Origin: Candidatus Bathyarchaeota archaeon
GTDB taxonomy: Archaea > Thermoproteota > Bathyarchaeia > Bathyarchaeales > Bathyarchaeaceae
Assembly: GCA_020348865.1 (NCBI GenBank)
Contig: CP070754.1
Location: 479,408 to 512,942 of the forward strand
Direction: 5' to 3'
Length of the DNA stretch: 33,535 nt
A program made the translations under genes and the position numbers. Shown here one piece after another: positions 1 to 33,535 of this stretch. The notes below the pieces were generated by a model. It was given only the letters and a program-made list of their open reading frames with translations. It was not told the DNA's origin and searched no databases. The stretch's first letter is position 1. Each line of letters opens with the position of its first letter.

Positions 1-184
1 TCCCCTCCGAACTGATTATGTAAGGTATGCAATAAATCTCTGTTACGTTCACCTAGGCACGTAATTGCGCGTGCGCATGCAGGTTACGGGTTTCTGATTT
101 GTTTGATGTTTCACGTTCCACTCTGTGTCTTGCACTTTGAAGTCCGTTTAGAAACTAGAGGGGGTTCACCGGTCTTTGGCTGTT

Positions 185-202
185 GTGACAGCTAGCTGTC
201 AC
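185..202. promoter_or_regulatory. Perfect 18-bp palindrome
   Basis: GTGACAGCTAGCTGTCAC is identical to its own reverse complement over all 18 bases. It sits 41 bp upstream of the first ATG of a small winged-helix-like ORF. A perfect palindrome this long in an intergenic region fits a binding site for a dimeric regulator, possibly an autoregulator. No protein partner can be proved from sequence. It lacks a loop, so it is less likely to be an RNA hairpin or terminator. Confidence 0.4.
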
Positions 203-243
203 TTTAGAGGCAGCCAAGTGCAATATTTGCGGGCTGTCGTCAA

Positions 244-423
244 ATGAGTGGTAAGCCTAAGACGGAGAAGTTGCACATTCTAGCGGTTCTTGAAGATGGT
301 TCCTGGAAAAGTGTCTATCGTATTAGGTGGAGGTTAGAGGAAGGATTTGATTTAAGGCCTCGTTTGCATACTTTGCGTGCGCATGACTGGTCTCTGCCAA
401 GTTCGTCAACCGCGAGCGCCTAG
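244..423 (+). CDS. Small winged-helix-like protein, possibly truncated (59 aa)
   Basis: This short ORF runs from ATG at 244 to TAG at 421-423, one base before the stop codon of the convergent gene at 425. The stretch KLHILAVLEDGSWKSVYRI resembles the first helices of archaeal winged-helix DNA-binding proteins, where a conserved 'L..L.dG.w.s.yeI' opens the domain. The recognition helix and wing are not convincing, so it may be a fragment or a decayed gene. No good Shine-Dalgarno sequence is visible before the ATG. The 18-bp palindrome at 185-202 lies just upstream and could be its operator. Both the function and the reality of the gene are uncertain. Confidence 0.35.
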   Translation: MSGKPKTEKLHILAVLEDGSWKSVYRIRWRLEEGFDLRPRLHTLRAHDWSLPSSSTASA

Positions 424-424
424 G

Positions 425-967
425 TTATTGCGCTATGACATGGAAGGTTTCCACAAGTTCTATGGTCTGTTCCTCGTATTCGACGTTGACCTTGAAGATG
501 AAGTCCCAGATTCCTTGTTGACTTGTTGAGACAAATTGCCATCCGCTATACCATACAAGTGCCCTCTCCATGGGATGGACAACGGTTCTTATTCTGTCAC
601 CCCATCCCGGACTATAGAAGGTTCCGGTATCAGTAACAACAGTGCCGTTGGGATAGACTTGCATGAAAGCAGAACCACCGGACGACCATATTTGTGTAAG
701 ATTAACCCAGTTGACATTGATTGAATGATGAGTACCAGGGATGCCGATTCCCATTCTCTCCATTTCCTTGGATGGATTTGTTATGTAGATCCAGGTTTCA
801 AGAACTTCTTCTTCTCCGGGGTCGGTTGGCAACATTATGACGTGCGATGACAGTATCACTTCGCATTTGGGCTCCTTTATGTCTGTTGGAGCATTGGCTA
901 AGCTAAGCGTAAGCGTCATCAGAAACACTGTTATCATCAAAAAGGAAACAAAAATCTTCTTTTTCAT
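425..967 (-). CDS. Secreted protein of unknown function (180 aa)
   Basis: The N terminus is a classical Sec signal peptide: MKKK, a hydrophobic stretch to about residue 23, then an ANA cleavage site near residue 26. The mature part is rich in beta-forming, aromatic and Gly residues, with N-glycosylation-type sites (NLT, NGT). It has no later transmembrane segment, so it probably folds as an extracellular beta-sandwich. A strong Shine-Dalgarno GGAGGTGA lies 6 bases before the ATG, fixing the start. The gene is monocistronic and convergent with the small ORF ending at 423. I do not recognise the family. An S-layer-associated or cell-surface role would be a guess. Confidence 0.75.
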   Translation of the reverse strand: MKKKIFVSFLMITVFLMTLTLSLANAPTDIKEPKCEVILSSHVIMLPTDPGEEEVLETWIYITNPSKEMERMGIGIPGTHHSINVNWVNLTQIWSSGGSAFMQVYPNGTVVTDTGTFYSPGWGDRIRTVVHPMERALVWYSGWQFVSTSQQGIWDFIFKVNVEYEEQTIELVETFHVIAQ

Positions 968-1174
968 TCAGTCACCTCCTTTCTCCACCACTGATATGTA
1001 CGGTATTCATCTGTAGTCATTTTAGTGGCTTGTGGAGAAATCTTCTAGTGAAGCTATACTGTATTGAATTTGTGCGATAAAAATTGAGATCTAGTCGACT
1101 AAAGAATAATTTGGATACATGCTGAAGGAAGCTCAAGAAAACTTTTTGAGAACCACCAACTAAGAGGTTTTCGA

Positions 1175-1726
1175 GTGAGGGTTATTGTGAAGGCGGTAGT
1201 CAAGGGCATTACACAAGAGAATCTGAAAGACATTCCCGAGCCATGCAGAAGCTGTCTGTATTGGGAGTTTCCCGAAGATTCTGAAAAGACGAAGCTATCG
1301 AAGTCAGAGCTGGTGAGAAAGAAGAAGTCGTGGTTCCTCAAAACGCTGAGAGAGTTTGGAAACTGTGGCAGCCTCGTCTATTACGACAATGATGTAATAG
1401 GCTACGCCCAATATGCTCCCGCCACATGTCTTTCCAACGTCGGGAGCTATGAATCCAAGCTAATTGGACAGTTAGAAGATGGCACCGTTTTTCTCTCCTG
1501 TCTGTATGTTGGTGAAAAGACTTTTCGTGGAAGAGGCATAGGCACTAAACTGCTCGAAAGCATTATCTCAGATCTGAAGAAACGAGGCTTCAAGGCTGTT
1601 GAGACTTTTGCTAGAAGTGGGTCGTCTAACAACCCTTCTGGACCAATCGAGCTCTATCTAGAAAAAGGATTTCGCATAAAGGAGGAAACAACCTCAGGCT
1701 TTCCTCTTGCAAGGTTGGAGCTATAG
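1175..1726 (+). CDS. GNAT-family N-acetyltransferase
   Basis: This 183-aa protein is of GNAT type. The acetyl-CoA-binding motif A is visible as 'FLSCLYVGEKTFRGRGIGTKLL' (R-G-R-G-I-G, residues ~108-130), and a later 'ELYLEKGF' (~160-167) is the usual C-terminal GNAT motif B. The N-terminal 'EPCRSCLYWE' is typical of one archaeal/bacterial GNAT subgroup whose substrate is unknown to me. The start is GTG at 1175, with an AGAGGT ribosome site 6-7 bases upstream. The reading frame is open further upstream but offers no ATG, GTG or TTG. The gene stands alone. The substrate could be a protein N terminus, an amine or an antibiotic. Confidence 0.85.
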   Translation: MRVIVKAVVKGITQENLKDIPEPCRSCLYWEFPEDSEKTKLSKSELVRKKKSWFLKTLREFGNCGSLVYYDNDVIGYAQYAPATCLSNVGSYESKLIGQLEDGTVFLSCLYVGEKTFRGRGIGTKLLESIISDLKKRGFKAVETFARSGSSNNPSGPIELYLEKGFRIKEETTSGFPLARLEL

Positions 1727-1817
1727 TATCGAATCCTCTTTCCCACGAATGAATAACAATTAAATCGCATGCAAAACGGTTTGGGCAGGTCTTCACAATC
1801 TTCTGATGCTTGGGCTT

Positions 1818-2399
1818 CTATTCTGTTTCACGCTCGGCTTTCTCGAAATCTTCAAACACACGTTTAAGCTGTCGTTTCATAGTGCGCAAATCGTGACTCA
1901 AACCGAAAAAGTCGGCGAAGAACCCAGTTGTCCGCAACAATCTGGATCGGCCAACCCTCTCACGGGAAATCAAACCCATGTCCTCCAACTGTCTTAGATG
2001 ACCGTAAGCATGATGACCCCTCACATCAACAACCTGCGACTGCAGAACAGGCTGTCGAAAAGCAGTGTAAGACAAAGTCTTCAATGGACCTTTAGAAAGA
2101 AGCGGTCGAATCGCCAACCTCTGAACCTGAGGTGAAAACTCAGTTTTCAACTGCAAAACAAACCTTTCATCCTCAAGCTCCAAGATTTCAAGAGCAGACT
2201 CACAACTCTCATACTTTTCCATAAGAACTCTTACGAGCTTCTGAACCTTGCTCTTAGAACGGGTCTTAATTATCGAGCCTAATGTCTTTGAATCCAGAGG
2301 ACGCCCTGCCACGTACAACGCCGCCTCTACCAAAGCCAGATTGCGTTTCAGCTTCTCTTTGCTAAGCAGTTCAGAAGATTCCAGCTCTATCTTCTCCAA
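1818..2399 (-). CDS. scpB: Segregation and condensation protein B (ScpB)
   Basis: This is the KITE subunit of the SMC-ScpAB condensin, which binds the middle of the ScpA kleisin and helps organise and segregate the chromosome. The 193-aa protein shows the ScpB pattern of two winged helices. The first is 'NLALVEAALYVAGRPLDSKTL' (~20-40). The second is around residues 105-165, with 'LSYTAFRQPV' and 'HLRQLEDMGLISRERVGRS'. Its ATG at 2399 lies inside the end of scpA (29-nt overlap), so translation is probably coupled. It is the last gene of the smc-scpA-scpB operon. The length is normal for the family. Confidence 0.9.
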   Translation of the reverse strand: MEKIELESSELLSKEKLKRNLALVEAALYVAGRPLDSKTLGSIIKTRSKSKVQKLVRVLMEKYESCESALEILELEDERFVLQLKTEFSPQVQRLAIRPLLSKGPLKTLSYTAFRQPVLQSQVVDVRGHHAYGHLRQLEDMGLISRERVGRSRLLRTTGFFADFFGLSHDLRTMKRQLKRVFEDFEKAERETE

Positions 2400-3069
2400 T
2401 AGCAGGACCCTCTGGCAGAGTTATGACAATCTCGCTGGAGTCCTCTTCTTGCCACAAGCCGACTTCACCTGTTTGCGCAAGGAAGAGAAGAGTAATGAAC
2501 GTTTTGATTGCCTCTAATTTTCCATATCCAGTTACCAATTTTGAGAAGAGCACCAGTTTCTCCTTGCTCGCAAGTTCACGCAGAAGACTGCATAAGATCT
2601 TCATCTTCTCCGCAATCTCCACCATATACAAGTCGACGGGAGGAAGAAAATCTGGGGGCGGTGGCAAGATAGATTTAGAAGGTGGCTTCACCTCGAACAA
2701 GTGTTCACCTTGCAGTACTTCATCCAGTACTGTCAACAAATGCTGAATTGTTGTGGACGTCAACTCGTATCGAAGAGGAAGGAATAAGGGAGGAGGCGAA
2801 AAGTCGGGTGGAGGCTTTAGAGGAGGAGGTGGCTCCTCTAACTTCAGCAGGAGCTTGGACTTCATAAGATATATGGTGGCAGAAGAATCAAGTGCTACTC
2901 CCGAAGCTCTGAAATCGATTTCACCCGTGTTTTCCATCCGATCTAAGAAAGATGTCAACAAAAACGAGATATTGACGTCCCACGGCAAGACCTTCTGCAA
3001 CTTGTCAAGTTCAAAGAGCAGGTTCAGTGGAGGCTGAAAATAGAACGGTTTCTCCACGGACTCTGACAT
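2371..3069 (-). CDS. scpA: Segregation and condensation protein A (ScpA), kleisin
   Basis: This is the kleisin subunit that bridges the SMC heads and recruits ScpB. The 232-aa protein has the N-terminal SMC-binding part (PPLNLLFELDKL..LPWDVNISFLLTSFLDRM, residues ~13-46) and a C-terminal winged helix with the hallmark 'KTFITLLFLAQTGEVGLWQEED' (~190-211). The middle is unusually proline-rich (PPPPLKPPPDFSPPPL at ~80-95 and a second tract near 140), where other ScpAs have a mixed linker. The start codon shares one base with the smc stop (TGATG), showing tight coupling. The match to ScpA is secure from the two ends and the operon. Confidence 0.9.
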   Translation of the reverse strand: MSESVEKPFYFQPPLNLLFELDKLQKVLPWDVNISFLLTSFLDRMENTGEIDFRASGVALDSSATIYLMKSKLLLKLEEPPPPLKPPPDFSPPPLFLPLRYELTSTTIQHLLTVLDEVLQGEHLFEVKPPSKSILPPPPDFLPPVDLYMVEIAEKMKILCSLLRELASKEKLVLFSKLVTGYGKLEAIKTFITLLFLAQTGEVGLWQEEDSSEIVITLPEGPAIGEDRAGIF

Positions 3070-6000
3070 CAGTCTGCCCCCTTGAACACAGTGGAAACTA
3101 CATGGGAGACTCCCTGTCGTTCGTATACACCATAGATTCTCGCTGCTTTGCCAGCCATCTCAGGCTTCAACGTAATGACTAAAGATTGAGCTTTCATTGA
3201 TTCTTCGGCTAGAAGCTCCCCAAGTTTCTCCACGTGAAGGGCATCCAGATGCGCGTCAACTTCGTCGAACAAGTAGAAAGTGGCAGGCATAAAATCCTGC
3301 AAGGCAAATATGAAAGCAACGGCTGCCACTGATCTTTCTCCACTGCTGGCTCCACTCACAAGGATTGGAGGCTTGGCGGGGAATTGGACGACCATATCTA
3401 TTCCGCCAGCCAATGGTTCTTCAAGGTTGTCAAGTCTCAAAGCCGCTTCTCCGCCGCCTGTAAGTTTGGAGAAGAAATTGCCGATATTCTCGTTTACCTG
3501 GTTGAAAGCATCCATGAAAACCTTACGTTTCTTCTGATCAATCTCCTCCATAAATGAGAGTATAGCCTGTTTTTCTCGTTCCAACTCGTTCATACGTATA
3601 GATAATTCCTTATATCGTGAAGCTTGGTCAGCATAATGTGACAAGGCTAGTTGATTTACGGCGCCTAACCTTTCAAGTTCGAAACGCATCAGTTTGACAG
3701 ATGATTCAGCCAATTGAAGTTGTTCCGGTGATACTTCCAAGGGTTCTTCGTAGCCACATTCTTTCAGTTGAACGCTACGTTGATCCCGCTGTAGTTGTGA
3801 GGTCTGGAGTCTAAGTTGAAGCTGATTGAGCAAATGGTCGGCTTGTTCATGTTCCTGGTCGTATCGCTGCAATCTCTTATCTACACTATCAATTTGAGAC
3901 GTGAACTTCTTCGCTTCATCTCTAGCTGACAGAACTGTGCTGGACAATTCTTTCTTTGCCTTCTCAAGCTCGGGAAGCTCTCTTTCAAGTGTCTCCTTCT
4001 GTTCCTGGGCTTCACTCACTTCTTTTTCTACGGTGGAAAGCTGTTGTTTTACCTTTCTAAGCTGAATCCGGATGTTATTGGCTCCATGTCTTAGGACGTT
4101 ACTCAAATTGGATTGTAGAGTTGAAAGCTCAGTTTCTGTGGTGCCAAGATTCTGTCGTAACTCTATGATTTCGTCTCCAAGCTTTCCCTTCTGAACTTCC
4201 ATCTCTTGAATCTGATGCAAATCCACTTTTCGTCGTAAATCAGTCAGTTCGCTACGTAGTTTCTTTATTTCTTTTCCCGCAGCACTGCGTTGTGCTTTTT
4301 GAAGACCCATTTGTGTCTTCTCTTTTTCAAGACGCGCTTGCGTAGTCTGAATATGCTTATCAAGGCGCCTAACGTTTCGTCTGATATACTTGATGCTTTT
4401 ATGTATTCGTTCAACTTCACTTTCAAGGGTGCGTATCGCCTCGGTTAACCGTGTGAATTCTTCTCGGTTTTTATCGATTTCTTCTTCAAAACCATCTACG
4501 TCATTTTCTCTTCTTGCCAGATGTTCATGAAGGGCGCTCACTGCTTGGTTCAAGCTCTCGACGGCTGACTCGCTTGGGATAATTGTAGAAAAATCGATGG
4601 GTGCCCGATAATAGCCGCTCTCTATTCCTCCACCTGTCTCGTAAACATTTCCACTGACGGTAGCGGTTCGATAGCCGTTGCGACAGGTTGAGAGAGCAGT
4701 CTTGTCATCCGTCGCAATCAAAGTATCTCCAAACACAAAGACAACCGCGGGTTCATACTGTCTTGCACATTTGACAAACATGGAGGCTGTTCCATTTACA
4801 TCTCTGGTTTTCTTTGGGTTCACAGGTTTGATATCAGATAATTCCTGAACAGGGATTATCTTTATTCGGCCCAACTTCAGACGTGTGAGCGTTTCCGTAC
4901 ATGTGAACGCTGTGTTGAAATCTTGAACAACGATTGAGTCTAACCAGCCACCTGAAGCTGCTTCTATTGCTCGTTCGTAACCACGGTCTATCTTGATTAG
5001 GTCTTTGAGTCGCCCATGTATCCCTGGGATGACGCCGAGTTCGCCGAGTTCTTCGATGTTCCTCAGTGCGGTCTCTTCTCTACCCACACGTTCAGCCAGT
5101 TTCCGTTGAGTGGCAAACTCTACCACGGCCTCTCGAGCTGTATTGGCGATTCTGCCAGCCTCAATAATCTCTCTCTCCATGGATGTTTTCTGCACTTTCT
5201 TCTGATCCAGCATTTGCTGAAGAGTTTTCAGCTGTTTTTCTTGTTTCTTCTTCACATCTTTAAGGTCTCTAAACGATTTTTCAAGTTCTTCAAGGCTAAA
5301 CACAAATCTGCTCTTGCGAGCGTTGTAATCGTTCAATCTGCGGGAAAGAGCTTTGGTTGTAGCTTGGGTTCTCCATTGATCGCTTCGAAGGACAACCAAG
5401 TTTTGATAGAGCTTATCAAGTTGCTGCTCCAACTCTCTGATTCTCTTACTGTTCACACCCAGATTTGCTCTTAGTTGCGCTGCTTCACTTGAGGCGGCAT
5501 CATGTTCAAACCGTTTGGCTACAATCTCTTTGGATAGGCGTTCATGTTGCCGTTTCAACTGCCTGATTCTCTTGTTGCTTTCGGCGATTTCTCTGCTAAT
5601 CTTCTCTAGTCGTTCAAGATCGTTTTCTTTCACCTTCTCAAGCCCTTCGAGGCTCATTGTTCCTGCACCTATTTTGGTCGTCAATTCAGGAAGTTTCGCT
5701 TTGATGTCGCCTATCTTTATCTGAACCTCGAGGACTCGTGTGCCACCTTCCTCCACCTCTTCTGTACTGAGCTTTCTCCATTCTGTTTCGATTTCACGAC
5801 GTTGCGTTCTAAGGTCGTCTCTCATCTTCCGTAGGTTTTCGGCTTTGGTGCCGGCTTCTTCAACATTAGACAACAGGCTTTCAATTTCGTGATCAATTTC
5901 TGAAATGTCATGAGAAAGCTTCATAGCTTCAAATCGTTTGATTTCGTCCTGGACAAAAGCGTGGCGAAGCAGGTCGTTGCGTTCTCTCTCCAAGTCGTCA

Positions 6001-6617
6001 ACTCTCTGCTGTACTTCGTCTATTCGCCCCATGGCTGTTCGAATAGATATTTCGGCGACTCGAAGTTTATCTTCGGCTTCAGCTTTTTCAGCGTCGTATT
6101 GTGCAATGCCAACTAGGTCTTCTATGATTTTTCTACGGTCATGAGGAGAGACTTCAGCCATACGTGTGATTGTTCCTTGCACAATGATGTTGTGCCCGGT
6201 CGGGCTGATTCCAGCCATGGACAGCATTTCGACTATTCGAGATCTACTAATTCTCCTTCCATTGAGACGATAAACGCTCTGACCGTTTCCACGGACTTCA
6301 CGAGAGACGGTCACAGTGTTTGTGTCAACTGGTATGCGATGGTCCAGATTGTCGAACTGAATGACAACTTTCGCTACTTTCGACTTTTCGATACCCGCGT
6401 TGGAAGAGCCATGAAAAATGAGTTTCGCAAAATTTTCTGCACGTAGTCTCCTAGCACTCAGTTCGCCCAACCCGAACAAAACAGCATCCACAATATTGGT
6501 TTTTCCGCTTCCGTTTGGGCCAGTGAGCGCCGTGAACCCTTTGTCCAAAACTATGCTAGCGGTTCTAGGACCAAAAGATTTGAAGCCTTTCAACTCTATT
6601 TTCTTAATGTGCGGCAT
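3069..6617 (-). CDS. smc: Chromosome segregation protein SMC (1182 aa)
   Basis: This is the ATPase of the canonical archaeal condensin. Walker A GPNGSGKT is at residues 33-40. Long coiled coils run at about 170-510 and 680-1020. They flank a hinge domain at roughly 525-670 that includes 'GVIPGIHGRLKDLI' and the Gly-rich 'TGGGIESGYY'. Walker B 'FYLFDEVD' is at ~1114-1121, with the D-loop DAHLD after it. The ABC signature reads ASSGERS (~1090-1096), where LSGGEKS is usual. The full length is normal. It is followed by scpA with a one-base overlap. The ATG at 6617 agrees with the family start (MPHIKKIELKGFKSF). Confidence 0.97.
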   Translation of the reverse strand: MPHIKKIELKGFKSFGPRTASIVLDKGFTALTGPNGSGKTNIVDAVLFGLGELSARRLRAENFAKLIFHGSSNAGIEKSKVAKVVIQFDNLDHRIPVDTNTVTVSREVRGNGQSVYRLNGRRISRSRIVEMLSMAGISPTGHNIIVQGTITRMAEVSPHDRRKIIEDLVGIAQYDAEKAEAEDKLRVAEISIRTAMGRIDEVQQRVDDLERERNDLLRHAFVQDEIKRFEAMKLSHDISEIDHEIESLLSNVEEAGTKAENLRKMRDDLRTQRREIETEWRKLSTEEVEEGGTRVLEVQIKIGDIKAKLPELTTKIGAGTMSLEGLEKVKENDLERLEKISREIAESNKRIRQLKRQHERLSKEIVAKRFEHDAASSEAAQLRANLGVNSKRIRELEQQLDKLYQNLVVLRSDQWRTQATTKALSRRLNDYNARKSRFVFSLEELEKSFRDLKDVKKKQEKQLKTLQQMLDQKKVQKTSMEREIIEAGRIANTAREAVVEFATQRKLAERVGREETALRNIEELGELGVIPGIHGRLKDLIKIDRGYERAIEAASGGWLDSIVVQDFNTAFTCTETLTRLKLGRIKIIPVQELSDIKPVNPKKTRDVNGTASMFVKCARQYEPAVVFVFGDTLIATDDKTALSTCRNGYRTATVSGNVYETGGGIESGYYRAPIDFSTIIPSESAVESLNQAVSALHEHLARRENDVDGFEEEIDKNREEFTRLTEAIRTLESEVERIHKSIKYIRRNVRRLDKHIQTTQARLEKEKTQMGLQKAQRSAAGKEIKKLRSELTDLRRKVDLHQIQEMEVQKGKLGDEIIELRQNLGTTETELSTLQSNLSNVLRHGANNIRIQLRKVKQQLSTVEKEVSEAQEQKETLERELPELEKAKKELSSTVLSARDEAKKFTSQIDSVDKRLQRYDQEHEQADHLLNQLQLRLQTSQLQRDQRSVQLKECGYEEPLEVSPEQLQLAESSVKLMRFELERLGAVNQLALSHYADQASRYKELSIRMNELEREKQAILSFMEEIDQKKRKVFMDAFNQVNENIGNFFSKLTGGGEAALRLDNLEEPLAGGIDMVVQFPAKPPILVSGASSGERSVAAVAFIFALQDFMPATFYLFDEVDAHLDALHVEKLGELLAEESMKAQSLVITLKPEMAGKAARIYGVYERQGVSHVVSTVFKGAD

Positions 6618-6672
6618 TTCTCTTCAAGCCCGCCTCCAACGCCTCCAGTCCAGCGGGAGTCAGCCTAACCAT
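6604..6672 (-). CDS. Possible upstream ORF/leader peptide of smc (22 aa)
   Basis: An ATG at 6672 opens a 22-codon frame (begins MVRLTPAGLEAL) that ends with TAA at 6604-6606, overlapping the first 14 bases of smc in another frame. It lies downstream of the best AT-rich promoter elements (6688-6712). It would be on the smc mRNA if transcription starts near 6680. If the nearer TATA-like element is used, transcription would start inside it. 'LTPAGLEAL' resembles the wing of winged-helix proteins, so it could also be a relic. Existence as a peptide is unproven. Confidence 0.25.
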   Translation of the reverse strand: MVRLTPAGLEALEAGLKRNAAH

Positions 6673-6687
6673 TTACCCTTTTCTTTC

Positions 6688-6712
6688 TATAAAATTCTTC
6701 TATAATAAAATA
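6688..6712 (-). promoter_or_regulatory. Probable TATA-box region for smc-scpA-scpB
   Basis: On the minus strand this stretch contains TATTTTATTATAG followed by AATTTTATAG, the only strongly AT-rich block between the DUF2096-like gene and smc. Either element can serve as an archaeal TATA box. Expected starts would be near 6680 or 6667, leaving a 50-60 nt leader before the smc ATG. Confidence 0.45.
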
Positions 6713-6746
6713 TGCATCAGAAACCTGTTCAAAGCGCGTATGCGAG

Positions 6747-7292
6747 CTAAACAGGCTTGCTCTTACTCTTTCTTCGCTTCGAAGAGCTCTGCTGAGACCT
6801 CAATCGTCCAACGAAAGATTTTAGACTTTCAGAATCACCGTAAACGAGTACGTATCCATTCTTCTGCTGCCGGTGCGAAAGCCCGTTGTCCTCAGCTAAA
6901 TTCTCAATATCACCTTGAGGAGTGCCTTCTGAAACCTGAACCCGCACCCAAGATTTACTCCGTGGAAGCCCAGGCACAAACCTTGAAACCACATTCTCCT
7001 CCTCTTCTTCGCAAATCGATTGCTGAGCCTTCCCAAGTTTCTTCATCCATTGCTCAACAAACTTTGACCCAAACTTCTTTTGTGCAAGGGAAACAAGATG
7101 GAATTCAACGTTTTCTAAGTAGGTCTCAATTCTTGGAACATTCTCGACATGTGATGGGTCAGCTCGCAAAACATGTATCATAGTCTTAGCTGAGCGCAAT
7201 TCATTCATAACATTAGCTGGGATCATTTCACCCTTTTTCCGAAGCTCAGTGACTAAATCGGCTAATACTTCCCATATTCCCTCATAACGCAT
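6747..7292 (-). CDS. DUF2096-like conserved archaeal protein (181 aa)
   Basis: The N-terminal part (MRYEGIWEVLADLVTELRKK...VMNELRSAKTMIHVLRAD) is helical and matches my memory of the archaeal DUF2096 family. The middle is acidic (EEEEEN near 95). The C-terminal half (about 105-165) looks like a small alpha/beta domain (WVRVQVSEG...NGYVLVYGDSESLKSFVGRL). It ends in a basic tail KRRKSKSKPV that could contact nucleic acid. The gene is upstream of smc on the same strand and divergent from psmA. Function is unknown. The family assignment is from recall, not from a search. Confidence 0.65.
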   Translation of the reverse strand: MRYEGIWEVLADLVTELRKKGEMIPANVMNELRSAKTMIHVLRADPSHVENVPRIETYLENVEFHLVSLAQKKFGSKFVEQWMKKLGKAQQSICEEEEENVVSRFVPGLPRSKSWVRVQVSEGTPQGDIENLAEDNGLSHRQQKNGYVLVYGDSESLKSFVGRLRSQQSSSKRRKSKSKPV

Positions 7293-7567
7293 GCTCTCTA
7301 AGCCTCAGACACTTTTCAGAAACATATTCGAGCACTTTCCGTCATTTAAGCTCTCTGCAAAGCGACTCGACAAGCAAAGACTTGATTCAAATCAATCTAT
7401 AAGATTAATCAGAAACGGTGATATGTGCATGCCTATGACTTCGTACTAGATTTCACCATCTCCTGTCTGCAAAAGAATCATTGGTATCCTTCTGACGAAA
7501 AGCCTTTTTAGTTTCATCTCCACAACAGAACAAGCAAAACGGATTTCCAAAGTTGAGGTGATGAAGT

Positions 7568-8305
7568 TTGTCAATGTTTGCGGCACCAGGAGCTTATGAC
7601 CGTGCCATAACCGTGTTTTCCCCAGATGGACGTCTCTTTCAGGTTGAATACGCAGTTGAAACCGTGAATCGTGGCGCAACCATATTGGGAATAACCTGCT
7701 CAGAGGGAGTTGTCTTAGGAGCAGAAGAGACAATCGAGACAAAACTGGAAGACCCAGATTTTTCGTGGAAGCTTTACAAGGTGGACCAACATATTGGAGC
7801 AGCAATCGTTGGTTTGAGTTCGGACGCACGCATCCTAATTGACCAAGCAAGGGTTTACGCTCAAAGCAATCGATTAACATATGATGAACCTATCGATATT
7901 GAAGTCATTGCAAAAAGAGTTGGAGATCTGAAACAACTTTATACTCAACACGCAGGAGTAAGACCTTTTGGAGTCTCAATTCTTTTTGGTGGCGTCGATA
8001 GAATGGGAAATAGGTTATTTTCCACCCATCCAAGCGGCTCCTACAGGGGTTATAAGGCTGTTGCTGTAGGTGTTGGTCGCGAAACTGTTACAAATATCCT
8101 AAAGACGGAGTATAATGAAAATATGAAACTTGATGCAGCAATCAAACTCGCTGTAAAATGCCTTGTGAAGGCCCTTGAAGCAAGAGAACAGCCGACAAGA
8201 GTCAAAATATCTGTTATCCCATCTGCAACGAAAAAACTCAAAGCACTTACTGACAGAGAAATTGAGGTGTACCAGAGGGGTCTTGAAGGCAGTGGAACCA
8301 AATGA
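7568..8305 (+). CDS. psmA: 20S proteasome alpha subunit
   Basis: This subunit forms the outer gating rings of the archaeal 20S proteasome. The signature 'GAYDRAITVFSPDGRLFQVEYAVE' (residues ~8-31) is the conserved alpha-subunit N-terminal helix region, and the 245-aa length is normal. The TTG at 7568 is chosen because the Shine-Dalgarno GAGGTG (7555-7560) lies 7 bases before it; ATG at 7574 is the alternative. The gene opens a tightly packed operon with SBDS, exosome and eL43 genes, an arrangement widely conserved in archaea that links protein turnover, ribosome maturation and RNA decay. Confidence 0.97.
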   Translation: MSMFAAPGAYDRAITVFSPDGRLFQVEYAVETVNRGATILGITCSEGVVLGAEETIETKLEDPDFSWKLYKVDQHIGAAIVGLSSDARILIDQARVYAQSNRLTYDEPIDIEVIAKRVGDLKQLYTQHAGVRPFGVSILFGGVDRMGNRLFSTHPSGSYRGYKAVAVGVGRETVTNILKTEYNENMKLDAAIKLAVKCLVKALEAREQPTRVKISVIPSATKKLKALTDREIEVYQRGLEGSGTK

Positions 8306-8991
8306 GCGAACGGCACACAGTAGCACGCATGACCCGAGAGGGGGAACACTTCGAGATTCTTGTCAAACCTCAACATGCCCTCTCATACAAACTTGGAAAA
8401 ATCGCCTCAATCTCTGAAGTCCTAGTCGCTGACACTATTTTCACGGACGCCAACAAAGGACTTAGAGCCTCAGAAGACAAACTGCACAAAACGTTCGAAA
8501 CCTCTGATCCACTGAAAATTGCCAGCGTAATCTTGAAGAAGGGCACGCTACAGCTGACTACAGAGCAGCGAAGACAGATGATTGAAGACAAAAGAAAACA
8601 AATCGTCTCTTTCATAACCCGTCAATGTGTTGACCCGAAAACTAATCTTCCGCACCCGCGTCTTCGCATAGAACATGCAATGGAGCAGGTTCATTATCCA
8701 ATAGACCCTTTCAAGGAAACTCAGGAGCAAGCGAAAGAAATCATTAAGCTTCTACGACCGATTCTACCGCTCAAAATGGAACAAGTTTCCGTAGCCATTC
8801 GGATTCCACCTGAATATGCAAGTAAAGCTTATGGGGCAGTCAAAGGCTTCGGCGTAATGAAACGTGAGGAGTGGCGAGCCGACGGATCTTGGTTCACTAT
8901 TGTGGAAATGCCTGCAGGACTCTACGGTCCATTCTTGGAAAAAATAGGAGATATTACTCGAGGTACCCTTGAGGCAAAATTGGTTGAATAA
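8302..8991 (+). CDS. Ribosome maturation protein SBDS homologue
   Basis: SBDS helps release the anti-association factor aIF6 from the large ribosomal subunit in the eukaryotic counterpart pathway. The 229-aa protein has the N-terminal FYSH domain (VARMTREGEHFEILVKP...LGKIASISEVLVADTIFTDANKG, residues ~7-55). It also has the helical middle domain (LTTEQRRQMIEDKRKQIVSFI, ~88-108) and a C-terminal ferredoxin-like domain (~155-225). Its ATG overlaps the psmA stop (ATGA), so the two are translationally coupled. It sits next to exosome genes as in most archaea. Confidence 0.95.
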   Translation: MSERHTVARMTREGEHFEILVKPQHALSYKLGKIASISEVLVADTIFTDANKGLRASEDKLHKTFETSDPLKIASVILKKGTLQLTTEQRRQMIEDKRKQIVSFITRQCVDPKTNLPHPRLRIEHAMEQVHYPIDPFKETQEQAKEIIKLLRPILPLKMEQVSVAIRIPPEYASKAYGAVKGFGVMKREEWRADGSWFTIVEMPAGLYGPFLEKIGDITRGTLEAKLVE

Positions 8992-9011
8992 ACTATCTGA
9001 GGTGAAAGAAA

Positions 9012-9725
9012 ATACCAACTTTCTACGAGAATAGACAGCTTGTAACGCCTGGTGATTTACTTGCAGAAGGTAATTATGCGGCCGGCGAAAACACGTTTAA
9101 GGAGAATGAAAAAATCTTTTCTGCACTACTTGGACTTGTTGATTATGAGGAACGAAGAGTTCATGTAGTTGCTCTAAGAGCGTTTTACATCCCTTATGTT
9201 GAGGACACGGTTATTGGAAAAGTGGTTGAGGTTGGTTTCAGCGGCTGGATGTTGGATATCAACGCTCCTTACCCTGCAATGCTTCGCGCCTCAGACGTAC
9301 TCGACCGTCCATTCAAACCACAGAGGGACGATTTGTCTTCTATCTTTACTTTAGGTGATCTTATCATCGCTAAAGTAGTTGCGTGCAACCGGACACGTGA
9401 CCCTTTACTCACTATCGGTGAACCAAGCCTAGGGAAAGTTACGCGAGGGCAAATAGTTGAAGTTACTCCTACAAAGATTCCACGGCTTATTGGAAGGCAA
9501 GGGTCAATGATCAGCATGCTGAAAAGAGAAACAGGCTGCCACATAACTCTAGGCCAAAACGGATTGGTTCTTGTTAGCGGCAAAACCCTTGAAGATGAAC
9601 AACTCGCAATTTCAGCTATTCACAAGATTGATCAAGAATCTCACACAAGCGGACTAACAGATCGCGTAACAAAAATGATTCGAGAGAAAAAGGGAGGTGT
9701 TGAAAATACCCCAGAAAACAAGTAA
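9012..9725 (+). CDS. rrp4: Exosome complex RNA-binding protein Rrp4
   Basis: Rrp4 caps the archaeal exosome and feeds RNA into the Rrp41-Rrp42 ring. The reading frame contains the N-terminal domain ([17 protein letters not shown]), an S1 domain ([21 protein letters not shown]) and a KH domain whose GxxG loop is IGRQGS. The full N terminus is present only if translation begins upstream of the first GTG of the frame (9222). The frame is closed by TGA at 9003-9005, and between there and the conserved 'RQLVTPGD' no ATG, GTG, TTG or CTG exists. Shine-Dalgarno GAGGTGA (8999-9005) sits 6 bases before ATA at 9012, used here as the probable start. A one-base indel in AAAA (9009-9012) after GTG 9002 would be the alternative. 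Confidence 0.85.
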
Positions 9726-10446
9726 GAAACTAATCGACAAAGCTGGCATTCGAGCAGATGGAAGAAAACCAAACGAGTTACGACCAACGAAAATCGAGGT
9801 TGGCGTGATTGAGAACGCCAATGGCTCCGCCTACATAGAGCAAGGAAAGAACAAGATTCTTGCGGGAGTCTACGGCCCCAAAGAGGTTCATCCTAGGCAC
9901 TTAACCATGCTTGACCGCATGTTGTTCCGCTGTCGCTACCATATGGCTCCGTTTTCGGTAGACGAGAGAAAATCGCCAGCTCCATCCAGAAGAGAGCATG
10001 AACTCTCCAAGGTGATTACTTGGGCCATCGAGCCATCCATTTTCGTGGAGCGTTTTCCACGAACAGCCGTAGACGTCTTCATAGAAGTCCTGCAGGCAAA
10101 CGGAGGTACCAGATGCGCGGCCATTACTGCTGCTTCTGTAGCGCTGGCAGATGCTGGAATTCCTATGCGAGATTTGGTTGCTGCTTGCGCGTCAGGAAAA
10201 GTTGGAGGACACTTGGTGCTTGACTTGATGGATGTTGAGGACAAAATGGGTGAAGCAGATCTACCGGTGGCAATGATGCCAAATCTGAACGCCATAACAC
10301 TTCTTCAGATGGATGGTGGACTGGCGATGGACGAGTTTGAACAAGCTGTGAACCTAGCCATAACCGGATGCAAGCAAATATACGCACTCCAAAAGGAAGC
10401 TTTAAAGGCGAGGTACGTGGCTGTTAAAAAGGCGGTGGAAGAGTAA
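9697..10446 (+). CDS. rrp41: Exosome complex exonuclease Rrp41
   Basis: This is the catalytic RNase PH-type subunit of the archaeal exosome, a phosphorolytic 3'-5' exonuclease. The sequence has '[20 protein letters not shown]' near the N terminus. It also has the phosphate/RNA-binding region with conserved arginines ([11 protein letters not shown]) and the acidic catalytic segment '[17 protein letters not shown]' (~177-193). Length is normal at about 249 aa. It overlaps the rrp4 end. GTG 9697 is inside the Shine-Dalgarno GGGAGGTG (9692-9699) and TTG 9700 directly follows it. ATA 9706, 6 bases after that site, would have the best spacing, as in rrp4. The exact start is unresolved. Confidence 0.95.
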
Positions 10447-11243
10447 TGCCTTCAATCATCATTCCCATCATGCAGCAGAAGCAAGTCGCTCAAGCCATCT
10501 CCAAGGGAAAGCGACTAGATGGGAGAGGCTTAACTGATTACCGTGAAGTCCAGTTAGAGACTGGAATTGTTAGTAGTGCCGAAGGCTCAGCTCGAGTGCA
10601 TCTAGGCAAAACTGACGTGCTTGTCGGAATAAAGATTGAAAGAGGCCAACCGTTTTCTGACACGCCGGACAAAGGAGTGCTCACGGTCAATGCTGAGCTT
10701 TCACCATTAGCTTCATCCATGTTTGAGCCAGGACCGCCAGGTGTACAGGCTATAGAGCTTGCCAGAGTTGTTGACCGTGGCATACGAGAATCTGAAGCCA
10801 TAGCAGTCGAGAAATTGTGCGTTATCCCCGGAAAGAAAGTTTTCGTCGTTTTCATAGACATCTATGTTCTAAACTATGATGGAAACCTTATAGACGCCTC
10901 AGCCATGGCAGCACTTGCAGCACTGCTTAACACAAAGATGTTCAAATATGAGCTGAAAGACGGCGAAATCGAGATAAAACCAGGATACACAAAACTTCCA
11001 GTGAAAGATCACCCAATAGCCGTTACAATAGCCAAAATCAATGACATCCTCATTGTAGATCCTGCGCTTGACGAGGAACAAGTTATGGATGCCCGTCTGA
11101 CGATGACCTTAGGAAAAGATGGAAGAGTCTGTGCAATCCAGAAAGGTGGTTCCGGTCATTTCACGGCGCAGCAAATCCTGGAAGCTGCAAAGATAGTCCA
11201 AGAAAAAAGTGGAGAAATACGAAAACTTTTGGTGAAAGACTGA
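10446..11243 (+). CDS. rrp42: Exosome complex component Rrp42
   Basis: This is the non-catalytic RNase PH-type partner that alternates with Rrp41 in the hexameric exosome ring. The 265-aa protein begins with family-typical 'QAISKGKRLDGRGLTDYREVQLETG' (~18-42). It continues with 'GSARVHLGKTDVLVGIKIE' and the late 'VDPALDEEQVMDARLTMTLG' (~205-225). The ATG shares one base with the rrp41 stop (TAATG), indicating coupling. Position and order (rrp4-rrp41-rrp42-eL43) match many archaea. Confidence 0.96.
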   Translation: MPSIIIPIMQQKQVAQAISKGKRLDGRGLTDYREVQLETGIVSSAEGSARVHLGKTDVLVGIKIERGQPFSDTPDKGVLTVNAELSPLASSMFEPGPPGVQAIELARVVDRGIRESEAIAVEKLCVIPGKKVFVVFIDIYVLNYDGNLIDASAMAALAALLNTKMFKYELKDGEIEIKPGYTKLPVKDHPIAVTIAKINDILIVDPALDEEQVMDARLTMTLGKDGRVCAIQKGGSGHFTAQQILEAAKIVQEKSGEIRKLLVKD

Positions 11244-11563
11244 TGGGGCGCCGAGGACGAACCAAAAAGGTTGGTTCAACGAGAGGATTCGGGGCTCGTT
11301 ACGGCTCGAATGTCAGAAAGAGATACGTCAAAGTGCTTACGGAAATGAAAAGAGGCCACAGATGCCCTAAATGCGGCGCTGGGTCAGTTCGAAGAAGAAG
11401 CGTAGGCGTCTGGAACTGTAGAAAATGTAATTTGACATTCACGGGTGGCGCTTACATCCCAGTGACAAAACTTGGCGTCGTGGCGAAACGCTCAGCAAAG
11501 GGAGCACCATCTCCTGAACCCTCGGAAGCTCCTGTCACGAAGGAAAGAGAGCAACCTGATTGA
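11243..11563 (+). CDS. rpl37ae: Large ribosomal subunit protein eL43 (L37Ae)
   Basis: This is a zinc-binding 50S protein. The four-cysteine zinc ribbon is C-P-K-C (residues 39-42) and C-R-K-C (57-60). The opening 'GRRGRTKKVGSTRGFGARYG' is typical of the family. At 106 aa it is longer than the usual 80-95 because of an extra Pro/Glu-rich C-terminal tail (PSPEPSEAP). The ATG overlaps the rrp42 stop (TGATG). A T-run 20 bases after the stop suggests it ends the exosome operon. The rpoP gene that often follows eL43 in archaea is not here. Confidence 0.95.
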   Translation: MGRRGRTKKVGSTRGFGARYGSNVRKRYVKVLTEMKRGHRCPKCGAGSVRRRSVGVWNCRKCNLTFTGGAYIPVTKLGVVAKRSAKGAPSPEPSEAPVTKEREQPD

Positions 11564-11582
11564 CCCCTTCGCCCCACGTACA

Positions 11583-11589
11583 TTTTTTT
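11583..11589 (+). terminator. Oligo-T terminator after the exosome operon
   Basis: A run of seven T residues follows the eL43 stop by 19 bases with no stem-loop needed. This is the usual form of archaeal intrinsic termination signals. It separates the exosome operon from pcc1. Confidence 0.45.
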
Positions 11590-11694
11590 AGAGTGAAGAA
11601 TCACAGCTGAAAACGACAAGAACTATTGAGTATGCACCAAGAAATTGAGATAGGTCCTGTGCTGCAATATCGCATGTGAACGGGAAACCTGAAA

Positions 11695-11982
11695 ATGAAA
11701 ACTCACGCGGTCATCAACATGGATTTCCCATCTAAAGAACTGCTGAAAACCGTTATCAAGGCGCTACGACCTGAGACAGAAATCAAATCAACCCATCGAT
11801 CGAAAGTCCGTGTTGAAAGCAAAGGAAAAACGTTAGTAGTATGCTTTGAGGCAGAAGACACATCCGCGTTGAGAGCTGCCATCAACTCCTACCTTCGCTG
11901 GGTTCTTCTAACGAAAAGAGTGTTGAAATCTGTTGACGGCTTCACCTCTATCAATGAACAAGATGGCAAACTCCAGAATTAG
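11695..11982 (+). CDS. pcc1: KEOPS complex subunit Pcc1
   Basis: Pcc1 is the small dimerising subunit of KEOPS, which with Kae1 makes the tRNA modification t6A. The 95-aa protein has the alpha/beta layout of the family. The C-terminal part 'CFEAEDTSALRAAINSYLRWVLLTKRV' (~50-76) is characteristic: acidic residues, then a helix 'RAAINSYLRW'. It stands between the exosome operon and prefoldin beta, its common archaeal location. Kae1 and Bud32 are not in this window. Confidence 0.88.
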   Translation: MKTHAVINMDFPSKELLKTVIKALRPETEIKSTHRSKVRVESKGKTLVVCFEAEDTSALRAAINSYLRWVLLTKRVLKSVDGFTSINEQDGKLQN

Positions 11983-12160
11983 GCTCTTTCTCAACCTATG
12001 AATTGCTTCTTCTGATTCAGGATGAAACATTGCTTGAACAAGCTGTCAATCAAGAATTGCTGAATGGCACATTAGATTGCAGAGACGTCTTGTGTGAAAA
12101 CGCTTAATTAATGCCACGTCATAATGCAGACGGAATTCGGAAGCGACAATTTGAGGAATC

Positions 12161-12535
12161 ATGATGAGCGAAGATATTTCCAAGCTTCCACCTCAGGTTC
12201 AACAACGTCTACTGAGACTTCAGCAACTACAGCAGACGTTGCAGACAGTTTTAACCCAGAAACAACAGCTTGAGTTGGAATCCAACGAGGTTGAGCAAGC
12301 GCTAGGCGAGTTAGAGAAACTAGCTGACTCCGCGACAATCTACAAGTCAATTGGCTCACTTCTCGTCAAAGCAAAGAAAGATAAGGTAACAATTGAATTG
12401 GACGAACGAAAAGATCTGCTCAGAATGAGAATTGACGTTCTGGGCAAACAAGAGACGCGACTGCGGACGCAAGCCAAAGATTTGCAGACGAAACTGCAGC
12501 GTGATCTGCGCCCACTCTCGCCACCGCCTTCGTAG
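12161..12535 (+). CDS. pfdB: Prefoldin subunit beta
   Basis: This is a chaperone subunit that, with prefoldin alpha, delivers unfolded proteins to the thermosome. The 124-aa protein has two long coiled-coil helices (Q/L-rich heptads at ~8-50 and ~83-117). They flank a beta-hairpin region containing the conserved 'ATIYKSIGSLLVKAKKDKV' (~58-76). Two tandem ATG codons begin the gene (12161 and 12164), with GAGG about 8 bases upstream. The C terminus ends in a short proline tail PLSPPPS. The downstream DUF3194 gene starts one base after the stop, so they share an mRNA. Confidence 0.95.
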   Translation: MMSEDISKLPPQVQQRLLRLQQLQQTLQTVLTQKQQLELESNEVEQALGELEKLADSATIYKSIGSLLVKAKKDKVTIELDERKDLLRMRIDVLGKQETRLRTQAKDLQTKLQRDLRPLSPPPS

Positions 12536-12536
12536 G

Positions 12537-12851
12537 GTGAAAGTCTTTTTGGAAAAAGTCTGTGTACCAGAACTCACTGCTGGACAGATGGAAGAACTTT
12601 GTGGAAGAGCAGAGAAATCAGCAAGAGAATATGTCTTATCGAAAGTTTCTTCGCAGAAAATCACCACCCTTGACATAACCATTGACACTGTAGGCGCAAA
12701 ACCGGTCACAGTTAATGTCGAGGTAGCAATTACGTTGTCACCGCTTATGAAGAAATTTGACGTTGAACGGTTAGTTAACGAAGCTAAAGAAGAAGCATTC
12801 GCGTCTATTGAAAGATATTTGAGGACGCTTACATGCAAATCAGGAAAATAA
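12537..12851 (+). CDS. DUF3194-like archaeal protein (104 aa)
   Basis: The GTG at 12537 (MKVFLEKVCVPELTAGQMEEL) begins one base after the pfdB stop. The frame is open further upstream only as an overlap with pfdB. The protein has a helix (~18-36), a beta segment 'TTLDITIDTVGAKPVTVNVEVAITL' (~44-68) and a final helix (~75-98). I recall this small family as DUF3194, found next to prefoldin beta in many archaea. Function is unknown. Its place between pfdB and a DHH phosphoesterase is the common archaeal arrangement. The last 19 bases overlap the next gene. Confidence 0.75.
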   Translation: MKVFLEKVCVPELTAGQMEELCGRAEKSAREYVLSKVSSQKITTLDITIDTVGAKPVTVNVEVAITLSPLMKKFDVERLVNEAKEEAFASIERYLRTLTCKSGK

Positions 12852-13834
12852 CAGCGCTCATAGACAAATGCAAAGCCGATTCAGTCGTTCTACTGTGTCA
12901 CCACAACGCTGATCCTGACGCAGTTTGTGCAGCATTCGCCTTCTCCAAACTGCTGAAGCGATTGCGCCCTAAACTGAACATCGAAATCGCAGCAGCTCAA
13001 GGACCTAGCAGACTCACAAAATTCATGTTGAAGTCATTACCCATAAAATTGACAACGCATCCACACATCGAGAAAGCAGATGTTGTTGTGCTGTTGGACA
13101 CAAACACTATTCAACAGCTGGACGAGTGGAGTGAACGAGTCAGAACATCAAACTCTCCCCTCATCATAGTTGACCATCATGCAAAGCATCCAGAGACCGA
13201 ACATCTCGCAACGATTTGCGTCAGTGAAGAAGAAGCTGCATCCACATGTGAGATTGTGTACCGATTTTTCAAGGAGGCGAAGGTTAAGCTAGAACAAATT
13301 GAAGCCAAAGCTCTGTTTCTCGGAATAGCTTTTGACACCAGACACTTCATTCTAGCTACCTCAGCCACGTTGAAGACTGTAGCTGACCTCGTCGACTCCG
13401 GAGTGAACGTTCAAGAGACGTTGTCTCTGCTTTCTCTACCAATGACTGAATCAGAACGCATAGCACGGCTTAAGGCGAGTCGACGCGCCAAACTTCTGAA
13501 AGTAGGGAAATGGATGATCGCGCTTTCACATGTCAGCGCATATCAATCCTCAGCTGCAAGAGCCTTGATCAGATTAGGGGCTGACGTGGCTGTAGTTCTA
13601 GGCCAAAGAGGGGATGAAATCCAGGCAAGCCTACGATCAAATCGTGATTTCCACAAAGAGACAGGGATACATCTAGGTCGAGACATAGCTAAGCCTTTGG
13701 GCGAGTACCTTCACGGAATGGGTGGAGGACACTCAGTGTCGGCGGGAGCTAATGGAATAGGCGAAGTGAAGAGAAGCCTCAAGTGTTGTGCGCAACTTTT
13801 GAAAGAGAAACTGAAGCAACCTTTTTCTGAGTAG
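12833..13834 (+). CDS. DHH-family phosphoesterase (DHH-DHHA1)
   Basis: This is a predicted Mn-dependent phosphodiesterase of the RecJ/NrnA superfamily. Motif I is 'CHHNADPDAV' (~22-31), motif II 'VVLLDTN' (~85-91) and motif III 'VDHHAKHPE' (~115-123), where the metal ligands lie. The DHHA1 substrate-binding end carries 'GMGGGHSVSAGANG' (~294-307). At 333 aa it is the size of NrnA-type oligonucleotide or cyclic-dinucleotide phosphatases. In archaea similar genes are found beside pfdB. The substrate (nanoRNA, pAp or c-di-AMP) cannot be decided from sequence. It ends the pcc1/pfdB cluster. Confidence 0.88.
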   Translation: MQIRKITALIDKCKADSVVLLCHHNADPDAVCAAFAFSKLLKRLRPKLNIEIAAAQGPSRLTKFMLKSLPIKLTTHPHIEKADVVVLLDTNTIQQLDEWSERVRTSNSPLIIVDHHAKHPETEHLATICVSEEEAASTCEIVYRFFKEAKVKLEQIEAKALFLGIAFDTRHFILATSATLKTVADLVDSGVNVQETLSLLSLPMTESERIARLKASRRAKLLKVGKWMIALSHVSAYQSSAARALIRLGADVAVVLGQRGDEIQASLRSNRDFHKETGIHLGRDIAKPLGEYLHGMGGGHSVSAGANGIGEVKRSLKCCAQLLKEKLKQPFSE

Positions 13835-13852
13835 CTACTCTTAAGTGAAACA

Positions 13853-13870
13853 GTCTTTTGGTAAAAAGAC
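13853..13870 (+). terminator. Stem-loop between DHH gene and ECF module
   Basis: GTCTTTT and AAAAGAC form a perfect 7-bp stem around a GGTA loop. It lies 18 bases after the DHH stop and 13 bases before the first ECF ATPase. It may terminate the upstream operon, or mark or regulate the 5' leader of the transporter. It has no T-run after the stem, so a terminator role is weak. Confidence 0.3.
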
Positions 13871-13883
13871 AGGCGAATGAGAC

Positions 13884-14738
13884 GTGGCTATTATTGAAAC
13901 AACAAATCTAATGTACACGTACCCAGCTGGGATAAAACCGTCTCTTCAAGATGTGTCCATAAAAGTTGAACCAGGAGAATTTTTGATCCTCACCGGTCCC
14001 AGTGGCTGTGGAAAGACCACTTTATGCCGTTGTTTTAATGGACTTGTTCCTCATTTTTACGGCGGAAAACTTGAAGGAAACGTGGAAGTTGCAGATCTCA
14101 AAGTAGATGACCATTCAATCTATGAGCTTGCTCGACATGTTGGACTTGTCTTTCAGAACCCAGAAAACCAGCTCTTTGCATTATCTGTCGAGAAAGATGT
14201 AGCTTTCGGACTTGAAAACCTTGGAATACCCAGAAATGAAATCAGAGAACGAGTTGACTGGGCGCTCAACATAACGGGCATAACCGACATTCGCGAGAGA
14301 GCGCCACACGAGCTTTCCGGAGGACAACAACAACGAGTAGCCATCGCCTGCGTGCTCGCAATGAAACCTGACGTAATGGTTCTCGACGAACCCACATCTT
14401 TTCTCGACCCAGTAGGTGCCCAAAAAATCTTCGATGTGATTAGCGATTTGAACAAGAAACTAAGCATCACGGTTATCCTTGTTGAACACCGATTAGATTT
14501 GGCTTCGAAATATGCAGACCACGTTCTCGTAATGGATGAAGGAAAGGTTGTATTAGACGGCACGCCTCGGGAGATCTTTGACTCTGATAGCGCTCGTCTG
14601 ATCGGCGTTGGCATTCCTAAGGCAACAAGACTCTACCAAATCCTCAAAGAGAAGGGCGTATCCCTCAAGAAAATCCCAGTGAATTCAGAGGAAGCATCAC
14701 AACTTCTGCGGGAGGTTTTGACACGTGATCAAAATTGA
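13884..14738 (+). CDS. ecfA1: ECF transporter ATPase (EcfA type, first copy)
   Basis: This is one of two ABC ATPases powering an energy-coupling factor importer for a vitamin or metal. Walker A GPSGCGKT is at residues 38-45, the Q-loop in 'FQNPENQLF' (~91), the signature LSGGQQQR at ~143-150, Walker B VMVLDEP at ~163-169, and the switch His in 'VEHR' near 199. 'FQNPENQLFALSVEKDVAFGLENLG' is the EcfA hallmark. The start is GTG 13884. It overlaps the next ATPase by 14 nt. The order A-A'-T is the classic ECF module. No substrate-binding EcfS follows, so the cargo is unknown. Confidence 0.92.
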   Translation: MAIIETTNLMYTYPAGIKPSLQDVSIKVEPGEFLILTGPSGCGKTTLCRCFNGLVPHFYGGKLEGNVEVADLKVDDHSIYELARHVGLVFQNPENQLFALSVEKDVAFGLENLGIPRNEIRERVDWALNITGITDIRERAPHELSGGQQQRVAIACVLAMKPDVMVLDEPTSFLDPVGAQKIFDVISDLNKKLSITVILVEHRLDLASKYADHVLVMDEGKVVLDGTPREIFDSDSARLIGVGIPKATRLYQILKEKGVSLKKIPVNSEEASQLLREVLTRDQN

Positions 14739-15546
14739 AGACGTTTACTTCACCTATCCAAACGGCGTTGAAGCTTTGAGCGGTGTTTCTATCGCTATTC
14801 GTGACGGAGAGTTTGTAGCGATTATGGGCCAGAATGGTGCAGGAAAAACAACTCTAGTGAAACACATTAACGGGTTGCTGAAGCCAACGAACGGAAATGT
14901 GACTGTTGATGAAGTAAGTACGCAAAAGGTTAGTGTGGCGAAGCTTGCAAGAAAAGTGGGATTCGTGTTTCAAAACCCAGATCATCAGCTCTTCTGCGAG
15001 ACTGTTGAAGACGAGGTTGCCTTCGCTCTTCAAAACTTCGGCTTCAAGAAACCGCTGATAAAAAAACGGGTAACTTGGGCTCTGAACCTTCTGAACTTAA
15101 CCCGGTATCGTCGAACTTCGCCGTTCATGCTCAGTGGTGGTGAGAGGAAAAGAGTTGCTCTGGCTTCGGTTCTTGCATGGAATCCTGACGTAGTGATTCT
15201 TGATGAACCAACGATTGGTCAAGATCATCAGCAAAAGGAGAAACTGAGGCAGTTCATCGTTCAATTGAATACACAGGGCAAGACCGTGATCATAGTCACG
15301 CATGACGTTGAATTCGTGGCCGCATGCAATCCTCGAGTAGTGTTGATGGCTAAAGGAAAAATAGTGACAGAGGGAGGAGCCAAGGAAACTCTTACCAACC
15401 GTGACTTGGTTGCACAGGCATCTATTGTACCTCCGCAGATTTCCCAGATCTTCTTCAACCTTTCAGATTTGAAGTTGCCCACCAACGTGATTGACATCTA
15501 TGATGCGAGAAACGTCTTTCTTGGTCGTTTGAAGGGTTCATCATGA
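14725..15546 (+). CDS. ecfA2: ECF transporter ATPase (EcfA type, second copy)
   Basis: This is the partner ATPase of the ECF module. Walker A GQNGAGKT is at 35-42, 'FQNPDHQLFCETVEDEVAF' (~85-103) is the ECF-type Q-loop region, signature LSGGERKR at ~136-143, Walker B VVILDEP at ~156-162, and the H-loop 'VTHD' near 190. The 273-aa length is normal. Translation starts at GTG 14725 within the first ATPase and its own stop overlaps the ecfT start (ATGA). The two ATPases differ clearly, so they form a heterodimer rather than a recent duplication. Confidence 0.92.
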   Translation: MIKIEDVYFTYPNGVEALSGVSIAIRDGEFVAIMGQNGAGKTTLVKHINGLLKPTNGNVTVDEVSTQKVSVAKLARKVGFVFQNPDHQLFCETVEDEVAFALQNFGFKKPLIKKRVTWALNLLNLTRYRRTSPFMLSGGERKRVALASVLAWNPDVVILDEPTIGQDHQQKEKLRQFIVQLNTQGKTVIIVTHDVEFVAACNPRVVLMAKGKIVTEGGAKETLTNRDLVAQASIVPPQISQIFFNLSDLKLPTNVIDIYDARNVFLGRLKGSS

Positions 15547-16352
15547 GCGTTTTTGACGGCTTGAAGTTTAGAAGAGTCCACTCTCCGATTCATCAGTTGG
15601 ACCCACGAATCAAACTCTTCTACGTCCTAGTGATATTTGCGATTGCGATTCTGTTCAATCAGCTGATACCTCTCATCCTGCTGTTTCTACTTCAGTTGCC
15701 ATTTGTGTTTATTGCTGGCGTTCAACGAGAGTGGATTCGATCACTAAGAGGAGCTCTATTCTTTTCAATTATGATCTTCCTTTTCAACTTCGTTTTCTCA
15801 TACTGGCCAATATATCCTCTTCAACCCCCTCCATCTCTGCTAGAGCATTCAATCGCCCTGACCCTACGCTTTATCGTTTTGATCGAATCCTTCTCAGTCT
15901 TCTTTCTCACAACATCCCCAGACCATCTAGGACTGGCACTGGAGCAAAGCCATGTGCCTTATGAATTCTGCTTCGCCTTCACCACTGCTGTCCGTTTCGT
16001 CCCAGTTCTGGCTGAGGAAGCCCAGACAATAATGGATGCTCAGAAAGCAAGAGGACTGGAACTTGAACGCGGAAACTTCATCAAAAAAGTGAAGAACTAC
16101 ATTCCCATTCTCATTCCTCTCATCGTCAGCGCTATCCGAAGAAGCTTGGAGCTTGCTGAAGCAATGGAATCTCGAGCTTGGGGCGCAACTGAAAAACGCA
16201 CAAACCTCTACGTCCTCAAGATAGAAAGAGGAGACTGCATTCTAATTCTCATATCCGCTTTGATACTAATCATCGCTGTCTACGTTTGGATTTTCCATCG
16301 TGAACAGATTCCACTGCTAACTAGCTTTCTGGTTTCCGTAGGATCACCGTAA
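15543..16352 (+). CDS. ecfT: ECF transporter transmembrane coupling protein EcfT
   Basis: This is the membrane scaffold that couples ATP hydrolysis to the substrate-specific S subunit. The 269-aa protein has hydrophobic segments at about 28-60, 67-90, 100-125 and 235-258. The cytoplasmic coupling helices carry the EcfT signatures 'MDAQKARGLELERG' (~162-175) and 'AMESRAWGAT' (~205-215), whose Ala-Arg-Gly-like motifs contact the ATPases. The gene is in a four-base overlap with the second ATPase. No EcfS gene is near, which suggests a group II module that serves S proteins encoded elsewhere. Confidence 0.92.
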   Translation: MSVFDGLKFRRVHSPIHQLDPRIKLFYVLVIFAIAILFNQLIPLILLFLLQLPFVFIAGVQREWIRSLRGALFFSIMIFLFNFVFSYWPIYPLQPPPSLLEHSIALTLRFIVLIESFSVFFLTTSPDHLGLALEQSHVPYEFCFAFTTAVRFVPVLAEEAQTIMDAQKARGLELERGNFIKKVKNYIPILIPLIVSAIRRSLELAEAMESRAWGATEKRTNLYVLKIERGDCILILISALILIIAVYVWIFHREQIPLLTSFLVSVGSP

Positions 16353-16427
16353 ACAAAATATCCCAAAAACCTTGAAAACGCCCCAAAACGCTGGAAACAA
16401 ACCACTTTCTTGCAGGTGTTTACTATT

Positions 16428-16520
16428 CTATTTCTTTCTCCGTCTTCTTTTCTTGGTTACCCTGCGCTGTTTCTTCTTCTTAGTTTTTCCAGTCATACCG
16501 TGGTGCCTTTTACTTCCCAT
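16428..16520 (-). CDS. Candidate very small basic protein (30 aa)
   Basis: ATG at 16520 opens a 30-codon frame, beginning MGSKRHHGMTGKTKKKKQRR and ending in a Lys/Arg-only tail, with TAG at 16428-16430. More than half of the residues are Lys or Arg, as in tiny ribosomal proteins such as eL41, though it does not match eL41 closely. A TATA-like CTAAATATAC lies on the minus strand near 16583-16595. No strong Shine-Dalgarno is seen. It sits in the 390-bp gap between ecfT and the metallopeptidase, a gap otherwise without a credible gene. It could be an RNA-binding or ribosome-associated peptide, or chance. Confidence 0.45.
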   Translation of the reverse strand: MGSKRHHGMTGKTKKKKQRRVTKKRRRRKK

Positions 16521-16703
16521 CACTCACAAACCCTTTACTCGTAGATACGCTAATTCAATCATCACTGTTCCTTCAGACAATCCCGTATATTTAGAGTTCG
16601 CTATCATCTGCTCAAGACAACCCGCACTAAGCACCTATCCTAGATGGAAGACTCGATCACGAATTCTAATCAAGGAAAAATAATCTGTTCACACAGTTAG
16701 GAT

Positions 16704-16711
16704 AAAAAAAA
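16704..16711 (-). terminator. Oligo-T terminator of the metallopeptidase gene
   Basis: Eight A residues on the plus strand give a U8 run on the minus-strand transcript, about 33 bases after the stop at 16744. This is a typical archaeal termination signal. Confidence 0.5.
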
Positions 16712-16743
16712 GGGAGAATGTAGGTTGGATTGCTTGCGTGGTA

Positions 16744-18987
16744 TTATTGTATGGTTTGTTCGCTTGACAGCAAGAGGGAGCTGCCACCCTTGACCATTGC
16801 GTAGAACCAGTAGAAGGTTCTAAAGTCATGTTCGTATCCAGGTTGGTTTGCACCGACCATCAAGACCGGACCAATGGTAGAGACATGCGGTTGGTCGAGG
16901 GCTCTTATCATTTGGTAGCCAGACTCGCTGCTATCGTAGAGCTCCATGTGAATTACGTCATATGAAACCCACGGATCTTTGTCAGGCCCATCTTCGTGCA
17001 AAAGCGTACGTAGGAAGCTCACTCCGAAATCGTTCTCTAGTACACCGGTAGATACGTCCCATCCATTGTAACTCCAGCCACCTGCACCGCCTTCAACATC
17101 ATCATAGAAGGCAATCTCCGGAATCTCAATGTCGTCAACATACCATCCAAGTTCAAGAGTGTACGGGTCAGTCCAGTACGTAAAGTACAGTTCTATGGTG
17201 TGGCCCGCAAATGGTGTCAAATCCATTACTTCCTGATACCAGCCGTAGCTGAAGCCCGTGAAAGCGTTCCATCTTCCTGCAGCCAAATAAGCTGTAGGCT
17301 CAAATTCGGCAGGGCAGTTAGGATTGTCTTGTGGATTTGGAAGCGTTGAAACCGTGTCAAGTCCTGGAAGAGTGTACCATTCATCTGTGTCGAGGTCGTG
17401 GACTTCTACGTAGCCATAGTCCCAGTTTCCTTCGATTTCGTAGTTACTCCAAAACTTGAGAGTCGCTGCTGAAACAGTTGTAAGGTCAAAAGTCTGACCC
17501 AATCTGAACCACGAGTATTCTGTTCCATCTGAATACCATTGATAGGTACCACTGTGCGCAAATACACCGCAGTAGTCGTCGCCGTCAAAGTACAATTCCA
17601 TTCCTGTATCGTAACCGTAGAATTCAACATAGTTCACAGTGTATGGCAGAGAACTTCCATATGGATAGTTGTATCCGTAGTTCGGGTATGCATCAACAGA
17701 TATGTCGAACCAAGGATACAAGAAATCCCACATCCAAATCACGAACGGTATGTCATACCAGTCGGTGTCTGCGGAAGGTATGTCTAAATCATAGTAGCCG
17801 TAGATTCCATCATCAAACGTTGTGTCGTCAAGATAGTTTGCAATCGCCCAATCCTGGAAGATTTCATCAAACGTTTTCTTTGCATGGTGGTCTTTGAGGA
17901 CTTCGTTGTAGCCCTCGATTCCGTTGGCTTGTTCGTGAGTGAGGTCCCATATCAACGGTGCTCCACCATAGTGCTCGTACACGTAGAAGGTCCATAGGAA
18001 AGCGGCTCCATAATTAGACAAATAGCTCTCCCAAACCACCAATGAAGTGTCCCACCAATAAATCAAGTAATCAGATATTTGACCCGGTGAGAATCCGTAT
18101 CCGTTGATGTACTCAGACAGCATCGAGCAGCCTTCGTTAACCCACACCTCTTCATCAGAGTCTACGTCATAGTGAATCAAATGCTGGAATTCATGACAGA
18201 AAGTTCCTTCATACTCGTAAGGACGAGGCACATTAGGTCCAATTCGGGCGTACCACTGCCAAGTGTCCATGTGGAATATGTTTGCGTCATTGAATTCGCT
18301 TGCAAACGACCAGAAATATCCCTGTATGAACCAAGGCGCATTGATTGGATCCCAGAAGAGCCCATCACGAATGTTGAATATCAATATTTGAATCTTGTAG
18401 TCATCGAGGGGGCCTGGACGATCAGCATACATGCCGAAGTGTGTCGTAGTTGTTTCCCAAATGTTGTTGTCAAATTCATCAACCATGTAGGTTAGGTTCT
18501 TTCCGTAAATCACGTCGGTGTGTCCTGGCGGGATACCATACGCTGGGATGCCTGACCAAGTCCATGGGTACACAAAGTGCCACTCATCATCATCAAACCC
18601 TGGACCCTTTGCGTCATAGTAGTCTTGATATCCATTCCATACATCGGGGCTCAGCCCTATCCAAATGTTACAGTGTTCACCGGACGCGACAACTTCAAAA
18701 GCCAGCCAGTCCCACCCACCGGTGTAGTCGTCAATGACCGGCACCCACCATGGGTTTCCAGTGTCAGGCTCTATGCCATCTATTACAAGTCCATGAAATC
18801 TGGGTGTACCGTCGATTCCTTCAAGGTCGTCACTCTCTTCGAATACTGGACGCGAACCCTCAGGAAGCCCCGAAGTTTTCAGAGTTCCCGATGTTCGTCT
18901 AGATGCTGGAGTTGCTATGCCTGCATTGAATATTAGAGACGCCATGAATACTGCAATAAGCAGAGTCGTAAGTAGTTTTTTCTTCAT
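16744..18987 (-). CDS. Secreted zinc metallopeptidase, immune inhibitor A (M6)-like (747 aa)
   Basis: A Sec signal peptide (MKKKLLTTLLIAVFMASLIF, cleavage near residue 25-28) shows export. The active-site motif HEFQH (HExxH) is at residues 265-269, followed by 'VNEG' whose Glu (~285) can be the third zinc ligand. The C-terminal half has beta-sandwich domains of the type seen in immune inhibitor A peptidases: 'LKFWSNYEIEGNWDYGYVEV' (~490-510) and 'GWYVDDIEI'. The protein is very rich in Trp, Tyr and Asp, as in extracellular calcium-stabilised enzymes. It probably degrades external protein. The M6-like assignment is from motifs; the substrate is unknown. Confidence 0.82.
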   Translation of the reverse strand: MKKKLLTTLLIAVFMASLIFNAGIATPASRRTSGTLKTSGLPEGSRPVFEESDDLEGIDGTPRFHGLVIDGIEPDTGNPWWVPVIDDYTGGWDWLAFEVVASGEHCNIWIGLSPDVWNGYQDYYDAKGPGFDDDEWHFVYPWTWSGIPAYGIPPGHTDVIYGKNLTYMVDEFDNNIWETTTTHFGMYADRPGPLDDYKIQILIFNIRDGLFWDPINAPWFIQGYFWSFASEFNDANIFHMDTWQWYARIGPNVPRPYEYEGTFCHEFQHLIHYDVDSDEEVWVNEGCSMLSEYINGYGFSPGQISDYLIYWWDTSLVVWESYLSNYGAAFLWTFYVYEHYGGAPLIWDLTHEQANGIEGYNEVLKDHHAKKTFDEIFQDWAIANYLDDTTFDDGIYGYYDLDIPSADTDWYDIPFVIWMWDFLYPWFDISVDAYPNYGYNYPYGSSLPYTVNYVEFYGYDTGMELYFDGDDYCGVFAHSGTYQWYSDGTEYSWFRLGQTFDLTTVSAATLKFWSNYEIEGNWDYGYVEVHDLDTDEWYTLPGLDTVSTLPNPQDNPNCPAEFEPTAYLAAGRWNAFTGFSYGWYQEVMDLTPFAGHTIELYFTYWTDPYTLELGWYVDDIEIPEIAFYDDVEGGAGGWSYNGWDVSTGVLENDFGVSFLRTLLHEDGPDKDPWVSYDVIHMELYDSSESGYQMIRALDQPHVSTIGPVLMVGANQPGYEHDFRTFYWFYAMVKGGSSLLLSSEQTIQ

Positions 18988-19174
18988 TTGTTTTCATTCC
19001 TTTCTCCTTTAATTTGCACGCTCAATATGTATAAATTCCGAATATGAGCTTTGTGGAATTTTATTCTATACGCAAAAATCATCTCTTCCCAAGCGTTATA
19101 CGTGCAAACTGACCATACGCATTCTTTTTAACGGTGGCAATGTTCTATTAGGGGAAACGGAGAGGCTCCCTCAA
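18988..19174. promoter_or_regulatory. Divergent intergenic region: metallopeptidase and SMC5-like operon promoters
   Basis: For the minus-strand metallopeptidase, GGAATTTATACAT (minus strand, about 19026-19038) is a good TATA element 40-50 bases before its ATG. For the plus-strand operon, CTTTTTAACG near 19125-19134 is a weaker TATA-like block. GGAGAGG ends about 10 bases before ATG 19175 and is the ribosome site. No gene is seen in this gap. Confidence 0.4.
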
Positions 19175-21220
19175 ATGCTGATTCGAGAAGTCATCCTCGA
19201 AAACTTCATGTCCTATGAATACGCTAGGATACCTCTTAAATCAGGCGTCAACATTGCCTGCGGACCTAACGGTTCAGGCAAGTCATCCATCCTACTTGGA
19301 ATCTCAGTCGCGCTGGGCCAATCCTACACCGAACGATCCAAGAAACTGAGTGACCTCATTCGATGGGGCAAAGATCAAGCACGGGTCACCGTGGTCTTAG
19401 ACAACACTCGAAAAAAAGGGCGACGACCAGCTCCAAGAATCAATAAGGACAGTATTTTCCTGACCAGAATGTTCAGGCGTGACGGAAAATACTGGTTTGA
19501 ACTTGAAAACAAAGCTGCTAACAAGAAACGTGTAGAAAGACTCCTCTCAAAGCTTGGAGTTGACCCGAATAACATGTTGGTTATCATGCACCAGAACATG
19601 GTGGAACAGTTCACAGTGCTACAACCCCAAGAAAAACTCAAGATTGTGGAAGCAGCGGTGGGATTCGAATCCTACCGTCAAAACGTTTCCAAGGCTCAAC
19701 GAAAGCTCAAGCGAATCCTAAGTCAAGAAGAATCTGTAGGAAAACTCCTCGAATCGGCTCAACAAACATTAAGTTATTGGAGAGAGCAGCACGATAGGTA
19801 CCAACAGAAAAAACAGCTAAGAATGAAACGAAAATTCCTTGAACGAGAATTTGCATGGGCAGAAGTTTCAAAGCGTGAAAAAACGGTTACGGAACTGAAA
19901 AGCGAAGTCCGAGAGAAACAGAGTGAAATCTCACATATCAAGAAAGAAACCGAGATAACTCGTAATCAACTACGTAAACTTCAAACGAGGTTGAAACAAT
20001 CGAAGACAGAACGGCAAAATCTTATTCAAGGACGACTTAAGCTGGAATACGAAAGGGCAAAACATGAAACAGGCGTTTCACTAGTCAATCAAACCCTAGA
20101 AAAAACACGATCCTGGTCGGAAATCCAACAAGAATACTCGCAAGATTGTCTAAACCAAATAACGCGACTTGAGACAACGTTTCAAAGAATCCAAAACCCC
20201 ATAGACACCAGAGCTCAATTCGCGGAACTCAAGGAAACCTACGAAAACCTCGGAAACACGTGGGCTCAACAACTGAACCTTCGAAGCGAAGGCTTGAAAG
20301 GTTCCATAGAAGACTCCTACGAACAACTTGAAAAGCTACACACCCAAATCGCAGATGTCGAAGCGAAGATGAACCACTTGAATTCCGAGAGTGAAGACAC
20401 CAACGAGGGACTCATATATTGCAGAATCAACCTAGCTTTACTAAAATATCAGAAAGAGAACGCTGCAAAGACCTTGAAAACAACGGAAAAACAGCTTCAG
20501 ACCTCGCTTGCTAGCCTCCATGAAGCAGTAGAAAAAGCCAAGGAGACAGGTCCCCAGATTGCATCCACGAAAGATGTTGCAGAAATCTTAGACGAGATCC
20601 GATTGACAGATGGGCACCTCGCTGCCCTCGCGGATGTTTCTGAAGACATCGAACGTATGTACGAATCCTACTCCAAACTCTATTTGGACCTGAAGGAAAA
20701 GGCTCAGCTAGTTGCTGAGAGCCGTGAAAAAGCTTTGGAAGAAGTAGGAACGAGGATGACAGCGTGGAGAATGGTTATCCAAGACCTACTCAAACATGTC
20801 AGCCTTCGATACAATGGAATCCTTTCACAAACTCAAGCGATTGGAGCGGTCAAGTTGGTGAATGAACAGGATATCGAAGAAGCAGGCCTCGAAATACTTG
20901 TGGGTTTCAAGGGAGGAAAACTAGTCCCGCTTAACTCTTACACGCAGAGCGGCGGGGAAAGAAGCACTGCAACAATAAGCTTTCTCCTTGCGTTGCAACA
21001 GCACGTTCGATCCCGGTTCAGAGCTGTTGACGAATATGACATACACATGGATCCTAGAAACAGAGAGATTATAGCTAATCTACTTGTTTCTTCGATCAAA
21101 GGCCGGGACGCCCAATACCTAGCTATTACGCCGAGTCAGATGACGTTCACAGGAAAAGATGTTCACATAATTACAGTTCAAAACGTTGAAGGGACCTCGC
21201 TGATTAGAGAGGTAGCTTAG
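19175..21220 (+). CDS. SMC5/6-like SMC ATPase, short form (681 aa)
   Basis: This is an SMC-type ATPase. Walker A GPNGSGKS is at 30-37, signature QSGGERS at 591-597, and Walker B 'FRAVDEYDIHMD' with D619-E620. Head features resemble eukaryotic SMC5/SMC6 more than SMC or Rad50. These are the early 'VIMHQNMVEQFTVLQPQEKL' (~136-155, compare the SMC5/6 'QD...FL...P..K' region), QSGGERS, the 'VDE...MDPRNR' stretch, and 'LAITPSQM' where SMC5 has an 'ITPK' motif. Coiled coil fills about 170-590, with an NPID turn near 341. There is no CxxC zinc hook and no recognisable hinge, and the arms are much shorter than in usual SMCs. The next gene starts directly after its stop. ATG 19175 has GGAGAGG upstream. 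Confidence 0.82.
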   Translation: MLIREVILENFMSYEYARIPLKSGVNIACGPNGSGKSSILLGISVALGQSYTERSKKLSDLIRWGKDQARVTVVLDNTRKKGRRPAPRINKDSIFLTRMFRRDGKYWFELENKAANKKRVERLLSKLGVDPNNMLVIMHQNMVEQFTVLQPQEKLKIVEAAVGFESYRQNVSKAQRKLKRILSQEESVGKLLESAQQTLSYWREQHDRYQQKKQLRMKRKFLEREFAWAEVSKREKTVTELKSEVREKQSEISHIKKETEITRNQLRKLQTRLKQSKTERQNLIQGRLKLEYERAKHETGVSLVNQTLEKTRSWSEIQQEYSQDCLNQITRLETTFQRIQNPIDTRAQFAELKETYENLGNTWAQQLNLRSEGLKGSIEDSYEQLEKLHTQIADVEAKMNHLNSESEDTNEGLIYCRINLALLKYQKENAAKTLKTTEKQLQTSLASLHEAVEKAKETGPQIASTKDVAEILDEIRLTDGHLAALADVSEDIERMYESYSKLYLDLKEKAQLVAESREKALEEVGTRMTAWRMVIQDLLKHVSLRYNGILSQTQAIGAVKLVNEQDIEEAGLEILVGFKGGKLVPLNSYTQSGGERSTATISFLLALQQHVRSRFRAVDEYDIHMDPRNREIIANLLVSSIKGRDAQYLAITPSQMTFTGKDVHIITVQNVEGTSLIREVA

Positions 21221-22039
21221 TTGTCATCAAAAAGACACCGGAAGAAACTAGGCGGTGAACGTCTTCAACGTGTTATTGACTTGTGTGAATCTGTTGAGGA
21301 GAGAGGTCTCGACCCCTTCACAGTAGATGTTGAGGATATTCTGGCTGTAGTTCGAGAGTACTTCCAAGAATGGGAACTTCCAGAAGAACTATGCTTAGAC
21401 GCCGAAGCTATTCATAGGCTAGCCTCGATTATCAAGCTCCAAAGCGATTGGGTGAAACATCAGTCAACTTCACTCTACACTGATCCGTTCCTGTTAGAGG
21501 AGAAACTAGAAAGACTAGGCAAAGAAGAGCTTGCTAACCTATTCCTCGAAATCTGGCACCCTATTGTTGAACTAGAACAGTTGTCGCCTCACAGCTTGGC
21601 TGAAGCCATCAAGTACTGGAAGAACCTACTTCCAATTGACGAGAGATGGTCAGAAACTTTCTCTCCAGAAACGGAGACTGGAGCCACAACACGGGAAGAG
21701 TTGATCAAGCAGAGAATACTTGCTGAGAAAGCATTCCCAGAAACATTAGAAATGTTTTGGAAAGAGTTGAAATTGAAGGTCAGCGGTGTAGGCAAGATTC
21801 GATACTGGGACTTCGTTGGAGCCGATACATACCAGGAAACGATAAAGAGAGCTTATCTGACGAGTTTTCTCGTAACATATAGATATGCAACCTTGGAAGT
21901 GCATCGATTAGACGAAGAGATTTACATCAAACCCTTTGAGAAAATCGCGTCTGCAATCGGGAAAAAGCAACTGGTCTCTATTCCTGTTTCTGTGAGCGTC
22001 GAAGAATGGATGAGATGGAAAAGAGGCGAGCAAGATTGA
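21221..22039 (+). CDS. Kleisin-like partner of the SMC5-like ATPase (272 aa)
   Basis: The TTG start at 21221 abuts the stop of the SMC5-like gene. The protein is mostly helical. Its N terminus (RVIDLCESVEERGLDPFTVDVEDIL, ~17-41) resembles the ScpA opening 'L..lie.g.idpwdvdi..i'. Residues ~210-240 (RAYLTSFLVTYRYATLEVHR...EIYIKPF) resemble the C-terminal kleisin winged helix, 'vtFlAlLeLvk...v...Q...F.dI.i'. The gene order SMC, kleisin, KITE supports the reading. I infer it bridges the ATPase heads like ScpA or Nse4. It is not a close ScpA match, and ScpA itself is present at 2371-3069. Identity needs profile or structure comparison. Confidence 0.6.
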   Translation: MSSKRHRKKLGGERLQRVIDLCESVEERGLDPFTVDVEDILAVVREYFQEWELPEELCLDAEAIHRLASIIKLQSDWVKHQSTSLYTDPFLLEEKLERLGKEELANLFLEIWHPIVELEQLSPHSLAEAIKYWKNLLPIDERWSETFSPETETGATTREELIKQRILAEKAFPETLEMFWKELKLKVSGVGKIRYWDFVGADTYQETIKRAYLTSFLVTYRYATLEVHRLDEEIYIKPFEKIASAIGKKQLVSIPVSVSVEEWMRWKRGEQD

Positions 22040-22587
22040 GGAGAAAAGGATACTACACGAGAAAAATCAGGAGAGCTACGCATCTCCTCTTTTATAGGCA
22101 TCATAAAAAGCCGGGAGTTAAGGGCTGGGAACTAAGAAGAAGATTGGGCTCCGACTACCCCAAGGTTCTAAGTATACTTAACGGCTATTTGGAAAAACTG
22201 GATCTGCAGGTGAAAACAGTCTTTGAGGGGGAGAAAACCTCTAAGAGACCGACTGCCCAGCAACTGGACAAGGCTCGGTTCTACATAACGCTTCGGGGAG
22301 GGCTCATATCGAAGGAGACGAAGATGATGGGTTGGCGCATTGATGACATCGCAGGGCTGGCTGCAGCTATCTCTTGCATAATATCAAAGAAGGGAAAAGC
22401 TCCGAGAGAAGATGTAGAAAACCTTTTGCGCAACAAGCTTCCAGGATGGAGGGTGGATATAAACATGAATCGTTACATTCGATCCGGCTACCTGGCTGAG
22501 GATGAGAACAAACAACTATACCTTGACTGGAGAACTCACGCCGAGATTGACCAAAAAACTCTTGTGGACACACTCTTATCAATATAA
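22006..22587 (+). CDS. Tandem winged-helix, KITE-like protein (193 aa)
   Basis: The gene overlaps the kleisin-like gene by 34 nt, so expression is coupled. After a very basic N terminus (MEKRRARLRRKGYYTRKIRR), two winged-helix-like units appear. The first is ~22-75 (LLFYRHHKKPGVKGWELRRRL...VLSILNGYLEKLDL). The second is ~112-175 (GLAAAISCIISKKGKAPREDVENLL...MNRYIRSGYLAEDENKQLYL). Tandem winged helices beside an SMC and a kleisin are the mark of KITE subunits (ScpB, MukE, Nse1/Nse3). I infer it binds the kleisin-like protein and perhaps DNA. Direct family assignment is not possible by eye. Confidence 0.58.
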   Translation: MDEMEKRRARLRRKGYYTRKIRRATHLLFYRHHKKPGVKGWELRRRLGSDYPKVLSILNGYLEKLDLQVKTVFEGEKTSKRPTAQQLDKARFYITLRGGLISKETKMMGWRIDDIAGLAAAISCIISKKGKAPREDVENLLRNKLPGWRVDINMNRYIRSGYLAEDENKQLYLDWRTHAEIDQKTLVDTLLSI

Positions 22588-22593
22588 AAGCCT

Positions 22594-22719
22594 CTAAGCA
22601 GTGCACGCATGCATGTTGATGTGCTGGAATGCGTAATCAGCTTCTTTGATCAACTTAATCTGAATCCACAGTGCTTCTACCAGCCTATTCACGCCCTCTT
22701 TTCCGTTGGATTCAAACAT
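22594..22719 (-). CDS. Candidate small protein (41 aa), leaderless
   Basis: ATG at 22719 begins MFESNGKEGVNRLVEALWIQ, and TAG at 22594-22596 ends it. The frame reads as an amphipathic helix (RLVEALWIQIKLIKEADYAF). On the minus strand TCGTATAAAAT lies at 22748-22758, about 30 bases before the ATG. That is the right distance for a leaderless archaeal transcript, and it explains the absence of a Shine-Dalgarno. It ends 6 bases after the KITE-like gene, in convergent orientation. No homologue is recognised. It may form one locus with the divergent gene at 22803. Confidence 0.42.
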   Translation of the reverse strand: MFESNGKEGVNRLVEALWIQIKLIKEADYAFQHINMHACTA

Positions 22720-22747
22720 AAGAACAGCACGCGTTTACGCACCGATA

Positions 22748-22780
22748 ATTTTATACGATAGTATGTTCATTTTATATACG
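22748..22780. promoter_or_regulatory. Bidirectional TATA-box promoter
   Basis: Two TATA elements face away from each other. On the minus strand TCGTATAAAAT (22748-22758) is about 30 bases from the 41-aa ORF start. On the plus strand TTTATATAC (22771-22779) is about 28 bases before ATG 22803. Both spacings fit leaderless transcription. Neither gene has a Shine-Dalgarno sequence. Confidence 0.5.
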
Positions 22781-22802
22781 GTTGTAAGATATATTACGAC
22801 AT

Positions 22803-23252
22803 ATGATAAGCCACCTGCAGGTTGAACAGGACTTGTATGCGCACACGGAAGATCCCGAGGAAATTCCGGTTTCCGAAGTTTTCATAACGTCTCTGGAAAG
22901 GAAGCTGGGTGATTATTCAGAGCTTTTATCCCAAATGCAGGATAAAGATCTGAGGAAACTTCTGGAATTCCTCTTCTTCTATCTTGTGGAGAATCCTAAC
23001 GCAAGTCCTTGGAACAAAACCATAGCAAAACAGTTTGATCTGCACTCCGAGAGTAAGACAATGAGAGACGACATAAGACGATTTCTCTATGCTGTAAGAC
23101 TGATAAAGAGCATTTCAATCGACAAACAGCTCATCGACAAAACTCACCCAACAAGAAGCTTCAACTCAAACCAATCCATGAAGAAAACTGGGATCCTAAT
23201 TGCCTCAAGAGGCGTCTGGCTACGTCAGAATAAGGACAAAAGCCACGGCTAG
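22803..23252 (+). CDS. Hypothetical helical protein (149 aa)
   Basis: No family is recognised. The protein is charged and helical throughout, with a likely helical bundle at about 23-62 (VFITSLERKLGDYSEL...DLRKLLEFLFFYLVEN) and another at 78-105 (TMRDDIRRFLYAVRLIKS). The Ser/Lys-rich C terminus looks flexible. Length and composition could suit a DNA-binding or adaptor protein. A TATA box 28 bases upstream of the ATG and no ribosome site suggest a leaderless mRNA. A stem-loop followed by T7 (23312-23349) ends the unit. The gene lies directly after the SMC5/6-like operon, but a functional link is only positional. Confidence 0.6.
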   Translation: MISHLQVEQDLYAHTEDPEEIPVSEVFITSLERKLGDYSELLSQMQDKDLRKLLEFLFFYLVENPNASPWNKTIAKQFDLHSESKTMRDDIRRFLYAVRLIKSISIDKQLIDKTHPTRSFNSNQSMKKTGILIASRGVWLRQNKDKSHG

Positions 23253-23311
23253 ACAGAAAGAAAATCGGATTACTCAGCGTGCAACAAGAAATGCAGACCT
23301 TGGAATTGAAT

Positions 23312-23349
23312 GAATCTAGAATCCAGATTCGCAATCCGCAGGTTTTTTT
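23312..23349 (+). terminator. Stem-loop plus T7 terminator
   Basis: GAATCT (23312-23317) pairs with AGATTC (23325-23330) around a 7-base loop, and a T7 run follows at 23343-23349. This is 60-100 bases downstream of the stop at 23252 and upstream of the next gene, a credible transcription end. Confidence 0.45.
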
Positions 23350-23386
23350 GGGTTGATCAAGAATTGTTAAGTCAGGAGTCCGAAAG

Positions 23387-23830
23387 TTGGAGCGTTCAAA
23401 GCTGGACGATGAGAGTATCGCCAGCAAGTTGAAAGGCAACACACTACGAGTTTACTGGAACCTGCTAAGGTCTTCAAGTGGCGTGGTGAGGGTCAGGGAG
23501 ACACAGAGGTCTTTAAACTTTTCAAGTCCAGCATTGGCAGTATATCATTTGGAAAAGCTAGTGGAGCTGGGTCTGGTTCGAAAGGTTCGAGGCGAATATC
23601 GTCTAGTGAAGGCAGTTAACATTGGGGTTCTCAAGCAGTTTACGAGGATTGGGACATTTCTTCTTCCGCGTTACGCTTTCTATGCAACCATGTTTACGAC
23701 TCTTCTGATCTTTTATATTTCCCAAGTCAGGATCATAAACTTCTACAGCGTATTTGCTCTAATCTTTGGTATTCTCGCCACTGGAATTCTATGGTTTGAG
23801 ACAGTCAGCACTTGGAGGCAGAGGCCTTAG
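23387..23830 (+). CDS. Winged-helix protein with two C-terminal membrane helices (147 aa)
   Basis: The N-terminal ~80 residues form a winged-helix domain. It has 'LRVYWNLLRSSSGVVRVRETQRSL' for the first helices, 'SSPALAVYHLEKLVELGLV' for the recognition helix, and a wing 'RKVRGEYRLVKA'. Two hydrophobic helices follow at about 93-113 (PRYAFYATMFTTLLIFYI) and 117-137 (IINFYSVFALIFGILATGIL), so the regulator would sit in the membrane. The start is TTG 23387, with GGAG about 9 bases upstream. The stop abuts that of the convergent DUF4382 gene. It may sense an envelope signal and control nearby surface-protein genes, which is inference. Confidence 0.75.
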   Translation: MERSKLDDESIASKLKGNTLRVYWNLLRSSSGVVRVRETQRSLNFSSPALAVYHLEKLVELGLVRKVRGEYRLVKAVNIGVLKQFTRIGTFLLPRYAFYATMFTTLLIFYISQVRIINFYSVFALIFGILATGILWFETVSTWRQRP

Positions 23831-24418
23831 TCAAGGGAGGACTATTGCCTTTAGCACGGGCTTGAGTTTCTTGCTGTGGCTGACTGCTACCGAGTCAGCT
23901 TGCATGTCGATGAGGATGGTTGTTGTTTCGCCTTCTGCAATTTCAAAGCGTATTATGACTTTGATATGTTCGCTGGGCACGTCCAAATCAGTAGTGTTGC
24001 CATCTGCATAGGTTGCGTTGGCAGATTTAATGTGCATTTTGATCATCGTGTAGTTTCCTGGTGGAATTTCAGTGATGGAGAGATTCATTGCCACGTCTCG
24101 TAGGGCTAGCAAGTCGAAGTAGACCTCTGTTGCGTTACCGACGAAAGCCAAGCTTACCCAGGTTTCATTGTCATATCCCGGTCTATGAGCAGAGATGCTA
24201 TCAAGCGTTACGTTGAGATGGGTTAGGTTGACTGGCGAATCAATTAGCAGTACAGCCAATGTGCCAGCGCTAGCCACAGGAGGAGAAGACGTCGTGAACC
24301 ATGGGAATTCTAAACCAGGTATGGTCAAGCTTGAAATGGCTAAGGATGCGATTATGAGAAAGGCTATAAGAACTCCACCGGTCGCATATAGCATCGTCTT
24401 CTTACCATTGTTTGTCAT
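23831..24418 (-). CDS. DUF4382-domain surface protein (195 aa)
   Basis: An N-terminal hydrophobic segment (YATGGVLIAFLIIASLAI, ~11-28) acts as signal anchor or signal peptide. The rest matches the DUF4382 pattern: 'GTLAVLLIDSPVNLTHLNVTLDSISAH' (~52-78), 'FDLLALRDVAMNL', 'IPPGNYTMIKMHI' and the closing 'LKPVLKAIVLP'. Several NxT sites are present. The family is extracellular with a beta-sandwich fold and no known activity. GAGGT precedes the ATG. It is convergent with the membrane winged-helix gene, with no gap between the stops. Confidence 0.78.
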   Translation of the reverse strand: MTNNGKKTMLYATGGVLIAFLIIASLAISSLTIPGLEFPWFTTSSPPVASAGTLAVLLIDSPVNLTHLNVTLDSISAHRPGYDNETWVSLAFVGNATEVYFDLLALRDVAMNLSITEIPPGNYTMIKMHIKSANATYADGNTTDLDVPSEHIKVIIRFEIAEGETTTILIDMQADSVAVSHSKKLKPVLKAIVLP

Positions 24419-24434
24419 TCCATATCAACCTCTT

Positions 24435-24620
24435 TCATTCTAGTTTGGCTCTGCACTCTGGACAATTGTCCAAGTCAATTCCACAGTTAAGACAATACCA
24501 TTTGCCGCATTTCGTACAGAGAAAACTCACACCATTTGTTTTTGAATTGCATTTTTGACATAGTCTTTTCGAAATCCTTGAATGAAACATTTTGTGTATA
24601 TTGGGATTCGTGGTGAACAT
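24435..24620 (-). CDS. Small zinc-ribbon protein (61 aa)
   Basis: Four cysteine pairs or near pairs are visible: C-Q-K-C (21-24), C-T-K-C (35-38), C-L-N-C (43-46) and C-P-E-C (53-56). This fits one or two treble-clef/zinc-ribbon modules of the kind in double zinc-ribbon proteins. The domain fills the C-terminal two thirds. The start may be ATG 24620 or the internal ATG at 24590. TATTATATCT, about 35 bases upstream on the minus strand, is a TATA box. It ends 16 bases before the DUF4382 start on the same strand. Role unknown; protein-protein or nucleic-acid binding is likely. Confidence 0.65.
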   Translation of the reverse strand: MFTTNPNIHKMFHSRISKRLCQKCNSKTNGVSFLCTKCGKWYCLNCGIDLDNCPECRAKLE

Positions 24621-24745
24621 TTTCCCATCTATTACGTTAGTGGAATCGTCAGATATAATACAACACCTTTGAACAGACTATTCAAAACTTTGAACACTGA
24701 AAAACTCGCATGTGTATACTTTGTGATTGCGACATATCCTTGATT

Positions 24746-25465
24746 CTACTTGACTCTTCTAACTCTTCGATAAAAGATTGCGACCAAGTTCACAATTATC
24801 AGTGCAACGAGAATCAACAATGGACTGCTGAGCATAGATTCCCCTACGGATAGCGGAAGCTCAAAGAGCAGAGTATCCCCGTCTTCAGCCACTTGAGGGT
24901 TAATCGCCGTTGACGGCAGTATGAAGTAACAGGCAGGGTCAAACTCATTTGAGCTTGTGAAGCTGTAGTAATAGTGAATTGGCATCGTTTTGTCTTCCAG
25001 TTTCCATTCGACTAGTGGACTACCGAAATAATCATTGAAATCTAGCGAGTAACTATCGGTTAGGTTGACCTGAAATTTTCTCCAATTCGTCCTCACGTTG
25101 TAGATCTTGTTCATTGTTGTCTTATTAATCGTGATGTGTACAACGTCTTGACCAATCAAAAGAAGCTCAACGTGTATTGATTTCGCTGAATTGTTGAAGA
25201 TATTCTGTGAAGGGTCATATACACACTCTGCATCTTCTAGGCCTCTTTGTTCTAGGTTTTGTAGGATGGCCTGTGGAATCGTTGAGACGTTGAACAAGTG
25301 TTGCTGCACGATTTCATTGTATATAGAAGAGTTGAGGTTTTCAAGACTGAGGACGATGTGGATGTTTTGCCCAATTGTGGCTCTAATTATCACAGCGGCG
25401 TATACTGGTGTGACCAAGCTTGCCAGCAAGACGAGTAGGAGAGATATTGCGGCTGGTTTTCTCAT
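24746..25465 (-). CDS. Type I membrane/exported protein of unknown function (239 aa)
   Basis: A signal peptide (RKPAAISLLLVLLASLVTPVYA, cleavage near 23) and one C-terminal membrane helix (LLSSPLLILVALIIVNLVAIFY, ~211-232) followed by basic RRVRRVK give an extracellular domain of about 185 residues anchored in the membrane. The outside part has many NxS/T sites (NSS, NVS, NKT, NLT), as expected for a glycosylated archaeal surface protein. No enzymatic motif is visible. AATATTAATATGCG near 25585-25598 could hold its promoter. The family is not recognised. Confidence 0.72.
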   Translation of the reverse strand: MRKPAAISLLLVLLASLVTPVYAAVIIRATIGQNIHIVLSLENLNSSIYNEIVQQHLFNVSTIPQAILQNLEQRGLEDAECVYDPSQNIFNNSAKSIHVELLLIGQDVVHITINKTTMNKIYNVRTNWRKFQVNLTDSYSLDFNDYFGSPLVEWKLEDKTMPIHYYYSFTSSNEFDPACYFILPSTAINPQVAEDGDTLLFELPLSVGESMLSSPLLILVALIIVNLVAIFYRRVRRVK

Positions 25466-25693
25466 TTTTCGTTCTTTTTCCGGTTCAGTAGATTGTGTTT
25501 GAATCCTTGCAATGGAAGCGGAAGTGTGAATTGTAGCTGCCCTCTTGACCCAAGGTAGCTCTTTTCCATCTCTATTCCAAATCGCATATTAATATTGTTA
25601 TAGTCTGTGTGCAGGCATCTGATCCCAGATTCTCCAAAAAGACTTAATAACCTTTATCTGCTTTAGTGAAAAAGAGAGAGAAGGCGAGATCCT

Positions 25694-25924
25694 ATGTGGC
25701 AGTGGCTCAGAGACTTGCTGACAATTTACTCATGGAAGGAACTGTGGATAGCTGTAAGCGCACCAGTTGTGATCATGGGAGTCTGGCTTCTATTTTGGTT
25801 CTTGCTCACAATCCCCATTACAATTATCCGCGCTATAGCCATCTGGTCGCTGATAATCACCCTAGCGCTGGGAAGTGCCACGGTCGACGCTTTAAGGAAA
25901 CAACAAGGCAAAAGGTCGTTGTAG
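25694..25924 (+). CDS. Small membrane protein, two helices (76 aa)
   Basis: After MWQWLRDLLTIYSW come two hydrophobic stretches, about 18-41 (LWIAVSAPVVIMGVWLLFWFLL) and 43-64 (IPITIIRAIAIWSLIITLALG), then a basic tail RKQQGKRSL. The ATG at 25694 has AAGGCGAGA 5-13 bases upstream, and CTTAATAAC near 25643 could be the promoter. A longer frame starting at 25666 is in another phase and looks like noise. Function unknown. The gene lies alone between the type I membrane protein (divergent) and LSm (convergent). Confidence 0.62.
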   Translation: MWQWLRDLLTIYSWKELWIAVSAPVVIMGVWLLFWFLLTIPITIIRAIAIWSLIITLALGSATVDALRKQQGKRSL

Positions 25925-26077
25925 GCACTCCTACCACTTCATTTTGTCGTTGCAGCTTGTGCCCTTGAGGATCCAAAGAATAGAGACAGTTCAGAAATTC
26001 TAGCAAGCGGATTCTCAGATCAGAAGTCCTTTTCCACTTTTATCCTGCGAATTTTCGTTCAGAAAAAAGCTATTCAC

Positions 26078-26305
26078 TCACTTTTTTGGGGCGTCAGTTC
26101 TAATGTACAGAACGTTGTTCCCGCGAACCAAAACACGGCCATAATTCGCAACCAACTCATCCCGGAATCTCTCAGTTGCACCTTCTAATAGAACATTCAT
26201 GTAACCATCACAGCGCACGACAGTTCCGCGATACTCAGCACCGCTCTTCAAGATGATAGCGACATATGAATTAAGCAGTTTTGCCAAGACATTCAAAGGT
26301 TTCAT
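26078..26305 (-). CDS. LSm/Sm-like archaeal protein (SmAP, 75 aa)
   Basis: This is an Sm-fold RNA-binding protein that forms rings and acts in RNA metabolism. The Sm1 motif is 'VAIILKSGAEYRGTVVRCDGYMNVLLEGA' (~14-42) and the Sm2 motif is 'GRVLVRGNNVLYIR' (~56-69). The start is taken at ATG 26305 (MKPLNVLAKLL), because GGAG lies 6 bases upstream and this gives the normal family length. The longer frame up to 26446 adds unrelated sequence across the promoter. It is downstream of, and on the same strand as, the PGI/PMI gene, but has its own TATA box. Confidence 0.9.
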   Translation of the reverse strand: MKPLNVLAKLLNSYVAIILKSGAEYRGTVVRCDGYMNVLLEGATERFRDELVANYGRVLVRGNNVLYIRTDAPKK

Positions 26306-26348
26306 ACTGGGCTCCAGCACAAACACCAACACTACACACAATCTTGAC

Positions 26349-26358
26349 CGTATAAAAG
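26349..26358 (-). promoter_or_regulatory. TATA box of the LSm gene
   Basis: On the minus strand the sequence is GCTTTTATAC. A start about 25 bases downstream would give a leader of about 20-25 nt containing the GGAG ribosome site at 26312-26315. Confidence 0.5.
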
Positions 26359-26456
26359 CTTTATGAAGCAAACAATCGTTGGGACAAGAGCCATCAAGAT
26401 TCCAAAGAAATCGTATCGGATCCGAGGTTGCAATCTTCCCAAACACAAATTTACCA

Positions 26457-27569
26457 TCAATCTATCATCCTCTGAATCTGCTCCTCCAATCTCTCCAATA
26501 CATTGGACTTTCTACCGAGCTCAACCTTTGTCCTAACAATAGTCTTCACAGGCGTCGGGTCAACGCCTTGTAGAATCGCCAGATAAACGCTTGCAAAATC
26601 ACCTGTAAGTATCACAGAAAATATCTCCGCCAATCTTCGCTTCCCGCTTGCCCAAATCTCCAAGACTTTTTGAGCCTTGTGGAAGGCCAACAACTTAGCG
26701 AAGTCGATCCTGCGTCTAATCTCGGGCGACTCACTGTGATCTCGAACAAGTATTACAGAGAATCTCTTTGTGAGGATCTCAGAGGCTTCCCACCCGACAA
26801 CCTCATTGTGGTCAAGTTCTGGAAAAATGTTATATGTGCTCAAGAGCTTGCTGTTTTCGTTGAACTGGGTTTTCATTCGATGGGCTGCTGCTCTGAATCG
26901 TCCAAATCCATAAACCATCGGTATAGTCCCCTTCAACTCCAAAGCTAGCATTTTTGACGTATTCTTCTTTGTGGGAATATGAGGAGAGTTTTCTTCAACC
27001 ACCTTCTCGAGAACGCGTATGACTTCTTCGCAGTCTCTATCCAAGCTCGATACAATGTTCATCTTCTCCAAGAGAACTGGAAGCGGAAAGAACAGGTAAG
27101 GAATTGCGACGCGTGGTGGCAGACCGCTAGGCATTGTTACGTGGGGAACCCCTAGTCGTTTGGAGAATGAGAGAAGGTGTCCTCCAGAGCTCATGGTTAT
27201 AGTCATGCACTTTCTGTGGACAGCATCCATAAATGCACTAAGTGTCTCTTCAGTTGCTCCTGAGTAACTTACTGCGAAAACGAGAGTGCTCTCATCTGCA
27301 TAAGCTGGTAGAGTGAAGCTTCTGCATGTCTGAATTGGGATAGAGAGCCGGTCACGTAGCCAGTCTTGGAGAATCTCGCCGCCTATGGCAGAGCCTCCCA
27401 TGCCCACAACTATGATGTTCCGGGGGTTCTTGTGGCTAATCGCGATTTCTCCCCCTCTTTTTATGGCATCTTGGCAGTATTCTGGGGTTTTCCCGCATAG
27501 ATCTAGCATTCTGCTTTTGTCGACTTTTTCCAACTGTTCTGGTTTGTCTAATACGTTGCTTTCGTGCAT
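26457..27569 (-). CDS. Bifunctional phosphoglucose/phosphomannose isomerase
   Basis: This enzyme interconverts glucose-6-phosphate or mannose-6-phosphate with fructose-6-phosphate, feeding glycolysis/gluconeogenesis and sugar-nucleotide synthesis in archaea. The SIS fold motifs are 'VVGMGGSAIGGE' (~54-65) and 'AVSYSGATEET' (~98-108). The catalytic segment 'FPELDHNEVVGWE' near 248-260 carries the conserved Glu and His of the PGI/PMI family. The 370-aa length is slightly above the usual 300-340. The ATG at 27569 is preceded by AAAAGGTGAG. The gene is probably monocistronic. Confidence 0.93.
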   Translation of the reverse strand: MHESNVLDKPEQLEKVDKSRMLDLCGKTPEYCQDAIKRGGEIAISHKNPRNIIVVGMGGSAIGGEILQDWLRDRLSIPIQTCRSFTLPAYADESTLVFAVSYSGATEETLSAFMDAVHRKCMTITMSSGGHLLSFSKRLGVPHVTMPSGLPPRVAIPYLFFPLPVLLEKMNIVSSLDRDCEEVIRVLEKVVEENSPHIPTKKNTSKMLALELKGTIPMVYGFGRFRAAAHRMKTQFNENSKLLSTYNIFPELDHNEVVGWEASEILTKRFSVILVRDHSESPEIRRRIDFAKLLAFHKAQKVLEIWASGKRRLAEIFSVILTGDFASVYLAILQGVDPTPVKTIVRTKVELGRKSNVLERLEEQIQRMID

Positions 27570-27775
27570 TTTCTCACCTTTTCTTTTGTGTTTCCAATAA
27601 ACTTGCGATGCTTGATTGTGGGGCTATGGATAAATAGTTATCTAAGGTGGATGGTGGCGCCTTCTAAAACTCCCATTTTTATGTGCGCAATATCTCAGTC
27701 TGGAGTAGCTAATGTGGGCGCGCATAGAACGAATAAGTAGTTGCAGAGCATTTGTTGGTATGTGTGAAATAGGTT

Positions 27776-28657
27776 GTGGTGGTAATGTGTCCCTTAGTGA
27801 AGCGTGGTCGTGAGCTTTCTATTGCTGTGCCTGCTTCATTAGTATCGGATGTTCCGCATCTTCGGGAGAAAACCTTCAAGATTGGGCTAGTCGGTAGGGC
27901 CGCTGCCGTTTTTTGCGTAGATGAGGTTGTGATTTTTCCTGATTCGCCTGAGGTTGATCAGAGCCACGATGCAGAGTTTATTGCCACTATTCTGTCTTAC
28001 ATGGAGACACCTCAGTATTTGCGCAAGCGTCTGTTTAGGCTCGTGCCTGAGTTGAGGTATGCCGGTATTCTCCCTCCGTTGCGTACGCCTCATCATTCTG
28101 TACCGAATAAGGCTAGAGATTTGAGAATAGGGGAGCATCGTGAAGGGGTAGTTGTTTCTTCCACTGATACTGGATTGTATGTTGATGTCGGTGTAGAGCG
28201 TTCTGTGTTGGTTTCTAACGTGAAGCTTCCCATGAATAGCCGGGTTACCGTGAAAATCACTGAGCTGGGGAGGCATTTGGGGGCCGATCTAGTTGGTCGG
28301 GATGACCCTGAGCTGTACTGGGGCTATCGTGCGAAAATTTTGCGTGTAGGATTTGGGCACCTAGTGAAAGATGGAGATTTCGATTTGGTGATTGCCACTT
28401 CTCGTCGCGGAGTTCGATTCATGGAAGTTGCTGGTGAGTTGGCAGAGCGTTGGGAGGATGCCGGTAAGGTTTTGGTTGGTTTTGGTTCGCCGTCTATGGG
28501 ATTGTTTGAGATTCTGGAGCATGAGAAGCTGATTCTCAGTGACGTTGCAGATTTTGTCATAAACTTTGTTCCCAATCAGGGCACCGCAACTGTAAGAACT
28601 GTAGAAGCCGTCTTTTCATGTTTGAGTGTTTTGAACCTGCTTGCTACTGATCGATAA
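27776..28657 (+). CDS. SPOUT-type RNA methyltransferase (SPOUT1/C9orf114-like)
   Basis: The 293-aa protein matches the archaeal SPOUT (formerly DUF171) family predicted to methylate rRNA or tRNA. The Rossmann-like start 'GRELSIAVPASLVSDVPHLREKT' (~10-32) is split by an inserted OB-like beta domain (~115-180, GVVVSSTDTGLYVDVGVERSVLV). The SAM-binding knot region follows at ~222-270 (VLVGFGSPSMGLFEIL...FVINFVPNQGTATVRTVEA), whose 'P.QGt.tvRteEA' end is the SPOUT hallmark. GTG 27776 or ATG 27785 can be the start. It commonly lies just before rpl3 in archaea, as here, but about 1 kb intervenes. Confidence 0.88.
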   Translation: MVVMCPLVKRGRELSIAVPASLVSDVPHLREKTFKIGLVGRAAAVFCVDEVVIFPDSPEVDQSHDAEFIATILSYMETPQYLRKRLFRLVPELRYAGILPPLRTPHHSVPNKARDLRIGEHREGVVVSSTDTGLYVDVGVERSVLVSNVKLPMNSRVTVKITELGRHLGADLVGRDDPELYWGYRAKILRVGFGHLVKDGDFDLVIATSRRGVRFMEVAGELAERWEDAGKVLVGFGSPSMGLFEILEHEKLILSDVADFVINFVPNQGTATVRTVEAVFSCLSVLNLLATDR

Positions 28658-28767
28658 TTTGTGGCTGGCGTGTGCACACGCATCGCTAGGCTTCTTGGAA
28701 GCTCTGTCTGAGTGGGTATGACACAAGTTTCCAACTGTACTAAGAGGTTGAGAGTTCTAAGTGTGAG

Positions 28768-28785
28768 AAAAGCGGGAGATCCCGC
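28768..28785 (-). terminator. Stem-loop with T-run, end of minus-strand small-gene unit
   Basis: On the minus strand GCGGG-ATCT-CCCGC is followed directly by TTTTC. This GC stem plus U-run lies about 70 bases after the stop of the acidic protein at 28854 and may terminate that transcript. The rest of the gap 28658-28853 shows no gene. Confidence 0.4.
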
Positions 28786-28853
28786 CTCCGAGGTCTGACA
28801 AGAAATAAAGGCATTCTGCCAGTAGAATATCGAAAGCTCTGGTAAGAAACGGG

Positions 28854-29078
28854 CTAGGTAATGTATTTCAATTCCTGAAGTTCTTTGGAAACTGGTGTCC
28901 TTACTTTTCCTCTCTCAGGTTTTTCCTCTTCTCCATCACATTCTTCGTCGTCTACGTACATATCCTCAACGATTTTTTGGATTATGTTTGCCATCTCATT
29001 GACCTTGTTTCTCAACACATTCAACTTCTGGTCCAGTGTCAAGTTTTCCCAATTCTCTTCGTTGACTTTCCCAGTCAT
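28854..29078 (-). CDS. Small acidic helical protein (74 aa)
   Basis: The start is ATG 29078, preceded by a purine-rich GAGGGAAGGG ribosome site; the longer open frame to 29210 lacks support. The protein is acidic. A probable coiled-coil helix runs at ~13-43 (LTLDQKLNVLRNKVNEMANIIQKIVEDMY), then DDEECDGEEEKPE, and a C-terminal 'VSKELQELKYI'. No family is recognised. It could be a regulator or adaptor. It lies with another tiny ORF on the minus strand between the SPOUT gene and rpl3, two genes that are usually adjacent. Confidence 0.6.
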   Translation of the reverse strand: MTGKVNEENWENLTLDQKLNVLRNKVNEMANIIQKIVEDMYVDDEECDGEEEKPERGKVRTPVSKELQELKYIT

Positions 29079-29234
29079 TTCCCTTCCCTCAAGGACACAG
29101 AATAACGTGAATTGATGATTGCAGTAGAAAAGCATTTCGATGAATATCCTTCTGATTCCGCGGTCGTCCGAAGCAGTTGTACTCTCAGAACAGGGCACAG
29201 AACTATCCAAAGATTGCTTTCTCGGGCAGAGCAG

Positions 29235-29381
29235 CTACGCCTTGAGGGTCTTCAACGCCTTATATGACTTCTGCAGTGTGCTTTCCAAAAACACTTTAAG
29301 AAGACGTAGAAGGTCTCTGATGTTCACCGGACGAAAACCGACGCCCCACCCACACACCACATAACTTGTAGATTCACTCAT
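29235..29381 (-). CDS. Candidate small protein (48 aa)
   Basis: ATG 29381 opens a frame that starts MSESTSYVVCGWGVGFRPVN and ends with TAG at 29235-29237. A Gly-rich stretch 'VVCGWGVGFRPVN' is followed by an amphipathic basic helix (IRDLLRLLKVFLESTLQKSYKALKTLKA). GTAATATATG (minus strand, 29411-29420) is a TATA-like box 34 bases upstream, giving a near-leaderless transcript. The opposite-strand frame at 29140-29364 is Arg-rich and less credible. No homologue is recognised. The remaining part of the gap before rpl3 (29382-29664) holds only promoter-like elements. Confidence 0.45.
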   Translation of the reverse strand: MSESTSYVVCGWGVGFRPVNIRDLLRLLKVFLESTLQKSYKALKTLKA

Positions 29382-29587
29382 TCGCCATCAACAATCACGC
29401 AGGTATATCGCATATATTACGACACGAGATTATTTAAACCATTCTGCGTCAAACATGTGAAAACTTTGAGATTACAGACAAACAGGAATTATGCCCTGAG
29501 TTTGCATACGTACAGAACCTCAGGCAGTACTCCAAAGAGTAATTCGGCTTTGATGGAAACTCCGGATGTGTTGTTTGGGAAAGCAAC

Positions 29588-29596
29588 GTTTATAAC
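29588..29596 (+). promoter_or_regulatory. TATA box of the ribosomal protein operon
   Basis: GTTTATAAC lies 69 bases before the rpl3 ATG. A start about 25-27 bases downstream gives a leader of roughly 45 nt. It implies that rpl3 is not only transcribed from the SPOUT gene promoter. Confidence 0.5.
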
Positions 29597-29664
29597 TCGA
29601 TGCTCTTATTGAAAGAAAGACGAAGCAAAGGGATAAAGATAACAAAAAGAAGGATATCAGCGTA

Positions 29665-30672
29665 ATGGGTCATAGAAAGAAACATGCTCCGAGACGTGGC
29701 TCACTGGCCTATTTGCCTAGGGGTCGCGCTACAAGCGAGACTGGAAGAATACGCTACTGGCCCAAGGTGGAGGAAGGTCCTGCACTACTGGGATTCATGG
29801 GCTACAAGGCGGGGATGACTCACGTATTTCTAGTTGAAGATGATGAACGCTCACCAAACTTTGGAAAAGAGACATCCCACCCAGCCACAGTGGTGGACAC
29901 GCCGCCAATCATATTGTTCGCTATTCGAGCGTACACAAGAGACCCATATGGTTTGCACACACTCACCGAAGCTTGGATGAAGAATCCGCCAAGACAGCTT
30001 GACCGTATTGTGACGTTACCGGAAAGCTTAGACCCTATACATGCCCTGAAGAAAATGGAAGAAAACTTGGCACGAATCTCCGAGTTCCGCCTAATGGCAG
30101 CTACACAACCCAAAGAAGCTGGTGTCCCAAAGAAGAAACCAGAAATCATAGAAACCAAAATCGATGGAGGCACTATCGAAGAACAGTTCGAACACTCAAA
30201 GAACCTGCTTGGGAAAACCATCTCTATAACGGAAGTGTTCAAAGAAGGACAATACGTAGACGCGGTGGCGGTAACCAAGGGTAAAGGCTTCCAGGGTCCT
30301 GTGAAACGATGGGGAATCAAAATTCTACCCCGCAAATCCCGCAAAACCAAACGAGGCGTCGCAGTCATTGGGCCGTGGCATCCCACGAGAGTTCTATACA
30401 CCGTTCCAAGAGCAGGCCAAATGGGCTACCACCAGAGGACTGAGTACAACAAACGTATTCTAAAAATCGGCACAGATGGAAGCGAAATAACTCCAAAAGG
30501 TGGATTCCTACGTTATGGTCCTGTTCGGGGAACTTACATGCTTCTGGATGGAAGCTTACCTGGACCTGTCAAACGCCTGGTACGATTACGATACCCCGCG
30601 CGTCCCCCGAAAACAACAGCAGAAGCCCCACCAAGAATCACGCACATATCCCTTGAATCACCACAAGGATAA
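29665..30672 (+). CDS. rpl3: Large ribosomal subunit protein uL3
   Basis: This core 50S protein near the peptidyl-transferase centre opens the operon uL3-uL4-uL23-uL2-uS19. The archaeal-type start is 'GHRKKHAPRRGSLAYLPRGR'. The conserved 'GKTISITEVFKEGQYVDAVAVTKGKGFQGPVKRWG' (~188-222) and 'TRVLYTVPRAGQMGYHQRTEYNKRI' (~243-267) are universal uL3 signatures. Length 335 aa is normal. The ATG follows AGAAGGAT by about 8 bases. The C terminus adds a short tail beyond the core. Confidence 0.97.
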   Translation: MGHRKKHAPRRGSLAYLPRGRATSETGRIRYWPKVEEGPALLGFMGYKAGMTHVFLVEDDERSPNFGKETSHPATVVDTPPIILFAIRAYTRDPYGLHTLTEAWMKNPPRQLDRIVTLPESLDPIHALKKMEENLARISEFRLMAATQPKEAGVPKKKPEIIETKIDGGTIEEQFEHSKNLLGKTISITEVFKEGQYVDAVAVTKGKGFQGPVKRWGIKILPRKSRKTKRGVAVIGPWHPTRVLYTVPRAGQMGYHQRTEYNKRILKIGTDGSEITPKGGFLRYGPVRGTYMLLDGSLPGPVKRLVRLRYPARPPKTTAEAPPRITHISLESPQG

Positions 30673-30688
30673 TGCGAGAGTGAGATGG

Positions 30689-31468
30689 ATGAGCAAGCGT
30701 TCAGCTAAGATTTTCGACCTCAAAGGAAAAGCAACAGGCAAAACCAACCTTTCCCCTGTTTTCAAAACTCCTTCCAGGCCAGATGTTATAAAACGAGCAG
30801 TTATCGCGATCCAGTCCCACCGCTTTCAGCCACAGGGCCGGGACCCTTTCGCAGGAAAACGAACTACCGCAGAGTCTCGGGGAACGGGGTTGGGAATAGC
30901 CCGGGTTTCAAGGATAAAGGGAGGTCAACGAGCAGCTTTCATACCATTCGCAGTTGGGGGGCGAGCTACTCACCCTCCAATGAGTGAAAAGAAAATTGAG
31001 AAGAGAATCCCACGGAAAGAAATGCGACTGGCTCTACGCTCGGCAGTTGCAGCCACAGCATCCAAGGAAATCGTGTCCTCTCGAGGACACGTTATAGATG
31101 ACATCCCGGATTTTCCACTGGTTGTCGTAGATGCTCTTGAACGCTTGAGAAGAACAAAGGAAATTGAAGAAGCGTTCATCCAGTTAGGGGTGTGGCCAGA
31201 CGTTTATCGCGTTAGGGAGAGCAGGAAGGTGAGAGCGGGTAAAGGGAAGAGACGTGGTCGAAGAGTGAAACAGGCGGTCGGTCCGCTATTGGTCGTGAAT
31301 CAAAATGAAGGCTCTCTTGAAGCAACCAGAAACATCCCGGGAGTAGACGCGGTCACGATCAACAATCTAAACGTTGAACTCTTGGCGCCTGGAACCCATC
31401 CAGGAAGACTTGTCATCTGGACGAACTCAGCCTTCGAAAGAATAGATGAGCTGTTTGGAGGGAGATAG
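30689..31468 (+). CDS. rpl4: Large ribosomal subunit protein uL4
   Basis: This 50S protein lines the exit tunnel with an extended loop. The 259-aa chain from ATG 30689 starts 'SKRSAKIFDLKGKATGKTNLSPVF'. The family loop 'SRGTGLGIARVSRIKGGQRAAFIPFAVGGRATHPP' lies at ~64-98, and 'VDAVTINNLNVELLAPGTHPGRLVIWTNSAFERID' at ~221-255. GTG 30680, in frame three codons upstream, is a possible start. It begins 16 bases after the uL3 stop. Confidence 0.96.
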   Translation: MSKRSAKIFDLKGKATGKTNLSPVFKTPSRPDVIKRAVIAIQSHRFQPQGRDPFAGKRTTAESRGTGLGIARVSRIKGGQRAAFIPFAVGGRATHPPMSEKKIEKRIPRKEMRLALRSAVAATASKEIVSSRGHVIDDIPDFPLVVVDALERLRRTKEIEEAFIQLGVWPDVYRVRESRKVRAGKGKRRGRRVKQAVGPLLVVNQNEGSLEATRNIPGVDAVTINNLNVELLAPGTHPGRLVIWTNSAFERIDELFGGR

Positions 31469-31470
31469 AT

Positions 31471-31731
31471 TTGGATCCCTATGAAGTTGTGTCATATCCA
31501 GTTATGACTGAAGTGACGAGCCGCTTACTTGAAACAGAGAACAAGCTTGTCTTCATTGTCAGCATAGCAGCCACAAAGACGGATATTAAACGAGCCGTAG
31601 AGGAACTCTATGAAGTGAAAGTTGAGAGCGTCAATACTGCAATCACACTGGAAAACGAGAAAAAAGCCTTTGTAAGGCTTCACCCAGACTACAAAGCGGT
31701 GGATATTGCAATTAAGCTTGGGATTCTGTAG
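31471..31731 (+). CDS. rpl23: Large ribosomal subunit protein uL23
   Basis: This 86-aa 50S protein at the tunnel exit forms the docking site for SRP and chaperones. The family pattern is seen in 'VVSYPVMTEVTSRLLETENKLVFIV' (~6-30), 'ATKTDIKRAVEELYEVKVESVNT' (~34-56) and the closing 'AFVRLHPDYKAVDIAIKLGIL'. The start is TTG 31471, two bases after the uL4 stop, with GGAG inside the end of uL4. Confidence 0.95.
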   Translation: MDPYEVVSYPVMTEVTSRLLETENKLVFIVSIAATKTDIKRAVEELYEVKVESVNTAITLENEKKAFVRLHPDYKAVDIAIKLGIL

Positions 31732-31743
31732 GAGACGTGACAC

Positions 31744-32478
31744 GTGGGTAAGAAAATTCGGGTTCAAAGACGCGGTAGAGGCTCGTCCACTTTTAGGGCG
31801 TCCACTCACAAAAGAATAGCCCCCGCCAAATACCCTTCATTTTCCAAGAAGGAGCGAGAAGGCGTCATTCATGGTCGCATCGTCAGAATCCTTCATGAAT
31901 CAGGAAGGGGCTCTCCACTGGCCCTAATGAAACTAGAAACTGGCGAGACTTACTACACTGTTGTTCCTGAGGGCATCTGCGAGGGCCAACCGATTCAGAT
32001 TGGGAGTAAAGCTTCTGTGGATGTTGGAAACGTGCTCCCATTGGGGAGCATTCCAGCAGGCACCATCATATGCAATATTGAGCGTTCACCAAGCGACGGA
32101 GGAAAAATCTCACGTTCGTCAGGATCCTACGCAACGGTAGTAGCACACACCCCCGAAGGAACTATGATGAAACTTCCATCTGGAAAAACTCGCTACGTAA
32201 ATGACCTGTGCCGCGCAACTGTTGGGGTTATATCTGGGGCGGGACGCCTCGAAAAGCCGTTCTTGAAGGCAGGTGCTAAGCGCCTTTGGATGCGAGCAAA
32301 GGGTCACACGTATCCCAGAACGCGTGGCGTGGCGATGATAGCTGCAGTGCATCCTTACGGAAGTGGTAGAAGGGGAGCACGCAAGGTCACAACGGTATCA
32401 AGGAACGCTCCACCAGGTCAAAAGGTAGGTTTGATTGCAGCGAGAAGTACTGGCAAACGAAAAAGAAGAAAACGGTAG
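31744..32478 (+). CDS. rpl2: Large ribosomal subunit protein uL2
   Basis: This 50S protein is needed for subunit joining and peptidyl transfer. The 244-aa archaeal-type protein begins 'GKKIRVQRRGRGSSTFRAST' and ends in a basic tail. Most conserved blocks are present, for example 'PEGICEGQPIQIG' and 'VSRNAPPGQKVGLIAARSTG'. The universally conserved histidine loop, normally N-P/A-V-D/E-H-P-F/H-G-G-G, reads 'MIAAVHPYGSG' (~199-209): His and HP..G are kept but the flanking Asn, acidic and Gly residues are changed. The start is GTG 31744, with GGAG about 9 bases upstream. Confidence 0.95.
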   Translation: MGKKIRVQRRGRGSSTFRASTHKRIAPAKYPSFSKKEREGVIHGRIVRILHESGRGSPLALMKLETGETYYTVVPEGICEGQPIQIGSKASVDVGNVLPLGSIPAGTIICNIERSPSDGGKISRSSGSYATVVAHTPEGTMMKLPSGKTRYVNDLCRATVGVISGAGRLEKPFLKAGAKRLWMRAKGHTYPRTRGVAMIAAVHPYGSGRRGARKVTTVSRNAPPGQKVGLIAARSTGKRKRRKR

Positions 32479-32501
32479 TTTTGACTTTGGGCAGAACGTT
32501 A

Positions 32502-32519
32502 GGAATATTTAATAATTCC
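32502..32519 (+). promoter_or_regulatory. AT-rich element before rps19, TATA-like
   Basis: GGAATATTTAATAATTCC contains a TATA-like TTTAATAA and has GGAAT/ATTCC inverted ends. It lies 32 bases before the rps19 TTG, a distance that could support an internal promoter for uS19. It could also be a small hairpin. Confidence 0.35.
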
Positions 32520-32550
32520 CGAGAACCAGAAAGAAGCGAGGAGATGATCG

Positions 32551-32955
32551 TTGCCCAAAGAATTCATCTATCAAGGCCACACAATTGAGGGATTACAGGG
32601 CATGTCGATGGACGAGTTTATTCGCTTACTACCATCACGTCAGCGGCGGAGCCTACAACGAGGATTGACACGAGAACAAAGGGTTCTCCTCGAAAATATC
32701 CGCAGTGTTGAAGAAACATCAACAGAAGAGCAGAAGAAAGTTGTTAAAACACACGTCCGTAACATGATTATTCTTCCAGAAATGGTAGGTTTTACTATTC
32801 TGATTCATGATGGAAAGGAATTCGTGGCAGTGGAAATCAACCCTGATATGATTGGGCATTATTTGGGTGAATTCGCAATCACCAACAAAATGGTGAGACA
32901 TGGAACGCCAGGGATTGGCGCGTCTAGGTCGTCGATGAATGTTCCTTTGAAGTAG
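32551..32955 (+). CDS. rps19: Small ribosomal subunit protein uS19
   Basis: This 30S head protein contacts the A-site finger of the large subunit. The 134-aa chain has 'KEFIYQGHTIEGLQGMSMDEFIRLLPSRQRRSLQRG' at the start, the core 'VRNMIILPEMVGFTILIHDGKEFVAVEI' (~69-96) and the uS19 C-terminal signature 'HYLGEFAITNKMVRHGTPGIGASRSS' (~103-128). The start is TTG 32551, supported by GAGGAGATGATC just upstream, which is nearly ideal. uL22, which normally follows uS19, is absent and the next gene is on the other strand. Confidence 0.96.
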   Translation: MPKEFIYQGHTIEGLQGMSMDEFIRLLPSRQRRSLQRGLTREQRVLLENIRSVEETSTEEQKKVVKTHVRNMIILPEMVGFTILIHDGKEFVAVEINPDMIGHYLGEFAITNKMVRHGTPGIGASRSSMNVPLK

Positions 32956-33089
32956 AAACCAAAGGTATTCGAGGTTTTTGTTATACGCGTTTGAGCTTAA
33001 CAGCTTGGCTTAGAACGCTTATTCTTGGTTGGTGAGATTCCAAGAAGTGAATAGATCGACTTCTTAACGGTTGTAAGATTCAGAGTATG

Positions 33090-33407
33090 TCACTTACTTG
33101 CTTCACTACGTCTGTATTGCGTGAAGCCACAATGTCCGCAGGTATAACGGTCACCATGATCTGCCATAAAATACCCCGGACCGCATCTTTCGCAAAGGGG
33201 ACGGAGTCTTTCCAACCCCGCTTCTCCAATTTTGTAATAAGCGAAGACTCCCTTCCTTTTTTTCTTCACCTTTTTGACTTTCTTTTCTTTTGGTTTCTCT
33301 TCCGGTTTCTCTTCCGGTTTCTCTTCCGGTTTCTCTTCCGATTTTCCTTCCGGTTCACCCTCGGGTTCTATTGGTCCTTCCGTTTCTTTTCTTCCTTTCT
33401 CAGCCAT
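33090..33407 (-). CDS. rps27ae: Small ribosomal subunit protein eS31 (S27Ae) with N-terminal extension
   Basis: This zinc-binding 30S protein is the homologue of the ribosomal part of the eukaryotic ubiquitin-S27a fusion. The core is the last ~55 residues: 'FAYYKIGEAGLERLRPLCERCGPGYFMADHGDRYTCGHCGFTQY', with C-x2-C at ~72-75 and C-x2-C at ~90-93. The first ~50 residues are a Glu/Pro/Lys extension with EEKP repeated three times, then a basic KKVKKVKKKRK. Archaeal eS31 is usually 50-65 aa, so the extension nearly doubles it. ATG 33407 follows GAGGGA and the stop of the upstream gene by 4 bases. Confidence 0.9.
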   Translation of the reverse strand: MAEKGRKETEGPIEPEGEPEGKSEEKPEEKPEEKPEEKPKEKKVKKVKKKRKGVFAYYKIGEAGLERLRPLCERCGPGYFMADHGDRYTCGHCGFTQYRRSEASK

Positions 33408-33411
33408 TCCG

Positions 33412-33535
33412 CTATCCCTCTTTCTTCTCCTCTTCTACCGCCTCTGCTTTCCCCTCTTTCTTCTCCTCTTCTACCGCCTCTGCTTTCCCCTCTTTCTTCT
33501 CCTCTTCTACCGCCTCTGCTTTCCCCTCTTTCTTC
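33412..33535 (-). CDS. C-terminal tail of an upstream gene, probably eS24 (partial)
   Basis: On the minus strand the frame ending in TAG (33412-33414) reads as a charged repeat, KKEGKAEAVEEE, repeated to the window edge. The gene body is outside the window. Its position four bases upstream of eS31 suggests eS24, because rps24e-rps27ae is a conserved archaeal pair. This is inferred from synteny only. The tail is made of 12-residue units encoded by the 36-bp DNA repeat described separately. Confidence 0.55.
   Translation of the reverse strand, partial: KKEGKAEAVEEEKKEGKAEAVEEEKKEGKAEAVEEEKKEG
33416..33535 (-). repeat. 36-bp direct tandem repeat (coding)
   Basis: Identical 36-bp units begin at 33416, 33452, 33488 and 33524 (the last cut by the window end). 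They have no spacers and keep the reading frame, giving 12-residue units in the C-terminal tail of the upstream gene. Perfect identity suggests recent expansion by replication slippage. Confidence 0.85.

Follow-up and report, generated by a model that had tools for sequence, protein, structure and literature searches.

Smc5/6, which protects eukaryotic genomes, is of debated origin and, to our knowledge, less well understood than any other SMC complex of eukaryotes. Here, we ask whether three consecutive genes in a Candidatus Bathyarchaeota archaeon encode an archaeal counterpart of its core, and in what way such a complex could act on DNA with an SMC ATPase that has no recognisable hinge. The genes lie in a stretch of 33,535 nucleotides (hereafter, the window) of a 1.5-Mb genome assembled as a single contig. 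The subunit identities, the co-occurrence of the genes and the finding that no hinge or zinc hook can be recognised come from sequence, predicted fold and gene context.

The operon and the lineage of its ATPase

A sequence check confirmed the three open reading frames listed in an earlier note on this DNA, in the order SMC, kleisin and Kite. The TTG start codon of the kleisin gene at 21221 abuts the TAG stop codon of the SMC gene, and the kleisin and Kite genes overlap by 34 nt; this spacing and the SMC motifs were also as that note had given them. The features are as follows.

19175–21220, + strand: gene 1, SMC5/6-type SMC ATPase, 681 aa, with a head and a single coiled-coil arm and no hinge domain
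19262–19288, + strand: Walker A motif GPNGSGKSS, aa 30–38 of the SMC
20189–20209, + strand: coiled-coil tip, a turn at aa 339–345 of the SMC, where a hinge is expected and none is predicted (AlphaFold2 model; no hinge match in the family)
20945–20965, + strand: signature motif QSGGERS, aa 591–597 of the SMC, in the Smc5 form
21017–21034, + strand: Walker B motif with catalytic Glu, FRAVDE, aa 615–620 of the SMC
21221–22039, + strand: gene 2, predicted Nse4-like kleisin, 272 aa, TTG start
21683–21898, + strand: C-terminal kleisin region (approximate), aligning with the C-terminal winged helix of Nse4
22006–22587, + strand: gene 3, predicted Kite, Nse1/Nse3-like tandem winged helix, 193 aa
22045–22221, + strand: Kite winged helix A, aa about 14–72 (approximate bounds, from secondary structure of the model)
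22309–22524, + strand: Kite winged helix B, aa about 102–173 (approximate bounds, from secondary structure of the model)

SMC residues 615–629 read FRAVDEYDIHMDPRN, ITPS is also present, and the ATPase motifs are kept across 50 homologues. The protein has the layout of the SMC superfamily, namely a split ABC ATPase with an N-terminal Walker A, a C-terminal signature motif and Walker B, and an antiparallel coiled coil.

Searched as a single sequence against the PDB with phmmer, the SMC matched yeast Smc5 (7e-29) and human Smc6 (1e-23) best, and SMC2 (3e-15) and Rad50 (6e-7) more weakly. A profile built from 50 relatives (A5) sharpened this ranking: positions 1–10 were all Smc6 or Smc5 (5e-69 to 5.5e-52), and below them came a head construct of prokaryotic SMC (6e-52), SMC2 (5e-43) and Rad50 (1.8e-12). 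The canonical SMC encoded in the same window (3069–6617, minus strand) served as a built-in control and gave the opposite ranking, with prokaryotic SMC at 4e-105, SMC3 at 7e-54, SMC2 at 2e-52 and Smc5 at only 2e-8. In a maximum-likelihood tree of 48 heads, in which the eukaryotic heads were partial (taken from PDB alignments) and SMC3 and SMC4 represented SMC1–4, the archaeal type, its Asgard relatives, Smc5 and Smc6 grouped together (UFBoot 91), separate from canonical SMC, SMC3, SMC4 and bacterial SMC; the branching inside this group was not resolved. The SMC5/6-like nature proposed for the ATPase in the earlier note is thus borne out by the profile ranks, the head tree and the canonical control, and the head belongs with Smc5 and Smc6 rather than with SMC1–4 or canonical SMC. 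The possibility that it groups with Rad50/SbcC, which that note had raised as a check, received a negative answer from the profile (Smc6 5e-69 against Rad50 2e-12) and from the tree.

The archaeal head is about equally like Smc5 and Smc6, which fits a lineage that split off before the Smc5/Smc6 duplication, and we infer that the split does predate it. No Smc5/Smc6-type heterodimer is encoded in the host genome, which has one SMC gene of the SMC5/6-like type. As far as checked, the phylum search likewise gave one such SMC per genome, and the double SMC rows that it produced were, in the cases inspected, two segments of one open reading frame.

A kleisin and a Kite as partners

As single sequences, the kleisin and the Kite of the window gave nothing useful against Pfam, and family-wide scans were needed. 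We used two kleisin profiles, one from 31 relatives (A1) and a deeper one from 53 sequences (A3). Against the PDB, A1 returned four matches only, all Nse4 or EID3 (E 0.03–0.11), and A3 returned yeast Nse4 (2e-5) and human EID3 (4e-5) ahead of the ScpA C-terminal winged helix (0.014–0.018). Scanned singly, 37 of the 53 members matched Pfam Nse4_C (best 8.6e-8), and two matched the second-ranked family. An hhalign comparison with the ScpA family of the same order gave a probability of 92%, spanning N- and C-terminal parts, against less than 1% for mismatched controls. Judged by these matches, gene 2 is a predicted kleisin of the Nse4 type found in SMC5/6, and the kleisin call of the earlier note appears sound.

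The AlphaFold2 model of the Kite (pLDDT 89) contains two winged-helix units. When this model was compared with 350,542 PDB chains using Foldseek, four had E < 0.001, all of them NSE1/MAGE-G1 or Nse1-Nse3-Nse4 chains, and lower matches included JetB, MukE and ScpB. Among 52 Kite members scanned against Pfam, the most-matched families were MAGE (12) and SMC_Nse1 (7), with individually weak matches (best 1.2e-4). An hhalign comparison of Kite with ScpB gave only 10%; the assignment rests on the fold and the Nse1/MAGE matches. As modelled, gene 3 is a tandem winged-helix Kite of the Nse1/Nse3 type, the SMC5/6 form, in line with the KITE that the earlier note had proposed on the basis of the sequence. 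The protein has no Nse1 RING domain: it stops shortly past winged helix B, and Kite members contain 0–2 cysteines.

We therefore hold with high confidence that the three subunits are an SMC5/6-type SMC, an Nse4-like kleisin and an Nse1/Nse3-like Kite. The set resembles the eukaryotic Smc5/6 core in all three, the SMC head being nearest Smc5/Smc6, the kleisin nearest Nse4 and the Kite nearest Nse1/Nse3. It differs in having one SMC gene and one Kite gene where eukaryotes have two of each, in lacking the Nse1 RING, with no Nse2, Nse5 or Nse6 seen, and in the size of its SMC, which is hinge-less and 572–699 aa long, whereas Smc5 and Smc6 have about 1,100 aa. SMC-ScpAB shares the composition of SMC, kleisin and Kite, as well as the kleisin–ScpA likeness noted above, but its canonical SMC is a hinge-bearing protein of about 1,180 aa. 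In fold, the Kite is also similar to JetB of Wadjet JetABC and MukE of MukBEF; no JetD was seen, however, and the ATPase head of the operon is nearer Smc5/6.

A coiled-coil arm without a recognisable hinge

The first reading of the sequence missed that the SMC has neither a hinge domain nor a zinc hook. In its AlphaFold2 model (pLDDT 87), the head is followed by one long helix (residues 165–338), a short turn and returning helices. Pfam SMC_hinge did not match the gene 1 SMC; the positive controls did match, namely the canonical window SMC (7e-23) and Asgard L161 (3e-13). A hinge model derived from canonical and Asgard hinges matched 0 of the 50 members of the A5 profile, even with filters off. 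The same model matched the Asgard relatives, including L164 and L165, both outside its training set. A CxxC hook was absent from the arm region of all 50 members. Moreover, members are only 572–699 aa long, so that a hinge of about 120 aa hardly fits. The gene 1 SMC thus lacks the dimerisation domain at the tip that ordinarily links two SMC ATPases and belongs to an SMC in the strict sense. Hinge loss in the archaeal lineage is the simplest reading, and its direction hangs on a better-rooted tree.

Because the hinge is missing, loop extrusion should not be assumed. The coiled-coil tips could still dimerise in a manner invisible in a monomer model, and a conserved stretch, YxDxRxxxAxLxY, in the distal C-terminal coil would suit a normal loop-extruding motor that dimerises through an unrecognised mini-hinge and organises chromosomes like SMC-ScpAB. 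Such a motor would also agree with the presence and conservation of head, kleisin and Kite. We nevertheless regard it as unlikely, given that no member matched a hinge, that the tip region is poorly conserved and variable in length, and that a complete canonical SMC-ScpA-ScpB set is already encoded separately in the same window (1818–6617).

Distribution, gene neighbours and a possible mode of action

We found a strong SMC match in 48 of the 61 genomes of the order, and all three genes, in order, at about 30 of its loci examined. The constant gene order at 50–90% identity across these loci and the recurrence of the set across the phylum indicate that the operon is not a chance arrangement. Among 300 Thermoproteota genomes, Kite was found in 125, the kleisin in 126 and the SMC in 127, and 121 of the 131 genomes with any of the genes had all three, which answers positively the question of co-occurrence in relatives posed by the earlier note (the naive probability of this overlap, ~1e-74, ignores shared ancestry and is descriptive only). 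Carriers of the full set include Bathyarchaeota, Thermofilaceae, Calditenuaceae and Methanodesulfokora. Operon genes also occur in a separate phylum containing 'Hadesarchaea', probably Hadarchaeota, where Kite was present in 21 of 28 genomes. The operon is wholly absent from some near-complete relatives and therefore is not essential everywhere.

A few Asgard genomes carry the operon genes in divergent form. Kite was recognisable in 5 of the 148 genomes of the phylum of Lokiarchaeota, and an SMC adjoins it at all five loci. At L161–L163, the SMC beside Kite has 831–840 aa and a kleisin was matched as well; at L164 and L165, the protein at the kleisin position was not recognised by the kleisin profile. 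Two candidates from this phylum were rejected. The apparent pair of adjacent SMC genes at L164 and L165 was wrong, as the second large open reading frame of L165 encodes a CARDB-type secreted protein and that of L164 looks the same by eye. L140 (Lokiarchaeota), considered as a distant member, has its best PDB matches in SMC4/SMC3; its SMC is hinged, and its genome gave no kleisin match.

This distribution bears on whether the operon serves in anti-plasmid or anti-phage defence of the Wadjet or Lamassu kind, to which the JetB-like features of Kite and PADLOC matches of the ATPase (mad3, 1e-23; LmuB, 2.5e-17) might point. Those matches were weak and came from the ATPase only, kleisin and Kite matching no PADLOC family, and we rejected the defence reading as improbable: the genes are widespread in the order, single-copy and syntenic, unlike defence islands, and no gene for the JetD Toprim nuclease effector was seen in the operon or among its recurrent conserved neighbours, which places it outside Wadjet. 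A phage or mobile origin is unsupported, as the search of viral contigs gave no relative.

Of the 68 loci surveyed, 29 had an Lhr-cluster helicase. In many loci outside the window's own family, this is a convergent helicase of ~950 aa directly downstream of the operon, identified as Lhr by its WH_Lhr and DEAD_assoc domains and its best NCBIfam models. Archaeal Lhr prefers forked DNA and has been assigned to stalled or broken forks (PMC7437997). Upstream, 23 loci encode a divergent protein of ~228 aa without a clear Pfam family. One family has two loci at which the operon lies near a Rad50-like gene that overlaps or abuts a gene for a calcineurin-like phosphoesterase, the arrangement expected of Mre11-Rad50. 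Neither Lhr nor Rad50 stands beside the operon in the window; the repair reading thus rests on its relatives. The recurrent conserved neighbours included no Nse2, Nse5 or Nse6. Of the "complete, minimal" complex described in the earlier note, the core of SMC, kleisin and Kite stands, and "complete" applies to this core only, with Nse2, Nse5, Nse6 and the RING all unseen.

That the ATPase might itself be a repair protein of the Rad50/SbcC or ASRP (ClsN/Sph) kind with unrelated helical partners, as its short hinge-less form and the Rad50 neighbour in one family could suggest, is largely refuted and most improbable: its model scores are 77.9 bits for Rad50 and 59.9 for ASRP (cut-off 300) against 182 for SMC, no arm among the 50 members has the CxxC zinc hook that is present in most ASRPs (PMC9389158), and it is accompanied by a kleisin and a Kite, which Rad50 does without (PMC10586767).

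We consider it likely that the three genes specify the core subunits of an archaeal complex of the SMC5/6 type, acting as a hinge-less clamp in repair; for the clamp-and-repair mechanism taken by itself, we see the balance as roughly even. A single kind of SMC ATPase would be present twice in the complex, together with one Nse4-like kleisin and an Nse1/Nse3-like Kite that is probably present twice as well. In the absence of a hinge, ATP-dependent engagement of the heads and the kleisin with the Kite dimer would join the ATPases, and the result would be a short-armed, ATP-gated DNA clamp equivalent to the head-proximal clamp of Smc5/6 and not a hinge-closed ring. Hinge-less sub-complexes of yeast Smc5 and Smc6 associate in the presence of ATP (PMC8327961), and Smc5/6 clamps DNA by its heads, Nse4 and Nse3 (PMC9191643). 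The archaeal complex may work beside the separate canonical SMC-ScpA-ScpB and target broken DNA or stalled forks, a role suggested by the Lhr, Rad50 and Mre11-type genes that neighbour the operon in relatives.

Our search of the literature on kleisin and SMC in Bathyarchaeota found nothing on the subject. A 2024 bioRxiv preprint by van Hooff et al. (2024.01.07.573240) reportedly concerns the prokaryotic roots of SMC complexes and may describe archaeal kleisin or Kite partners. SMC5/6-related archaeal ATPases have already been published, as related in PMC9389158 with reference to Yoshinaga & Inagaki 2021; in that second-hand account, these archaeal SMCs cluster with SMC5 and SMC6, and going by it the window ATPase very probably belongs to the same group. 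The text of PMC9389158 (2022) does not mention kleisins. The loss of the hinge and the Lhr/Rad50 context may be new, no description of either having been found in the literature compared, which took in PMC9389158 but neither the 2021 study nor the 2024 preprint just cited.

Before the Smc5/Smc6 and Nse1/Nse3 duplications, the complex would be expected to have had a single SMC and a single Nse1/3-like Kite with an Nse4-like kleisin, as in the archaeal operon. A natural hinge-less form would allow a clean distinction between SMC activities that require a closed ring and those that do not, and a complex so small, partly from thermophilic lineages, lends itself in practice to biochemistry and cryo-EM. 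It is an evenly weighted proposition that a widespread archaeal SMC5/6-type complex lost its hinge and works as an ATP-gated clamp of head, kleisin and Kite without a hinge-closed ring; if true, clamping, not loop extrusion, would be the core activity that the SMC5/6 lineage has conserved.

Asgard relatives

In the Asgard relatives of the operon (fetched loci L161-L165), the SMC proteins retain the hinge and are longer (831-995 aa), and the genes at the kleisin position in L164 and L165 gave no match to the profile built from the kleisins of the operon's archaeal relatives. An overlapping upstream gene for a ~462-aa protein is present in three members; the product from L161, the one of the three that was scanned, is an AAA+ ATPase.

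L161, 3419-4810: ~462-aa upstream gene
L162, 11243-12628: ~462-aa upstream gene
L163, 8572-9963: ~462-aa upstream gene

Probable loss and altered gene spacing

None of the three operon genes was found in the near-complete genomes G015, G019, G021, and G022 of genus g13, in the window's own family, and they are kept in same-genus genomes such as G023; the operon was probably lost recently from the former. In some relatives, the SMC gene lies ~2.5 kb from the kleisin and Kite genes, or these fall beyond the fetched stretch.

L036, 10046-12582; L035; L038: SMC gene apart from kleisin and Kite genes, or these beyond the fetched stretch

Neighboring genes

In a number of loci (two examples are listed), the end of the Kite gene faces a convergent gene for the fork helicase Lhr, sometimes with overlapping ends. 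In 23 loci, including the four listed, the SMC gene is adjoined by a divergent gene whose ~228-aa product has no clear family in Pfam or NCBIfam and is a candidate regulator or additional subunit. The operon's direct upstream neighbor in the window encodes a secreted protein.

L044, 12204-15092: Lhr helicase
L120, 6534-9368: Lhr helicase
L101, 7017-7697: ~228-aa protein
L106, 7254-7937: ~228-aa protein
L131, 4488-5171: ~228-aa protein
L137, 5152-5838: ~228-aa protein
Window, 16744-18987 (-): large secreted protein, immune-inhibitor-A-like MAM domain

A canonical SMC set in the window

The window also encodes a canonical SMC of 1,182 aa with a hinge and an unusual signature, ASSGERS in place of LSGGE.

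Window, 1818-6617 (-): clustered canonical SMC, divergent ScpA, and ScpB

Given this cluster, the genome carries two SMC-kleisin-Kite sets within ~13 kb.
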